Source: Melioribacteraceae bacterium (GTDB taxonomy: Bacteria; Bacteroidota; Ignavibacteria; Ignavibacteriales; Melioribacteraceae). From it: DNA of 64,000 nt. The stretch is taken from positions 62,001-126,000 of the forward strand of contig JAFGMI010000013.1 of assembly GCA_016927595.1 (NCBI GenBank), given 5' to 3'. Positions 1-64,000 of the stretch are shown piece by piece. How positions within the stretch are numbered: the first letter of the stretch is position 1; each line of letters starts with the position of its first letter. The translations under genes and the position numbers were made by a program. Under the pieces are notes generated by a model. That model did no database searches. It saw only the letters and a program-made list of their open reading frames with translations, and was not told the origin of the DNA.

Positions 1-899
1 TGTTCGTACCATGCATAACTGGAAATATTTTCCACCTCACTCCAGCCGGTGTAAATAAGCATCAGAGGCATCATACCTACCATCACACCTATCGGAATTA
101 TCATGTTTCTCGATCGTGCAATAACACCATTTTTCTTTTCGAGAGCGATTACATCCGAAGATATAAGCGGAGTGGCACCGTCGCGGATAACCTTTCCTTC
201 GTTCTTCGCACGAAGTTCCGCTTTCTTCATCGGACCAAAATCTTTCTGCGTCAGTATAACGCCAACCACCATAACCATCGCAAGCATCGGGTAAAAATTC
301 AGAGGGAATGCACCGATGAGTATCTGAAGGGGATTATCGAAACCCTGTGCGGCGATAAGACCCATAATGTATGCACCCCACGCATTCAATGGAATCAGTA
401 TGCAGGTCGGTGCTGAAATAGAATCCGCTATGTAAGCAAGTTTTTCACGGGGAATTTTCAGCTTGTCGAATATCGGTCTGAATACGGAACCTACCGTCAG
501 AGCATTAATGCTCGACTCAACAAAAATAGCTGTGCCTGTAAGCCACGCTATTATCTGTACAATTTTTCTGCTGTTGCCTATTTTTTTTTGTTCGAGTTTA
601 TCCAGGAATTTATAAACCCTGTTAACGAATCCTTCCACACCGCCCGAGCGCTGAATGAACGCTATTAAAGCTCCTACGAGACTGCTGAACATTATAGTCC
701 GGGTATTCCCGGGATCCTTAAATACATCGACCAGCGCCTGAATTGTATTGGTGGTACCTGAAATAAAATTGCCTTCGCTTAAAATGACCCATCCGAGCCA
801 TATACCGAAGAGAAGCGAAACGAAAACCTGTCTGGTTTTAATCGCAAGTATAATTGCTAACAACGGCGGGAAAAGAGACCAGAAACTGTAATGATCCAT
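1..899 (-). CDS. NhaC-family Na+/H+ antiporter (partial, C-terminus outside window)
   Basis: Reading the minus strand from ATG at 899 gives an open frame of 299 residues that runs off the left edge. It begins MDHYSFWSLFPPLLAIILAI and is hydrophobic throughout, with several membrane helices and loops such as VESSINALTVGSVFRP and SISAPTCILIPLNAWG. This resembles the NhaC/YuiF group of sodium/proton (or sodium-coupled organic acid) antiporters of the inner membrane. The start is supported by AAGGA about seven bases upstream. A polar stretch around residues 215-260 would be a cytoplasmic loop. The family call is from recognition of the overall pattern; the transported ion is inferred, and related proteins carry organic acids instead. 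Confidence 0.75.
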   Translation of the reverse strand, partial: MDHYSFWSLFPPLLAIILAIKTRQVFVSLLFGIWLGWVILSEGNFISGTTNTIQALVDVFKDPGNTRTIMFSSLVGALIAFIQRSGGVEGFVNRVYKFLDKLEQKKIGNSRKIVQIIAWLTGTAIFVESSINALTVGSVFRPIFDKLKIPREKLAYIADSISAPTCILIPLNAWGAYIMGLIAAQGFDNPLQILIGAFPLNFYPMLAMVMVVGVILTQKDFGPMKKAELRAKNEGKVIRDGATPLISSDVIALEKKNGVIARSRNMIIPIGVMVGMMPLMLIYTGWSEVENISSYAWYE

Positions 900-1016
900 A
901 CAAATCCTTGGAAGTAATGCGATAGAATACAGTTATTTTTAGAATTGAATTATCCTTATAAGTAATATAATAATTCGATTTAAAATAAAAATCTTTTGAA
1001 AAAACTATTTAACACT

Positions 1017-2159
1017 TCAGCAGTATTTATGCATGAAAGGTTTAATCAGTTTTTCCAGCTGTCCGAACTCAATCAAGAACGCATCATGTCCGTGCGGTGA
1101 TTTCAGCTCTTTATATTCTGCGTTCGGTAACAGCTTTATTATTTCTTTCTGTTCACCGGCAGGATACAATATATCGGATGAAATACCGATTGAGAGAACA
1201 GGCTGTTTAACAGAATTCAGCACCTCCCTTAAATCGCCTCTGTCTCTGCATATATCATGATGATCCATAGTATTAGTGATAGTAATATATGTGTTCGCAT
1301 CAAACCGGTTGACAAGTTTTTCGCCCTGGTAATCCAGGTAGTTTTCAACCTGGAATTTATATTCAGCATCAAAACCATTGCCTGTGTATGCAAGTTCTCT
1401 GCCAAACTTTTTCCAGAAAGAGGGATAGCTTCTGTATGTCAGCATTGCAATTTTTCTGGCGAGTGCAAGTCCCGCAAAAGGCTGATCTTTATAATATCCT
1501 TCATGCCACGAAGGATCATTTATAATAGCATCTCTGGCAATTTGGTTGAATCCTATTGCCCAGGGGGAATGTCTGGCGGCGGTAGCTATAGGTATAATGG
1601 TTTCAACCAGCTCCGGAAACATCACAGCCCACTCGAGCACCTGCATACCGCCTAAAGAGCCGCCAGAAATAGTCCGTATTTTTTTTACGCCGAGATATTC
1701 AATCAGTTTTTTCTGAACATTGACCATATCCCTCACCGAAACATACGGGAAATCCGGACCGTAGTTATTACCCTTACTGTTTAATGATACCGGACCGGTA
1801 CTGCCGTAACAACTTCCGATAAAGTTTGTACATACTACAAAATACTTATCCGTATCGAATAACTTTCCCTCACCGATTAATGGATCCCACCAGCCCGCCT
1901 TGCCTTTAAATATTTCGGAATATGATTTCAAAAGATCGGGTGAACTGTTGATATCGGATTCAATCTCCTCCTGAATACCGGCAGCATGTGCGTTTCCTGT
2001 GAGTGCATGACATACAAGCACCGCATTATCGCCGCTGCTGTTTAATTGTCCGTATGTCTGATAAGCAAGCTGAACATCAGAGAGTTGCGCTCCCGATTCA
2101 AGAATGAAGGGAGAATCTTTGCCGGAAAGACCAACGATATGTGTCTTTGCTTTTAACAT
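1017..2159 (-). CDS. metX: Homoserine O-acetyltransferase MetX
   Basis: An alpha/beta-hydrolase-fold acyltransferase of 380 residues that activates L-homoserine with acetyl-CoA for methionine synthesis in the cytoplasm. The nucleophile elbow GGSLGGMQ lies near residue 168. The DILYPAGEQ segment carries the likely catalytic Asp, and [11 protein letters not shown] near the C-terminus carries the His. An oxyanion-region motif, [12 protein letters not shown], is near residue 50. The gene lies 66 bases after metY on the same strand, so both should be read from the SAM-I riboswitch upstream of metY. Its product, O-acetylhomoserine, is the substrate of MetY. Members of this fold may use succinyl-CoA, but the pairing with MetY favours acetyl-CoA. 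No strong Shine-Dalgarno sequence is visible before the ATG. Confidence 0.95.
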
Positions 2160-2225
2160 ATTTATATCACCGAATAAATTTGACTGTCTATAAGTTTATA
2201 TATGCCGGTATACGAATAAATATTT

Positions 2226-3548
<1,323 letters not shown>

Positions 3549-3690
3549 TTAATTAATTGAAACATACTACAGTTTTGAAATCTTTGTATACACCTGAAGT
3601 TACTTCAGAATCCGGTTAAAAAGAGGATTCTGAAAAAAAACAGAATAACTTTCGATAAAATCTCTCAGTATTACTTATCCATCTGCAAAA

Positions 3691-3731
3691 CAAAAAAAGC
3701 CTCTTCGGAAAGATGACCAAAGAGGCTTTAA
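3691..3731 (-). terminator. Intrinsic terminator of the metY leader (riboswitch expression platform)
   Basis: On the minus strand, AAGCCTCTT (3728-3720) pairs with AAGAGGCTT (3706-3698) and is followed at once by a run of seven T residues, the classic intrinsic terminator form. The 13-base loop contains CATCTTTCC (3715-3707). This is the exact complement of GGAAAGATG in the 3' side of the riboswitch P1 region (3768-3760). Pairing of those nine bases would give an antiterminator that excludes this hairpin. Confidence 0.9.
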
Positions 3732-3757
3732 TTAAAATTTAATTTCAAACTTCTTCT

Positions 3758-3872
3758 CTCATCTTTCCCACTGCTTGTTACAAGCAAGGGCAGGAAGTAG
3801 CACCTTTTCCCTGAATAACGGGACGGTTGCTAAGGCTTCATTGGGCCTGATCCCTCGACCTTTCTAGATAAG
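3758..3872 (-). promoter_or_regulatory. SAM-I (S-box) riboswitch controlling metY-metX
   Basis: The minus strand carries the S-box signature in order. CTTATC (3872-3867) is the 5' side of P1, followed by AGAAAGG and the conserved AGGGA-TCAGGCCC core, GAAGCC, TAGCAACC, a GTGCTA-TTCC element and a terminal GATGAG (3763-3758) that closes P1. These are hallmark conserved bases of the SAM-I aptamer, known to bind S-adenosylmethionine. It lies about 225 bases before metY, with a terminator in between, so ligand binding is expected to stop transcription. A weak candidate promoter -7 element, TAAATTTT, is visible just upstream on the same strand. Confidence 0.95.
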
Positions 3873-3907
3873 ACTATTCTAAAATTTAAATGAACACTTT
3901 AATAAAA

Positions 3908-3928
3908 AAGCCCTTCGATGAAGGGCTA
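3908..3928 (-). terminator. Hairpin with T-run upstream of the SAM riboswitch
   Basis: AGCCCTTC (3909-3916) and GAAGGGCT (3920-3927) form an eight-base-pair stem with a three-base loop. On the minus strand this is followed by seven T residues, so it looks like an intrinsic terminator for transcripts coming from higher coordinates. No gene is recognised on that strand above it. It may insulate the metY leader from antisense transcription of the ilv leader region, or end a short unrecognised RNA. Confidence 0.6.
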
Positions 3929-3930
3929 GT

Positions 3931-4385
3931 TATAAAAAATTATATATAGTTGCCCTGCTTAATATATGTGCTGCATGCGCATGCACATATTCGAAAAATT
4001 TCCTATGATATTGAGGTTTTTAATTTTCATAATAATTGGATGTGAATATAAGTTCGATATTTATCGGTGTCAAGTGGAAAATATAATTTATGAATTCTTA
4101 TTCATTCTTTAGAATTAAAATTTAGAACAACATACGAAATAATAGTCATTACCAATATAAGCGTTTCATCTCATTACAATAGTTATGGTTTTTAATGTAT
4201 TCGACCATTTACTTATCGATCAAAAAAAACACCTTACAGCATTGCCTCATTCTGGAAGAGATTGTCGAATGGATAGCAAAATGTTTAATTTGCGTCGGGT
4301 AATAAATGCTTGTTCAATATTTATGTGATTTTATGCAAGAATATGCGTTTAATTACATTTGTATAATCGGTAAAGTAAATTTAGC
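3931..4385. other. Gene-poor stretch between the divergent met and ilv operons
   Basis: I see no coding region or recognisable RNA gene in these 455 AT-rich bases. They hold an inverted repeat at 3964-3990 and a weaker second match to the -7 element, TACATTTG at 4354-4361. That match lacks a good TTG twenty bases before it. Confidence 0.5.
3964..3990. repeat. Inverted repeat, possible operator
   Basis: ATATGTGC (3964-3971) and GCACATAT (3983-3990) are perfect inverted arms around an 11-base centre that itself contains the palindrome ATGCGCAT. No T-run follows on either strand, so it does not look like a terminator. Its place between two divergent amino-acid operons makes a protein-binding site possible, but nothing identifies the protein. 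Confidence 0.4.
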
Positions 4386-4416
4386 TTGACAAAAGAAATC
4401 TGATGATTTAACTTTG
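4386..4416 (+). promoter_or_regulatory. Bacteroidota-type promoter of the ilv-leu operon
   Basis: TTGACA begins at 4386 and TAACTTTG lies at 4409-4416, with 20 bases between TTG and TA. This fits the known Bacteroidota primary sigma consensus (TTG, 19-21 bases, TAnnTTTG). Transcription would start near 4423, about a dozen bases before the leader-peptide ATG. The same spacing recurs before the UvrD/PcrA gene and asnS in this window. Confidence 0.8.
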
Positions 4417-4434
4417 CCGAAACTTATTTGCAAT

Positions 4435-4599
4435 ATGAAACGCACTCATAAATATATCATCGATAAAAATTACCGCAAACAACGGGAAAGCGTGCATATT
4501 GCTCAATTCAATACAGATATCATTCCTTCAAACAATATTATCATTCTAGGGATTATTGTTATTCTAAGCCTGCTGGGTCTTAATATCCTAGTGGGCTAA
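4435..4599 (+). CDS. ilv operon leader peptide rich in Ile, Leu and Val
   Basis: A 54-residue frame begins 12 bases after the predicted transcription start and ends 69 bases before the first possible ilvD start. Its last 22 residues hold seven Ile, six Leu and two Val, in runs such as NNIIILGIIVILSLLG. It begins MKRTHKYIIDKN and is otherwise charged. Concentrated codons for all three branched-chain amino acids just before the genes that make them are the known signature of ribosome-mediated attenuation leaders. The ATG has no clear Shine-Dalgarno site, as is common for leaders of this phylum. It could be mistaken for a small membrane protein because of its hydrophobic end, but its position argues strongly for a leader. 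Confidence 0.8.
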   Translation: MKRTHKYIIDKNYRKQRESVHIAQFNTDIIPSNNIIILGIIVILSLLGLNILVG

Positions 4600-4606
4600 A
4601 ATAGTA

Positions 4607-4663
4607 GTCAATCCCGAAACCATATCTTATTAATTTTATTAGAATTTCATTTTCGGGTTTGAC
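4607..4663 (+). promoter_or_regulatory. Long hairpin between the ilv leader peptide and ilvD
   Basis: GTCAATCCCGAAA (4607-4619) pairs with TTTCGGGTTTGAC (4651-4663) at 12 of 13 positions around a 31-base AT-rich loop. It begins seven bases after the leader stop codon, where an attenuator is expected. There is no U-run after it, so it may not be a simple intrinsic terminator. It may act on elongation or on ribosome access instead. GGGATT at 4549-4554, inside the Ile codons of the leader, could pair with AATCCC of the left arm as a competing structure. Confidence 0.6.
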
Positions 4664-4707
4664 CTGAAATGGAAATAGAATATCTGAATATTAAAAATGA
4701 GGTCAAT

Positions 4708-6417
4708 TTGAGATCGGATTTAATCAAAAAAGGATTTGAAAAAGCACCACACCGGAGCCTGCTCAAAGCTACCGGTGTAATAAGGAATGATGAGGATTTT
4801 AATAAACCTTTCATCGGTATATGCAATTCATATATCGATTTGATTCCCGGGCATGTTCATCTGCAGGAGTTCGGAAGAGTGGTTAAAGAAGCTGTAAGGG
4901 AAGCCGGAGGAGTTCCATTTGAATTTAATACTATCGGGGTAGACGACGGCATAGCCATGGGTCATATTGGAATGCGCTATTCACTTGCAAGCAGAGAACT
5001 TATTGCAGACAGCGTTGAAACAGTTGTGGAAGCTCACAGGCTCGACGGGATGATATGTATTCCTAACTGTGATAAAATTGTACCAGGTATGCTGATGGCT
5101 GCAGCACGCGTGGATATTCCTACAATATTTGTTTCCGGCGGACCGATGAAAGCCGGTATAACAGCTTCGGGCGAAAAAAGTGATTTGATTTCGGTATTTG
5201 AGGGAGTTGGTAAATACAGAAGCGGCGAAATTTCGGAAGAACAGCTTAAACACCTTGAGGACGTTAGCTGTCCGACCTGCGGCTCATGTTCAGGTATGTT
5301 TACCGCCAACTCGATGAATTGTTTAATGGAAGCATTAGGATTGGCATTGCCAGGTAATGGTTCAATTCTTGCCGTCGACTCAAAAAGACTTGAACTTGCC
5401 AAACAAGCCGCTCACCAGCTTCTCTATCTTGTTAAAAACGATATAAAGCCTTCGAAAATAATTACAAGACAGTCATTCAGAAATGCCTTTGCACTGGATA
5501 TGGCTATGGGAGGGAGTACGAACACAATACTACACGCTCTTGCAATAGCCATTGAAGCAGGTTTTGAATTTGACCTTAACGAGCTTAATGAGATTTCGGC
5601 AAGTACACCATATATATGTAAAGTAAGTCCCGCTACAAAATATGTTCATATGGAGGATGTAGATAAAGCCGGAGGTATCTCCGCGATACTTAATGAATTG
5701 TCGAAAGTTGACGGAGTGCTTGATCTTTCGTGCCTGACGGTAACGGGAAAAACACTTGGCGAAAATGTTTCAGGTCATGAAATAAAAAATGATAAAGTTA
5801 TAAGGAAGGTCGACAACGCTTTCTCAAAAACCGGCGGGCTTGCGGTTCTGTTCGGTAATCTTGCACCCGATGGAGCTGTTGTTAAGACGGGTGCCGTTGA
5901 TAAAGATATGCTCGTGCATAAAGGTCCTGCCAGAGTTTATAATTCACAGGACGAGGCTATGAACGGAATTATGAACAAAGAGATTCAGCCCGGTGATGTT
6001 GTTATTATCAGGTACGAAGGTCCTCAGGGTGGACCCGGTATGCCCGAAATGCTTGCGCCCACCAGCGCTATTATGGGTCTTGGACTGGGCGACAAAGTAG
6101 CTTTACTTACTGACGGGCGTTTCTCCGGGGGTACGCGCGGTGCATGTATCGGTCATGTTTCACCTGAAGCCGCAGAACGAGGTCCTATTGCGGCGTTAAT
6201 TGATGGTGATATTATTTCGATTGATATACCCGGCAGAAGTTTGAATGTTGAACTTACGGATGAAGAGATCGGAAAAAGAATAAACTCGTTATCTGCATTC
6301 GAGCCTAAAATCAAGAAAGGTTATCTGGGCAGATATTCAAGAATGGTAACTTCGGCAAATAAAGGAGCAGTTTTAAGAATACTAGAAATTAAACAATATA
6401 GAGAGGAAATATCATGA
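4708..6417 (+). CDS. ilvD: Dihydroxy-acid dehydratase IlvD
   Basis: An iron-sulfur dehydratase that turns dihydroxyisovalerate and dihydroxymethylvalerate into the keto acid precursors of Val/Leu and Ile. Cluster cysteines are seen in [11 protein letters not shown] and in [19 protein letters not shown]. The C-terminal [23 protein letters not shown] is characteristic. I place the start at TTG 4708. It has GAGG five bases upstream, and translation from it gives [18 protein letters not shown], the usual family N-terminus. An in-frame ATG at 4669 would add 13 residues, lacks a ribosome site and lies five bases after the leader hairpin. It is the first structural gene of the operon and overlaps ilvB by four bases (ATGA). 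Confidence 0.95.
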
Positions 6418-8132
6418 GTACGCCAAAAACAAGAATGAGCGGCGCTGATATATTTTTTGAGTGCCTTAAACGTGAGGGGGTAGAAGTTATTTTCGGTTAT
6501 CCCGGTGGGGCTGTGTTGAAAATTTATGAAAAGCTCTACGATATAGACTGGTTGAATCATGTGCATGTTCGGCATGAACAGGGAGCAACCCATGCGGCAG
6601 AAGGTTATGCCAAAGCTACCGGAAAGGTAGGATGCGTACTTGTGACATCGGGACCCGGTGCAACAAATACTGTTACCGGTATAGCCGACGCTTATATGGA
6701 CTCTGTACCGATAGTTGTTTTTACCGGGCAGGTTCCGTCCCATTTAATCGGTAACGATGCATTTCAGGAAGCCGATATCGTAGGTATAACCAGACCGATC
6801 ACCAAACATAATTTTCTCGTCAGGGATATTAACGAACTTGCTCCGACTATAAAAAAAGCATTCTATATTGCATCCACAGGGAGACCAGGTCCGGTAGTTG
6901 TTGATTTGCCAAAAGATGTTATTCTTGCCGAAACCGAATTTGAATATCCCGAGGATGTTGAAATCAGGGGTTACAAACCGAAATACAAAGGTCACTTCAA
7001 TCAGATTAAAAAAGCCGCTGATGTAATATCCAAAGCTAAACGTCCTTTGCTTTATGTTGGTGGCGGTGTCATAATGAGCGGCGGTTCAAAAGAATTAACA
7101 CTCCTTGCTTTGGAGAATAACCTGCCGGTCACAATGACGCTTCAGGGATTGGGCGCTTTCCCCGGTACTGATAGTCATTCGCTTGGAATGCTGGGAATGC
7201 ACGGCACTTACTGGGCTAATCAGGCTGTTAACAACTGCGATGTTATAGTTTCGTTAGGTGCTCGGTTTGACGATCGTGTGACAGGCAAGATAGATACCTT
7301 CGCACAAAAAGCATATAAGATTCATGTCGATATTGATCCGACTGCCATAGATAAAAACGTAGTGGTGGATCTGCCGATAGTCGGTGATGTCAAGAATGTA
7401 ATGGCGGAAATAGCGGCAGAAATAACTAAAAAGCCTAAAATTGACGAGTGGTGGAATCAAATAAATAAATGGAAAGAGGAATGTCCGCTGTACTATGAAA
7501 AAGATGACGGCAAATTAAGGACTGAGTACGTGTTTGAACGCTTGTCTGAAAAGACAAACGGAAACGCGGTAATCGTAACCGATGTCGGACAACATCAGAT
7601 GTGGGCTGCTCAATATTATAAATATACAAATCCGAGATCGAACCTTACCAGCGGCGGACTAGGTACAATGGGTTTTTCACTGCCGGCTTCTATAGGAGCG
7701 TGGTTCGGTGTGAAAGATCGTCCTGTAATCTCGATTAGCGGAGACGGGGGATTCCAAATGAATATACAGGAACTTATCACTGCAAAAGCATATAATGTAT
7801 CTGTTAAATTTATTATTATTAATAACAGCTTTCTCGGTATGGTCCGGCAGTGGCAGGAGCTATTCCATCAGGAAAAATATAGTTTCACCGATCTCAGTAT
7901 AAGTAATCCTGATTTTGTTAAAATAGGTGAAGCGCTGGGAATACCCTCCTACTCAACAGATAAACCGGAGGATGTTGATGGATTAATCGACCTGGTTCTG
8001 GCAAAAACAGACGGACCTTCTTTGGTCGAGTTCAAAGTTGTTAAGGAAGATATGGTGTTCCCGATGGTTCCTTCGGGAGCTTCAATATCTGACATGATGG
8101 TTAAAAGATTAAACCCAAGCAGGATGACATAA
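6414..8132 (+). CDS. ilvB: Acetolactate synthase, large (catalytic) subunit IlvB
   Basis: A thiamine-diphosphate enzyme of 572 residues that joins two pyruvates, or pyruvate and 2-ketobutyrate, in the first common step of Val/Leu/Ile synthesis. The N-terminal [15 protein letters not shown] and the [16 protein letters not shown] segment carry the activating Glu near residue 56. The C-terminal [14 protein letters not shown] with [13 protein letters not shown] is the ThDP/Mg binding motif. The RQWQELF region matches the acetolactate synthase FAD-dependent type rather than the catabolic one. GAGAGGAAA lies just before the ATG. Feedback control is expected through IlvN, encoded two bases downstream. 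Confidence 0.95.
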
Positions 8133-8133
8133 A

Positions 8134-8649
8134 ATGAAACATACAATTACAGTTCTGGTAGAAAATAAGTTCGGGGCTTTCGACCGCGTGGCTACAATGT
8201 TCAGCGGTAAAGGCTTCAACATTCACAGCATCTCAATCGGGGAAACCGAAATCTCTGAAGTTTCCAGAATGACGATAGTAACAGAAGGTGATGACAAAAT
8301 TATTGATCAGGTTGTTAAACAGCTCAACAGGCTGATTGATACAATAAAAGTTATCGATTTAACCGGATCATATCATATCGAACGTGAGCTGATGCTTATC
8401 ACCGTAGCATATCAGAAGGGTTCGATGGAAGAAATAAAAAATATATGTGATATTTTCCGGGGTAAGATTGTGGATATAAACAATAAAACAATGATGATAG
8501 AAATTACCGGACCGCCTGCAAAAGTTGATGCAGCGGTAAATGTTTTAGCCCCATTCGGGATAAAGGAAATGGCGCGCTCGGGAACGGTTGCATTGAGACG
8601 TGGCGAGCAGGTGAAAGCATCAAAAAAAGAATATGTTCTAACAAACTGA
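8134..8649 (+). CDS. ilvN: Acetolactate synthase, small (regulatory) subunit IlvN
   Basis: A 171-residue regulatory subunit with an N-terminal ACT domain (HTITVLVENKFGAFDRVATMFSGKGFNIHSISIGETE, residues about 2-38 and onward) and a C-terminal half typical of the longer IlvH-type subunits. It binds the catalytic subunit and confers valine feedback inhibition in known homologues. It begins one base after the ilvB stop, so the two are probably translationally coupled. The C-terminus around KEMARSGTVALRRG is conserved in the family. Confidence 0.93.
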   Translation: MKHTITVLVENKFGAFDRVATMFSGKGFNIHSISIGETEISEVSRMTIVTEGDDKIIDQVVKQLNRLIDTIKVIDLTGSYHIERELMLITVAYQKGSMEEIKNICDIFRGKIVDINNKTMMIEITGPPAKVDAAVNVLAPFGIKEMARSGTVALRRGEQVKASKKEYVLTN

Positions 8650-8658
8650 GGAAAATAA

Positions 8659-9669
8659 ATGAAAGTATATTATGATAATGACGCATCACTTGATCTCTTA
8701 AAAGATAAGAAAATAGCCGTGCTTGGATTTGGCAGTCAGGGACATGCACATTCACTCAATCTTAAGGACAGCGGAATGAATGTATGTGTCGGTTTGCGAT
8801 CTACAAGTGCTTCGGTTCAGAAAGCAAGGAACGCAGGTGTAGAAGTAAAGGAAATCGACGAAGCATGCGATTGGGCAGATGTAATAATGGTGCTACTCCC
8901 GGATCAGCATCAGAAAAAAATTTACGATGAGTTAATAGATCCTAATCTTAAGGAAGGCAATACACTCGCATTTGCTCACGGTTTTAATATTCATTATGGA
9001 CAGATTAAACCGCCGTCAAATGTTGACGTAATGATGATTGCTCCCAAGAGTCCCGGACATCTTGTGCGCCGTACATATAAAGAAGGCAACGGTGTGCCAT
9101 GCCTCATTGCAGTCCATCAGGACTTTTCCGGTCAAACAAAAGATCTGGCACTCGCTTGGGCAAAAGGAATAGGCGGAACTAAAGCAGGTGTAATCGAGAC
9201 AACATTTAAAGATGAAACCGAAACTGATTTATTCGGCGAACAGGCTGTACTGTGCGGAGGTTCTGCCGAATTGATAAAAACAGGTTTTGAAGTTTTGACC
9301 GAAGCCGGTTATCCGCCGGAGCTGGCGTATTTTGAATGTATGCATGAGCTTAAACTTATTGTCGATTTGTATTATGAAGGCGGACTGAGCAGAATGAATT
9401 ATTCTGTCAGTGATACTGCCGAATACGGCGGAATGACAAGAGGTCCGAGAGTTGTGACCCAGGCTGCCAAAGAAGAAATGAAAAAGATACTCAAGGAAGT
9501 ACAGGACGGCAGCTTCGCGAAAGAATGGATTGAAGAGAATGAGAAAGGTCAGCCTAATCTTGATAAACTGCGCAGACAGAACAGGGAACATACAATTGAA
9601 ACAGTAGGTGAAAAACTGCGCGGTATGATGAGCTGGCTGCTGAATAAAAATAAAAAAGAAGAGGTATAA
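8659..9669 (+). CDS. ilvC: Ketol-acid reductoisomerase IlvC
   Basis: A class I (short) enzyme of 336 residues that isomerises and reduces acetolactate or acetohydroxybutyrate. The Rossmann motif [13 protein letters not shown] begins near residue 24. The cofactor-selecting loop reads [11 protein letters not shown], whose Arg and Ser residues suggest NADPH. The knotted C-terminal domain holds the metal ligands in [14 protein letters not shown] near residue 190, followed by [22 protein letters not shown] precedes the ATG. Its position between ilvN and leuB is the usual order in this group. Confidence 0.95.
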
Positions 9670-9671
9670 AG

Positions 9672-10769
9672 ATGACCTATAGAATCACGTTGTTACCGGG
9701 TGATGGTATAGGACCGGAAGTCGTTTCCGCAGCTCTTAAAGTAATGAACTTTGTTGCTGAAAAATTTAATGTGTCTATCCAGACTCAGGAAAGATTAATC
9801 GGCGGCTGCTCATACGATAAATTCGGCTCACCTCTGACCGACGAAGCACTGCAAACCTGCTATGACTCAGATGCGGTTCTTCTCGGTGCCGTTGGCGGTT
9901 ATAAATGGGAAAATCTGCCGCATAATCTTAAGCCTGAAGCAGCTCTCCTTAAGCTGCGTAAATCATTGGGTCTTTATACGAATATAAGACCGGCAAAAGT
10001 ATATTCGGCATTTGTTGATTCTTCATCACTTAAAAGTGAAATTCTTGCAGGGACTGACTTCGTTGTCTTCCGCGAACTTACCGGGGGAATTTACTTCGGC
10101 GAACCGAGAGGTTTTGATGAAGAAAAAGGCTGGAATACAATGGTCTATACAAAAGAAGAAGTGGAACGGATTGCTCATATGGCATTCAAAACTGCCGGAC
10201 ATCGTAAAGGTGTAGTTACAAGTGTTGATAAAGCAAATGTTCTCGAATGTTCTCAGTTCTGGCGAAACGTTGTTGAAGAAGTAGCCGGGTCGTATTCTTC
10301 AGTTACATTAAAACATATGTATGTCGATAACGCTGCAATGCAGATTGTGAGAGATCCCAAACAGTTCGATGTAATCCTGACGGGAAATATTTTCGGCGAT
10401 ATTATCAGCGACATTGCGGGGATGATTACCGGTAGTCTCGGAATGCTTCCTTCGGCAAGCCTGGGAAGTAAGTATGCTTTATATGAGCCCGTTCACGGCA
10501 GTGCTCCCGATATCGCCGGACAAAACAAAGCAAACCCGATTGCAGCCATATCTTCAGTAGCTATGATGTTCGAGCATTCCTTCGGTATGACAAAAGCTGC
10601 GGAGCTTATAGAAACATCAATCGATAAAACACTCAGCCAGGGTTACAGAACCGCTGATATCGCGAGGAAAGGCGACAATATAGTCGACACGGAAAAAATC
10701 ACGAGCTTAATAATTCAGAACATCGAATCGATTTATAATGAGCAGGCGCTGGGGGTTTTTACTCTATAA
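9672..10769 (+). CDS. leuB: 3-Isopropylmalate dehydrogenase LeuB
   Basis: A 365-residue member of the isocitrate/isopropylmalate dehydrogenase family that oxidatively decarboxylates 3-isopropylmalate in leucine synthesis. It begins with the LLPGDGIGPEVV motif. It has the substrate loop around LRKSLGLYTNIRPAKVY, the catalytic SVDKANVLE segment, and the NAD-binding EPVHGSAPDIAGQNKANPIA region. With cimA in the same operon, the same enzyme is likely to act on the 3-methylmalate intermediate of the citramalate route. GAGG lies just before the ATG, two bases after ilvC. Confidence 0.95.
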   Translation: MTYRITLLPGDGIGPEVVSAALKVMNFVAEKFNVSIQTQERLIGGCSYDKFGSPLTDEALQTCYDSDAVLLGAVGGYKWENLPHNLKPEAALLKLRKSLGLYTNIRPAKVYSAFVDSSSLKSEILAGTDFVVFRELTGGIYFGEPRGFDEEKGWNTMVYTKEEVERIAHMAFKTAGHRKGVVTSVDKANVLECSQFWRNVVEEVAGSYSSVTLKHMYVDNAAMQIVRDPKQFDVILTGNIFGDIISDIAGMITGSLGMLPSASLGSKYALYEPVHGSAPDIAGQNKANPIAAISSVAMMFEHSFGMTKAAELIETSIDKTLSQGYRTADIARKGDNIVDTEKITSLIIQNIESIYNEQALGVFTL

Positions 10770-10814
10770 CTGAAATGAATATTTGTGATTGAAACATTAT
10801 GCGAGGAAGAATTA

Positions 10815-12395
10815 ATGTCTCAAAAAATAATAATCTTTGATACAACTCTGAGAGATGGCGAGCAGTCTCCCGGTGCATCATTAAACGTGATGGAAAAAGT
10901 TGAAATTGCAAAACAGCTTGAAAAGTTAAGAGTTGATGTTATCGAAGCTGGCTTTCCCGTATCATCACCGGCACAGTTTGAAGCTGTAAAAAGAATATCG
11001 GGTGAAGTCGGGATAATAGTCGCTGCACTTGCCCGTGCGAAGGAAGTTGATATTAAGGCTGCATGGGATGCAATTAAGGAAGCTCAGAAAAAACGAATCC
11101 ATACTTTCTCTAGCACTTCAGATTATCATATAATCGGAAAATTCGCGCATGAACGTTATGGAAAGAACCTTGAAGAAAAAAGAGCTACTATTCTGAAAAT
11201 GTCTTACGATATGGTTAAGTATGCGAAATCTCTATGTGAAGATGTGGAGTTTTCGGCAGAAGATGCCGGTCGTACCGATCTTGCCTATCTGGCTGAAGTT
11301 GTAGAAGCAGCAATCGAAGCGGGAGCTACAACGATTAATATTCCTGATACAACCGGATATACTGTACCTTTCGAATTCGGTGAAAAGATTGCAGAACTGA
11401 AAAGACGCGTCAGCAATATAGATAAAGCAGTTATTAGCGTTCATTGTCATAACGATCTTGGACTTGCCGTAGCGAATTCAATTGCAGGTATAGAAAACGG
11501 TGCCCGCCAGGTTGAATGTACAATAAACGGTATTGGCGAAAGAGCCGGCAACGCCTCCCTCGAAGAAATTGTGATGGCATTAAATGTCCGCAAAGACCTG
11601 TTTAAATTTTCTACCGGGATAAACACCAGTGAAATTTATAATACCAGCCGGATGGTATCGGGATTTACGGGAATAATCGTGCAGCCAAATAAAGCTGTAG
11701 TTGGAGAGAACGCTTTCGCACATGAGTCAGGTATTCATCAGGACGGTATGCTTAAGAACAGGGAAACCTACGAGATAATGACTCCCGATTCTGTGGGTGT
11801 CAACAAAACGAAAATTATTTTAGGACGTCATTCAGGTCGCCACGGTCTTAAAGCACGTTTAATAGAACTTGGCTATACGATTGATGAAAAGGAACTTAAC
11901 AGAGTTTATGAGCGGTTCACTAAACTTGCAGATAAAAAGAAAGAAGTGTTCGATGATGACCTGCGCATTCTTATGGGAGATGAAGTCTTTACCGAGTCGA
12001 CCCATTATATATTGGATTACATGCAGGTAAATTCAGGAACAGGATCAATCCCTACTGCAACGGTGAGAATAAAGCGTAATGATAAAGAATTGTCGGATTC
12101 TGCAACGGGAGACGGTCCGGTTGATGCTCTGTTCAATGCGATTGACCGCGCGCTGGGAATTGAATCTCTTATAGAATCTTATCGTGTCCGTTCGGTTACA
12201 TCAGGCAGGCAGGCGCTTGGCGAAGTTTCTGTCAGAATCAGATCGCACGCACATTCCTTTACAGGTCGGGGTGTCTCTACCGATATTATTGAAGCGAGTG
12301 CTAAAGCATATCTCTCAGCGATAAATCAGAATGAGATATATCAGCTCGAAGCGAAAACATTGAACGCAAATGAGAAAATTACAGAAGCGATTTAA
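10815..12395 (+). CDS. leuA: 2-Isopropylmalate synthase LeuA
   Basis: Condenses acetyl-CoA with 2-ketoisovalerate, the committed step of leucine synthesis. The 526-residue protein begins [20 protein letters not shown]; the DTTLRDG motif and [14 protein letters not shown] carry metal and substrate residues. A LeuA-type regulatory dimer domain covers roughly residues 390-515 and is the expected site of leucine feedback inhibition. I place the start at ATG 10815, which has GAGGAAG about six bases upstream. A GTG at 10785 would add ten residues of unlikely sequence. It is distinct from cimA in the same operon, so leucine and isoleucine branches have separate synthases. Confidence 0.94.
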
Positions 12396-12408
12396 GGAGA
12401 AGCGCTAA

Positions 12409-13710
12409 ATGGGTATGACTATTACTGAAAAAATACTGGCAAAAGCAGCAGGCAAACGCAATGTAAATCCTGGTGAAAATATATGGCTTAACGTGGATGT
12501 ATTAATGACACATGATGTTTGTGGTCCACCTACTATCGGAATTTGGAAACGCGAATTCGGAAAGAGCGCAAAAATATGGGATAAGAATAAACTTGTGATA
12601 TTTCCCGACCACTACATTTTTACTGCCGATAAATATGCGAACCGAAATGTGGAAATACTCAGAGAGTTTGCCAGAGATTATGAAGTTGAAAACTATTACG
12701 ATGTAGGAACGGAAAGATATAAAGGAGTTTGCCATCTTGCACTGGCTGAAGAGGGATACAATATACCGGGTACCGTATTGTTCGGAACCGACTCGCATAC
12801 ATGTACCTCGGGTGCTTTCGGTATGTTCGCTACTGGTGTTGGTAATACAGATGCTGCATTTATACTTGGCACGGGAAAAATCTGGGAAAAAGTCCCGGAA
12901 TCTATAAAGTTTATATTCAATGGAAATCTTCCAAAATATTTAACGGCTAAAGATCTTATCCTTCACATTCTCGGTGATATAACAACCGACGGTGCCACTT
13001 ACCGTGCGATGGAATTTGACGGTGAAGCTGTCTTTAGTCTTTCTATGGATGAAAGAATGACTTTAACGAATATGGCGATTGAAGCAGGCGGAATGAACGG
13101 AATAATAAAAGCCGATGCAATTACTGAGGCTTATGTTAAAGAGCGGTCCGATAAATCATATGAAATTTTTGAGAGCGATAACTACGCTGAATATTTTGCA
13201 GTTTATGATTACGATGCATCTAAACTTGAGCCAACCGTTGCGAAACCCCACAGTCCCGATAACCGGGATCTAGTAAGAAACGTATCGGGAACGGAATTGA
13301 CAAAGTGCTATATAGGTTCGTGTACCGGTGGAAAATTACCCGACTTCCGGTTTGCAGCACAGATATTATTCGGCAACACAGTTAAAGTCCCCACATTTAT
13401 TGTTCCGGCAAGCACTAAAGTTGCACGACTGCTTGAAGTTGAAACTTACAACGGTCTGACCCTTAAAGAAATATTTGATAAGGCGGGTTGTCAGATAGGG
13501 CAGTCATCGTGCGCCGCCTGTCTCGGAGGTCCCGATGATACATTCGGCAGGGCGAAAGATAAGGATGTTGTAATATCGACAACAAATAGAAATTTTCCGG
13601 GCAGAATGGGGAGCAAGAAATCCGAAGTTTATCTTGCCTCACCATTAACAGTGGCGGCTTCGGCAGTTACCGGAGTTATTACTGATCCAAGAGATTTTAT
13701 TAATGATTAA
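12409..13710 (+). CDS. leuC: 3-Isopropylmalate (and probably citramalate) dehydratase, large subunit LeuC
   Basis: An aconitase-family [4Fe-4S] subunit of 433 residues, similar in length to the compact LeuC/HacA-type proteins. Cluster cysteines are seen in CYIGSCTGG near residue 301 and in the SSCAACLGG segment near residue 367. The FGTDSHTCTSGAFGMFATGVG motif is the usual substrate and cluster region. It pairs with LeuD. As the window has both leuA and cimA but only one leuCD pair, this enzyme probably serves leucine and isoleucine routes alike. TAAGGAG lies before the ATG. Confidence 0.92.
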   Translation: MGMTITEKILAKAAGKRNVNPGENIWLNVDVLMTHDVCGPPTIGIWKREFGKSAKIWDKNKLVIFPDHYIFTADKYANRNVEILREFARDYEVENYYDVGTERYKGVCHLALAEEGYNIPGTVLFGTDSHTCTSGAFGMFATGVGNTDAAFILGTGKIWEKVPESIKFIFNGNLPKYLTAKDLILHILGDITTDGATYRAMEFDGEAVFSLSMDERMTLTNMAIEAGGMNGIIKADAITEAYVKERSDKSYEIFESDNYAEYFAVYDYDASKLEPTVAKPHSPDNRDLVRNVSGTELTKCYIGSCTGGKLPDFRFAAQILFGNTVKVPTFIVPASTKVARLLEVETYNGLTLKEIFDKAGCQIGQSSCAACLGGPDDTFGRAKDKDVVISTTNRNFPGRMGSKKSEVYLASPLTVAASAVTGVITDPRDFIND

Positions 13711-13740
13711 TCAGACAAACCAATAACCATCGAGGATGAA

Positions 13741-14301
13741 ATGGAAAAAGTATTAAACGGAAAAGCATATGTTCTTGGTAATAATATAGATACAGATCAG
13801 ATTATACCGGCTGAGCATCTTGTATACAGTTTAACGGATGAGGATGAATCAAAAAAGTATGGTCATTTTGCTTTATCGAGCGTGCCGATAGAAAAAGCAG
13901 GTCTTCCGGAAGGTGGTGTTTCCTTCATCGAGGGTGATAATTGGCAGTCCGAGTTTACTATCATAATCGGCGGTTCTAATTTCGGTTGCGGTTCCTCCCG
14001 AGAACACGCTCCTTTTGCATTACAGAAGGCAGGTGTAAAAGCAATTATTGCAGAATCTTATGCAAGAATTTTCTACAGGAATTCGGTTGACGGGGGCTTT
14101 TTAATCCCTTATGAAACTGTAGACAAGTTGATCGATAAAATAAAAACCGGTGACCAACTGGAACTTGATCTGGAAAATAATATTCTGAAGAATTTAACAA
14201 AAGAGGAAGTACATCATCTAAAACCGCTCGGCGAAGTACTGCCGATTGTTGAAGCCGGTGGTTTGTTTAATTATGCACGTAAATCCGCAATGATTTTGTA
14301 A
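13741..14301 (+). CDS. leuD: 3-Isopropylmalate (and probably citramalate) dehydratase, small subunit LeuD
   Basis: The 186-residue swivelling small subunit of the isopropylmalate isomerase. NNIDTDQIIPAEHL opens the protein, and GGSNFGCGSSREHAPFAL near residue 80 is the substrate-binding loop. GAGG precedes the ATG, 30 bases after leuC. The YLRT-type substrate loop of LeuD is replaced here by EHLVYSLTDED, which may reflect use of more than one substrate; that is an inference. Confidence 0.92.
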   Translation: MEKVLNGKAYVLGNNIDTDQIIPAEHLVYSLTDEDESKKYGHFALSSVPIEKAGLPEGGVSFIEGDNWQSEFTIIIGGSNFGCGSSREHAPFALQKAGVKAIIAESYARIFYRNSVDGGFLIPYETVDKLIDKIKTGDQLELDLENNILKNLTKEEVHHLKPLGEVLPIVEAGGLFNYARKSAMIL

Positions 14302-14319
14302 TTTAAAAACGAGTACAAA

Positions 14320-15927
14320 ATGACTGATTCAAGAATAATTGAATTATTCGATACAACATTAAGAGACGGCACTCAGGGTGAAGGTGTCAATCTGTCAATC
14401 ACCGATAAGTTATTAATCACTGAAAGGCTCGACGATTTCGGTATCGATATTATCGAAGGTGGCTGGCCCGGCAGCAATCCTAAGGACGAAGAGTATTTTC
14501 AAAAGGTGAAATCTCGTAAATTAAAGAATGCCCGTATAACAGCATTCGGATCAACTGCCAGATTCCCTGATAAAATTGAGAGCGATAACAATTTAAATAA
14601 ACTTGTCCGGGCTGAAACACCGTATGTGTCTATTTTCGGTAAGACCTGGCGGTTCCATTCGAAGGAAAGTCTCGGATTAAGCGATGACGAAAATGCAGAA
14701 CTGATTTTTGGATCGGTAAAATATCTAAGCGATAAAGGAATAAACGTAATATTTGATGCCGAGCATTTCTTCGACGGTTATAAAGATGATCCGCAGTTTG
14801 CCATTAAAATGCTGCAAGCCGCCGAATCGGGAGGTGCGCTTACTCTCGTTCTATGCGATACTAATGGCGGTTCATTGCCCAGCGAAATTAAAACAATAAC
14901 CACCGAGGTTGCAAAATATGTCTGCAAACCTCTAGGTATACACTGCCATAACGACAGCGAGCTTGGTGTAGCCAACAGTCTGGCGGCAATTGAAGCGGGC
15001 GCACTGCATGTACAGGGTACAATAAACGGCGTGGGCGAGCGTTGCGGGAACGCCAACCTCTGCAGTATTATTCCTAACCTGCTTCTTAAGATGAACTTGC
15101 AGACAAAAACAAAAATAAATCTGGACCATCTTACATCACTTTCAAACTATGTATTCGAACTTATGAATCTTGTACCGCACAGCAGGGCTGCATTTGTCGG
15201 GAAATCGGCTTTCGCGCATAAGGGCGGAATACATGTAAGTTCGGTTCTGAAAAACAGTAAGATGTACGAACATATCGAGCCGGTGATTGTGGGCAACCAG
15301 CAGAGAGTAATAGTATCCGACCTTTCCGGGCAGAGTAACATCAGATACAAAGCTAAGGAACTTGGGATTGAACTTCCTGACAAAACAGAGTTCAGTAAGA
15401 ATTTTGTTTCCAGTATCAAAGCGCTGGAGTATGAAGGATTCCAGTTTGACGGGGCTGAAGCCTCTTTCGAGCTTCTTCTTAGAGACGAGCTGGGTGAACT
15501 GAGCAAGTATTTTGAAATAACATACGCAAAAATAAACGTAATGTTCGATGATAATGGCAACGAGTATTCGGAAGCTGTTCTGAAAGTTGTTGTTGACGGT
15601 GTGGAAGAGCATACAGCGGCTGACGGTCATGGTCCCGTTAATGCTCTTGATAATGCACTTCGGAAAGCACTCACACGTTTTTATCCCGAAATCAGCAGGA
15701 TTCATCTGGTAGATTATAAAGTACGCGTACTCGGCGACAGGGATGGCACTGCTGCAAAAGTGAGAGTTCTTATAGAATCAAGTGATGGCGAGCTGACCTG
15801 GTCAACCGTTGGTGTTTCGGAAAATATAATAATAGCCAGTCTGCAGGCTATTACAGATTCTATTAATTATAAATTATTAAACTCCAAGCACGCGGAAAAA
15901 AATACTGAAAAAATTTCCATGCCTTAA
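14320..15927 (+). CDS. cimA: (R)-Citramalate synthase CimA
   Basis: A 535-residue HMGL-like enzyme that condenses pyruvate and acetyl-CoA to citramalate, giving 2-ketobutyrate for isoleucine without threonine deaminase. It has the family features that separate it from Leu[18 protein letters not shown] at the start, IIEGGWPGSNPKDEEYF, FGKTWRFHSKESLG, and FDAEHFFDGYKDDP. The metal motif is GIHCHNDSELGVANS. A C-terminal LeuA-type allosteric domain (about residues 390-525) is present and is the likely site of isoleucine feedback. It is the last gene of the ilv-leu operon, 18 bases after leuD. No ilvA is present in the window. Confidence 0.92.
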   Translation: MTDSRIIELFDTTLRDGTQGEGVNLSITDKLLITERLDDFGIDIIEGGWPGSNPKDEEYFQKVKSRKLKNARITAFGSTARFPDKIESDNNLNKLVRAETPYVSIFGKTWRFHSKESLGLSDDENAELIFGSVKYLSDKGINVIFDAEHFFDGYKDDPQFAIKMLQAAESGGALTLVLCDTNGGSLPSEIKTITTEVAKYVCKPLGIHCHNDSELGVANSLAAIEAGALHVQGTINGVGERCGNANLCSIIPNLLLKMNLQTKTKINLDHLTSLSNYVFELMNLVPHSRAAFVGKSAFAHKGGIHVSSVLKNSKMYEHIEPVIVGNQQRVIVSDLSGQSNIRYKAKELGIELPDKTEFSKNFVSSIKALEYEGFQFDGAEASFELLLRDELGELSKYFEITYAKINVMFDDNGNEYSEAVLKVVVDGVEEHTAADGHGPVNALDNALRKALTRFYPEISRIHLVDYKVRVLGDRDGTAAKVRVLIESSDGELTWSTVGVSENIIIASLQAITDSINYKLLNSKHAEKNTEKISMP

Positions 15928-16004
15928 GATCTGCTGGTTGTATATCTTGGCAGGTATTCGTATGTTTCAAAAAACTATGTTTAAAGAAATCTGCGATACC
16001 TTTA

Positions 16005-16607
16005 ATGATTAAACCCGTGTATCCGGCATTAATACTATTGACAGTCTTTTTTTTATATACCTGTAAACAATCAGATTCGGGCAATGTAGACGAACTTGAT
16101 TTCGAACTGGATGAAGCCTTACTTGCAGAAACTGTTACATTCGGCGAATTTCAGTTTTCCTTTAAACCTCCTCTGTACTGGGATGAATATAAATCCGAAT
16201 TTTCCGACAGGATGATTGCAACGATTAAACAGAAATCCTCAGGAAACGCCGGGTACTCACTATCGCCTTTGAAAATATATTTTAATCCCGGCAGCAACAG
16301 CACAATCACTGTTGGTAAACTTGCTGCAAGATCGGATTCTGTAAAAGGCAGCATTAACGATTATATTGCAGTACTTAATTCCCTGATGGGGAATGAAATT
16401 CAGCGTGATGGAATAATCAAAAAAAACAGAAACCTGCATTATCTCATAACCGAAAAAGAGAATCTTATTTCATATAAGATTGTTGCTTCTGTGTATGACG
16501 GCACACTTATTCAGTTTGATTATACTACCATGAAAATAAACCTGGATAATGTAAAACCTTCAATCTTGTCATCAATTGCATCGATTAAAATCAGCAGGGA
16601 AAAATAA
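16005..16607 (+). CDS. Putative lipoprotein of unknown function
   Basis: A 200-residue protein with a short signal peptide ending in a lipobox, LYTC, with Cys at residue 20. It should be lipid-anchored in the envelope. After an acidic linker rich in Asp/Glu there is a single compact domain (about 45-198) with alternating strands, for example FGEFQFSFKPPLYW and the C-terminal ILSSIASIKIS. The layout faintly recalls PsbP-like or LpqN-type lipoproteins, but I do not recognise the family. It begins 77 bases after cimA and 114 before pdxJ. Confidence 0.75.
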   Translation: MIKPVYPALILLTVFFLYTCKQSDSGNVDELDFELDEALLAETVTFGEFQFSFKPPLYWDEYKSEFSDRMIATIKQKSSGNAGYSLSPLKIYFNPGSNSTITVGKLAARSDSVKGSINDYIAVLNSLMGNEIQRDGIIKKNRNLHYLITEKENLISYKIVASVYDGTLIQFDYTTMKINLDNVKPSILSSIASIKISREK

Positions 16608-16721
16608 TTACTGCTATTTAATTATCATCATTACTGGATTAAATCCTTTTCTTAATGTAATTTCGATTATCTTTTTATTTAAGATTTATAATTTTCATCA
16701 GGAACATTTGGAGAACAGGAG

Positions 16722-17441
16722 ATGAAATTCAGTCTGAATGTTGATCATGTCGCCACACTGCGGAATGCAAGGGGAGAAAACCAACCGGATCCGATAACAT
16801 ACGCTTTAATGGCTGAGCAATCCGGGGTTGACGGCATAGTGGTTCATCTTCGTGAAGACCGCAGACACGTCAGCGACAGGGATCTCAGGCTGCTGCGTGA
16901 ACTCATAACTACTAAACTTGATCTTGAAATGGCTGCTGAAAAATCAATCATTCATATAGCCTGCGAAACACAACCCGAACTCGCCACACTCGTTCCTGAA
17001 AAACGTCAGGAACTTACTACGGAGGGAGGTCTTAATGTACTCGACAATCTGGAAAAAATTAAGACTACAATTCACGAATTGCACGAAGCAAATATACCTG
17101 TTTCATTGTTCATCGAATCCGATATAAATCAGATAGATGCCTCGCTGGATGTAGGCGCGGATTTTATAGAGATACATACAGGCAAATATGCCAACGCACC
17201 TACAGAAGAAGATATGTTGGAGGAACTGGAAAAAATAAAAACCGCTGCCAAACATGCTAAGAGAATTGGCCTGGGTGTTAATGCCGGACACGGATTGAAC
17301 TATATTAACATTAAGGAATTTATTAATGTTGAGGAGATTGATGAAGTGAGCATCGGTCAGGCTGTAATAGCGAGGTCTGTATTTGTCGGTGTTGAACAGG
17401 CTGTTAAAGAGATGATATATTTAATAAATCAGAAAAAATGA
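16722..17441 (+). CDS. pdxJ: Pyridoxine 5'-phosphate synthase PdxJ
   Basis: A TIM-barrel enzyme of 239 residues that condenses 1-deoxyxylulose 5-phosphate with 3-amino-2-oxopropyl phosphate, closing the ring of vitamin B6. It opens with KFSLNVDHVATLRNARG and carries VHLREDRRHVSDRDLRLL, VNAGHGLNY and the C-terminal SIGQAVIARSVFVGVEQAV, all typical of the family. CAGGAG precedes the ATG. Its presence implies the DXP-dependent route to PLP, the cofactor of the four Cys/Met-type enzymes in this window. Confidence 0.95.
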   Translation: MKFSLNVDHVATLRNARGENQPDPITYALMAEQSGVDGIVVHLREDRRHVSDRDLRLLRELITTKLDLEMAAEKSIIHIACETQPELATLVPEKRQELTTEGGLNVLDNLEKIKTTIHELHEANIPVSLFIESDINQIDASLDVGADFIEIHTGKYANAPTEEDMLEELEKIKTAAKHAKRIGLGVNAGHGLNYINIKEFINVEEIDEVSIGQAVIARSVFVGVEQAVKEMIYLINQKK

Positions 17442-17453
17442 TTTAACTATTTG

Positions 17454-18245
17454 ATGCCTTCGAAAAAATTTCTGAATCTAAAGCGGAAACTTGATTATCA
17501 TTATAGAGCCTTTGATAAAAAATCAATTTCTCCTGATCCGCTTCAGTTTCTTCATCGGTACTCCAACTATTATGACATTGAAATAGCAGGTATAATTGCC
17601 TCGACATTTTCTTATGGTAATATCACCCAGATTATTGCAACGCTCGAAAAACTTTTCGGACTTTTCGGTAACAGTCCCCATGAATTTATTAAGAATTATG
17701 ATATTAAAAATGACAGGAAATATACAGATAAAATAGTGCACAGATTTTTTACAGGTGAAGATATCGCCCGGTTCTTCTCTGGACTTCAAAAAGTCTATAC
17801 CGAATATGATTCACTGAACTATATGTTTTTACTTTACTATTTTGATGCTGATATTAATATTAAAGAATCATTGTCCCGATTCAGTAAAAACCTGGCTGAT
17901 ATCTGCAGAACAGGTAAAGTTACAAGTAACGGACTGAAATTTATGTTCCCCGATCCGGATAAAGGCAGTGCCTGCAAACGGCTTAATTTGTTTCTCAGAT
18001 GGATGATTAGAAGTGACGAACTCGATTTCGGATTATGGAAAGAAATTCCGACCGGCAAACTGGTTATACCGGTTGATACTCATATTGCAAGAATTTGCAG
18101 GGAATTAAAACTTACAAAAAGAAAAAACATTTCATGGAAAATGGCTGAGGAAATAACAGAAAATCTTAAACAGTTCGACCCGTATGATCCGGTTAAATAT
18201 GATTTCGCAATTTGTCATATCGGAATGAGGAAAATGGAATTTTAA
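17454..18245 (+). CDS. DUF2400 / TIGR02757 family protein
   Basis: A 263-residue soluble protein with the features of the TIGR02757 (DUF2400) family, common in Bacteroidota and related phyla but without an assigned function. Recognisable parts are the N-terminal LDYHYRAFDK, DPLQFLHRYSNYYDIEIAGIIASTFSYGNI, the KRLNLFLRWMIRSDELDFGLW segment and a C-terminal VPVDTHIARI. The last two recall the helix-hairpin-helix DNA glycosylase fold, so a nucleic-acid role is possible, but this is inference. The gene starts 12 bases after pdxJ; the ATG at 17454 is preferred to an adjoining TTG. No Shine-Dalgarno site is evident. Confidence 0.85.
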   Translation: MPSKKFLNLKRKLDYHYRAFDKKSISPDPLQFLHRYSNYYDIEIAGIIASTFSYGNITQIIATLEKLFGLFGNSPHEFIKNYDIKNDRKYTDKIVHRFFTGEDIARFFSGLQKVYTEYDSLNYMFLLYYFDADINIKESLSRFSKNLADICRTGKVTSNGLKFMFPDPDKGSACKRLNLFLRWMIRSDELDFGLWKEIPTGKLVIPVDTHIARICRELKLTKRKNISWKMAEEITENLKQFDPYDPVKYDFAICHIGMRKMEF

Positions 18246-18315
18246 TTTGCAATTAGTTTGAATATTCTGAAAATTCAACAATTCTTTTTAACTCATAAAC
18301 AAAAGCAGGAATACA

Positions 18316-19605
18316 ATGACTGATTCAAACAATTTTGACAAACCTAAACCGACAGTCTTATACAGATGGATTGTTCTTTTATTTATTAGTCTTGCAATGT
18401 TCGGTAATTATTATGTTTATGACAGTATCGCGCCTATTGCCGATATGCTTAAAGCCGATCTTGGTTTTACCGATGAAAATATAGGACAAATGTACTCTGT
18501 GTATAGTATCGCTGCTGTTATTGTCCTGTTGCTTGGAGGGATAATTATCGATAAGTATGGTACGAAGAAATCTACATTACTTTTTGGCGCAATATGTTCA
18601 CTGGCAGCAGTTGTTACCTGGTCTACAGACGATCTGAATGTTATGTTGACCGGGCGAGTACTTCTGGGTATTGGTGCCGAGCCGCTTATTGTAGCAATTA
18701 CGACGGCACTTGCCAAATGGTTTAAAGGGAAGGAACTGAGCTTTGCATTCGGGATTAATCTGACCATAGCTCGTTTAGGATCGGTTGCTGCAGACAACTC
18801 GCCGACCTGGGGCGGGGCTTTCTATTCGAACTGGCAGGATCCGCTTTTTCTTGCCGTAGTTATCGGTCTTACTTGTATTGTCGGCGGTACGATTTACTGG
18901 ATACTGGAAAGCCGGGCAGAGAAAAAATTTACTCTTGGCAGAGCAGGCGTAACGGATAAGTTTGTTTTCAGGGAACTTTTCGGATTCAGCAAGTCATTCT
19001 GGCTTATCGTTGCACTTTGTGTTACTTTTTATTCGGCAATTTTTCCGTTCCGGAGCTTTGCTATTAAGTTCTTCATTGAGGCGCATGGTACATCACGCGA
19101 ATTTGCGGGATTCCTGAACAGTGTACTGCCTTTATCTGCTATGATTGCAACACCGTTATTCGGTCTTCTTGTTGATAAAATCGGAAAACGTGCACTCCTC
19201 ATGATGGTAGGATCGATCTTTCTGCTACCAGTATATTTATTGATGGTTTATACCGGTGTAAGTCTTTATATCCCCATTATACTTATGGGAATATCATTCT
19301 CGTTGATTCCTGCAATAATGTGGCCTTCGGTTGCCTACATTGTTGACGAGAAAAAACTTGGAACTGCTTATGCGTTGATGGGATTAATTCAACAGATAGG
19401 TGTAGCCGGGTTTAACTGGATGATAGGGGCAGCAAATGATTATGCTGGTGCGAACGCACAGAATCCCGGAGGTTACGAACTCGGTATGTGGATATTCTCC
19501 GTACTCGGAATATTTGGTTTCATTTTTGCATTCCTCCTGAAGAAAACCGAAGAAGGTCCGAACGGTCATGGATTAGAGAAAGGTATGAGTGAGTTAAATG
19601 CATGA
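18316..19605 (+). CDS. Major facilitator superfamily transporter
   Basis: A 429-residue inner-membrane carrier with about 12 predicted helices in two halves joined by a charged loop near residues 200-220. The family A-motif is seen as GGIIIDKYGTKKS after helix 2, and again in the second half as GLLVDKIGKR. The substrate cannot be told from sequence; the general pattern resembles MFSD1-like or organic-acid carriers. GCAGGAA precedes the ATG. It overlaps the PqqD-like gene by eight bases, so the two are likely to be co-translated. Confidence 0.88.
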   Translation: MTDSNNFDKPKPTVLYRWIVLLFISLAMFGNYYVYDSIAPIADMLKADLGFTDENIGQMYSVYSIAAVIVLLLGGIIIDKYGTKKSTLLFGAICSLAAVVTWSTDDLNVMLTGRVLLGIGAEPLIVAITTALAKWFKGKELSFAFGINLTIARLGSVAADNSPTWGGAFYSNWQDPLFLAVVIGLTCIVGGTIYWILESRAEKKFTLGRAGVTDKFVFRELFGFSKSFWLIVALCVTFYSAIFPFRSFAIKFFIEAHGTSREFAGFLNSVLPLSAMIATPLFGLLVDKIGKRALLMMVGSIFLLPVYLLMVYTGVSLYIPIILMGISFSLIPAIMWPSVAYIVDEKKLGTAYALMGLIQQIGVAGFNWMIGAANDYAGANAQNPGGYELGMWIFSVLGIFGFIFAFLLKKTEEGPNGHGLEKGMSELNA

Positions 19606-19945
19606 TTCGGATTTCTTTGATCTGCTGCCTGTAAGAAATTGTGAATACGAAATGGAAGGTGATAAGGTTGTTTTACTTGTACCGCCAGGGAAGCAGTCCT
19701 TTTTTGACAGATTGTTTTTTAAGAAGCTTTCAGCCAAACCAAGAAAAATCGATTTGGATTCCGTTGGATCATTTATCTGGGGTAAACTTGCAGGTAAAAT
19801 CACTGTCAGAGAACTAATCAATGTCGTTTCGGATAAATTCGGGATGGCGGTGAATCCTGCTGATGAAAGAGTAATCAGGTTCCTGAAAGATTTGGCGGAG
19901 CATAAATTTATTTTACTTTATAAAAAAGATAAAAGTATATTATAA
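19598..19945 (+). CDS. PqqD-family peptide-chaperone-like protein
   Basis: A small protein of 115 residues whose C-terminal two thirds fit the PqqD fold: LDSVGSFIWGKLAGKITVRELINVV, then a helix and FLKDLAEHKFIL. PqqD-type domains bind precursor peptides for radical SAM enzymes in PQQ and other RiPP pathways. No radical SAM protein or precursor is visible nearby, so here it is an orphan. The N-terminal 45 residues, with LLVPPGKQSFFDRLFFKK, are commonly found in the Bacteroidota versions. It overlaps the MFS gene by eight bases. Confidence 0.8.
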   Translation: MHDSDFFDLLPVRNCEYEMEGDKVVLLVPPGKQSFFDRLFFKKLSAKPRKIDLDSVGSFIWGKLAGKITVRELINVVSDKFGMAVNPADERVIRFLKDLAEHKFILLYKKDKSIL

Positions 19946-19989
19946 ATGCTGTTTTATTGTATTATTAAAAAGAGTGTATAATCAATTAT

Positions 19990-20733
19990 ATGATCAAAGT
20001 TTCAGGATATTTTTTTTTACTAATGTTCATTCTTTTTGCGGGAAAATTGAGTGCTCAAACCTGCGGTTTCGGATGTCTTGGGCTCAGCGGTTTTTACGGC
20101 GGTTATTCCGTTTACTCCTACAAACCTGATGGCGTTAATGCAAGATTGAACGAAATTCTTCAACAACTGAACCACACGAGTTCTAAAATCAAATTTGATC
20201 AAACAGAAGGATTTAGAATTGGAGCTAATATTTTCAGGGCACAGTTCGATCACTATTTTTTAACCGCAAAGGGATACTATCAGTTTTATAAAGAAAAACA
20301 GTCGCTTCCTAAAAGGGGTGCAAACGGTAATTCTCTTTTAAGATCCACATTGGAATTAAATCACTGGGGTATTGGTATTGATCTCGGTATTCCGGTGTTC
20401 AGCTTTCTGGACTGGAAAATTGTAGAGGGCGGAATCACTTTTTACACTGCCGATCTGCAAAATGAATTTAATTTTGAACCCGATCTTAAAGAAACTCAGA
20501 AATATTCGTATACTGATGTTAATGTAGGCTATTATCTCGGTACAGGTATAATAATTGAGTTGATACCGGATTACATCAGCATCGAAGGTTCCGCATTCTA
20601 TAATATGGTTAGTATCAAAGATTTGGTTGATGACCGGAGCAACTTTTTCCTCGGTGAAAATTCTGATCTGAAAATACTTGATAAAGCCTCTATCTCAGGT
20701 ACCGTTCAGCTCAATATAGGCGTTCCACTTTAA
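19990..20733 (+). CDS. Secreted or outer-membrane protein of unknown function
   Basis: A 247-residue protein with a clear signal peptide (FFLLMFILFAGKLSAQ, cut near residue 22). The mature part starts TCGFGCLGLSGFYGGYS and then has alternating hydrophobic strands such as WGIGIDLGIPVFSFLDW, VNVGYYLGTGIIIELIP and ISGTVQLNIGVPL. Ending in an aromatic or hydrophobic strand fits an outer-membrane beta-barrel, but no named family is recognised. It lies 13 bases before the aminopeptidase gene. Confidence 0.75.
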   Translation: MIKVSGYFFLLMFILFAGKLSAQTCGFGCLGLSGFYGGYSVYSYKPDGVNARLNEILQQLNHTSSKIKFDQTEGFRIGANIFRAQFDHYFLTAKGYYQFYKEKQSLPKRGANGNSLLRSTLELNHWGIGIDLGIPVFSFLDWKIVEGGITFYTADLQNEFNFEPDLKETQKYSYTDVNVGYYLGTGIIIELIPDYISIEGSAFYNMVSIKDLVDDRSNFFLGENSDLKILDKASISGTVQLNIGVPL

Positions 20734-20746
20734 ATAAGGATAATCT

Positions 20747-21709
20747 ATGACCATGACCAAACTTGACAAAGCTTGCAGAATAGCAATACTGGATTGCATG
20801 AATGTTAAAAAAAAGGAAAAAATCCTTGTAGTTACAGATGAAAAGAAATTGGAGATAGGACAGGCTCTTCATCTCAATGCTCTTAATCTTGGATTAAATT
20901 CTACACTGGTTGAAATTAAATCCCGCAAAATAAATGGAGAAGAACCTCCTTCAGAAGTAGCAGATTTAATGAAGAAGTTCGAAGTTGTTTTATGCCCGAC
21001 AGATAAATCACTTACGCATACAGATGCAAGGAGAAATGCATCAGCCATGGGAGTGCGTGTAGCTACATTTCCCGGGATTACTAAAGATGTGATGATAAGA
21101 GGATTAAGTTCGGATTATAAAAAGATTGCCAGACTCACGATAAAAATGAAAAAATTGTTTGAAAAAACAAAAATAGTTCGTGTACTTGCTGCGAATGGCA
21201 CAGATATTAAAATGGATATTTCGGGAAGAACAGCGATTGCAAGCAAAGGATTATTCCATAAACCGGGTGAAGGAGGTAATTTGCCCACTGGTGAAACCTT
21301 TGCTGCACCACTGGAAGGGAAATCCAACGGAATTTTTGTTGTTGACGGATCTATGGCTGGTATTGGCGTTATTGGAAAAATTCCAATCCGGATTGAGGTT
21401 AAAAATGGTTATGCCACAAAAATTACTGGTGGAAATAATGCAAAAAAACTGATAGAAATGCTGGATAAATATGGTAAAAAAGCACGTAATATTGCCGAAA
21501 TAGGTATCGGAGCCAACGAGAATGCTAAGTTAAGCGGAATGATTCTGGAAGATGAAAAAGTCCTTGGCACCTGCCATATAGCACTGGGAAACAATATTAC
21601 GATGGGCGGTCTTGTTAATGTCCCGATCCATCTCGATGGAGTAATCAAAAAACCTACCATTCTGTTTGATGGAAAAGAAATTATGAAAAGCGGTAAATTG
21701 TTATTTTAG
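20747..21709 (+). CDS. M29-type aminopeptidase (thermophilic metalloprotease family)
   Basis: A 320-residue cytoplasmic protein resembling the short M29 aminopeptidases. Likely metal ligands are the Glu in LPTGETFAAP, the Glu and His of MILEDEKVLGTCHIALGNN, and the His and Asp of VPIHLDGVIKKPTILFDG. These match the known Glu-Glu-His-Tyr/His-Asp arrangement of a two-metal M29 centre. The N-terminal Rossmann-like part (about residues 1-110) binds no recognised cofactor. Start at 20747 follows AAGGATAA; an internal ATG two codons later is an alternative. Confidence 0.85.
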   Translation: MTMTKLDKACRIAILDCMNVKKKEKILVVTDEKKLEIGQALHLNALNLGLNSTLVEIKSRKINGEEPPSEVADLMKKFEVVLCPTDKSLTHTDARRNASAMGVRVATFPGITKDVMIRGLSSDYKKIARLTIKMKKLFEKTKIVRVLAANGTDIKMDISGRTAIASKGLFHKPGEGGNLPTGETFAAPLEGKSNGIFVVDGSMAGIGVIGKIPIRIEVKNGYATKITGGNNAKKLIEMLDKYGKKARNIAEIGIGANENAKLSGMILEDEKVLGTCHIALGNNITMGGLVNVPIHLDGVIKKPTILFDGKEIMKSGKLLF

Positions 21710-21758
21710 CTCAAAATTCAGATTCTTTTATTTCATTTTACCAAAAAACACTTCATTT

Positions 21759-21789
21759 TTGAAGTTTAGCGCAATTTTTTATATCTTTG
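21759..21789 (+). promoter_or_regulatory. Bacteroidota-type promoter of the UvrD/PcrA helicase gene
   Basis: TTG (21759-21761, within a T-run) and TATCTTTG (21782-21789) are 20 bases apart, an exact match to the phylum consensus TTG-N20-TAnnTTTG. It sits 24 bases before the helicase ATG, giving a very short untranslated leader. Confidence 0.8.
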
Positions 21790-21812
21790 CAAGCTAAAAA
21801 TTCAAGGAAAAC

Positions 21813-23990
21813 ATGAAATCAGTTAAAAACCTTAATGACGCTCAGAAAGAAGCTGTTGAATACAACTCTGGTCCGCACATGATCGTAGCAGGTGCCGGTT
21901 CAGGAAAAACTAAGGTATTAACGCATAAAATTGCATATCTGCTCGAAAAAGGATTCGAACCATCTAATATTCTGGCTTTAACATTCACAAATAAAGCCGC
22001 CAATGAAATGAAAGAAAGAATTCAGGAACTGGTTGGCGCTGCCAAAGCTAAACAGATATGGATGGGAACCTTCCACTCAATTTTAAGCAGGATTCTTAGA
22101 TCAGAAGCTGCAAAGGTCAACTATTTACCAAATTTCTCTATATATGATAAAGAGGACTCGGTATCTCTCGTCAGCAATCTGCTGACTGAAATAAATATCT
22201 CAATAGATGATTTATCAGCCTCGGCTATTCATCACAGGATTAGTAATCTTAAAAACAGAATGATCAAACCCGAGGAATATGCGTCGGAAATTGCACAAAC
22301 CGTCAGCGAAAAAAGACTTGCACAGGTTTATAAAGAATACAATAAGAGATTATTTGAGAATAATTCTATGGACTTCGATGATCTGCTTTTAAAACCTATT
22401 GAGCTTTTTAATATTAACTCTTCGGTGCTTGCAAAGTATAAAAAACAATTCAAATATGTATTAGTCGATGAATTTCAGGATACAAATAAAGCGCAGTACG
22501 AAATACTCAAGCTTTTGGTTACAGGCAGGACAAAAATCTGCGTAGTCGGCGACGATGCACAAAGCATATACGGCTGGCGCGGTGCCGATATAACCAATAT
22601 GCTCGATTTTGAAAAAGACTTTGAGAAAACTAAAGTCTTCAGACTTGAGCAGAATTACAGATCAACCAAGACAATTTTAACTGCTGCAGATTCTGTAATA
22701 AAAAATAACAAGGGTCAGATAAAGAAAACGCTTTGGACCGAGAATGATGCGGGAGAACAGCTTACATTAATAAGGTGCTCAGATGAAAAAGACGAAGCAT
22801 TCCAGATAGCCAAGCAGATAAAGAAGGAAGTAAGTTCCAAAAAGCTGTCATTAAACGACATCGGAGTTCTCTACAGAATAAATTCACAGTCGCGCGCACT
22901 CGAAGAAGCATTACGTCGTGAAAAGCTGCCTTATAAAATTATAGGCGGAGTGGAATTTTATAAGAGGAAGGAAATAAAAGATATTGTTGCCTACCTGCGT
23001 GTTCTCGTAAATACCAACGATGAAGAGAGCCTTTTGCGAATTATGAATTTTCCGCAAAGAGGTATCGGCAACACATCAATTACCAAGATGATTGCATTTG
23101 CACGAAATCTTAATCTTTCATTGTTCCACACCATGGCAAGAATATTCGAGGTTATCGAGGTTAAAGAAAGAATTCAGAAGAATGTAAAACAGTTTAAACT
23201 GCTGCTTGATAAGTACATTGATCTGAAAGATAAGCTGTCACTGGGAGAATTAACTTCAGCTCTAATCGATGAACTTGGTATCTTAAAAATTTATAAGGAA
23301 GAGAATACACCGGAATCTCATTCAAGATACGAAAATGTTCAGGAGCTTCTCTCAAGTATTAACGACTATATGAAAGAAAATCCCAAAGCTACAATCGAAG
23401 AATTCCTTGCCGAGGTTTCGTTGATTGCAGGTGTCGATCAGTATAACGAGGAATCAAATTCTATAACTCTTATGACTATTCACAGCGCAAAAGGTCTTGA
23501 ATTCCCGATTGTATTCGTAACAGGCTGCGAGGAGGATATTTTTCCGCTTAATAAAAAGTTTGATTCAGATGCGCAAATTGAAGAGGAACGACTTCTTTTT
23601 TATGTTGCTCTTACACGTGCCAAGCGAAAGGTATTTATTACTTATGCCCGCTCCAGATACAGATTCGGCGAAGTTGCCTATCAGAGCAGATCAAGATTTA
23701 TTGAGGAAATTGATGAAAAAACGTATGCTGAGCTGAACGGAAATGTCGGTCGAAAATCAGGCAGAAGAAAAAAAGCTTACTATGATGAAATGTATCAGGA
23801 AAGTTTTGATGACTTTAACCAGGAGAGCAGATCCTTCAGAGTTGGAAGCCGGGTCAGGCACGAAATTTTCGGGAACGGTAAAATTCTTGGAATAAATGGA
23901 AACGGGGACATGCAGAAAGTATCGGTTGCTTTCGACGAGCACGGTACTAAACACCTTCTCACTAAATTCGCAAACTTAAAGTTAATTTAA
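21813..23990 (+). CDS. pcrA: UvrD/PcrA-type superfamily 1 DNA helicase
   Basis: A 725-residue 3'-5' DNA helicase for excision repair and removal of recombination or replication blocks. Walker A is AGAGSGKT at residues 26-33. Motif Ia is LTFTNKAANEMKER, motif II is VDEFQDTN near 218, and motif III is GDDAQSIYGWRGAD near 245. The later motifs include LMTIHSAKGLEFPIVFVTG and FYVALTRAK. The C-terminal VGSRVRHEIFGNGKILGI is the tudor-like RNA-polymerase-binding domain of PcrA, so PcrA is the better name. It stands alone under its own promoter. Confidence 0.93.
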   Translation: MKSVKNLNDAQKEAVEYNSGPHMIVAGAGSGKTKVLTHKIAYLLEKGFEPSNILALTFTNKAANEMKERIQELVGAAKAKQIWMGTFHSILSRILRSEAAKVNYLPNFSIYDKEDSVSLVSNLLTEINISIDDLSASAIHHRISNLKNRMIKPEEYASEIAQTVSEKRLAQVYKEYNKRLFENNSMDFDDLLLKPIELFNINSSVLAKYKKQFKYVLVDEFQDTNKAQYEILKLLVTGRTKICVVGDDAQSIYGWRGADITNMLDFEKDFEKTKVFRLEQNYRSTKTILTAADSVIKNNKGQIKKTLWTENDAGEQLTLIRCSDEKDEAFQIAKQIKKEVSSKKLSLNDIGVLYRINSQSRALEEALRREKLPYKIIGGVEFYKRKEIKDIVAYLRVLVNTNDEESLLRIMNFPQRGIGNTSITKMIAFARNLNLSLFHTMARIFEVIEVKERIQKNVKQFKLLLDKYIDLKDKLSLGELTSALIDELGILKIYKEENTPESHSRYENVQELLSSINDYMKENPKATIEEFLAEVSLIAGVDQYNEESNSITLMTIHSAKGLEFPIVFVTGCEEDIFPLNKKFDSDAQIEEERLLFYVALTRAKRKVFITYARSRYRFGEVAYQSRSRFIEEIDEKTYAELNGNVGRKSGRRKKAYYDEMYQESFDDFNQESRSFRVGSRVRHEIFGNGKILGINGNGDMQKVSVAFDEHGTKHLLTKFANLKLI

Positions 23991-24091
23991 TCCGGCGAAT
24001 AACCGTTTAATATTATATTTGAATTGTTCTGTGTCGTTTTTTATTAATTCGATTATCGGAAAATCTCTATTTATAAAACAAGGAGTTGATT

Positions 24092-25117
24092 ATGAAAATT
24101 GGCGTTTTAACTGGTGGTGGCGACTGCCCCGGACTTAATGCGGTTATCAGAGCTGTTGTTAGAAAATCTATACAGGACGGGCATAGTGTAATCGGGCTTA
24201 AAAATGGCTGGAAAGGTCTGCTGGAAAAGAATTATATGAATCTGACCCTCGATTCCGTTTCGGGAATTCTGCACAGAGGCGGAACGATATTAGGTTCTTC
24301 AAGAACCAATGTTTATAAAACCGAGGGCGGTGAAAAAAAGGCAATTGCGAGCATTAAAGAACTTGAACTCGATGCTCTCGTTGCAATTGGCGGCGAAGAT
24401 ACTCTTGGTGTAGCTGCCAAGTTACACAAAGCAGGTGTGAACGTGGTCGGTGTTCCCAAAACAATCGACAATGACCTTAACGCAACCGATTATACTTTCG
24501 GATTCGATACTGCTGTTAATGTAGCTACGGAGGCTATAGACAGAATCCATACAACGGCAGAATCTCATAACCGTGTTGGTGTTGTCGAAGTAATGGGCAG
24601 GCATGCCGGCTGGATAGCGATCCACTCCGGTATGGCTGGCGGAGCAGATGTTATTCTAATACCTGAAAAGCCGTTCGATATTGATGAAGTATGCGATATA
24701 CTTAAGAAACGTCATGCAAGAGGCAAGACATTCAGTATAGTATGTGTTGCAGAAGGAGCACAGCCTAAAGACGGTACAATGGTTTTAAGCAGACTCGAAA
24801 AAGATTCTTTCGGTCATGTTATGCTGGGCGGTATAGGTAATGTAATTGCCGAAGAAATAGAGAAAAGAACAGGTTTTGAAACCAGAGCAACTGTTCTGGG
24901 TCACATACAGCGCGGCGGTTCCCCCACAGCATACGATAGAGTACTTGGTACGCGTTTCGGTGTTAAAGCAGCAGAACTTGTTTTCGAAGGCAAGTTCGGT
25001 ATGATGGCTGCATTAAAAGGCGATAAAATTGTAGCTGTTAGTCTGGATGAAGCAGTCGGCGAGTTAAAAACTGTTGATGACGAACTTTACGAAGTGGCGA
25101 AAACATTTTTCGGTTAA
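24092..25117 (+). CDS. 6-Phosphofructokinase, probably pyrophosphate-dependent
   Basis: A 341-residue PfkA-family protein that phosphorylates fructose 6-phosphate. It has the TGGGDCPGLNAVIR start, the catalytic PKTIDNDLNATDYTFGF segment and MGRHAGWIA. At the positions that separate donors (E. coli numbering 104 and 124) it has Asp, in GGEDTLG, and Lys, in VPKTIDND. The ATP enzymes have Gly at both. That pair is known from PPi-dependent enzymes such as the actinobacterial one, so PPi is the likely donor and the step may be reversible. I place the start at ATG 24092, six bases after AAGGAG. A possible -7 element TATATTTG is at 24014-24021, without a clear -33 element. Confidence 0.88.
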   Translation: MKIGVLTGGGDCPGLNAVIRAVVRKSIQDGHSVIGLKNGWKGLLEKNYMNLTLDSVSGILHRGGTILGSSRTNVYKTEGGEKKAIASIKELELDALVAIGGEDTLGVAAKLHKAGVNVVGVPKTIDNDLNATDYTFGFDTAVNVATEAIDRIHTTAESHNRVGVVEVMGRHAGWIAIHSGMAGGADVILIPEKPFDIDEVCDILKKRHARGKTFSIVCVAEGAQPKDGTMVLSRLEKDSFGHVMLGGIGNVIAEEIEKRTGFETRATVLGHIQRGGSPTAYDRVLGTRFGVKAAELVFEGKFGMMAALKGDKIVAVSLDEAVGELKTVDDELYEVAKTFFG

Positions 25118-25130
25118 TAATTGAATTGAA

Positions 25131-25176
25131 GAACCTTCGAGGTTTATAAATAACCTCGAAGGTTCAAAAGTTTTTT
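25131..25176 (+). terminator. Intrinsic terminator after the phosphofructokinase gene
   Basis: GAACCTTCGAGGTT (25131-25144) and AACCTCGAAGGTTC (25152-25165) form a perfect 14-base-pair stem with a seven-base loop, followed by AAAAG and six T residues. It lies between convergent genes; the T-run touches the stop codon of the AGCS gene on the other strand. Confidence 0.88.
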
Positions 25177-26782
25177 ACTTTAGTTTAATCCTCTCCTTAA
25201 ACGGAATATGCTTTATAGCAAAATATTCCTTCTGAATTTTCTTTAGTACCCCTGAGAGTAATATTATTGAAATAAGATTAGGGAAAGTCATAAATCCGAG
25301 AGCAGCATCACCGAAAGACCATACAGCCTCAAGCTCAGCTATAGCGCCGATAAAAACAAATAGCACGAACATCCATTTATAGGGAAGAATGAATTTTTCC
25401 CCGAACAAATAGTGTGTTGCCCTGTCACCGTAAAACGACCAGCTTATCATAGTTGAAACTGCAAAGAGGAGCACGCCTATCGTAACAATTTTGTCGCCGT
25501 AATCGAACAACCAGCTTAATCCTTCCTTGAATGCGAGGGAGGTAAGAAGACTGGCATTCAGAAGTTCACCGTCAAAGCTGGGATCAATTCTTGTTACATA
25601 AAATTCGGTATGATGCCAGGCGCTTGTTGTGATTATAACCAGTCCGGTAAGTGTGCATATTGTGATAGTATCAATAAAAGGTTCCAGCATAGCAACCGTT
25701 CCTTCCCGTACAGCATATTTTGTCTTAGCGGTTGAATGTGCAATAGCTGCGCTTCCCTGTCCCGCTTCGTTTGAATACAATCCGCGTTTTATACCCCACA
25801 ACATGGTATTAAGAAATACGAGGAAGGCACCGCCGCCGACTCCGGCAATTTCAGCCGGGGGGTTGAATGCCATTTCAAATATGAGTGAAAAGCCTGGCAG
25901 AATTGATTCCACGTTGGCAAAAAGTATCAGGAGTGCAGCAAGGACATAGAATGCAGCCATAATAGGCGAGAGCAATCCGGTAACTTTGCCTATGCGTTTG
26001 ATGCCGCCGATTATTACTAAAGCGACTATACCGGCAAGAACCAGTCCGTTTATAACCTGTTCAAGTGATACTTCGAAACCTTCAAAAATAGAATGCTTAA
26101 GCGTAAGAAAAGAAGCCGTCCCTACTATCTGAGTTACTTCCGAATAAATCTGGTCAGAAACTGTAAATGCCTGTATTGCATTGCCTGTTGCAAAAGAGCA
26201 GATTATTGCGAAACTGGCGAATGCTACAGCAAGCCAGCGATAACGCGGACCAAGTCCTTTTTCAATAGTGTACATGGGTCCGCCCGCTGTAGAACCATCG
26301 GGTAATATATCCCGGTACTTGTGTGCAAGTGTACATTCCGAGAATTTTAAAGCAGTACCGAAAAATGCCGTTATCCACATCCAGAACAGAGCTCCTGGTC
26401 CGCCATAATATAGCGCGGTTGCCACTCCGGCAATGTTGCCGATGCCCACGGTTGCCGATAATGCTGTTGCCAGAGCACGGAAATGATTCAGATCCCCTTC
26501 ATCTTCGGGATCATCGTAAATTCCGCCGGTTACTTTCACTCCGTGCCAGAATTTTCTAAGCTGAGGGAAAGCCAGTTTGAATGTAACGAAAATACCTGTC
26601 CCAAGCAGAGCTATTATCATCAAAGGGATTGATCCCAGCGGGATTTCTTCACTCGGAAAGTTTTTGATAATTTCAAAATTACCGGGGAATGACCAGACAT
26701 ATTCGAATACTGGTACACCGCCGATAATTACAACTAAAAATATTATGAAGAGCGTGATAATTCCTGCGATTGATTTTTTCAT
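25175..26782 (-). CDS. Sodium:alanine (amino acid) symporter, AGCS family
   Basis: A 535-residue inner-membrane protein with about 11 helices that takes up alanine, glycine or a related amino acid with sodium. Family features are the SATVGIGNIAGVATALYYGGPGALFWMW stretch, FGTALKFSECTLAHKYR, and GLYSNEAGQGSAAIAHSTAKT. An N-terminal helix precedes a longer periplasmic segment than usual (about residues 25-55). It lies 38 bases after the NSS symporter gene on the same strand; AAAGG lies before its ATG. The two form a likely operon for sodium-driven amino acid uptake. Confidence 0.92.
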   Translation of the reverse strand: MKKSIAGIITLFIIFLVVIIGGVPVFEYVWSFPGNFEIIKNFPSEEIPLGSIPLMIIALLGTGIFVTFKLAFPQLRKFWHGVKVTGGIYDDPEDEGDLNHFRALATALSATVGIGNIAGVATALYYGGPGALFWMWITAFFGTALKFSECTLAHKYRDILPDGSTAGGPMYTIEKGLGPRYRWLAVAFASFAIICSFATGNAIQAFTVSDQIYSEVTQIVGTASFLTLKHSIFEGFEVSLEQVINGLVLAGIVALVIIGGIKRIGKVTGLLSPIMAAFYVLAALLILFANVESILPGFSLIFEMAFNPPAEIAGVGGGAFLVFLNTMLWGIKRGLYSNEAGQGSAAIAHSTAKTKYAVREGTVAMLEPFIDTITICTLTGLVIITTSAWHHTEFYVTRIDPSFDGELLNASLLTSLAFKEGLSWLFDYGDKIVTIGVLLFAVSTMISWSFYGDRATHYLFGEKFILPYKWMFVLFVFIGAIAELEAVWSFGDAALGFMTFPNLISIILLSGVLKKIQKEYFAIKHIPFKERIKLK

Positions 26783-26820
26783 GAGACCTTTTTATTAGTT
26801 TATTTTTTATTAAATCGAAG

Positions 26821-28191
26821 TTAGAAAACTCCGATGGAATGCAGTAATACAAGGAATATTAAAACCGGCGCGAAATACTTTACAAAAAGCTGCCATAATT
26901 TTATGAAAAGAGGATATCGTTCGAATATCTTTTCTGCACCTCTTTTCAATTCTATCAATGCTTTGTCGAAACCCCAAACGTACCCGACAAATACAGAGAG
27001 CAGCATTCCTCCCAAGGGCAATAGTATATTTGAAGAGAGGTAATCAGCCAGATCGAAGAAGTTTAATCCTAATAAATGGAAGTCCGACAAAACATTAAAC
27101 GACAACGCGCTGGGTAATCCGATTAAGAATGTAACGGTTCCGAAAACATAAACGGCTTTCTTCCTGCTCCATCTTTTTTCGTCGACGAAATAAGCCGTTA
27201 TTACTTCAAGAAGCGATATTGCTGAAGTTAAAGCGGCAATAGTTAACAGGATAAAGAATACAATTGCAAAAATGTAGCCGCCCGGCATTTTTAGAAATAC
27301 TACAGGCAATGTATGGAATATAAGTCCCGGACCGACATTGGGAGCCAGACCTGTAGCGAATACTGCCGTAAATATTGCTATACCAGCGATCAACGCAATT
27401 GCAGTATCAAGAATTACGATTTGAAATCCTGAAGTAAACAGATTGTCTTTTTTAGACATATAGCTTCCATAAGTAAGCATTGCACCCATACCGAGACTCA
27501 GAGTAAAAAATGCCTGCCCCAGTGCAATAAGTACCGTCTGTGCGTTTACATGGTCCCAGTCAGGTTTAAGTAAAAACTCCAATCCTTCGGATGCTCCATC
27601 GAGCGTCAGTCCTCTGACCATTAAAATGATAAGAAGGATAAAGAGTACGGGCATCATAATTTTACTGCCTTTTTCTATACCTTTTTGAACCCCCGACAAA
27701 ACAAACCACATTGTTAAACTCATAAACAAAGCAAAATAACCAATTATCCAGGGAAGACTACCTACAAGACTGTTGAAATGCTCACCTGCCTGTGCGGGTT
27801 CGGGGAAATTATTGAACTCACCTTTTATTGCTTCAACTATATAACCCAAAGACCAGCCTGCAATAACAGCATAATAGGAAAGGATAATAAAACCGGCTAT
27901 TACTCCCATTCCGCCTACTGCCGTCCAGAATTTTGAACCGCTCAGTAATTTAAATGCACCGACAGGGTTTCTGTTTGTAGTCCTTCCAATTAATACTTCA
28001 GCAATCAATACCGGTAAACCTATTATTGCTGCGCATACGAGATATATTAATATAAAAGCTGCCCCACCGTTCTCGCCGGCTACGTATGGGAATTTCCAGA
28101 TATTACCCAATCCGATGGCGGAACCGGCGGCTGCCAGAATAAATCCTAATTTTGAGCCCCATTGTTCACGTGATGATTCGTTTGATATCAT
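26821..28191 (-). CDS. Sodium-dependent transporter, NSS (LeuT/SNF) family
   Basis: A 456-residue membrane protein with about 11-12 helices in the neurotransmitter:sodium symporter fold. Helix 1 has the unwound sodium and substrate site motif GSAIGLGNIWKFPYVAGENGG. I place the start at ATG 28191, giving MISNESSREQWGSKLGF, with CAGGAG a few bases upstream. The frame remains open for 43 more codons upstream, but that stretch has no family similarity. Bacterial members move amino acids such as Leu, Trp or Ala; the substrate here is unknown. It is divergent from the gene at 28340 and precedes the AGCS carrier. Confidence 0.92.
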   Translation of the reverse strand: MISNESSREQWGSKLGFILAAAGSAIGLGNIWKFPYVAGENGGAAFILIYLVCAAIIGLPVLIAEVLIGRTTNRNPVGAFKLLSGSKFWTAVGGMGVIAGFIILSYYAVIAGWSLGYIVEAIKGEFNNFPEPAQAGEHFNSLVGSLPWIIGYFALFMSLTMWFVLSGVQKGIEKGSKIMMPVLFILLIILMVRGLTLDGASEGLEFLLKPDWDHVNAQTVLIALGQAFFTLSLGMGAMLTYGSYMSKKDNLFTSGFQIVILDTAIALIAGIAIFTAVFATGLAPNVGPGLIFHTLPVVFLKMPGGYIFAIVFFILLTIAALTSAISLLEVITAYFVDEKRWSRKKAVYVFGTVTFLIGLPSALSFNVLSDFHLLGLNFFDLADYLSSNILLPLGGMLLSVFVGYVWGFDKALIELKRGAEKIFERYPLFIKLWQLFVKYFAPVLIFLVLLHSIGVF

Positions 28192-28339
28192 CAGTTCTCC
28201 TGAAAAATTATGATTTTTAAAATTGTCGTCAATTTTAGAATTTAAGGTGTTAATTTCAACTAAAAATTGAAAATAATATATACATTTATCGGATTCTGAA
28301 CCCGTGGTATTATCAACCAAATTTTGATTATTTTATAAT

Positions 28340-30259
28340 ATGAAAAAATTGTGGGTACCGGTACTTTTAATTCTTCTCTCATTTTTATCAATTCTTAATA
28401 TGAGCATCCCAACTCTCCCGGAAGAGGAATTATATGACTACCCGTTTCCGGAAGCAGCTCTGTTTGATACGACTTCAGTTTTACACAGCCGACAAAAGCA
28501 GTCTTTCGATATTTATTTTGAAGATGAAGGCAGAATAGAGGTTATTCAAAAAATAACCACCAATAATTTTTACGATACTATAGCGGTCGTATTAAACGTG
28601 AATATGTATTCGGATATCGATTCAAATAATAACTTATCACGTTCAGGTCGGATATATAACTTCAGCAGAATTGAAGTAAACGGTTTCCCACTCGAAATAA
28701 CATCTTGCCCTGCAGTTATTAATGCAGACCAGAAGTTGATTTTGATCGAAAGCAGAAAATATTTTGTGAAAAATTACAGCAATACTGTATTGCTTCATTA
28801 CTCAATCACTCTGCCGGTATCAAAAGAAAATTTCGGCTGCTCAAAGGGCGGCAATATGTGTCTGCTTACTGACTGGTATCCGGCAGTAATCAACTACAAA
28901 TCGGTTTGGCAGAAGGACGATATTAAAATTTCGAACAAGTTTTATGATTTTACCGCACAGATTAGTGTACCGTCGAAAAAAATACTTGCTGTATCCGGGT
29001 CGGTAACCGATACAGTTATTTCGGATAAAAGAAAAATCTACAGAGTACAACAGCAGAAGAGCAGCGAATTTATTTTCGCAGTTTACGATCAGATTAATAT
29101 TGACAAATATGTTTTTGAAAATACACCGGACGATTCAATCGAAGTAAATATCATGCTGTTCGACGGTTACAGAAAATATTTGCCGCGGTATAAAAATATA
29201 GTTGCAAAGAGTTTGAATTACCTTAAACAAAATATCGGTGCATACCCCTTCAATAACCTCACCATAGCACAGGTGCCGAACAATACCGATTTCAGATCTG
29301 AAGGTTATTCTAATTTTATCACATCGTTTAATGACTTGATTTCTCCCGAGTTTACTCTTAATCCTGAATTTAACCTCGCAAAAAATATTGCGAAGCAGTA
29401 TTTTGTTAAAGCCATACCGGTAGCAGAAGCAGACCGCTGGATAGGTGAATCAATAAGCTCCTACCTTGCATCAAAAATTATGAATGAATATTATGAACTT
29501 CCTGTAAACAATTTCAGGCTTGCTTCTTACTTCCCGATTACCGGCTTGAATTTACTTTCATATAATGAAATACCTATTATCTATACGGTTAACAGAACAT
29601 ATTATAACTCTTTTGCAAGAGATTTGGCATTATACTACAGGAACCTTTACAGACCGGCTATAAGCAGGTTTTATAACGATCCGGTTAAAACATTTTATAG
29701 TGAACCTGAAACTGGTATTAAAGCAAGACTGGCTTTCACTTCGCTCGAAAGAAAATTATCGCGGGATAAATTAATCGGCTTGTTCAGAGAAATTTATAAA
29801 TCTTTCAATCAAAAACTTCTAAATGAAGATTATTTAGTGAATCTGTTGAAAGCGGAACTCGATGAATCGTCTTTCTTTTTTTTCAGGCAGGCTTTTCTGG
29901 AATCGAAAATTTTTGATTACAGGATACGCGGTATTAACAGACTTGATGATAAATCTTTCGAGGTTATTGTAGAAAGACTGGGAGATGGCATTACCGGCTG
30001 TGAAGTTGCACTTTATACAGATAACGATACTCTTCTAACAACCTGTGACGGAAAAAGCAGAATAATGGGCATAAGGTTTTCGACAGGCGACAAAGTTTTA
30101 GCAGCCGAGATTGATCCATCGCGGCAAAACCTGCTCGACATCAACTTCGCCAATAATTCTTATACAATCGAAACACAATACTGGGGCTCGCTCTCACTTG
30201 CGGTCAGGACGCTTTTCTGGTTTCAGAATGCATTGATGATATTCGGGAGCATCGGATGA
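28340..30259 (+). CDS. M1-aminopeptidase-like membrane-anchored protein lacking the zinc site
   Basis: A 639-residue protein with one N-terminal hydrophobic segment (residues about 5-25), then a beta-rich region and an alpha-helical part. The segment NIAKQYFVKAIPVAEADRWIGESISSYLASKI, read in pieces, lines up with the M1 peptidase HExxH-x18-E motif. NIAKQYF stands where HELAHQWF is expected, and WIGESISSY stands for WLNEGFASY. Both zinc histidines and the catalytic Glu would be missing, while the third ligand Glu is kept. It is therefore likely to be a non-catalytic relative. Its stop overlaps the next membrane-protein gene (ATGA), suggesting a joint role. The fold call is inferred from short motifs. 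Confidence 0.7.
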   Translation: MKKLWVPVLLILLSFLSILNMSIPTLPEEELYDYPFPEAALFDTTSVLHSRQKQSFDIYFEDEGRIEVIQKITTNNFYDTIAVVLNVNMYSDIDSNNNLSRSGRIYNFSRIEVNGFPLEITSCPAVINADQKLILIESRKYFVKNYSNTVLLHYSITLPVSKENFGCSKGGNMCLLTDWYPAVINYKSVWQKDDIKISNKFYDFTAQISVPSKKILAVSGSVTDTVISDKRKIYRVQQQKSSEFIFAVYDQINIDKYVFENTPDDSIEVNIMLFDGYRKYLPRYKNIVAKSLNYLKQNIGAYPFNNLTIAQVPNNTDFRSEGYSNFITSFNDLISPEFTLNPEFNLAKNIAKQYFVKAIPVAEADRWIGESISSYLASKIMNEYYELPVNNFRLASYFPITGLNLLSYNEIPIIYTVNRTYYNSFARDLALYYRNLYRPAISRFYNDPVKTFYSEPETGIKARLAFTSLERKLSRDKLIGLFREIYKSFNQKLLNEDYLVNLLKAELDESSFFFFRQAFLESKIFDYRIRGINRLDDKSFEVIVERLGDGITGCEVALYTDNDTLLTTCDGKSRIMGIRFSTGDKVLAAEIDPSRQNLLDINFANNSYTIETQYWGSLSLAVRTLFWFQNALMIFGSIG

Positions 30260-31164
30260 ATATTTCACAGATTCTGAAAAACTCCTATTATCTTATAAGA
30301 AGAAATTTATCCGTACTGGTTTTGTTCTGGGCTACAAATGCAGCCATGGCTTTTATCCTTTCTGTTGCAATTTACTCGCTGTTGATGGATAACCTTCAGC
30401 ATTCACTTTTAAGCGATCAGCTTGCTCTTCGATTCGATTATATGTGGTTTAATCAGTTCATGAATATTTATGACTCCACACTCTCACGATTACCATTAAT
30501 TACATATAGTGTAGTTGTTATTTACTGGATTATACAGACTTTCTATTTTGGAGGAATGGTCGCAGTTTTTAAAAATCCCGATAAAAACCATATATCAGAT
30601 TTTTTCTACGGCGGTGTGCGGTACTGGTTGAGGTTTATGAAAATACTTCTGATCTCTATTGTGTTTTTCGGATTAGCCTTTAAACTAAACGATCTTCTGG
30701 GTGATCTTTTTACAAATCTGTTCGGTAAAAATGATTATTATCTTACGGATTTTATCCTGAGGTCATTAAGATATATCCTTTTACTGATTTTTATTGGCAT
30801 AATTACAATAATTTCTGACTATGCGAAAATATCGCTCGCCGTGGATGAAAAGCAGAAGGCACTCGCTGCGGTAAAAAATTCGTTTGTTTTCATCAGGCAG
30901 AATTTTCAGGTCTCGGTCGGAACATTTTTAATAATTTCTGTCCTTGGCGCTGTTGGAGCCGTTATTTACAATATTATCGACACGTTTGTCCCCAGGGCAC
31001 CTTTTTACTATCTTATGCTAACCTTTATTCTTCAACAAATGTTGATTATCTTTCGGTTCATAATAAGAATGTTTTTCTGTGCTTCCGAAGTTATTATTTA
31101 CAATGATATAAATGCGGATTACGTGAAGCCTCTGGTTAAAGAATCAACAGTCGGAGTGAAATGA
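30256..31164 (+). CDS. Integral membrane protein of unknown function
   Basis: A 302-residue protein with about six membrane helices, with no recognised active-site motif. Helices are seen around residues 18-42, 78-100, 122-142, 168-190, 218-240 and 250-275. The general shape recalls DUF4013/GlpM-like or YesL-like multi-helix proteins, without a firm match. It shares ATGA with the M1-like gene upstream and ends just before def, so it belongs to an operon with the translation-start enzymes Def and Fmt. Confidence 0.75.
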   Translation: MNISQILKNSYYLIRRNLSVLVLFWATNAAMAFILSVAIYSLLMDNLQHSLLSDQLALRFDYMWFNQFMNIYDSTLSRLPLITYSVVVIYWIIQTFYFGGMVAVFKNPDKNHISDFFYGGVRYWLRFMKILLISIVFFGLAFKLNDLLGDLFTNLFGKNDYYLTDFILRSLRYILLLIFIGIITIISDYAKISLAVDEKQKALAAVKNSFVFIRQNFQVSVGTFLIISVLGAVGAVIYNIIDTFVPRAPFYYLMLTFILQQMLIIFRFIIRMFFCASEVIIYNDINADYVKPLVKESTVGVK

Positions 31165-31165
31165 T

Positions 31166-31711
31166 ATGGCGATTTTACCTATCACTGTTTATGGTGATAA
31201 AATTCTCAGGGAAAAGACAAAATCCGTCAAGCAGGTTGACGATGGGATAATCAAAAATATTAAGGATATGTTTGAAACAATGCGAAATGCGAGGGGTATT
31301 GGGCTTGCTGCAAATCAGGTGGGGCTTGACAAGTCAATATTTATAATTGATCTGTCTGAAATGGAAGACTACAGAGACATGAAGCCGATGGTTTTTATTA
31401 ATCCGGTAATAGAATCGCGTTCTGACGAACTTATAATCTTTGAAGAGGGATGTTTAAGCCTGCCCTTATTGAGAGCCGATGTAGTCCGTCCCGAAAGTCT
31501 GCAGATACGCTACATCGATACGGAAGAGAAGGAACAGGTGATGGAAGCTGACGACTGGCCTGCCCGGGTAATTCTCCACGAGTATGATCATCTTATAGGA
31601 AAACTTATTCCAGATCGTGTTGATGCAGATATTAAAAAAGAACTTAAAGAACAGCTCTCGGATATTAAAAGTCGTAAAGTCCAGGTAGATTACCCGATAA
31701 CCACACTATAA
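31166..31711 (+). CDS. def: Peptide deformylase Def
   Basis: A 181-residue metalloenzyme that removes the formyl group from new proteins. All three family motifs are present: GIGLAANQVG near residue 41, EEGCLSLP near 92 (metal Cys), and HEYDHL near 135 (two metal His and the catalytic Glu). It is followed 14 bases later by fmt, whose product adds the formyl group that Def removes; this pairing is common. Confidence 0.95.
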   Translation: MAILPITVYGDKILREKTKSVKQVDDGIIKNIKDMFETMRNARGIGLAANQVGLDKSIFIIDLSEMEDYRDMKPMVFINPVIESRSDELIIFEEGCLSLPLLRADVVRPESLQIRYIDTEEKEQVMEADDWPARVILHEYDHLIGKLIPDRVDADIKKELKEQLSDIKSRKVQVDYPITTL

Positions 31712-31725
31712 ATTCGAATACTATT

Positions 31726-32625
31726 ATGACCATTGTTTTTTTCGGAACTCCTGATTTTGCACTCCCCGTCTTAGGTGCAATATCAGAGAGCCGGCACAAT
31801 ATATCCGCAGTCGTAACCGCCCCGGATAAAGAGCGGGGCAGGGGGCAAAAGGTTTCGTATGCTCCCGTAAAAGAGTTCGCCCTCAGGAACGACATAAAAT
31901 GTCTTCAACCTGAAACTTTGAAAGATGTAAATTTTGTAAATGAACTCAGAAAAATTAACGCTGATCTTTTTGTAGTAGTAGCTTTCAGAATTCTTCCGCG
32001 TGAAGTGTATTCAATTCCGCCTTACGGATCATTTAATCTTCATGGCTCATTGCTGCCTAAATACAGGGGTGCCGCACCGATTCAATGGGCTTTGATTAAC
32101 GGCGACTCGGAGACTGGTGTTACTACATTCTTTCTTGAAGATAAAGTCGACACAGGTAGTATTATTTTAAAAAAATATCTGCTCATTGATGACAAAGACA
32201 ACTTCGGGACACTACACGACAAGATGGCTAAGCTGGGCGCGGAAGCAGTTGTTGAAACTATCGATATGATTGAGAATGGTAACGTCGAACTTCAGCCGCA
32301 GGACAACAGACTTGCGACGCCTGCTCCGAAAATCACAAAGGAAATGTGCAGTATCAACTGGAATAATCCGGCACAAAAAATTCATAATCTCGTCCGCGGA
32401 TTAACTCCGTTTCCCGGCGCTTACTTTGAGACTAAAGACAGCAGATATAAAGTATATTCAACAAGAGTAGTTGAGAATACAAATTCTAAACCTGGAAGTA
32501 TTAGTACTGAGAACGATAAGATTATTATTGGATGTGCTGAAAATGAACTCGAAATTCTTGAGATTCAACCCGAAGGTAGAAAACGGATGAGTTCTGCAGA
32601 ATTTCTCAGGGGATATAAACTGTAA
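31726..32625 (+). CDS. fmt: Methionyl-tRNA formyltransferase Fmt
   Basis: A 299-residue enzyme that formylates initiator Met-tRNA with 10-formyltetrahydrofolate. It starts MTIVFFGTPDFALPVL. The catalytic loop NLHGSLLPKYRGAAPIQWALINGD contains the Asn-His pair near residues 105-107, and GDSETGVTTFFLEDKVDTG contains the Asp. A C-terminal OB-fold tRNA domain (about residues 205-298) begins near ICSINWNNPAQKIHNLVRG. The protein is slightly shorter than E. coli Fmt (315), within the normal range. Confidence 0.95.
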   Translation: MTIVFFGTPDFALPVLGAISESRHNISAVVTAPDKERGRGQKVSYAPVKEFALRNDIKCLQPETLKDVNFVNELRKINADLFVVVAFRILPREVYSIPPYGSFNLHGSLLPKYRGAAPIQWALINGDSETGVTTFFLEDKVDTGSIILKKYLLIDDKDNFGTLHDKMAKLGAEAVVETIDMIENGNVELQPQDNRLATPAPKITKEMCSINWNNPAQKIHNLVRGLTPFPGAYFETKDSRYKVYSTRVVENTNSKPGSISTENDKIIIGCAENELEILEIQPEGRKRMSSAEFLRGYKL

Positions 32626-32928
32626 AAAGTAAAAAGAAAAAATAATTTTTAAATTTTATGCTGTAACAGATCAGAGGATTTTTATTAAGAGAATGAACTG
32701 ATTAAATAAACTTTTTATTTCACTCCATCCGGAATCTTTTTCATATTCAGTTCCAAGCTAATTGTACTGCGACCGACTGAATTAATCTTAATCAAATTTT
32801 AAATTCCTGCTTCGGCTACTTCCCGATAAATTTTTACAACTATCTACTTAATTCTTACTTCTTAATTCTATCTCCTTAACTCATTATTATTTATTTTAAT
32901 GTATCTGCAATAAAAAAATGAGGCAACA
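32626..32928. other. Intergenic stretch without a recognised gene
   Basis: These 303 AT-rich bases after fmt include pyrimidine-rich repeats of the form CTTAATTCT around 32850-32885. I see no coding frame, terminator or RNA gene. GAGG before the ATG at 32929 is the only clear signal. Confidence 0.4.
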
Positions 32929-34065
32929 ATGGGTTTCGCTACGGATGCAATTCATGCAGGTCAGTCGCCTGATTCAGCTACAGGTGCGGTTATGACACCG
33001 ATTTATATGACTTCTACATATGCACAGGATGAACTAGGTAAGCATAAAGGTTATGAATACGGGAGAACTCATAATCCGACGCGTGAAGCATTAGAAAAGA
33101 ATATCGCTGCTCTTGAAAGGGGAAAATACGGTATTGCTTTTGCCTCAGGTGTCGCTGCTATACAGGCATTACAGGGACTTGTAAAATCAGGCGATCACAT
33201 AATTGCATCTGATAATGTTTATGGTGGGACATACCGGCTGTTTGAAAAAATATGGCGCGATTACAATATTAACTTCAGCTGGATTGATATGAGTAATCCA
33301 GATAATATTATAAACGAGATAATAGCAGATACGCGACTTGTTTATATAGAGACTCCCACTAATCCTATGTTGAATTTAACCGATATAAAGCGCGTTTCGG
33401 AAATCGCAAAAAATGCCGGACTCTTTACGGTTGTCGATAATACGTTCATGACTCCTTATTTCCAGCGTCCACTTGAATTGGGTGCCGATATAGTTTTACA
33501 CAGTTCCACGAAGTACCTGAACGGACACAGCGATGTAATAGGCGGAATTATTGTAACCAGGAAGGAGGATATACACGAGAAAATAAGATTCATTCAAAAA
33601 GCAGCAGGTGCCGTTCCGTCGCCTTTCGACTGCTGGCTTACACTGCGAGCCACCAAGACTCTCGCAATAAGAATGAAACAGCATAATGAGAATGCTATGA
33701 AAATTGCAGGATATCTGCAGAATCAATCTTACGTTAAAAGTATTTACTATCCCGGATTAAAAACTCATCCTCATCACGAACTTGCATTGAAACAGATGAG
33801 CGGGTTCGGCGGCATCGTTTCAATTGACTTCGGAGATGCGGAACTCGCAGAAAAATTTCTTAGAAGCACGAAAGTATTTACACTTGCCGAAAGCCTGGGC
33901 GGAGTGGAAAGTCTGCTCTGCCATCCGGCTACAATGACCCACGCATCGGTCCCGAAAAGGGAACGTGAGAGGATGGGTATTACGGAATCGCTTGTCCGTC
34001 TGTCAGTAGGAATTGAAGATGTTGAGGATTTAATTGCAGATATCGAACAGGCGGTGAATTTGTAA
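32929..34065 (+). CDS. Cystathionine gamma-synthase / gamma-lyase-type PLP enzyme
   Basis: A 378-residue member of the Cys/Met metabolism PLP family. It opens GFATDAIHAGQSPDSATGAVMTPIY. EYGRTHNPTREALE is a cofactor-phosphate motif, and the PLP lysine is in SSTKYLNGHSD near residue 195. The C-terminal ESLGGVESLLCHPATMTHASVP is shared by gamma-synthases and lyases. Substrate choice (cystathionine synthesis, cleavage, or cysteine desulfuration) cannot be decided from motifs. As metX-metY already offers direct sulfhydrylation, a cystathionine gamma-lyase role in making cysteine is attractive but inferred. GAGG lies before the ATG. Confidence 0.88.
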   Translation: MGFATDAIHAGQSPDSATGAVMTPIYMTSTYAQDELGKHKGYEYGRTHNPTREALEKNIAALERGKYGIAFASGVAAIQALQGLVKSGDHIIASDNVYGGTYRLFEKIWRDYNINFSWIDMSNPDNIINEIIADTRLVYIETPTNPMLNLTDIKRVSEIAKNAGLFTVVDNTFMTPYFQRPLELGADIVLHSSTKYLNGHSDVIGGIIVTRKEDIHEKIRFIQKAAGAVPSPFDCWLTLRATKTLAIRMKQHNENAMKIAGYLQNQSYVKSIYYPGLKTHPHHELALKQMSGFGGIVSIDFGDAELAEKFLRSTKVFTLAESLGGVESLLCHPATMTHASVPKRERERMGITESLVRLSVGIEDVEDLIADIEQAVNL

Positions 34066-34077
34066 AGCGTTATTCTC

Positions 34078-34106
34078 GCTCACACTTCGACAAGCTCAGT
34101 GTGAGC
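34078..34106. repeat. Intergenic hairpin element, single-unit copy
   Basis: GCTCACACT (34078-34086) and AGTGTGAGC (34098-34106) are perfect inverted arms around the 11-base loop TCGACAAGCTC. It lies 12 bases after a stop codon without a T-run. Related copies with the same loop are at 38252-38294 and 41032-41107. Confidence 0.75.
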
Positions 34107-34153
34107 ATGTGCGATTTAAGCAGTTGGAATAAACATATAATGAAAACAGGAAT

Positions 34154-35002
34154 ATGAAAATGCAGTTTAGAAAAATAGTATTGGTGATCTTATTGTCCGG
34201 GTTATTTTCATGCAAATCTAATACTAACCAGAAAAATATGCTGGGCAGTTTTAATATTGGACAGGATTTATTCCTTGCACAATTTGACTGTAAAACCGAC
34301 ACGGACGATATTCATTCCGTAGCCGGCGTAGCAACCATGCTGAAAGATCGTAGATTCGCAAATGTTGATTACCATGCAGTTGCCGGCGCATACGGAATAC
34401 AGGAAGGACTATATGTACCTGCAAACGAAGTGTTTCAACTTGCATTCGGTAAACATTGGTCCGATGCACATTCGGACTATGAACAAGCTTTAAATGAAGT
34501 ATCAGGTATTGTCATCAACACCCTTGAACTCGGCGGCGACATATGGATAGCCGATGCGGGACAGTCGGACTTTTCAGCGTCGGTTATTAAAAATGTTAAG
34601 AGTAGACTCCCCGCGCTCGATACAAAAATTCATATTCATATCATACAGCACAGCGAGTGGAACGAGAATAGTACCGCACCGGAAAACCTTTCTTATGTTA
34701 AAGCTAATTCTGATTACAATAAAATTCCGGACGGTAACGTTATAGACAACGGTACGCCTGGTTTTTACACTGAAGAAGAAGTGAACTGGCAACAATTTAT
34801 TACAAATACCCAACTTGCAGAATTGTGGAATAAAGCAATTGAGACCGCACATAAATACAACGGGCAGGAAGGGCGACATAATAATCCCGCTATAGCAAGT
34901 GGCGGCATGGATTTTTCCGATGTGTCGGAAACATGCTGGATATTCGGTTTCGGTCATATTAAAAATGCTGAGGAGTTCTTTATTGAATTTGGAGAAGAAT
35001 AG
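34154..35002 (+). CDS. Putative lipoprotein with a nucleoside-hydrolase-like fold
   Basis: A 282-residue protein with a lipoprotein signal, LFSC at residues 17-20, so probably anchored in the envelope. After the linker, FLAQFDCKTDTDDIHSVAGVATML has the pattern of the acidic calcium-binding N-terminal motif of nucleoside hydrolases and DUF1593 proteins, DxDxDD followed by a helix. GGDIWIADAGQSDFSASV later in the protein fits a second strand-helix element of the same fold. An exact family is not recognised. A DUF1593 protein occurs 11 kb downstream, so two related folds are present in this accessory region. Confidence 0.7.
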   Translation: MKMQFRKIVLVILLSGLFSCKSNTNQKNMLGSFNIGQDLFLAQFDCKTDTDDIHSVAGVATMLKDRRFANVDYHAVAGAYGIQEGLYVPANEVFQLAFGKHWSDAHSDYEQALNEVSGIVINTLELGGDIWIADAGQSDFSASVIKNVKSRLPALDTKIHIHIIQHSEWNENSTAPENLSYVKANSDYNKIPDGNVIDNGTPGFYTEEEVNWQQFITNTQLAELWNKAIETAHKYNGQEGRHNNPAIASGGMDFSDVSETCWIFGFGHIKNAEEFFIEFGEE

Positions 35003-35262
35003 TGTTCAAAGTTTGGAAAGCGAAGGATAGAAAGACAATAAATATCGTATTTACGAAAATAAATTCCGGATAAAAGTATTTTTGTGAACCGTACTTTCGG
35101 TTGAGGAGCACAGCAACAAGTCAGTGACAGTAAACCTGCCTTACCGCCTGATAATAATATCGGGGTGTTATGGTAAATGTTGACGGACTGGATAAAAAAA
35201 GAGAGGATTAAAAGTTAATTATATTCCAATTATAATCTTTGCACCAATTAGCGGCTTATTTT

Positions 35263-37449
35263 ATGAAAAAATCGAAGCCCGATAAAAAATCAGGTCAAAC
35301 GAACAACCGATTGCAGAGTATTAGTCAAATACCTGGAAGCCGGCTATGGCTGTTTCGTTTAGTCGCATTAGTAGGAATTCCGATAATCTTTTTTTCTCTG
35401 CTCGAATTTTCATTGCGGTTAATTGATTTTGGCTATACTTCAGCAGCACTTATTAAAACCAATGGAAATGATACTGATTATGTTCGTGATAATTCGGCTT
35501 TCGCATACCGGTTTTTCCCCAGGCAGTTAGCCCCTGAATTTGTACCGCTTCGTTTTAAGGCTGACAAACCTGACGGTGTATTCCGTATTTTCATATTAGG
35601 AGGATCAGCTGCGCAGGGTATTCCGGATCCGGCATATTCTTTCGGGAGAATTCTTGACGTTATGCTGCAGGTTCGCTACCCTGATGAGCAGTTCGAAATT
35701 TTTTCACTCGCAATGACGGCAATCAATTCTCATGTCGTTTTGGAAATCGCAAAAGATTGTGCGGAATATGATCCAGATTTAATCGTTGTTTACATGGGAA
35801 ACAACGAAGTAATCGGACCCTACGGACCCGGTTCGGTGTTTTCTCCGATTATTTCAAACGGATTCCTGCTGGATCTCACGATCAGTCTAAAGACAACTAA
35901 AATCGCTCAGCTATTAACGCTTGGGATGGAAAAGCTTAACATACTCGGACCGCCTTATAAAAGGTGGAAAGGGATGGAGATGTTTCTGCAAAATCAGGTT
36001 CAAATAAACGATCCTATGCTTGAAGTTACATACCGAAATTTCAAAGATAATCTTGAAGAACTTAATCAGATAGCGTATGACAATAATATAAAAATCATCT
36101 ACAGTACTGTCGTTAGTAATCTGAAGGATAATCCACCGTTTAATTCTGTGCACAGTGAAGATTTACAGACATCAGATATGCAAAAATGGAACGATCTTTA
36201 TTTTTCAGGTTCGGCTTATGAGGAAGCAGGCGATTATAAATCAGCCATAGCAAAGTACCTTGAAGCGATGAAGATCGATAGTTTATACGCGGACCTTCAT
36301 TACAGGCTGGGAAAATGTTACTGGCATACCGGCAGCTTTGTGGAGGCAGGTGAAAGTTATAAACGAGCAAGGGAGTATGACAACAATCGGTTCCGGGCGG
36401 ATGACCGGATCAACGAAATAATACGAAACGCAGCGGCGGAGATAACGGGTACTACATTTCTGGCTGATGCCTTAGCAGCGATCGAACAGCAAAGTCCGTA
36501 TAGAATATCGGGTAAAGAATTTCTTCATGAACATGTTCACCTGAATTTTAAAGGTAATTATCAGATTGCATTAACGGTACTGAATGAACTCGAACAGATG
36601 GATTACGGCATTTTAAAAGATCAGAGACCGGAGAATACAGTTCAGATTAGCGACTCGCTCTGTGCTGCCCATCTGGCATATAATAATTACGAGCATCACA
36701 GAATCCGGGAGTCGGTTCTTAACGGGTTTATCAAAGAGCCTCCTTTTACAAATCAGCTATACCATTCAGAAACAGTGGAAAAACTGGAAAATGAGTTGGA
36801 CAGCCTCAGAAATGTTATTCAGGTTCTGGGCTTAAATGAAACAGAAAGTAATTTTGAGTTTGCACTTCGTGAAAGACCTTCAGACTGGCTGCTGCACAAT
36901 AAGTTTGCAGATTTCCTTGCCAGCGATGAAGTCCGAAAGTACAGGAAAGCGCTGGAACATTTTCAATTTGTACTTGAGCAAATTCCACATGATTACAACG
37001 CTTATGTAAAGCGTGGTGTAGTTTTAGGTAAACTCGGTCGTTTACAGGAATCGCTTGATGATTTTCAAAGGGCTTTAAAGATAAATCCTGCAATTGCCGG
37101 GGCTTATTTCAATTCCGGGTTGATTTACCAAAAGTTGAATAAAAATGAACTGGCAGTTGAGAGTTACGAAAAAGCAGTATATTATGAACCTGCGCATTCG
37201 AAAGCGTACAATAATTTAGCATTCATTTTCTCCCGGCAGGGAGATGTATCCAAAACCTTTGCTATTATCGAAGAGGGATTAATAAATTCACCTGACGATT
37301 TACTACTGAATTACAATAAGGCAATTTATTTGTATAAATTCGGAAGAAAACAGGAGGCGATAGAACAATTACGCCATACTGCACATTTTGCACCGGGTGA
37401 AATGATGATTCAAAATAAACTTAACGAATGGCTGAGAAAGGAGAATTAA
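35263..37449 (+). CDS. Membrane-anchored SGNH-like protein with TPR repeats
   Basis: A 728-residue protein with one N-terminal membrane helix (LWLFRLVALVGIPIIFFSLL). A SGNH/GDSL-hydrolase-like domain follows (about 70-440). Block I is FILGGSAAQG, block III is YMGNNEVIG, and a late HVHLNFKGNYQIA supplies the His region. This domain is interrupted near residues 300-380 by TPR-like helices (YEEAGDYKSAIAKYLEAMKID). A second TPR array fills about 540-720. The layout recalls cell-surface or exopolysaccharide acyl-modifying proteins. I place the start at ATG 35263; TTG at 35239 would add eight residues. Confidence 0.78.
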   Translation: MKKSKPDKKSGQTNNRLQSISQIPGSRLWLFRLVALVGIPIIFFSLLEFSLRLIDFGYTSAALIKTNGNDTDYVRDNSAFAYRFFPRQLAPEFVPLRFKADKPDGVFRIFILGGSAAQGIPDPAYSFGRILDVMLQVRYPDEQFEIFSLAMTAINSHVVLEIAKDCAEYDPDLIVVYMGNNEVIGPYGPGSVFSPIISNGFLLDLTISLKTTKIAQLLTLGMEKLNILGPPYKRWKGMEMFLQNQVQINDPMLEVTYRNFKDNLEELNQIAYDNNIKIIYSTVVSNLKDNPPFNSVHSEDLQTSDMQKWNDLYFSGSAYEEAGDYKSAIAKYLEAMKIDSLYADLHYRLGKCYWHTGSFVEAGESYKRAREYDNNRFRADDRINEIIRNAAAEITGTTFLADALAAIEQQSPYRISGKEFLHEHVHLNFKGNYQIALTVLNELEQMDYGILKDQRPENTVQISDSLCAAHLAYNNYEHHRIRESVLNGFIKEPPFTNQLYHSETVEKLENELDSLRNVIQVLGLNETESNFEFALRERPSDWLLHNKFADFLASDEVRKYRKALEHFQFVLEQIPHDYNAYVKRGVVLGKLGRLQESLDDFQRALKINPAIAGAYFNSGLIYQKLNKNELAVESYEKAVYYEPAHSKAYNNLAFIFSRQGDVSKTFAIIEEGLINSPDDLLLNYNKAIYLYKFGRKQEAIEQLRHTAHFAPGEMMIQNKLNEWLRKEN

Positions 37450-37493
37450 GCAATGGAATTATATAAAAAGTTATTATTCATTTTTATATCGAT

Positions 37494-37817
37494 ATGCGTA
37501 CAGTTGAGTTAATAACAATTTTAGCTACGTTCATCGCAGCAATTGTTTCTGCTCTTACTTCGATTGAGCAGCGCCTTATTAAGAAGTTCAGCAGAAAACC
37601 GGATAATCCTGAAAATGATCCGCTACCATCGCCGGAATTGCGTCCTCTGTCAAAATTGGTTTTCAGCCGCCTTAAAAAAAGTAATGTTCTTTTTAAAACA
37701 GAAACAGGTGAGTACTATTTCAATGAAAGCGCTTATCGCTCTTTTCGGAAAAAACGGGCTGCTGTTATTATTACTTTTATACTTGTTTCCATTTCACTGA
37801 TTTTTATATTTAACTGA
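37494..37817 (+). CDS. Small protein with two membrane segments
   Basis: A 107-residue frame starting 44 bases after the TPR protein. It has one hydrophobic segment at residues 3-22 (VELITILATFIAAIVSAL), a basic middle, and a second at 88-106 (AAVIITFILVSISLIFIF). I recognise no family. No clear ribosome site is visible. It may be a real small inner-membrane protein or a chance frame. Confidence 0.45.
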   Translation: MRTVELITILATFIAAIVSALTSIEQRLIKKFSRKPDNPENDPLPSPELRPLSKLVFSRLKKSNVLFKTETGEYYFNESAYRSFRKKRAAVIITFILVSISLIFIFN

Positions 37818-37959
37818 CCTATAAAATTCGCATAATGCTGTCTGACCTGCAGATAATATTTTTCACTTTCGAGGTAACTTTTCACGTTCTCATATATTTA
37901 AATATCATAAAGCAGTCCTGCCATGAATGAGAACAGTAAATATATCGTAGAGTCTGCCG

Positions 37960-38082
37960 ATGAAAAATTTCAAGTTATTATTCTGCATCTTTATATTCAT
38001 TCTTTTTTACATCTGTGAAGATGATGTTGACGAACCCGATTATTCCATCCGTAATCTTGGGAATTTTGAAGCAACTGGATGA
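37960..38082 (+). pseudogene. Truncated lipoprotein gene fragment
   Basis: ATG 37960 opens a 40-residue frame beginning MKNFKLLFCIFIFILFYICE, a lipoprotein signal with Cys near residue 19, then EDDVDEPDYSIRNLGNFEATG and a stop. Just after the stop, a shifted frame (from 38082) reads TPSTSLIDECCFAAIS and continues in plausible protein sequence to 38155. A frameshifted remnant of a small lipoprotein gene fits this, but a short intact lipoprotein is also possible. Confidence 0.35.
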
Positions 38083-38251
38083 CGCCATCGACCAGTCTGA
38101 TTGATGAATGCTGCTTTGCCGCTATATCGTTGATAGACTTATCCTATCTGCGTTGATAGCACTATTCAGTTTCCGCGCCTGATACTTTAAGACTACATTT
38201 AAAGTACTATTCAGACTAACCGGATAGATACATCAGGACGCACGAGACAGG

Positions 38252-38294
38252 GCTCACACTTCGACAAGCTCACACTTCGACAAGCTCAGTGTTT
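38252..38294. repeat. Intergenic hairpin element, two-unit copy
   Basis: The 16-base unit GCTCACACTTCGACAA occurs twice in tandem (38252-38283), followed by GCTCAGTGT. The final ACACT and AGTGT are inverted arms around the same TCGACAAGCTC loop seen at 34087-34097. The outer part of the right arm has diverged. Confidence 0.7.
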
Positions 38295-38612
38295 AGTATT
38301 CTTTGCTAATGATAATGAAACAATATTAATTATTAGTCCGGTCACGTGTTTTTTCGTCCAATGATAACAGGTATGATCATACAAATTGACCAATCCGCTA
38401 ATTCTAAAACCAGCTCTCCAGACAAAGAGTATTTTCTCACTTCCTGCTTTATCAGTTTTTATTTATTTTGAACCTCAGCCGGTTTAAAAAATTTTATGAA
38501 TCACTTTATCAGTTATTTAAATATTTATATATATTGAAATATTCTGAATGCCGCAGAATTGTGCAGTAGTTAAAAAATTATTATTTGTGTAATGACAGAA
38601 AGTGAGTGCAAC

Positions 38613-40997
38613 ATGAAATCATATTCTATTATTTCAGCCCTAATAATATTACTCTTTATGCTGTCGAACCTGTCGGCACAGGAAATGCCGCTGGTTTATG
38701 ATGTTGAAAACACTGGTGCTGAATGTCCTAGTCCGTATCTGCCTACCTTCAGTGAACTGCCTGCCATAAAAGCTTTGCCCGATCCGTTCTTATGGTCGGA
38801 CGGCAGGGGACGAATCTCCTTCTTTTCCGATTGGCGTTACAGGCGTGCCGAGATAAAAGCGGAGATTGAACATTACGAGATTGGTGTAAAACCCGTACGA
38901 CCTGATGACATAACCGCAAGCTATTCCAACGGAACTCTGACGGTGAATGTTACGGTAAACGGTTATACACTCACTCTTACCTCTAACATTTCAGTACCAT
39001 CGGGCAACGGACCTTTTCCTGCTGTCATCGGGATCGGATTTGGAGGTACTGGCAGCTTACCGTCAAATATTTTTACCAGCCGAAATATTGCAACAATCGG
39101 ATATCAACATGATCAGGTATCATCCTACGGGAATCCGCAGGATAGTGATCCTTATTTCCGGCTTTATCCCGATTTTAATAATGCTAATATCGGTCAGTAC
39201 AGCGCATGGGCATGGGGAGTGAGCCGCTTAATAGATGGATTAGAACTGGTTCAGGATGTTCTGCCAATCGATCTGAAACACATTGCTGTAACCGGATGTT
39301 CGTATGCTGGTAAATTAGCTTTATTTGCCGGAGCGCTTGATGAACGTATAGCTCTTACAATTTCGCAGGAATCGGGTGGCGGAGGCTATACTACATGGCG
39401 GTACTCAGAAGTAATTAATCAGACGGAAAGTGTAGAGACCCTGAGTAAAACTGATTATAACTGGTTCAGAAATTCAATGAGAGATTTTTCAAGTAACGTT
39501 TCAAAATTGCCGCATGATCATCACGAGTTGATGGCAATGGTAGCTCCACGGGCTCTGCTTGTAACAGGTAATCCTGGTTGGACATGGCTGGCAGATGAAT
39601 CCGGTTATGTCGGAAGTAAAGCTGCTAAAGAGGTTTACAAAGCCCTTAGTATCCCCGATAGATTTGGTTACAGCCAGATAGGTGGACATAATCATTGCCA
39701 GGTTCCTGACAGTCAGCTGCCGGAAATAGAAGCCTTCGTTGATAAGTTTCTGCTAGGGGATTCGACGGCAAATACAAACGTTTCCAGTACTCCTTACAGT
39801 ACAAATCTCAGCAGCTGGATTACCTGGGATACTCCAGTACTTACCGAGGGTACATCTTTTTTCGGAAAAACGACACTCGTTCATCCGCCTAATCTTGAGA
39901 CGGACATGGATACCAGCATTACTCTTAGATGGAATAAAGTTACAGATGCCGGTAAGTATATTTTTCAACTATCAGAGAATTCAACATTCACGGATATAGT
40001 CGTTAGTGATACTACTGCAGATACATCGAAAACTGTCAACGGGTTATCTATAGGTACAAAATATTATTGGCGCGTTCAGGTATCAGGCAGCGGCGGTGTA
40101 GGACCGATGAGCGATTTCTGGAATTTTTCCACCGCAATTGCTTTACCCGGCACTCCCCATCTGGTGTCAGTCACTAAGCATCCGAGCAGGACGGATTATA
40201 TTCTCTTAAGGTGGAATACTGTTCCATACGCCAGCAATTATTTGGTTCAGTTTTCCACCCAGCAGTCATTTCTATATATTCTTTCGCAAAATACTACTTC
40301 TGATACGTCCATATATATGAACAATGTATCTGAAGGAAAAAATTATTACTGGCGTGTTCAAGCCAGGAACATCGCAGGTTCGGGTCCCTGGAGTGAAACT
40401 GCATACTATACACTGATTATTACTCCGACTGATCTTGAGATACAGAGTAATGAATCGGGTGAAGTAACTCTTACGTGGAAAGATAATTCTACGGTTGAGG
40501 ACGGATATATTATCGAGCGAAAGCAGGGAGCTGAAACATCATTTACAATTATCGATACCCTGGAAAACAACATTACCGAATATCCTGATAATACCATTAC
40601 TCAGAGCGACACTTACACATACAGGATAAAAGCGTTCAAAGGTGATTCGGAGTCGGATTACAGCGAAGAAATTTCGGCAACAGTAACTGACGTAAATGAT
40701 ATTCCGGAAGTAATAATACCTGCCGAATATGCATTGGGTCAGAATTTCCCTAACCCGTTTAATCCTTCGACAAAAATAAAATTTGCTTTGTCTCAAGCCG
40801 GACATACAAGAATTACAATTTACGATTTTCTCGGGAGTGAGATCCGGACTATAATTGATAAAGATCTACCGGCTGGTTATCACGAAGTTATTGTTGATGC
40901 GGAATCGTTCGGCAGCTATGCTTCAAGCGGGATATATTTATATAGAATAGAATCAGGAAATTTCGTGAGTATGAGAAAAATGATCCTGATGAAGTAA
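38613..40997 (+). CDS. Secreted CE15-like glucuronoyl esterase with FN3 domains and T9SS sorting domain
   Basis: A 794-residue exported protein. After the signal peptide (cut near LSAQ, residue 23) comes a CE15-type alpha/beta-hydrolase domain (about 30-385). Its nucleophile motif is VTGCSYAGKLA near residue 227, and the His is likely in GGHNHCQVP. CE15 enzymes cut the ester between lignin alcohols and glucuronoxylan. The usual Arg of GCSRxGK is Tyr here. Three FN3-like domains follow (about 420-510, 515-605, 605-695). The C-terminus holds NFPNPFNPST and a final ASSGIYLYRIESGNF-MRKMILMK, a type IX sorting domain, implying secretion across the outer membrane. I chose ATG 38613 because the signal peptide starts there. 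Confidence 0.85.
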   Translation: MKSYSIISALIILLFMLSNLSAQEMPLVYDVENTGAECPSPYLPTFSELPAIKALPDPFLWSDGRGRISFFSDWRYRRAEIKAEIEHYEIGVKPVRPDDITASYSNGTLTVNVTVNGYTLTLTSNISVPSGNGPFPAVIGIGFGGTGSLPSNIFTSRNIATIGYQHDQVSSYGNPQDSDPYFRLYPDFNNANIGQYSAWAWGVSRLIDGLELVQDVLPIDLKHIAVTGCSYAGKLALFAGALDERIALTISQESGGGGYTTWRYSEVINQTESVETLSKTDYNWFRNSMRDFSSNVSKLPHDHHELMAMVAPRALLVTGNPGWTWLADESGYVGSKAAKEVYKALSIPDRFGYSQIGGHNHCQVPDSQLPEIEAFVDKFLLGDSTANTNVSSTPYSTNLSSWITWDTPVLTEGTSFFGKTTLVHPPNLETDMDTSITLRWNKVTDAGKYIFQLSENSTFTDIVVSDTTADTSKTVNGLSIGTKYYWRVQVSGSGGVGPMSDFWNFSTAIALPGTPHLVSVTKHPSRTDYILLRWNTVPYASNYLVQFSTQQSFLYILSQNTTSDTSIYMNNVSEGKNYYWRVQARNIAGSGPWSETAYYTLIITPTDLEIQSNESGEVTLTWKDNSTVEDGYIIERKQGAETSFTIIDTLENNITEYPDNTITQSDTYTYRIKAFKGDSESDYSEEISATVTDVNDIPEVIIPAEYALGQNFPNPFNPSTKIKFALSQAGHTRITIYDFLGSEIRTIIDKDLPAGYHEVIVDAESFGSYASSGIYLYRIESGNFVSMRKMILMK

Positions 40998-41031
40998 ATT
41001 AGCACTGATTTGTTCAGATCATCCGAATGAG

Positions 41032-41107
41032 GTTCATGCTTCGACAAGTTCATGCTTCGACAAGTTCATGCTTCGACAAGTTCATGCTTCGACAGGCTCA
41101 GCATGAA
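41032..41107. repeat. Intergenic hairpin element, four-unit copy
   Basis: The 16-base unit GTTCATGCTTCGACAA occurs four times in tandem (41032-41095, last unit ending CAG), then GCTCAGCATGAA. TTCATGCT (41081-41088) and AGCATGAA (41100-41107) are perfect arms around TCGACAGGCTC. The arms differ from those of the other two copies, yet both sides changed together, so pairing is kept. Confidence 0.8.
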
Positions 41108-41205
41108 TTGGACTCATAAGGAGATTTGCAGGTTCAGTAATTATTGTTTCGTTAATTTAGAACCGATAGGCAAGGAGAGTAAGTAATAAATTAGAAGAGG
41201 GAAAA

Positions 41206-42414
41206 ATGAATTTTTTATCAGTCTGGAAGAAAATTATTCTCGTGCTGTTACTTGCTTCAGTCTGCAAAGCCCAGTTTATGGATGAATTTGATAAGAGTAC
41301 AATTGAAGGCTGGTTTGTCTTAACAGGAGATGGGAGTGCGGAATTGAAATTCATTCCACGTAATGGATACGCAACAATGTTGGTTGACGCATCAAGGGAT
41401 AAATATAATGTTTACTGGACTCTGATAAAGCGCGATGTTACAAAGTGGCTGGACTTGACAAAATTTGCAGCACATACCAGATATCAATTACGCGTAGAAG
41501 CGAGAGTGCGTCTTCATAATGCACCGCGAAGATTAAATTTTATGGTTAATACGAACCGGACAACTAATTATCATATCGATTTAATGGAATTCGATATACC
41601 CGACACAACTAACTGGCACGTAATAAGTATGACTACTAAAAAATTTGATGCCAGACCCGGAGATACGGTATACGTTCAAATGGCTGCTACAGATTTCGGG
41701 CCGGGCAAATATTATGTTGATATTGATTATTACCGTGCCGACATTGTTGATGTAAACGAAGCCGGTCCCGATAAGGGCAACTGTGTTCCGTATCATCCTA
41801 CTATTCCCGATATGAATACTTTTTCGGAGCATCTCCCGGTTTTTCAGGATTGCATCATCAATTCCGAATTCCCCGATGTTAATTTTAATGATTATCATCT
41901 TAAAAAAGTAAATGAAGCAGTACCGGTGCTTAAAATCGCTTCAAACCAATGGGCAGTTTTAAGATGGGATTTTTCGAAATACACAGATGCAAAATCAGAT
42001 GTGGAAGGGATTCTTGAGTTGACCACTCATTCTGTTTATATCGGCGGCAATTATGATGAGGCTTTCGGGAAGGATTTTGGAATGGAGTTCGATAAAGTAC
42101 GAGTAATAGAAATATTAAACGGCGATCATTTTTGGAACCAGGAAACTGTTACATATAATTCTTTGACTGAAGGGAAAGAGTATGAAGAAGTCTTCAACTC
42201 ACAGATGGTTTACGATTTTGAAGTGAATACTAAACCGGGAGGTAAGAATTACATAACTATTTCTCGTCCGGTGATGCAGCGCTTGATTGCAGGAATAACT
42301 AAAGGATTACTGCTTCGTCCGCTCGGTGCTGTTGATGCATCCTTTTATGCTACGGAATACGAGAATGGAAACGGTTCTGCGAAACTGCACTTCGGTATTA
42401 AAGATGATAAATAA
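41206..42414 (+). CDS. Secreted protein of unknown function, possible carbohydrate-binding modules
   Basis: A 402-residue exported protein; the signal peptide ends near KAQ (residue 22). The mature start FMDEFDKSTIEGWFVLTGDGSAELKFI, read in two halves, fits a jelly-roll carbohydrate-binding module of the CBM4/CBM9 kind up to about residue 180 (IDYYRADIVDV). The second half (about 210-400) is another beta-rich domain with WAVLRWDFSKY and LLLRPLGAVDASFYATE, recalling DNRLRE-type sandwich domains. No catalytic motif is recognised. It lies between the CE15 esterase and a glycosidase, so a role in binding or handling plant polysaccharide is inferred from context. Confidence 0.7.
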   Translation: MNFLSVWKKIILVLLLASVCKAQFMDEFDKSTIEGWFVLTGDGSAELKFIPRNGYATMLVDASRDKYNVYWTLIKRDVTKWLDLTKFAAHTRYQLRVEARVRLHNAPRRLNFMVNTNRTTNYHIDLMEFDIPDTTNWHVISMTTKKFDARPGDTVYVQMAATDFGPGKYYVDIDYYRADIVDVNEAGPDKGNCVPYHPTIPDMNTFSEHLPVFQDCIINSEFPDVNFNDYHLKKVNEAVPVLKIASNQWAVLRWDFSKYTDAKSDVEGILELTTHSVYIGGNYDEAFGKDFGMEFDKVRVIEILNGDHFWNQETVTYNSLTEGKEYEEVFNSQMVYDFEVNTKPGGKNYITISRPVMQRLIAGITKGLLLRPLGAVDASFYATEYENGNGSAKLHFGIKDDK

Positions 42415-42429
42415 TTATAAGGTTATAAT

Positions 42430-44355
42430 ATGAAATTATTTCACAGTATAGTTTTAAAGGCAGGTTTTTATTTAATTTCTATAATACTATTCAATGATCT
42501 CACTACTGCACAAGATTCAGAAAATATTCACGTGTGGGAAATGAAAGAGATTAAGCTCATAGCGCAGAAAAATTATAATAATTTTTACATGGATGTAACT
42601 TGCTGGATCGAGTTAACCGGTCCTGGTTTTTCAAAACGTGTTTACGGTTTCTGGAACGGGGGTAATGAATATATTATACGTGTCGTAGCTACCGCACCCG
42701 GCAGATGGCAATGGAAAAGCTTTTCAAGTCAATCGGATGATAAGGGATTAAATAATCATACAGGTTCTTTTAATGCCATTGAATGGACAGATGATGAGAA
42801 AAAGGAAAACCCCAACAGGCATGGCTTTTTAAGACCGACCTCAAACGGACATGCGCTTCAGTATGCGGACGGCACGCCGTACTTTATGATTGGCGATACA
42901 TGGCTTGCGGGGAGTACCTGGCGGCTGCCTTTCAGAAATGCTGCTGCTTCGTATGATTATGTGCCGGGTCCGGGAATGGGATTCGAAGATGCTGTTATGT
43001 ACAGGAAAAGACAGGGCTTTAATTCAATAAGCATGATATCGTGTTTCCCGAACTGGGAGTCGGATATCAATCCAAGTACTTACGCGGATTCAAACAATAT
43101 ATTTATTAGAAATGCATGGGAGAAATTCGGTTATGATGTTAGAGACCTGATGGGTGCGGATACTTCAGGTTACTGGGGAACGCTTACGGCAAAGAATATG
43201 CGGGATGAATACGGCAACCTTCCGTTTGAAATGTCCAAGGTTCATAAGGGTGTATCGGATTTCACACGTATAAATCCTGAATACTTCAAGAGCCTTGATA
43301 AGAAAATGGAATTTTTATCTGAACAGGGCTTCGCGGCACTTCTTGAAACGGTAAGAAGAGACGCCGGACCGTCGTGGAAAGCTTACTATAATTTCAGTGA
43401 AACCTTTTCACGTTTCGTTCAATATCTGATATCACGTTATGGCGCTTACAATATTATCTTCAGCGGTATTCATCTGGACTGGATACCGAAGGAGTTCAGC
43501 CTTACGGCGGAGGAGTTCAACGATGCATTGACGTATCACTTGCATAAGTACGGACCTATGCCGTTCGGTCAGCCTGTTACAACATTAATAAGCAGCTCGA
43601 CATATTCGGTATTTGGTCACGATAAGGATTGTCCCTGGCTTACCATGCACAGTGTGGGCAACAAACCGCGGGATCACAGGGTAGCAGATTCGCTGGAGAT
43701 TATATTCAGGCTTGAACCGCCTTATCCGGCTATTAATTTTGAACCTTATTACACCGGCTGGAATCATGAAATAAATAAACCGGCGGGTGAGCGTCCGCCT
43801 GCAGACTCGGATCGGGACAATTATTTCGCGAGGGCGCAGATGTACGGATCTGTTTTGTCCGGAGGATTATCTGGACATGTGCATGGCACAGCCGCATATG
43901 ACATAACAACGACTGGTGAACCGGAAGGTGCGCGTCCGCATATATGGGAAGCGATTAAATATAATTCTGCTGATTACATGAAACATCTTAATACATTTGT
44001 ACAATCTGAAGGTCCTGAATTTCAGAATTTGTTACCCGCAAGGTACGATATTATTCCAGACAAAGCACCGGGCAGTCCTCCCGACGGATTGGACGGATGG
44101 GCTTATATGATGAGAAATTCGGAAAAGGATTTTGCATTGCTCTATTTTGAGAATGAATCCGTTGTGCCCGTACTTAACAATTTTATTCCTGAGAAAAAGT
44201 ATTCGTTCACATGGTTTGATACAATTACTGGAGAATGGAGTAAACAGGAAATATTAAAAAGCGATTTTGAGGGCAGAATAAAAATTCCTCATTTCCCCGG
44301 AGGCGAAAAGAATTCCTCAAAAGACTGGGCGGCTAAGATTTTACTCGCAGACTAA
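42430..44355 (+). CDS. Secreted DUF5060/DUF4038-type glycoside hydrolase
   Basis: A 641-residue exported protein; the signal peptide ends near TTAQ (residue 27). The order of parts matches the family: an N-terminal DUF5060 beta-sandwich (about 30-120, ending GSFNAIEW), then a TIM-barrel DUF4038 domain (about 135-530) starting GFLRPTSNGHALQYADGTPYFMIGDTWL. Last is a small C-terminal sandwich (about 555-640, FALLYFENESVVPVLNNF). Characterised relatives include apiosidase-like GH140 enzymes. Acid residues in GIHLDWIPKEF and NFEPYYTGWNHE are candidates for catalysis. It starts 15 bases after the previous gene, so they are likely co-transcribed. Target sugar unknown. Confidence 0.85.
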   Translation: MKLFHSIVLKAGFYLISIILFNDLTTAQDSENIHVWEMKEIKLIAQKNYNNFYMDVTCWIELTGPGFSKRVYGFWNGGNEYIIRVVATAPGRWQWKSFSSQSDDKGLNNHTGSFNAIEWTDDEKKENPNRHGFLRPTSNGHALQYADGTPYFMIGDTWLAGSTWRLPFRNAAASYDYVPGPGMGFEDAVMYRKRQGFNSISMISCFPNWESDINPSTYADSNNIFIRNAWEKFGYDVRDLMGADTSGYWGTLTAKNMRDEYGNLPFEMSKVHKGVSDFTRINPEYFKSLDKKMEFLSEQGFAALLETVRRDAGPSWKAYYNFSETFSRFVQYLISRYGAYNIIFSGIHLDWIPKEFSLTAEEFNDALTYHLHKYGPMPFGQPVTTLISSSTYSVFGHDKDCPWLTMHSVGNKPRDHRVADSLEIIFRLEPPYPAINFEPYYTGWNHEINKPAGERPPADSDRDNYFARAQMYGSVLSGGLSGHVHGTAAYDITTTGEPEGARPHIWEAIKYNSADYMKHLNTFVQSEGPEFQNLLPARYDIIPDKAPGSPPDGLDGWAYMMRNSEKDFALLYFENESVVPVLNNFIPEKKYSFTWFDTITGEWSKQEILKSDFEGRIKIPHFPGGEKNSSKDWAAKILLAD

Positions 44356-44401
44356 AAAGCTGCATCTGCGGAGAGAGATATAAACAGCTTATGCGAACTA
44401 A

Positions 44402-44548
44402 GCCATTGATGGGAAAGAATCTGAACTGAGTACGCTTAATAATTATAACGGAATTCCCGCAGACCAAAGTATTAAATTCGCACCCGGCATAGTTTTAAAT
44501 TCAGTATTTAGTAACGAAATAATTTTCACAAAAAATAAAATGAAATGA
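44402..44548 (+). pseudogene. Possible C-terminal remnant of a decayed gene
   Basis: An open frame of 48 codons without a start reads DGKESELSTLNNYNGIPADQ and then SIKFAPGIVLNSVFSNEIIF, like the end of a secreted protein. A different frame just upstream (44356-44403) reads KAASAERDINSLCELSH, as if the two were once joined. The stop codon overlaps the ATG of the next gene (ATGA), a spacing typical of real neighbours. A frameshifted gene tail fits best, but chance cannot be excluded. Confidence 0.3.
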
Positions 44549-45624
44549 AAAGAGTAAGTACAGTTTTTAATTGGATAGTTCTGGGCATCATTTTACTGTA
44601 TCTGATACTGATCCCTTGCAACATAAAAGGCTGCACTGCATTTGTTGTGAAAAGCTGTAATCAGATACTGCTTGCTAAAAACCTCGATTGGGAGATCAGC
44701 AATGGAATCATACTGATTAATAAGAAAGGTGTCTTTAAAACCGCATATGGGAATATTTCCAGGAAACTATCATGGATTTCTAAGTACGGCAGTGTGACTT
44801 TTAATCAGTTTGGAAAGGAATTCCCTTTAGGAGGAATGAATGAAAAAGGTCTTGTTATAGAAGAATTGAACTCATGGGGTGAGACTCCCGTTAGCAATAA
44901 TAAATATGAAATGAATGAATTTCAATGGACTCAATTCTGTCTTGATAATTTTGCAAATGTCGATGAACTTCTTAAATCAATCGATAGTATTGTGATAGTT
45001 CCGTTGTTCATTAATTTACACTATTTAATATCTGATAGTTGTGGTAATAGCGCTGTAATAGAGTTTTATAATAGAAGAGCATACATATATAGTGGAATTA
45101 GTCTTCCATACCCGATTTTAAGCAACAACCATTATGAAAGTTCGATCCATTACCTCGGTAATTTTAAAGGTTTTGGTGGCAGTATGAAAATTAGAAATGA
45201 CAATACATCTTCCGAAAGGTTTGTAAAAGTAGCTTCGTGGCTGAATAACGAAGAACAAAAAAAAAATAATCAGAAAACCGTATTTGAAATTTTGAATAAT
45301 GTAAGTCAGGAAGACACTCAGTGGAGTATTATATACGATATCTCCGACAAATCAATTCAATTTAAAACGTTACAGAATCAAACAATAAAAAAAATAAAAT
45401 TAAGCAGTTTTGACTTTTCAAGTAAAACACCCACATTATTCCTTGAAATTAATAACGATGAAATTGTCGCTGATGAAAGCAGTTTTAAAGAGCTGAAACC
45501 TTATGATAATGAGAAACTGGTGATCGATGTTTTCGAAAAACTTCAGTCCCATGATTTGGGGAAGGTCAGCAAAAAAGAATTCCTGAATATAATTGATTAT
45601 GGTAATTCTGTTAAATGCAAATAG
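44545..45624 (+). CDS. Choloylglycine hydrolase-like Ntn-hydrolase (linear amide C-N hydrolase)
   Basis: A 359-residue exported protein with an N-terminal membrane-crossing signal (residues about 10-24). It then has IKGCTAFVVKSCNQILLAKNLDW, where Cys30 would be the N-terminal nucleophile after cleavage. The family features LAKNLDWE, FPLGGMNEKGLVIEEL and a middle NNHYESS segment support the penicillin V acylase / bile-salt hydrolase / acid-ceramidase-like fold. The natural substrate is unknown. Such enzymes cut N-acyl bonds and often occur in Gram-negative periplasms without any link to bile. It sits in the polysaccharide gene region with lower GC than the glycosidases around it. Confidence 0.8.
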   Translation: MKRVSTVFNWIVLGIILLYLILIPCNIKGCTAFVVKSCNQILLAKNLDWEISNGIILINKKGVFKTAYGNISRKLSWISKYGSVTFNQFGKEFPLGGMNEKGLVIEELNSWGETPVSNNKYEMNEFQWTQFCLDNFANVDELLKSIDSIVIVPLFINLHYLISDSCGNSAVIEFYNRRAYIYSGISLPYPILSNNHYESSIHYLGNFKGFGGSMKIRNDNTSSERFVKVASWLNNEEQKKNNQKTVFEILNNVSQEDTQWSIIYDISDKSIQFKTLQNQTIKKIKLSSFDFSSKTPTLFLEINNDEIVADESSFKELKPYDNEKLVIDVFEKLQSHDLGKVSKKEFLNIIDYGNSVKCK

Positions 45625-45840
45625 TATACTATAACAAAATATTTACGGAATTGGTATGATAGTAATATGGTTAAAGGTTGTAACTCGTTCAAATTTTAAT
45701 GCGGTGGCAGAAAAGAAACCAACACCAAATTATTTACTACTTAAAATGTACATTCTTAGCGTAACATTGCAGAAAAACAAGCAACTGACTCTTAAATTGA
45801 TATATTTTTAAAAATGTTTAGCCAACAAAAAAAGTCAAAT

Positions 45841-47271
45841 ATGAGAAACTTAATCTTTTTTATTTTTTTTGTATTGATAATTAGTTCCCTTTGGGGGCAA
45901 ATGAATCAAAAGAACAGGGTAATTATACTCACAGATATAGAAGCAGACCCGGATGATACTCAATCTTTAGTTCGATTACTTCTATATTCAAATGAAATAG
46001 ACATACAGGGAATAATTGCAACTACTTCTTGTTGGATGACTGACAACGTGCATCCTGAATCAATTACTAAAGTTATCCGGGCTTATGAAAAGGTACAACC
46101 AAATCTGAAAAAACATCAACCCGGTTACCCTGAGCCGGAAATATTGTATACTTTAGTAAAACAAGGATTGCCCGAATATGGAATGAAAGGTGTAGGAGAA
46201 GGAATGGACTCCGAGGGTTCTGAATGGATTATTGAAGTTCTTAAAAAGCAAGATGAACGTCCATTATGGATTTCAGTGTGGGGCGGGGTTAACACTCTTG
46301 CACAAGCTTTATACAAACTTGAAAAATCGAAAAGCAAAAATGAAGTAAAACAATTAATCTCAAAACTTCGTGTCTACACCATTTCAGACCAGGATGACAG
46401 CGGAATATGGCTTAGGAATAATTTTCCCGGATTGTTTTATATTGTTAGTCCGGGAGATGATTATAACAATGCGACGTGGACGGGAATTAATGCTTCTTAC
46501 ATGAACGGAATTAACCGAAGGAAAATAAGTAATTGCTGGATTGCTGAAAATATTCAACAAAATCACGGTGCTTTAGGAACAGTATATCCTGATGTAGCCT
46601 GGGGAATGGAAGGCGATACACCCGCTTTTCTATCCTTAATTCCCAATGGATTAAATAATGCCGAGCATCCCGACTGGGGCGGATGGGGAGGACGTTACGA
46701 ACTTTATAAACCGGACTTCTCCAAAATGCAGGAAGGTGGTTCAATAGTTTCCATCGCACCTGAAACAAGAGAAATATGGACAAATACAGTTGACAGTTAT
46801 ACCCGGTACATTGCAAACGAATTCGGTAGATCAGTAAAACAAGACTCCATAACATTCACCGATTTTAAGGTAACCATTTGGCGCTGGAGAGATGATTTTC
46901 AAAATGATTTTGCTGCACGTATGGACTGGTGCATAAAATCTTATAAAGAAGCCAACCATCCGCCTGTACCTGTATTATCTCATCCCGAACAAATTACTGT
47001 TCATTCTGGTGAGAATTTTACAGTAGATGCCTTTCAGTCTTCCGATCCTGACGGCGATAGCTTTAGTTTTTTGTGGTTTAACTATCCTGAGGCGGGTAGT
47101 TATAAAAAATTAATAAGAGTAAATGGAGCCGAAAATGTGCATATGGCTCATTTTACTGCCCCGGAAGTTTATAAAGAAGAAACAGCACATTTTATATTAA
47201 AAGTAACAGACAAAGGTCTGCCCCAATTAACAAGGTATAAAAGAGTTATTGTGAATATAATACCAAAATAA
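45841..47271 (+). CDS. Secreted DUF1593 protein (Sde182-like, nucleoside-hydrolase fold)
   Basis: A 476-residue exported protein. The DUF1593 domain (about 20-360) opens NRVIILTDIEADPDDTQSLVRLLLYSNE, with the acidic DxExDPDD metal-site pattern of nucleoside hydrolases. Then come PLWISVWGGVNTLAQAL and GDTPAFLSLIPNGLN. The C-terminal domain (about 375-475, starting HPPVPVLSHP with SSDPDGDSFSFLW) is the cadherin-like Sde182 C-terminal domain. The founding family member was found bound to cellulose, so a polysaccharide role is inferred from family and neighbours. I chose ATG 45841 because the signal peptide begins there; ATG 45814 adds nine residues. Confidence 0.87.
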   Translation: MRNLIFFIFFVLIISSLWGQMNQKNRVIILTDIEADPDDTQSLVRLLLYSNEIDIQGIIATTSCWMTDNVHPESITKVIRAYEKVQPNLKKHQPGYPEPEILYTLVKQGLPEYGMKGVGEGMDSEGSEWIIEVLKKQDERPLWISVWGGVNTLAQALYKLEKSKSKNEVKQLISKLRVYTISDQDDSGIWLRNNFPGLFYIVSPGDDYNNATWTGINASYMNGINRRKISNCWIAENIQQNHGALGTVYPDVAWGMEGDTPAFLSLIPNGLNNAEHPDWGGWGGRYELYKPDFSKMQEGGSIVSIAPETREIWTNTVDSYTRYIANEFGRSVKQDSITFTDFKVTIWRWRDDFQNDFAARMDWCIKSYKEANHPPVPVLSHPEQITVHSGENFTVDAFQSSDPDGDSFSFLWFNYPEAGSYKKLIRVNGAENVHMAHFTAPEVYKEETAHFILKVTDKGLPQLTRYKRVIVNIIPK

Positions 47272-47509
47272 AACAACAAACCGCTGAACGGCATAAAAAC
47301 AGTTTTGTCCGCAATCACTGCAGCAGTTTGCAATAATCAAGATGGTATGACGTTCGCTAAACTGATTAAAAAAGCACTACTTTTAATCATTCTCAGTCAA
47401 CCGGATTTAGAAATAGGAAAAATTTGGATTATTAATCAACGTTATAAATGTATGCGGTGGATTAAAATCTGCCGCGAATATTTATTATAAATATCGAGAG
47501 AATAACTGT

Positions 47510-48127
47510 ATGAAAGAATATGATTATAAAGAGGATGCTCGTAATTATGATGAGCAGGTTAAAGAGTATAATAGTTATGCGCACGAGGCTTTGTTTGGAA
47601 TGAGCTATGAGTTTGTTTCGCCCAGCAATAAATTACTTGATCTTGGAATTGGAACTGGTTTAGCATCCATAAATTTTTCAAAAGCAGGATTAAAAATCTA
47701 TGGACTTGATATATCCGAAGAAATGTTAAACATATGCAGAACTAAATCATTCACCGAAGAATTAAAACTCCATAATATATCGGAAAAAAGTCTACCATAT
47801 AATGATGATTATTTTAATCATATTATTTGCAGCGGCGTATTTCATTTTTTGGGCGATTTAGGGAATATATTTTCAGAAGTAACAAGAATAATAAAAAAAG
47901 GTGGAATATTTGCTTTTTCGATTGCACCTGACCCTTCTGGAGCAGAGTATACAAAACAGATGACATCCTGGAAAGTGCCGATATATAAACATTCACCAGA
48001 TTATATTATGAAATTATTGAAAAAAAACAGAATGAGCCTCTTAAAAGAAATGAGGCTATTGATGAAAGGTGCAGATAAGTTAAATTATGATATATTGTTT
48101 TCTATAATGATAACTAAAAGTTTATAG
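47510..48127 (+). CDS. Class I SAM-dependent methyltransferase
   Basis: A 205-residue soluble methyltransferase. Motif I is LLDLGIGTGLASINF near residue 43, the acidic end of strand 2 is in IYGLDISEEML, and a post-motif segment reads HIICSGVFHFLGDLG. The substrate cannot be told. GAGAG lies before the ATG. It stands alone between the DUF1593 gene and an acetyltransferase gene, with AT-rich composition. The pair of small modifying enzymes may be recent arrivals, which is an inference. Confidence 0.85.
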   Translation: MKEYDYKEDARNYDEQVKEYNSYAHEALFGMSYEFVSPSNKLLDLGIGTGLASINFSKAGLKIYGLDISEEMLNICRTKSFTEELKLHNISEKSLPYNDDYFNHIICSGVFHFLGDLGNIFSEVTRIIKKGGIFAFSIAPDPSGAEYTKQMTSWKVPIYKHSPDYIMKLLKKNRMSLLKEMRLLMKGADKLNYDILFSIMITKSL

Positions 48128-48571
48128 GATTACCCGACTGAAGCGTCGGATAACGGGTACAATTTACTAAAACAATTATCTCGTTCTATACTGATAATAA
48201 TTTTTAAAATATATTCCAATGCAGTTGTACGAGTAAATTGAAGAATATGTTTTTTATTCTGAGAAATTGTACAACAACCAAATATGTATAGGGAAAATCA
48301 GTTACGGCATATATAATTATTTGAATTTTCCTTCAACTTTAAATTCTTTTAATGGGCAGCGTCTTACTGCAGATAGAAATTCTACTTGTAAAATATTACG
48401 GTACTAGCACTTTTTGAAAAAATTATAATCTTAATAAAATTTTTTCTCTTTATGATCATAAACTCTATACTTCTTATTAATAAAACTGGGATAACATACT
48501 CCTTCTTAAAATTTATTATCAAGTAGGAGTTTCTGTTAAAATACTCCAATATAACGTCGGGTTTATTGTTA
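48128..48571. other. Gene-poor AT-rich stretch
   Basis: I see no gene in these 444 bases. A possible hairpin, TACCCG (48131-48136) with CGGGTA (48154-48159), has an inner CCGAC/GTCGG pairing alternative and directly follows the methyltransferase stop. It lacks a T-run, so its role as a terminator is doubtful. Confidence 0.4.
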
Positions 48572-49456
48572 ATGGATAAACAGAAAAAAGTTATAAGCAA
48601 TTATAGAAACAATGAAATTCTAAGAAACGCATTCGATACATTTATTTCCGAAGTGTTTCCAGGCATAAGTTTTAAAGAATGGTACAAAAGAGGATTTTGG
48701 ACTGGCAGTTATCAGCCATTTTCAATAATTAAATCCGGTAAAATAGTATCCAGCGCTTCCGCTGCGTTTATGGATATAATTATCAATCATAAAAAAAAAT
48801 ATAAGGCTATTCAGCTCGGTGCTGTTGGAACCCTCCCTGAATATCGCAATCAAGGTCTGTCGCGTCACATAATAGATTTAATTATAAAAAAATACAGAGA
48901 TGAAGTCGATTTCTTCTTTCTGTACGCCAATAAAACGGTTCCGGAGTTTTATCCAAAATTCGGATTTAAGAAAGCTGAGGAGTATTCTTTCAGCATAGAA
49001 TCGGCTATACCGACTGCAGAGTATTCTCCAAGAATTTTAAATCTCAGTGATGTCTGCGACTTTAAATTGATAAAGGATATGGTTGAAAATCGGCGGGTGT
49101 TGACAAAAATATTCGGCGCTGAAAATTATGGATTTATCACTATGTGGCATATATTAAACCTTTATCATGACAAACTTTTTTATCTTGAAGATGAAAATGC
49201 GGTAATCATAAAGCTGGAAAAGGAGAATACTATACATATTATAGATGTAATTTATAAAGAATCATTTGCGTTCGATTCTGCTCTTCCGAAAATTATATGT
49301 TCAGAAGCCATTAAATCGGTTAAGTATTATTTTCCTCCTGATCAGATAAATTACAGCTATGAAAATGTTGTTAAGGAAGATACATATCTGTTCATTCTGG
49401 GAAATGTCGCTTTGGATGAAAATTATTTCAGATTTCCGACTACCGCAATAACATAA
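48572..49456 (+). CDS. GNAT-family N-acetyltransferase
   Basis: A 294-residue protein with an N-terminal GNAT domain (about 10-150). The acetyl-CoA motif A is IQLGAVGTLPEYRNQGLSRHII near residue 85, followed by FFLYANKTVPEFYPKFGFKK, a typical motif B. The C-terminal half (about 155-294) resembles the second domain of two-domain GNAT proteins such as the Eis-like group. Substrate unknown. The start is taken as ATG 48572; TTG 48566 is two codons upstream. No obvious ribosome site. Confidence 0.82.
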   Translation: MDKQKKVISNYRNNEILRNAFDTFISEVFPGISFKEWYKRGFWTGSYQPFSIIKSGKIVSSASAAFMDIIINHKKKYKAIQLGAVGTLPEYRNQGLSRHIIDLIIKKYRDEVDFFFLYANKTVPEFYPKFGFKKAEEYSFSIESAIPTAEYSPRILNLSDVCDFKLIKDMVENRRVLTKIFGAENYGFITMWHILNLYHDKLFYLEDENAVIIKLEKENTIHIIDVIYKESFAFDSALPKIICSEAIKSVKYYFPPDQINYSYENVVKEDTYLFILGNVALDENYFRFPTTAIT

Positions 49457-49745
49457 TTCCTTTAGTGATTGAAGAGAAATGTACCGTAAAGCAATGTTGA
49501 GCAAATCACCCGACAAAATCCATTTTAAACAGGAAATCTATTGGTGTGGTTCGGGTAAGAGTTATCATTAAAATTAAAAACATATTCATAAAAAATGAAG
49601 GTTAATAAAAACTATCGTCGGAAATGATCGGATCGGAACAAATTTGCGGATTCTGAATTCTGAAATTCTTATCTTGAATACATCACATTTGATTGCTCTA
49701 TTGAACAGTAAAATTTAAATCATTCAATATAGAGGACTTTGCGTT

Positions 49746-52379
49746 ATGATTAAATCGATTCATTTACTTTTTAACCGCTCAATATTTTCAATCTTTGTTT
49801 TAATTATTACAGGTTTAACATTGGTTAATGCACAATCCGAAAGGAAAGGATTGGTTATCGGTAAAGCCGGGTATTTTGAAATGCCGGGTCTTAATGTACT
49901 TGTTTATAATAATACTTTTCCCGAAGGGCATCAAGGCGGAGTTGAAATTATTCAGCATGGCAGCCGTGTCGCAACAAACGGTGAGCTGCGTTTAAGCCCT
50001 ACTCCGGGTCAATGGCAGCCAATACCGAAACTGGGTGTTGGTTATGAAGCGCGTGGTGTCAGTCCGCAGGAGGTTGGTTTAAAGAGCCGGGCAGTAGATA
50101 CGCTGAATAATGTGATCAGCATGCCGTGCAGCTATCCCGACAGCAGCAGGATGCGTCAGGGATTCAATCCTATCATTTATCCGGATATTCACTTTAAATA
50201 CAATGTAAGTGTTAAAGCAGAAGGAGCATCATTTATGATTACGGTTGATCTTGATGAACCCTTACCAGAGGAATGGATTGGAAGGGTTGGTTATAATCTT
50301 GAGTTGTTTCCGGGTGATCTTTATGGTAAAACATATTTCATGGACGACAGTGCGGGAACATTTCCGCGTCAGGCAAACGGACCTGTATTCTTATCTGATG
50401 AGAACGAAGCCGAACAGGTTCCTCTCGCAGTTGGAAATGAATTGGTAATTGCACCGGAAAGCGATTTACACAGAATGGTTATTACAAGCAGTGTTACGCC
50501 TATGCAGCTGATAGACGGAAGCATGAAACACAATAACGGGTGGTTTACCATCAGGTCTTTAATACCTGCCGGTGCAACGAAAAATGCAATTCAATGGACT
50601 GTCTCGCCGAATGTTATTCCCGGCTGGGTTGATAAACCGGTTATTCATTTAAGCCAGGTCGGATATCATCCCGATCAACCCAAAATTGCTTTCATAGAAC
50701 TAGACAAGTATGATAAAGACTTGCATAAAGCCTCTTTGCATAAATTGGAAAAGAACGGCAGTTATGTTTTAATAAAAGAGGGTATGCCCGAAATCTGGGG
50801 AATGTACATGCGTTATAAATATGCAGAATTTGATTTTAGCGGAGTTATTGACGAAGGGATGTATGTAATTAGGTACGGCGGTTTGGAATCGAATGTATTT
50901 AACATCGATAACGATGTTTACAAACGTCACGTATGGCAGCCCACGCTCGAATATTTTATTCCTATTCAGATGTGTCATATGAGAGTCAATCAAAAGTACA
51001 GGGTTTGGCACGGTGCATGTCATCTCGATGACGCTTTGATGGCTCCTTTAAATGTACGCCATTTTGATGGTTACAATAATGAAGCGGAGAATTCAACCTT
51101 GTCGCAGTTTAAACCGCTTGAACCGGTACCGGGATTGAACGTAGGCGGCTGGCACGATGCAGGCGATTATGATTTAAGAATCGAATCACAGGCGCAGACA
51201 GTTCTTGCGCTTGCTTATACTTTTGAAGAGTTCGGAATAGTATATGACCAGACTTTTATCGACCAGGAAAACAGGCATGTTGAACTGTTCCAGCCGGATG
51301 GTAAAGCAGATATTTTACAACAGGTTGAGCATGGTGTGCTTGCAATTCTATCCGGCTACCGCGCTATGGGTCAGCTTTACAGGGGTATTATCGTTCCAAC
51401 GCTCCGACAATATGTACACCTTGGCGACGCAGCAACACAGACAGACAATAAAGTTTTCGACAACGAGCAACAAAGAGAAAAAGCCGCCGGTATTGATGAA
51501 CTATGGTATAAAAAAGTTGCTAACCGTTTCTCGAACATTTTCGATCCTGAACTAAATGCAGATCAGATAGAACTTGTAGCCCCGGAACTGGATGATCGCC
51601 TGGTGTTCATGGAAACAAATCCCGGCAGGCAATTAACTGGAGCAGCAGCTCTTGCAGTTGCGTCACGGGTATTAAAGGATTACGATACCGATCTTGCAAA
51701 GGAATGCATTGAAACTGCTGAAGCTTTATGGCACAAGAATAAAGACGGGGAAGGGAGGTTTGTTGAATCGCAGAAAATACAGGTCCTTGCCGAACTGATA
51801 AGAAGTACAGGAAAAGATGAATATAAAAATGCATTATGTGAATTCGCTCCTCATGTTAAAAGAACATTCGGGCGTATAGGCTGGACACTCGGAGGAGTGC
51901 TCAATCAAATTAACTGTAATGAATTCAGAGATTCGGTTAATGCCGCTGCAGCTGCTTTCAAACCGTTTGTTGAACAGATGCAAAAAGACTCACCATTCGG
52001 TTCTACACTTGCTCATACAGAATATATTGCATACAGGCAGTATTGGCTTCATAAATACTGGCCCGATCTTTATCCGGCAGAGTATTTATTCAATATCGTT
52101 AACTATCTTTTAGGCTGCCGTCCCGGCAGCACAACGAACAGCCTGGTATCGGGAGTGGGAGTTAATTCACCCGTCGTTGCTTATGGAACCAATAGAGCAG
52201 ACTGGAGTTATATACCCGGCGGTACTTTCTGGAATGCCGTGAACCTCGTAAGTCCTGATTTTGCTGAGGATAAAGTCTGGCCGTACTTATGGCAGGAAAG
52301 GGAATATATAATAACCGCGCCGTGTTATTATATGTTTTCCGTTATTGCTGTTGACAGAATTCTTGAAACTAGTAAATAA
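49746..52379 (+). CDS. Secreted GH9-family glycoside hydrolase with an extra N-terminal domain
   Basis: An 877-residue exported protein; the signal peptide ends near LVNAQ (residue 30). Residues 30-295 form an extra beta-rich region I do not recognise. A CelD-type Ig-like domain (about 300-390) starts at VIHLSQVGYHPDQPKIAF. The GH9 catalytic domain (about 400-875) has the catalytic Asp motif GGWHDAGDYD near residue 468. Near residue 852, WQEREYIITAPCYY aligns with the proton-donor Glu region. Known GH9 enzymes cut beta-1,4-glucans, and some act as exo-glucosidases or on glucosamine. No T9SS tail is present, so it may stay in the periplasm. No clear ribosome-binding site is visible before the ATG. 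Confidence 0.88.
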   Translation: MIKSIHLLFNRSIFSIFVLIITGLTLVNAQSERKGLVIGKAGYFEMPGLNVLVYNNTFPEGHQGGVEIIQHGSRVATNGELRLSPTPGQWQPIPKLGVGYEARGVSPQEVGLKSRAVDTLNNVISMPCSYPDSSRMRQGFNPIIYPDIHFKYNVSVKAEGASFMITVDLDEPLPEEWIGRVGYNLELFPGDLYGKTYFMDDSAGTFPRQANGPVFLSDENEAEQVPLAVGNELVIAPESDLHRMVITSSVTPMQLIDGSMKHNNGWFTIRSLIPAGATKNAIQWTVSPNVIPGWVDKPVIHLSQVGYHPDQPKIAFIELDKYDKDLHKASLHKLEKNGSYVLIKEGMPEIWGMYMRYKYAEFDFSGVIDEGMYVIRYGGLESNVFNIDNDVYKRHVWQPTLEYFIPIQMCHMRVNQKYRVWHGACHLDDALMAPLNVRHFDGYNNEAENSTLSQFKPLEPVPGLNVGGWHDAGDYDLRIESQAQTVLALAYTFEEFGIVYDQTFIDQENRHVELFQPDGKADILQQVEHGVLAILSGYRAMGQLYRGIIVPTLRQYVHLGDAATQTDNKVFDNEQQREKAAGIDELWYKKVANRFSNIFDPELNADQIELVAPELDDRLVFMETNPGRQLTGAAALAVASRVLKDYDTDLAKECIETAEALWHKNKDGEGRFVESQKIQVLAELIRSTGKDEYKNALCEFAPHVKRTFGRIGWTLGGVLNQINCNEFRDSVNAAAAAFKPFVEQMQKDSPFGSTLAHTEYIAYRQYWLHKYWPDLYPAEYLFNIVNYLLGCRPGSTTNSLVSGVGVNSPVVAYGTNRADWSYIPGGTFWNAVNLVSPDFAEDKVWPYLWQEREYIITAPCYYMFSVIAVDRILETSK

Positions 52380-52397
52380 ATTTTGCGGGGATTTTAA

Positions 52398-52422
52398 AAG
52401 CCGTTCAGAAAATGAACGGCTT
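52398..52422 (+). terminator. Hairpin after the GH9 gene
   Basis: AAGCCGTTCA (52398-52407) and TGAACGGCTT (52413-52422) form a perfect ten-base-pair stem with a five-base loop, 18 bases after the GH9 stop. Only GTTT follows on the plus strand; on the minus strand AATCC-type sequence follows. It is probably a terminator for the GH9 transcript. Confidence 0.7.
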
Positions 52423-52804
52423 GTTTAATCCGTTTAAATTCAATACGGGAAGTATTATTCTGTTTTTTTTTACCATCATCCTCCATGTTTTTTATTTGCT
52501 GAATAAAGTGAATCCCTATAGCAAATCATCTTAATTAAGATGGTGTGAAACGATAAATAACTTGCGTTTAATTTTAATAAATAACCGCCTTACTGTTCTT
52601 GTAATAACAGAACCCGAAATAAGAATAGACAACATAAAGTTTGATGAAATAGATTTTACAGCATATAGTTCTCCAGAATTTTTTCGAAACTATAACCTGT
52701 TAAATACGGTATTGAAAAGAACTGTTTCTGTAATAACCGATTCAAGCACTTCATATAAGTGTTTAATGTAATGACGAAATATCGGTATGAATAAGGAGGT
52801 GAGT
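52423..52804. other. Stretch without a supported gene
   Basis: A 69-codon frame starting with TTG at 52562 lies here, but it has no ribosome site and no recognised similarity, so I do not call it. The very strong AAGGAGGTGA ribosome site of the next gene is at 52793-52802. Confidence 0.4.
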
Positions 52805-53017
52805 ATGGTAAAAGATATTAAAAATCATAAAACACTAAAAGGCGATAATAAAATTGGTCTTTTCCTTCCGATAGGTTTATCAGTCGGTACAGGTTTAGGG
52901 ACTGCTTTGGGGATAATGTTCAACAATATAGGATTGGGAATCGGATTAGGAGCGGGACTTGGAATAACACTAAGTGTTGTTATCGGAGCTTTACTTGAAA
53001 ATGTTGAAAAAAAATGA
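52805..53017 (+). CDS. Small glycine-zipper membrane protein
   Basis: A 70-residue protein whose start at ATG 52805 is fixed by a near-perfect AAGGAGGTGA site 5-12 bases upstream. An ATG at 52787 lies before that site and is less likely. After a basic start (MVKDIKNHKTLKGDNK) there are two hydrophobic segments rich in spaced glycines, for example LSVGTGLGTALGIMF and IGLGIGLGAGLGITL, the pattern of a helical glycine-zipper hairpin. It probably lies in the membrane. Function unknown. Confidence 0.7.
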   Translation: MVKDIKNHKTLKGDNKIGLFLPIGLSVGTGLGTALGIMFNNIGLGIGLGAGLGITLSVVIGALLENVEKK

Positions 53018-53056
53018 TAATTAATGATTCATTTGTTCATAGTCCTTATAAGATAA

Positions 53057-53614
53057 ATGAGCATAGCAAAATTATTAGGCGCTGTTTTTCATGCAGCATT
53101 GTTTATCAGCGCCTGTGACGATAGCTTGGATCCGGTTCCATCAAAATATTCTGGTGAAACAACCATAAATACTCTAATCCGCGAGGGAGAGTATTCCGGG
53201 TTTTCGTTTGCCAGCCGCGGGATAGTCTCATTTCCGAATCCTTACAATATAATTCCTGATATAATTGTATTGGTCCAAAGCGATTCCGATGGAAATATAA
53301 GTGGTGTCTTTTTCAGTTCGCCGGAACCTGGTAAAGCCGGATTTAATTTTATAAAGCAGACAGAAGATCCCGATTCAGCACAAACAGTATTTGATAATTT
53401 ATCAGAAGTCCCCGGATCAAATTATCTGGACCTCGCAATACCTGTTATGAAATATCAAATATGGGCGATAAAAACAGTTGATGATAAATACGGGAAAATT
53501 TTAGTAGTGCATACCGATGCATATCTGGATAATTCAGATCCAAGTGCTCCCAATTATTACGGCGAGGCACGTTTCAAATGGATTTATCAGACAGACGGAA
53601 GCAGATCATTTTAA
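53057..53614 (+). CDS. Putative lipoprotein of unknown function
   Basis: A 185-residue protein with a lipoprotein signal, FISAC with Cys at residue 20, so probably lipid-anchored. The mature part starts DDSLDPVPSKYSGE and has a single beta-rich domain with IIPDIIVLVQSDSDGNISGVFF and YEARFKWIYQ-like strands near the end. No family is recognised. It lies 39 bases after the small membrane protein. Confidence 0.7.
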   Translation: MSIAKLLGAVFHAALFISACDDSLDPVPSKYSGETTINTLIREGEYSGFSFASRGIVSFPNPYNIIPDIIVLVQSDSDGNISGVFFSSPEPGKAGFNFIKQTEDPDSAQTVFDNLSEVPGSNYLDLAIPVMKYQIWAIKTVDDKYGKILVVHTDAYLDNSDPSAPNYYGEARFKWIYQTDGSRSF

Positions 53615-53780
53615 AACCGAAAAGTAATGCTGTATATTATTTTAATGTGCGGCTAAGAGAAGACGATAAGTTGTAATATTTTACTGTTTCTTTATGAGTC
53701 TTGTTTATTTATTTTATTAATAAATTTTCTGACGCTGAAATTACAAATGTATTCCCGATTATAAGTAATGCGGAACGACA

Positions 53781-54464
53781 ATGATTAAATATATAATCAT
53801 ATTCTGTTTACCGTTACTGCTTTTCTCCCAGGATAAATTCAAATTGCTTCGCTACGATATGGTAGATGATCAGATTGTAAGCAGAGGCATCAGGGATGAA
53901 AAAGTGCTCGACGCGTTTCGGGAAGTAAAACGGCATGAGTTCGTTTTCCAGAGTTATATTGATTTTGCATATCAGGACAGACCGTTACCAATTGGTTACG
54001 GACAGACAATTTCCCAGCCTTATATTGTAGCTTATATGACACAGATAATTGAGCCTGATTCTGACGATAGGATTCTTGAAATCGGAACTGGTTCTGGTTA
54101 CCAGGCGGCAATACTATCGAAAATTGTTAAAGAAGTCTATTCAATAGAAATAATAAGTGAATTAAGTGCGTCGGCTGAAAGCAAGCTTAACAACGCAGAT
54201 TTTAGTAATGTACAGTTAAAAACTGCAGACGGTTATTATGGATGGGAAGAGTACGCCCCGTTTGATGCTATTGTTGTGACCGCTGCTGCCGAATATATTC
54301 CGCCTCCATTAATTGAGCAGTTGAAAGACGGTGGAAAGATGATTATACCTGTCGGTTCGCCTTACCTGATTCAGCAATTGATGCTGATTGAAAAGATAAA
54401 TGGGGAAATAAAAACAAAAAGTCTAATGCCTGTGCGATTCGTACCCTTCACCAGAAAGAATTAG
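53781..54464 (+). CDS. pcm: Protein-L-isoaspartate O-methyltransferase, exported form
   Basis: A 227-residue enzyme that methylates isoaspartyl residues in aged proteins to start their repair. Family features are QIVSRGIRDEKVLDAFREVKRHEFV, LPIGYGQTISQPYIVAYM, the SAM motif ILEIGTGSGYQAAIL near residue 98, and LKDGGKMIIPVG. Unlike the E. coli enzyme, it starts with a signal peptide (MIKYIIIFCLPLLLFSQ, cut near residue 17). This points to the periplasm. If so, SAM supply outside the cytoplasm is puzzling. The ATG follows a non-coding 165-base gap. Confidence 0.9.
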   Translation: MIKYIIIFCLPLLLFSQDKFKLLRYDMVDDQIVSRGIRDEKVLDAFREVKRHEFVFQSYIDFAYQDRPLPIGYGQTISQPYIVAYMTQIIEPDSDDRILEIGTGSGYQAAILSKIVKEVYSIEIISELSASAESKLNNADFSNVQLKTADGYYGWEEYAPFDAIVVTAAAEYIPPPLIEQLKDGGKMIIPVGSPYLIQQLMLIEKINGEIKTKSLMPVRFVPFTRKN

Positions 54465-54522
54465 TTTTTCTCGCAACGATGAATTATAATCTATACGGAT
54501 TGTAGTTCAAAGGGTGCCGATT

Positions 54523-56913
54523 ATGTCAAAAAAAATTCATGTGTCACTCAGCCTCGTATCTGCAGCGCTTATTTCTTTTCAGATTGTCCTAATGCAGATA
54601 CTCTCAATAACACAGTGGCACCATTTTGCATTCATGATTATCTCCCTGGCACTTCTTGGTTTCGGCTCAGCCGGTACTTTTATTTCACTTTACAGAGATT
54701 GGTTGATTGAGAGAAAGGAAACAATAATCCCAGCATCAATAATTATTTCTGGAATTTTCACCGTAATTTCGATCCCATTATCACAGCTTAATATATTCAG
54801 GTTCGATACACTCCTTATTTTCACCGATAACAGCCATCTGATTAAATTAATGTTCACCTATTTTCTATTGCTTCTCCCGTTTTTTACAGGAGCGGTTTCA
54901 ATCGGGCTTATATTTGTTTCGTACTCGGGAGAAATCAGCAGGCTTTATTTTTCAAATATGCTGGGATCGGGACTGGGAGGAATTTTTGCAATATTACTAC
55001 TTACCATATTTAAGCCTCAATCAGCTCCTGTAGTATTATCAGTATTATACTTGTTTGCCGGGATTGTTTATCAGAAGAGTAGTAATAAGAAGATAATAAC
55101 TATTCTGGAGTTTAGTCTGCTGATTATAATTATTACAGGGTGGCTTGTAGAATTCGATTTTAAAATTTCTCAGTACAAGGATTTAAGTAAAACGCTCAAC
55201 CTGCCGGATGCGGAAATTATAGCTGAAAAGAATAGTCCGTACGGATTCATTCAGGTGGCTGAATCCGACGCATTACGGTATGCTCCGGGATTAAGTTTAA
55301 ATTTCCGTGGTAATGTTCCTGTACATAAAGCAGTATTTAATAATGGGGACTGGGTCGGAGCGGTTATTTCCTGCGATTTTTCTGATACAAATTCTGTCTT
55401 TGATTTTACTACAGAGGCATTAGTCTATAAATTAATCAAACCCGAAAATGTACTGGTACTAAATGCCGGCACCGGGGAGAATGTTATACACGCAAGTAAA
55501 TATAATCCGGATAATATCACCGCGGTGGAGCCGAATAGAGCATTAAACTATTTAATGAAATACCGGTTGGCTGATGATAACGATTCGGTTTATTACTCGG
55601 ATAAAATTGATTTGGTAGAACTTTCTCCACGAACATTTTTACAGAAGCAACTCGGTAATTACGATATAATTAAACTTCCTATGCTCGGTACATTCGGAGG
55701 TTCAGCCGGTCTCCAGGCAATTAATGAACAATACCTGCTAACGTCGGATTCTTTTGAGCTAATGTTCGATCGGCTGACGGACAGGGGATTCATAAGTATT
55801 ACGAGCTGGCTCGATTACCCGTTTAGAAATCCGCTCCGCTTACTCTCTACAATCATTAAAGGATTGCAGATGAAAGGTATCGGTGAACCGCAAAGTCACA
55901 TTATATCAGTCAAAAGCTGGAGTACGATTTCTTTCCTAGTTAAAAAAAATAGAATTAGATATACAGATATTGCGGCTGTAAGGGAATTTTGCGCTAAAAT
56001 GAGTTTTGATCCTGTAATTCTGCCCGGTATCAGACCTGAAGAACGAATACGGTATAATCGAATTCAGGATAACGGGTTGTTTAATTTCATCGACAGTTTG
56101 TTGTCAGATAATCGTCAGGAATTAATTAATAATTATGCGTTCAGAATAAATGCCCCTTCCGACGACCAACCGTTCTTCTCTCAATTTCTTAAATGGAATA
56201 ACCTATCAGAGATAGGGGAATATTTCGGATCAAATTCGGTGCCTTTTTTTGAATTGGGTTATCTTATTGTAATTTTAACTTTTACTCAGATTTTGATTAT
56301 TTCCTTATTGCTCATAATTCTTCCGCTATTTAGACTGGGATTGACGGGGGAAAAGAAATTGCAGACGTTTATATATTTCACCGGGCTGGGTGTCGGATAC
56401 ATGTTTGTCGAAATAGTATTGATCCAGAAATTCATACTCTATTTCGGCAATCCTGTTTACGCAGCTTCTGCGGTTATCAGTTTTATGCTGATTTGTTCGG
56501 GCATAGGCAGTTACTTTTCTCGGAGTGTACCTGTTAATAGAATAGGACTCAGAATAGTTTTGGCAGCAATAATATTATTAATTCTGATTTATGCTTTAAT
56601 GCTGGACTTGTTATTAAAAAGCACTATCCACTTTGAAGAAATCTGGAAAATTATTTTGTCCTTTCTAATCATCGGAATACCTGCTTTCCTGATGGGATTT
56701 CCTTTTCCGCTGGGGATTCAAAAACTTGACCGGTCATACAGGGAGCAAATTCCCTGGGCATGGGGAATCAACAGCTGTTTCTCGGTTATAAGCACCGCTT
56801 TGGCAACGTTATTATCGGTAGAACTGGGATTTACAGCGGTTCTTTTATTGTCTATGCTTGCATACGGCATGACGGCTGGAGTCACATTATTTTACAGGGA
56901 AATTAAATTGTAA
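54523..56913 (+). CDS. Multi-helix membrane protein with a spermidine-synthase-like domain
   Basis: A 796-residue protein. An N-terminal block of about six membrane helices (residues 10-210) precedes a soluble Rossmann domain (about 215-560) and a second block of about seven helices (570-790). The middle domain has VLVLNAGTGENVIHASKY and NITAVEPNRALNYLM, the SAM-binding pattern of spermidine synthases. The usual catalytic Asp in the YDVI-D motif is replaced (YDIIKLPM), as often in this family. The enzymatic role is unknown. The start ATG 54523 is preferred to GTG 54514, with AAAGGG about 11 bases upstream. It follows pcm by 58 bases. Confidence 0.8.
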   Translation: MSKKIHVSLSLVSAALISFQIVLMQILSITQWHHFAFMIISLALLGFGSAGTFISLYRDWLIERKETIIPASIIISGIFTVISIPLSQLNIFRFDTLLIFTDNSHLIKLMFTYFLLLLPFFTGAVSIGLIFVSYSGEISRLYFSNMLGSGLGGIFAILLLTIFKPQSAPVVLSVLYLFAGIVYQKSSNKKIITILEFSLLIIIITGWLVEFDFKISQYKDLSKTLNLPDAEIIAEKNSPYGFIQVAESDALRYAPGLSLNFRGNVPVHKAVFNNGDWVGAVISCDFSDTNSVFDFTTEALVYKLIKPENVLVLNAGTGENVIHASKYNPDNITAVEPNRALNYLMKYRLADDNDSVYYSDKIDLVELSPRTFLQKQLGNYDIIKLPMLGTFGGSAGLQAINEQYLLTSDSFELMFDRLTDRGFISITSWLDYPFRNPLRLLSTIIKGLQMKGIGEPQSHIISVKSWSTISFLVKKNRIRYTDIAAVREFCAKMSFDPVILPGIRPEERIRYNRIQDNGLFNFIDSLLSDNRQELINNYAFRINAPSDDQPFFSQFLKWNNLSEIGEYFGSNSVPFFELGYLIVILTFTQILIISLLLIILPLFRLGLTGEKKLQTFIYFTGLGVGYMFVEIVLIQKFILYFGNPVYAASAVISFMLICSGIGSYFSRSVPVNRIGLRIVLAAIILLILIYALMLDLLLKSTIHFEEIWKIILSFLIIGIPAFLMGFPFPLGIQKLDRSYREQIPWAWGINSCFSVISTALATLLSVELGFTAVLLLSMLAYGMTAGVTLFYREIKL

Positions 56914-57039
56914 CACGACTATAAGTATTATTTACTCATCAGATAATGTAATAATTAAAAGTCCGGTTATTTTACCGTTTCTTCGCAATTCTCATTTCCA
57001 TATTTTTAATTCATGTAAAAATAATATTAGGAGAATAAA

Positions 57040-58359
57040 ATGGCTGATACGAAGACTAACAAAGAGCATAATATTGATGATTCGAAGTATGCGATGGAAA
57101 CGCGCATAATTTACGGGAAAGATGTCTCGGATAAATGGGATTATTCACACCATGTAACAGCTCCTATTTCATCATCAACAACATTCCGGCTTGATTCTGT
57201 GGAAAGGGGCGCACAAGGATTTAAGCAGTTTGCCCATTCCTCCGAGTCTGAGGGCGAAGCCCCTATTTTTATTTATGACCGGCTTGGCGAGCCCAATAAA
57301 GATATGCTGGAAGAAAACCTGGCTTATGTTGAAAAAGGTGATATGGCGGTTACATTTTCCAGCGGAATGGGAGCTATCTCCGCAGCACTAGGTATATTCC
57401 TTGGTGCCGGGGATGAGATTATTACGCACAATACATTGTACGGCTGCACGATTTCGCTCTTCAACAACTGGTATCCTAAATATAACATTAGGGTAAATCC
57501 TGTTGATCTTACTTCCATAGAGAATATTTATCCGGTATTGAATGACAGAACAAAAGTTATCTATTTTGAAACTCCCGCTAATCCTAATCTGGATATAATA
57601 GATATTGCCGGATTAAGAAAAGCATTAGATGATCTGAATAAGAAAAGGACTGAAGCCAATCAGATTCAGATAATAATCGACAATACATTCGCTACACCTT
57701 TCTGCCAGCGACCAATCGAACTGGGCGCCGATTTCGTGGTTCACTCACTTACAAAAGGAATAGGCGGTTTTGGTACAGATATTGGCGGTGTAGTCATCGG
57801 AAAGAATAAATACAGAGATCTGCTTCTTCTTTATCGTAAAGATTTCGGGGCTGTTCTCAACACGAAAAGCGCCTGGTCGATTTTGACTTATGGTCTGCCT
57901 TCGCTTGCGCTCAGAGAAAAACAGCAGATAAAAAGTGCGATGAGTATCGCAGAATTTTTAGAAAATCATCCGAAAATATCTTATGTAAATTATCCCGGTT
58001 TAAAATCTTATAAGTATCACGAGCTGGCAAGAAAACAAATGATAGATTTCAACGGTGACTTTGCTCCGGGAAGTATGATATATTTTTCCCTGAAGGGAGG
58101 AACACCTTCGGAGTGTAAAGAGAACGGTCGCAGGTTTATGGATTATGTTGCAGATCATGCCTATACAATGACTCTTGCAGTTTCACTGGGGCATACCAGA
58201 ACGCTTATAGAACATCCGGCATCAATGACGCATTCGGTAGTTCCGCCCGAAAAACTGGAAGAAAGGGGAATAGATCCAGGCGGTGTGAGACTCGCTATTG
58301 GACTTGAAAGAACGGAAGATTTGCTGATGGATCTGGATGAAGCTTTAAAAGCAATCTGA
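57040..58359 (+). CDS. Methionine gamma-lyase-type PLP enzyme
   Basis: A 439-residue Cys/Met family PLP enzyme. The PLP lysine is in SLTKGIGGFGTD near residue 246. The LYGCTISLF motif supplies the Cys that is a hallmark of methionine gamma-lyases (Cys116 in Pseudomonas), which split methionine into methanethiol, ammonia and 2-ketobutyrate. It is 40 residues longer than the usual enzyme, owing to an N-terminal extension and an insert after RKALDDL. 2-Ketobutyrate made here could also enter isoleucine synthesis. TTAGGAG lies before the ATG; a terminator follows the gene. Confidence 0.85.
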   Translation: MADTKTNKEHNIDDSKYAMETRIIYGKDVSDKWDYSHHVTAPISSSTTFRLDSVERGAQGFKQFAHSSESEGEAPIFIYDRLGEPNKDMLEENLAYVEKGDMAVTFSSGMGAISAALGIFLGAGDEIITHNTLYGCTISLFNNWYPKYNIRVNPVDLTSIENIYPVLNDRTKVIYFETPANPNLDIIDIAGLRKALDDLNKKRTEANQIQIIIDNTFATPFCQRPIELGADFVVHSLTKGIGGFGTDIGGVVIGKNKYRDLLLLYRKDFGAVLNTKSAWSILTYGLPSLALREKQQIKSAMSIAEFLENHPKISYVNYPGLKSYKYHELARKQMIDFNGDFAPGSMIYFSLKGGTPSECKENGRRFMDYVADHAYTMTLAVSLGHTRTLIEHPASMTHSVVPPEKLEERGIDPGGVRLAIGLERTEDLLMDLDEALKAI

Positions 58360-58391
58360 TTAATTCATAATTTTATTTTTAATAAATTTAT

Positions 58392-58429
58392 ACCCGGTCT
58401 TAAATAACAATTCATTGACCGGGTTTTTT
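58392..58429 (+). terminator. Intrinsic terminator after the methionine gamma-lyase gene
   Basis: ACCCGGTC (58392-58399) pairs with GACCGGGT (58417-58424) around a 17-base loop, followed by a run of six T residues. It lies 33 bases after the stop codon. Confidence 0.85.
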
Positions 58430-58448
58430 ATGAATTATTTTGCAGAAA

Positions 58449-59189
58449 ATGATAATAATCAGAAGTTCATTACTGAATAAATTTGAAAATGTGATTTTCG
58501 GATTCAGTACGAAGATAGGTTTGAAAAGAAACGAGCCGTTTTTTTTCAATACTTCACATTCTGTCGGCGATAATAATGAACTTGTTGAAGAAAACAGGCA
58601 AGCGCTTGCTTCTCAATTAGGTCTGGATAGCTATTTAATTAAATCACAGAAGCAGATTCATTCGGATATTATAAGAATAGCAGATGAAAGGAGTTCTTTG
58701 GAAGAAAGCGATGCATTAATAACAAACAGACATGGCACTGCGCTTGCTGTTTCATCTGCAGACTGTGCGTCAGTCTTCCTCTATGATCCCGTTAAAAAAG
58801 TAATAGCTGCAATACATTCGGGATGGAGGGGTACTCAGAAAAATATAGCCGGTAAAACTATTAAAGCTGTAATTAAAAATTTTAATTCTACTCCGGATGA
58901 TTTATATGCATATATTTCACCTTCCGTTTCCCGTAACAATTATGAAGTAGGCAGTGAAGTCGCCTCACTGTTTCAGTCCAGATATATTTTTAATAATAAC
59001 GGAAAATACTATCTGGATGTCTCTTCGGCAGTTTATGATCAGCTGACAGAAACAGGATTGAGAACCGGAAATATTCAGAGATCATTATTGTGCAGCTATG
59101 AACTTAAAAACCTGTTTCACTCTTACAGAAGGGACGGAAAACGATCTGGCAGAGCATGGGGAATTATAGCGATGAAGGAAAGTGATTGA
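58449..59189 (+). CDS. pgeF: PgeF/YfiH-type multicopper-oxidase-like protein
   Basis: A 246-residue protein of the former polyphenol oxidase (laccase-domain) family. E. coli YfiH (PgeF) removes wrongly placed L-serine from peptidoglycan precursors; other members act as purine nucleoside phosphorylases. Metal-site motifs are SQKQIHSD, SSADCASVFLYD, IHSGWRGT and FHSYRRDGKRSGR. I place the start at ATG 58449; TTG 58440 would add three residues. No clear ribosome site. It overlaps the next gene by four bases. Confidence 0.88.
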   Translation: MIIIRSSLLNKFENVIFGFSTKIGLKRNEPFFFNTSHSVGDNNELVEENRQALASQLGLDSYLIKSQKQIHSDIIRIADERSSLEESDALITNRHGTALAVSSADCASVFLYDPVKKVIAAIHSGWRGTQKNIAGKTIKAVIKNFNSTPDDLYAYISPSVSRNNYEVGSEVASLFQSRYIFNNNGKYYLDVSSAVYDQLTETGLRTGNIQRSLLCSYELKNLFHSYRRDGKRSGRAWGIIAMKESD

Positions 59190-60100
59190 ACAAAGAATCA
59201 TTAAATATCGTTCTTGGTTACGTATTGATATGTCTGCTCTGGGGTTCAACCTGGCTTGCAATCCGTGTCGGTGTTGCGGATCTTAACCCCATCTTTGCAG
59301 CCGGATTAAGGTTTTTATTAGCTTCTTTCTTTTTTTTCTTGTTAATGAAAATAAGGCGCATAAAACTTCAGACAGATTCCTTTGCGATGAAATTTTACAT
59401 GTTCATGGGATTCTTTTCTTTCGTAATTCCGTTCGGATTGGTTTACTGGGCAGAGCAGTATATCCCTTCTGGCTTGACTTCAGTTATCTTCGCAGTATTC
59501 CCTTTCGTTGTAATAATTTTTTCTTATCTGATGATTCCCGACGAAACAATCGGTGTATTTAAAATTGCCGGAACACTTCTGGGTTTTGCCGGCATCTACA
59601 TAATTTTTTCGAGTGAAATATCAATGGATATATCGGAAGATATATGGGCTATGAGCGCAATTCTTTTAAGTGCAGCTATCCAGGCTTATGTTGTAGTTGT
59701 CGTCAAGAAAAAGGGAAGCGGACTTCATCCGCTGTCTATGAATCTTATACCGGTTCTGATAGCAGGAGTGTCCATGGTAATACTGGCGCTCTTATTTGAG
59801 GATACGAGCAGGATCCAATTCACTTATGAAGCTGTCGCTTCAGTGGTTTACCTGGGATTCTTCGGAACGGTGCTGACATTCACAACATATTACTGGCTGA
59901 TAAAAAAAATAAATGTCGTGATTGTTTCGCTGTCAGCATTTATTACGCCGATAATTGCCATATTATTAGGATGGATTATTCTGGATGAAAAATTCAGCGG
60001 GAACGATTTACTGGGAGCCGCTCTTGTTCTTTTTGGGATACTCGTTGCCAATACGAGGGGGCTTGCTAAATATTATAAATCGAAACAGGTGATGTCATGA
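59186..60100 (+). CDS. DMT-superfamily (EamA) transporter
   Basis: A 304-residue inner-membrane protein with ten helices in two EamA repeats (about 8-140 and 150-290). It starts NIVLGYVLICLLWGSTWLAIRVG, a typical EamA motif. Likely exports amino acids or metabolites, but the substrate is unknown. The start is TTG 59186, which overlaps the pgeF stop and has GAAGGAAAG five bases upstream; no ATG in frame is near. Its own stop overlaps the folB start (ATGA). Confidence 0.9.
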   Translation: MNKESLNIVLGYVLICLLWGSTWLAIRVGVADLNPIFAAGLRFLLASFFFFLLMKIRRIKLQTDSFAMKFYMFMGFFSFVIPFGLVYWAEQYIPSGLTSVIFAVFPFVVIIFSYLMIPDETIGVFKIAGTLLGFAGIYIIFSSEISMDISEDIWAMSAILLSAAIQAYVVVVVKKKGSGLHPLSMNLIPVLIAGVSMVILALLFEDTSRIQFTYEAVASVVYLGFFGTVLTFTTYYWLIKKINVVIVSLSAFITPIIAILLGWIILDEKFSGNDLLGAALVLFGILVANTRGLAKYYKSKQVMS

Positions 60101-60462
60101 AAAATATTATTCGCATAAAAAATGCAACCTTCTATGCTTATCACGGCGCATTGCAGGAAGAACAGATAATTGGCGGCAAATTTGAAGTGGATCTTGAAAT
60201 AACTACAGATTTCAGCAGTGCGGCGAGTTCCGACAATTTAAAAGAAACACTTAACTACGATGAGGTCTACAAGTTTGTAGGAATAATTGTGCATGCAAAA
60301 AAGTATTATCTGATCGAAGCACTGGCGGTGAATATAGCCGATAAACTGATCGAAAAATTTGCATCGATCCAAAATATAGTTGTAAAAGTAAGAAAGCGAA
60401 GCGTGCCGATTGGCGGTGTTATCGATTTTGTTGAGGCGGAAGTTGATAAAGCAAGAGACTAA
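60097..60462 (+). CDS. folB: Dihydroneopterin aldolase FolB
   Basis: A 121-residue enzyme that converts dihydroneopterin to hydroxymethyldihydropterin in folate synthesis. It starts NIIRIKNATFYAYHGALQEEQIIGGKFEVDLEI, in which YHG and the following Glu match family residues. LNYDEVYKFV and the C-terminal Lys in VVKVRK also fit. It is directly followed by folK, overlapping it by 20 bases, so the two steps of the pathway are coupled. Confidence 0.93.
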   Translation: MKNIIRIKNATFYAYHGALQEEQIIGGKFEVDLEITTDFSSAASSDNLKETLNYDEVYKFVGIIVHAKKYYLIEALAVNIADKLIEKFASIQNIVVKVRKRSVPIGGVIDFVEAEVDKARD

Positions 60463-60955
60463 AACTGCATACATCGGTCTTGGTTCAAATGTCGGTAATA
60501 AAATAAACCATCTTAAACGAACAGTCGAAATTATTAATACAGAAAACAACATCGTTGTAAAAAAAATATCATCAGTTTACATCACCAGTCCGTATGGATT
60601 GATGGATCAGGATAATTTTTTGAATTGTGCTGTTGAGATTGAATCTTCTTATACTCCGCTTGAGCTGATGACTTTTCTGAAAAAAACCGAATCTGCCGTA
60701 GGTAGACAAATACGTGAAAAATGGGGACCGCGTGAGATAGATATTGATTTGCTTCTTTATTCTGATTATATAATAAATACCGGCGGATTAACAATACCGC
60801 ATCCCGAAATATTAAAAAGAGATTTTGTGATTGTTCCGCTTCTCGAATTAAAAGAAGACCTTGTACACCCAATTAATAAAAATTTATTAAAAGAATATTT
60901 AGATCAAAGCTTGGAAAATCATATTTTAGAAAAGTTGAATATTATACTTTTATAA
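60443..60955 (+). CDS. folK: Hydroxymethyldihydropterin pyrophosphokinase FolK
   Basis: A 170-residue kinase that transfers pyrophosphate from ATP to hydroxymethyldihydropterin. Family motifs are AYIGLGSNVGNKINHL, WGPREIDIDLLLY (metal Asp residues) and the IPHPEILKRDFVIVPL segment. I place the start at TTG 60443, giving LIKQETKTAYIGLGS, with GAGGCGG about six bases upstream. A longer frame from GTG-type codons near 60410 would overlap folB by 53 bases and has no similarity. The overlap with folB suggests coupled translation. Confidence 0.9.
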   Translation: MIKQETKTAYIGLGSNVGNKINHLKRTVEIINTENNIVVKKISSVYITSPYGLMDQDNFLNCAVEIESSYTPLELMTFLKKTESAVGRQIREKWGPREIDIDLLLYSDYIINTGGLTIPHPEILKRDFVIVPLLELKEDLVHPINKNLLKEYLDQSLENHILEKLNIILL

Positions 60956-60972
60956 CTGCGGAGAATTTTAAG

Positions 60973-61620
60973 TTGGGCGAAATAAGCTATATCGCTATCG
61001 AGGGTGTTATTGGTGCGGGTAAAACAACGCTGGCTAATATGCTGTCGAAAAAACTTAGTGCCAATCTGGTACTGGAAGAATTTGAAACTAATCCATTTCT
61101 TGAAAAATTCTACGATGACAGAAACAGGTATGCATTTCAGACACAAATGTTTTTTCTTATTAACAGGTTTAAACAGCAGCAAAGGCTGAACCAGGAGGAA
61201 CTATTCTCCGAGTTTATTGTTTCAGATTATATTTTTGAGAAGGATCAGATATTCGCTTACCTGAACCTTTCACCCGAGGAACTTAAATTATACGAAAATA
61301 TTTTTCCGCTTCTGCAGCGGGACCTGCGTAAACCCGATCTTATCATTTTTCTTCAGTCAAGCGTCGATAGACTCATCACCAATATTCGTAAACGAAGCAG
61401 AAAGATAGAGCGTAATCTTACCAGGTCGTACATACGAGATTTAAGTGAAGCTTACAACAATTTCTTTTTCAAATACAATGAATCACCTCTTCTTATAGTA
61501 AATACCACAGACATTGATTTTGTGAACAGACAGGAAGATTTCAGCGAGTTATATTCTCAGATATTCAGAAAAGACAGGGGGTTTATAGAGTACTTTAACC
61601 CCGGGATAGGAAAGCAATGA
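60973..61620 (+). CDS. Deoxynucleoside kinase
   Basis: A 215-residue dNK/TK2-type kinase for salvage of deoxynucleosides. Walker A is GVIGAGKTTLAN near residues 11-22, VLEEFETNPFLEKFY has the Glu that binds the sugar, and RKRSRKIERN is the flexible Arg-rich lid. Purine (dGK/dAK) or pyrimidine preference cannot be told. The start is TTG 60973 (LGEISYIAIEG) with GGAG about ten bases upstream. The stop overlaps the next gene by four bases. Confidence 0.88.
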   Translation: MGEISYIAIEGVIGAGKTTLANMLSKKLSANLVLEEFETNPFLEKFYDDRNRYAFQTQMFFLINRFKQQQRLNQEELFSEFIVSDYIFEKDQIFAYLNLSPEELKLYENIFPLLQRDLRKPDLIIFLQSSVDRLITNIRKRSRKIERNLTRSYIRDLSEAYNNFFFKYNESPLLIVNTTDIDFVNRQEDFSELYSQIFRKDRGFIEYFNPGIGKQ

Positions 61621-61829
61621 GTTTGTTTCGAATAGTTTTATTTGCAATTGTATTCTACTTTATCTTTAAAAGTATAAAAATAATTATGAGACTTTTCAGC
61701 GAAAAAAGTGAAGAGAAAGAAACATTTGTAAATACAAATTATAAAAGAAACCAGCGATCGAAGATTGATAAAAAAGATGTTATAGAAGCAGACTTCGAGG
61801 AACTGGGCGAAAAAGAAAAAGAAAAGTAA
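61617..61829 (+). CDS. Small membrane protein, DUF4834-like
   Basis: A 70-residue protein with one N-terminal helix (residues 3-24, LFRIVLFAIVFYFIFKSIKI) and a charged tail rich in Lys, Glu and Asn. The tail motif KKDVIEADFEELGEK resembles the small DUF4834 proteins common in Bacteroidota. The function is not known. It shares ATGA with the dNK stop, which supports the start and translation. Confidence 0.65.
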   Translation: MSLFRIVLFAIVFYFIFKSIKIIMRLFSEKSEEKETFVNTNYKRNQRSKIDKKDVIEADFEELGEKEKEK

Positions 61830-61846
61830 TTCTGATTACATTTTAA

Positions 61847-63397
61847 ATGGTTTTAGAAAATTTAGCCGCAATAGATATAGGCACCAATTCGTTTCACCTT
61901 ATCGTAGTAAAACCAACTCCCGACGGTGGTTTTGAAATAATCGACAGGGAACGGGAAGTAATCCGCCTTAATGAAGGGAACAAGGATGATATAAAATTAC
62001 TCAATGATTCAGCGGTCGAACGGGCACTGAATACGCTTAGTACTTTCAAAGGTATTGCAGATTCACACAACGCTGAAATTCGAGCCGTAGCCACAAGTGC
62101 CGTAAGAGAAGCCCGCAATAAAGATGAATTCATCAAGAGAGTGCATGATGAAACCGGAATTTCTATAGAAGTAGTAAGCGGTTTCGAAGAGGCGCGTTTA
62201 ATCTATCTCGGAATATTGAAAGCAGTACCGTTTTTTGATAAGAGAATTCTCTGCATCGATATCGGTGGCGGCAGTACAGAGTTTCTGGTTGGTGAAAAAA
62301 GCGATATAATTTATTCGAACAGTCTTAAACTCGGCGCGGTAAGACTGACACAGAAATTTTTCCCGGATGGTAAAACAAATAAAAAAAGCATAGAAGAATG
62401 CTCTGCCTGGGTTAAGGGAGAAATTTTTCCGGTAATAAAAAGTATTAAACATTTGGGCTTCGGGTATATTGTAGGTTCCTCGGGTACCATTCAGTCATTC
62501 GGTTCGATTTATTCGGCGATGAATAATAACGGATCGAACGAAATGAAAATACTTAACAATCTTGAAATTCCGTATGATGATATCTATGAGATTTATTCTC
62601 TCATAATTTCAAAATCCAAGCCGGCTGAAAGAAAAAAAATTCCGGGTCTTGAGCAGAAAAGAGCTGATATTATAGTATCAGGAGCGATAATACTGCAATC
62701 GATCCTGGAATCGCTTAATGCCGGCAGTATTACTCTTTCCGGTTTCGCACTCCGCGAAGGAATAATAATCGATACTTTAAAAAGGAAATCCGGCAGCAGC
62801 TATAATGAGTATCTTTACGATATCAGGATGAGAAGCGTTATGCATCTTGCCGAATCATCGGATTACGACACTAAACATTGCATGAGAATTGCAAATCTTG
62901 CCGTTGATGTATTTGATCAGCTCAAAGATGTTCACAAACTCGGAGTTGAATACAGGGAATTTCTTTATTCAGCCGCGCTGTTGCATGACATCGGTTATCA
63001 TATCTCGCATAATCAGCACCATAAGCATAGTTATTATATTATAAGAAACAGTAATATTACAGGGTTTACTGACCTGGAAATTTCTCTGATTGCTAATGTT
63101 GCAAGATATCACAGAAAAAGTCATCCGAAAAAAAGTCATTCCGAGTTCTCGGTTTTACCTGCGAAATATCAGCAGGTTGTTTTGAAACTGGCAGCAATTC
63201 TAAGAATTGTTGATGCGCTTGACCGCACGCATTCAGGCAATGTCGGGTCGCTGCGATGTATAATTGACCGTGACAGAGTAAACATACAAATTGACTCTGA
63301 AAACAGACCTGTCGATATTGAATTATGGAGTCTCGAAAGACGAAAAGGTTTATTTGAGGAGGTATTCGGTAAAAAAATCGAAGTGACAATAATTTAA
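61847..63397 (+). CDS. Ppx/GppA-family exopolyphosphatase / pppGpp phosphohydrolase
   Basis: A 516-residue enzyme of the Ppx/GppA type. The N-terminal actin-like domains (about 1-310) hold AAIDIGTNSFHLIVV, VVSGFEEARLIYLGIL, and the phosphate loop IDIGGGSTEFLVG. The C-terminal HD-type domain (about 325-515) has LLHDIGYHISHNQHHKHSYYII. It degrades polyphosphate or converts pppGpp to ppGpp; the two cannot be split by motifs. An alternative start codon is not needed. It lies 17 bases after the small membrane protein. Confidence 0.9.
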   Translation: MVLENLAAIDIGTNSFHLIVVKPTPDGGFEIIDREREVIRLNEGNKDDIKLLNDSAVERALNTLSTFKGIADSHNAEIRAVATSAVREARNKDEFIKRVHDETGISIEVVSGFEEARLIYLGILKAVPFFDKRILCIDIGGGSTEFLVGEKSDIIYSNSLKLGAVRLTQKFFPDGKTNKKSIEECSAWVKGEIFPVIKSIKHLGFGYIVGSSGTIQSFGSIYSAMNNNGSNEMKILNNLEIPYDDIYEIYSLIISKSKPAERKKIPGLEQKRADIIVSGAIILQSILESLNAGSITLSGFALREGIIIDTLKRKSGSSYNEYLYDIRMRSVMHLAESSDYDTKHCMRIANLAVDVFDQLKDVHKLGVEYREFLYSAALLHDIGYHISHNQHHKHSYYIIRNSNITGFTDLEISLIANVARYHRKSHPKKSHSEFSVLPAKYQQVVLKLAAILRIVDALDRTHSGNVGSLRCIIDRDRVNIQIDSENRPVDIELWSLERRKGLFEEVFGKKIEVTII

Positions 63398-63443
63398 TTA
63401 TACTTACAAGGTCAATTCACCTGATTTCATTTTCGACGTATTT

Positions 63444-63474
63444 TTGGCTTGTTGATGCAGTTTCAATATATTTG
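63444..63474 (+). promoter_or_regulatory. Bacteroidota-type promoter of asnS
   Basis: TTG (63444-63446, in TTTTTGG) and TATATTTG (63467-63474) are 20 bases apart, matching TTG-N20-TAnnTTTG. The asnS ATG lies 35 bases downstream. The three best promoters in this window have identical spacing. Confidence 0.8.
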
Positions 63475-63508
63475 AATTTTATTTTCCAAAAACTAATCTA
63501 ATGGGTAT

Positions 63509-64000
63509 ATGAGACCAAAAATTTATATCAAAGACCTGTCTGACCATATTGGTGAGCAGGTCAATCTGAAAGGCTGGCTTTATAATAAAAGATCCAGCGG
63601 TAAAGTGAAATTTCTGATTTTAAGGGATGGAACCGGTTATCTTCAGTGTATTGTGTTTAAAGGAAATGTGAGTGAAGAAGTTTTTGAAACTGCTGACAGG
63701 CTTTCACAGGAATCTTCATTCGAAATTACAGGTACCGTTAAAGCCGAAGCAAGAGCTGTAGGCGGAGTTGAACTTGACGCGACCGATGTAAAACTGATAT
63801 CGGATTCAGTCGATTATCCTATCACACCCAAAGAGCATGGTATTGAGTTTCTTATTGATAAGCGTCACTTGTGGCTCCGGTCGAAAAGACAGGCTGCAAT
63901 AATGAAGGTGCGACACCGTGTTGTCAAGGCGATAAGAGACTTTTTTGACGAAAGAGGATTTACCCTGTTCGATCCGCCAGTTATAACGCCGAATGCCTGT
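63509..64000 (+). CDS. asnS: Asparaginyl-tRNA synthetase (partial, N-terminal 164 residues)
   Basis: The frame runs to the right edge and encodes an N-terminal OB-fold anticodon-binding domain (about 1-110) starting MRPKIYIKDLSDHIGEQVNL and containing GWLYNKRSSGKVKFLILRDG. The start of the class II catalytic core follows, with RHLWLRSKRQ and the final PPVITPNAC. In class II Asn/Asp enzymes the TPN-Cys run is typical of AsnRS, while AspRS carries other residues there. ATG 63509 is used; the ATG at 63501 is followed by an immediate stop. It is a late class II enzyme for charging tRNA-Asn. Confidence 0.9.
   Translation, partial: MRPKIYIKDLSDHIGEQVNLKGWLYNKRSSGKVKFLILRDGTGYLQCIVFKGNVSEEVFETADRLSQESSFEITGTVKAEARAVGGVELDATDVKLISDSVDYPITPKEHGIEFLIDKRHLWLRSKRQAAIMKVRHRVVKAIRDFFDERGFTLFDPPVITPNAC

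Follow-up and report, generated by a model that had tools for sequence, protein, structure and literature searches.

A predicted Ile/Leu/Val leader-peptide attenuator that appears to work without a transcription terminator upstream of ilvD in a Melioribacteraceae bacterium

In the enteric ilvGMEDA (ilvL) and leu (leuL) attenuators, an Ile/Leu/Val-rich leader peptide precedes a branched-chain operon and is coupled to mutually exclusive helices 1:2, 2:3 and 3:4, the last of which is followed by a U-run, the defining trait of these systems. Rare CUA codons are used in leuL. In translational attenuators of the ermC type, exclusive helices also operate, and a ribosome stalled on the leader frees the start site of the downstream gene. 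The LEU element of the Actinobacteria, a conserved pseudoknot before leuA in which the Leu codons of the leader pair to the ribosome binding site, provides the closest precedent for a branched-chain leader that reaches a ribosome binding site (PMC1262725). The ilvB-II motif of Corynebacterium consists of a conserved upstream frame with branched-chain codons and alternative helices; its terminator stem carries a U-run, and its peptide has 15-17 residues (PMC10272879). According to a 2010 survey, which added the Firmicutes, leader-peptide systems were then known only in the Proteobacteria and Actinobacteria, apart from ermC (PMC2965389). Our literature search, in which journal coverage was incomplete, returned no description of such a leader in the Ignavibacteria or Bacteroidota.

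The locus considered here lies in a 64,000-nucleotide stretch of the genome of a Melioribacteraceae bacterium (Bacteroidota; Ignavibacteria), referred to as the window (Table 1). It shares with the enteric ilv and leu attenuators the Ile/Leu/Val-rich leader, the three exclusive helices, the rare CUA codons (as in leuL) and the branched-chain operon downstream, but differs in that the U-run after 3:4 was looked for in the window and is missing. Its peptide is longer (54 residues), most of its Ile/Leu/Val codons follow arm 1 and precede the stop codon, and it occurs in another phylum with unrelated sequence. With the LEU element it shares branched-chain leader codons and may share RNA pairing into the first gene's ribosome binding site, although the LEU element, by its published description, is a pseudoknot before leuA (PMC1262725), whereas the layout in the window is four-armed and precedes ilvD. 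The conserved frame, branched-chain codons and alternative helices are common to ilvB-II as well, which differs by its U-run terminator and its short peptide. The likeness to ermC-type systems would lie in the freeing of a start by a stalled ribosome via exclusive helices; the signal, however, is an antibiotic there and would be amino-acid shortage here, and the 3:4 hairpin in the window ends 31 nt before the start. In kind the predicted switch is a known one; no earlier description was found for this group of bacteria, and the switch apparently operates with no transcription terminator of the usual type.

Table 1. Features of the ilvD leader region and operon (window positions)
Feature	Position	Strand	Remark
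Promoter TTGACA + 17 bases + TAACTT	4386-4391, 4409-4414	+	layout recurs in 36/36 loci scanned
Predicted leader peptide frame, 54 codons + stop	4435-4599	+	Ile/Leu/Val-rich end
Arm 1 (AGGGATTATTGTTATT), within frame	4548-4563	+	pairs with arm 2 at 4600-4615; minimum-energy fold of 4541-4730
Hairpin in the end of the frame (AGCCTGCTGGG / CCTAGTGGGCT), nested in 1:2	4567-4597	+	minimum-energy fold
Arm 2, directly 3' of stop codon	4600-4620	+	partner is arm 1 or arm 3
Arm 3 (TTTTCGGGTTTGACC)	4650-4664	+	partner is arm 2 (2:3) or arm 4
3:4 hairpin (arm 3 + arm 4), terminator position, without U-run	4644-4676	+	z -3.0
Likely ilvD ribosome binding site GAGG and TTG start (4708)	4699-4710	+	homology from RSD
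ilvD, ilvB, ilvN, ilvC, leuB, leuA, leuC, leuD, cimA	4708-15927	+	family matches

The promoter, the peptide frame and the nine-gene ilv-leu set proposed in an earlier, sequence-only reading of this DNA all stood up to comparison. A TTGACA or TTGACT promoter with a spacer of 17 nt (18 once) to the -10 element, lying a short way upstream of the leader start, was present at every locus scanned, and all nine genes match their families, their common strand and short gaps making them a putative operon. The predicted peptide (MKRTHKYIIDKNYRKQRESVHIAQFNTDIIPSNNIIILGIIVILSLLGLNILVG) ends in NIIILGIIVILSLLGLNILVG, in which Ile, Leu and Val make up 15 of the 22 final residues. Against the window's Ile/Leu/Val background of 0.24, the probability of at least 15 in 22 is 1.5e-5, and a frame with such an end arose in only 2 of 3000 shuffles of 4051-4708. 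Codon choice in the last 20 leader codons is biased as well: CUA, the rarest Leu codon of the window, supplies 52% of Leu codons vs 4.3% in the window's genes, AUU supplies 84% of Ile codons vs 45%, with AUA avoided, and GUG supplies 40% of Val codons vs 13%. RNA arms that share those bases may account for part of this bias.

The ilvD-class set comprised 28 loci with an upstream region, namely the window and 27 relatives, the ilvD starts of two of which (L018 and L025) were re-anchored. All 28 carry a short frame with 14-17 Ile/Leu/Val among its last 22 codons as well as the leader hairpin, and the leader stop lies 108-138 nt upstream of ilvD. Alignment of the region upstream of ilvD in relatives, proposed in the sequence-only reading as a check, showed both conserved Ile/Leu/Val runs and the compensatory hairpin changes described below. 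A protein search by itself retrieves only the closest leaders. The groups delivered by the genome search are labelled f1 to f39, f1 being that of the window. Upstream of ilvD, further leaders were found in f4 as well as in other families of this phylum, and in the Calditrichota and Marinimicrobia; none was found in three f8 loci (L138-L140) or in most of the loci examined that carry the other ilvD class. In the window, the ilvD start is probably TTG 4708 rather than ATG 4669, because homology begins at 'RSD' and GAGG stands just ahead.

The RNA of the leader is strongly structured (folding z = -4.4 vs shuffles), and Rfam contains no family scoring above its gathering threshold at 4380-4760. 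The hairpin described in the sequence-only reading does exist (4606-4620 with 4650-4664; z = -2.8), and no U-run follows it, as had been stated; its role was misread, since its position and the competition for its arms make it the middle helix, 2:3, in the antiterminator position. It is flanked by two further exclusive helices that had been missed, 1:2 and 3:4; the terminator position is taken by the 3:4 hairpin of Table 1, which is followed by AGAATATCTGAATATT, again without a U-run. A role of 2:3 as terminator was rejected on account of its loop of some 30 nt in the window, the missing U-run and the availability to arm 3 of another, tight partner. A further promoter, using the TTGAC of arm 3, was likewise rejected, the spacing to a -10 element not being conserved by eye. 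Repeats comparable to the hairpin at 4567-4597 are seen by eye in close relatives.

Side-by-side comparison of relatives gave consensus sequences of CUAGGGAUU for arm 1, within Leu-Gly-Ile codons, of GGUCAAUCCC(U/G)AA for arm 2, at most about 10 nt from the stop codon, of UU(A/C)GGGAUUGACC for arm 3, and of CCCGAA or similar for arm 4, just 3' of arm 3. Arms 1 and 3 are alike because arm 2 is the partner of both, and arms 2 and 4 are alike because arm 3 is the partner of both. Where arm 2 reads AAUUCC, arm 1 reads GGAAUU (L002, L010, L012), and AUACCG in arm 2 is matched by CGGUAU in arm 1 (L006). Family f4 has the identical layout in unrelated sequence, with AGCCUC or GGCCUC in arm 1 and GAGGCU or GAGGCC in arm 2; its five loci, being few and closely similar, do not suffice for the partner-swap test, in which arms were exchanged between 39 loci in 20000 permutations. 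In that test a locus's own arms paired better than swapped arms for 1:2 (-12.4 vs -10.0), for 2:3 (-20.5 vs -16.6) and, anchored on arm 3, for 3:4 (-8.7 vs -6.8, with control windows farther downstream at about -3.6 to -4.2), and in each case 0 of 20000 permutations were as good. Pair counts were made on 37 distinct rows with slid and shuffled controls, in blocks anchored on the consensus motifs, which leans the counts towards pairing. Helix 2:3 was 85% paired, 9 of its 13 pairs had changed on both sides, and its 36 double-change cells stood against 17 +/- 2.8 in shuffled versions and far above slid versions; helix 1:2 was 87.5% paired, with 15 double-change cells against 8.9 +/- 2.5 (4 of 500 shuffles as high). 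Helices 1:2, 2:3 and 3:4 are mutually exclusive and backed by covariation, and one of them overlaps the leader frame.

The dependence of these helices on translation was modelled by treating the ribosome as a 29-nt unpairable stretch. In the empty window RNA, P(1:2) was 0.95 and P(2:3) 0.02. With the A site 14-19 codons before the stop, P(2:3) was 0.83-0.96; from there to two codons before the stop it was mixed (0.19-0.93), and with the ribosome at the stop it was 0.00. The Ile/Leu/Val cluster coincides with the positions at which a ribosome would cover arm 1. In the window RNA, as modelled, ribosome position decides the choice of helix. Averaged over the relatives, P(2:3) was 0.76 in empty RNA and 0.31 with a ribosome at the stop, so that folding kinetics must be invoked for them.

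Comparison and calculation thus support the frame and its codon choice, as well as the three mutually exclusive helices and, in the model, their dependence on the ribosome. Attenuation-type control by a leader peptide, as originally suggested, gains strong support from conservation, biased codons and covariation, and we are highly confident that the leader is an attenuator that raises expression of the branched-chain amino acid genes on shortage of Ile, Leu or Val. The signal sensed would be charged Ile-, Leu- and Val-tRNA. In well-fed cells, or on untranslated RNA, arm 1 would pair with arm 2 and arm 3 with arm 4, and the operon would be off. On starvation, we infer, a ribosome halted on Ile/Leu/Val codons would cover arm 1, allowing arm 2 to capture arm 3, so that 3:4 could not form and the operon would be on. 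A ribosome reaching the stop codon would cover arm 2, in which case 2:3 would fail and the operon would be off. The final step would be reduced initiation of ilvD translation, extending to the operon by polarity, rather than termination of transcription; the departure from textbook attenuation that had been raised as a possibility is supported insofar as no U-run follows. The reading as a whole, an Ile/Leu/Val-tRNA-sensing attenuator with four-arm logic, no intrinsic terminator and a translational output, we consider probable by a modest measure.

It is very improbable that the frame instead encodes a functional small membrane protein whose Ile/Leu/Val end is merely its membrane helix. The final 20 residues are indeed hydrophobic enough for such a helix, but the hydrophobic part is composed almost exclusively of Ile, Leu and Val, with a strong preference for the rare CUA, and the bases of the frame covary with bases past its stop. 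The peptide matches no protein family, and its first half is unrelated between close genera, only an end of a form like 'SLDIxxLGIIIILSLLGIxxLVG' being kept. Moreover, the homologous leaders of family f24 (L151-L161) end in Val/Ile/His runs such as VSVPLVHVRIIVA, with interruptions by His, Arg and Pro. Equally remote is a role of the inverted repeat GGTCAATCCC...GGGATTGACC as a DNA operator bound by a regulator. Its sequence is well conserved, and nearly all pattern-matching relatives have a single site per genome, as might suit an operator; however, the spacing of the arms varies widely among loci, G-U pairs are retained (UG in 15 of 37 at one pair of 2:3), arm 1 covaries too although it lies within the reading frame, and f4 keeps the same pairing in unrelated sequence.

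A more serious rival accepts the leader-peptide switch but takes its output to be premature termination at or after 3:4 without a U-run, whether Rho-dependent or pause-assisted. The f24 leaders, in which a U-run follows 3:4 at 10 of 11 loci, read as classical transcription attenuators within the same phylum, and, by eye, a long loop low in G, resembling Rho loading sites, separates arms 2 and 3. Yet the window lacks a U-run, while a SAM riboswitch only 1 kb away is followed by a hairpin and U-run, and ordinary terminators are therefore in use in this genome. In families f38 and f39, where the U-run is absent at all five loci, only 5-18 nt separate the end of the 3:4 hairpin from the ilvD start, a short space in which to terminate before the gene is reached. 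At L149 the distance is 12 nt, again without a U-run. In Ignavibacteria-type loci the corresponding distance is a median of 37 nt, and five T in 8 nt occur in 8 of 37 loci, in AT-rich sequence. All five f4 loci reach five T in 8 nt after 3:4, and their arm 3 is able to base-pair over a stretch spanning the ilvD binding site and its ATG. In 17 of 39 loci, the sequence flanking arm 3 shows better-than-chance pairing with the opening codons of ilvD, and own pairing beats swapped pairing (0 of 20000 permutations; p 0.025 for the test window at +20 nt and 0.25 at +40 nt). In the Melioribacteraceae window, however, the modelled cost of opening the ilvD start is 5.1 kcal/mol with arm 3 free and 3.5 with arm 3 captured; because a shuffled arm 3 gives 5.0, blockade of the start lacks specific support there, a point in favour of termination. 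Base-pair probabilities revealed no clear difference in Shine-Dalgarno exposure with vs without arm 3. The idea that arm 3 blocks the ribosome binding site in general was rejected, the accessibility calculation being not significant over all loci (p 0.09) while positive singly, e.g. at L010, L016, L023, L137, L146 and L149; start-site blockade is therefore retained only as the favoured account of the final step. Reinitiation after the leader stop (cf. PMC4833913) was considered, but in the window TTG 4708 lies 108 nt beyond that stop. Taken as a whole, the evidence on output favours ilvD translation initiation, which is probably what is controlled here, and leaves U-run-less termination as a serious rival of lower, but appreciable, probability.

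Because the switch is conserved in several families, it offers a natural comparison of output wiring: the same sensing module would act through termination in one lineage and, probably, through translation in a second. If the translational reading is true, a biosynthetic operon would here be under translational attenuation that senses amino acids. We tentatively suggest, with a little less than even confidence, that one ancestral branched-chain switch kept its arms across the Bacteroidota and beyond while its output changed: one family would use a U-run terminator, others a hairpin placed at the start of ilvD, and the Ignavibacteria an arm 3 reaching into the ilvD start and first codons.

Several further observations were made at related loci. 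In L003, L008, L011, L018, L019 and L137, a short inverted repeat, CTGAAG...TTCAG, lies between arm 4 and ilvD, immediately next to the AGG of the ilvD ribosome binding site; in L008 it shows an apparent compensatory change (CTAA/TTAG). Two genomes assigned to genus g50 (L172, L173) carry the motif and leader ahead of ilvB, ilvD being absent from the interval. L172 (1334-1776) has, in addition, a second frame of 57 codons that starts with GUGAGAUCU, like the start of ilvD, and ends in NINIIIILSIIILSI, which is Ile/Leu-rich; this is a possible tandem leader, and such a leader-over-leader arrangement, a single case, would fit a translational output. A recurrent short frame with a different end, of the form MNxLFSLSLIVVVLAVLIIKDQFSVRMATVRVK, precedes ilvD in Anaerolineales of the Chloroflexi (L097, L098, L103, L112, L124 and others) and is likely another branched-chain leader. 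At L030, a 23-residue frame (MKNFSLINIILLIIVIIIPGYWE) about 120-190 bases upstream of the other ilvD class is possibly an independently evolved leader.

The neighbouring SAM riboswitch (RF00162, 77.5 bits) occupies 3874-3756 on the minus strand of the window, about 1 kb from the leader, and its canonical terminator lies at 3729-3696; judging names by eye, the genes after it are O-acetylhomoserine-sulfhydrylase-like and metX-like. Upstream of it on the same strand, the region 4073-3909 contains a promoter-like TTGACA-17-TATATT (11/12) and a terminator-like hairpin with TTTTTATTAA (3927-3909), and perhaps yields a short separate RNA of about 110-130 nt.
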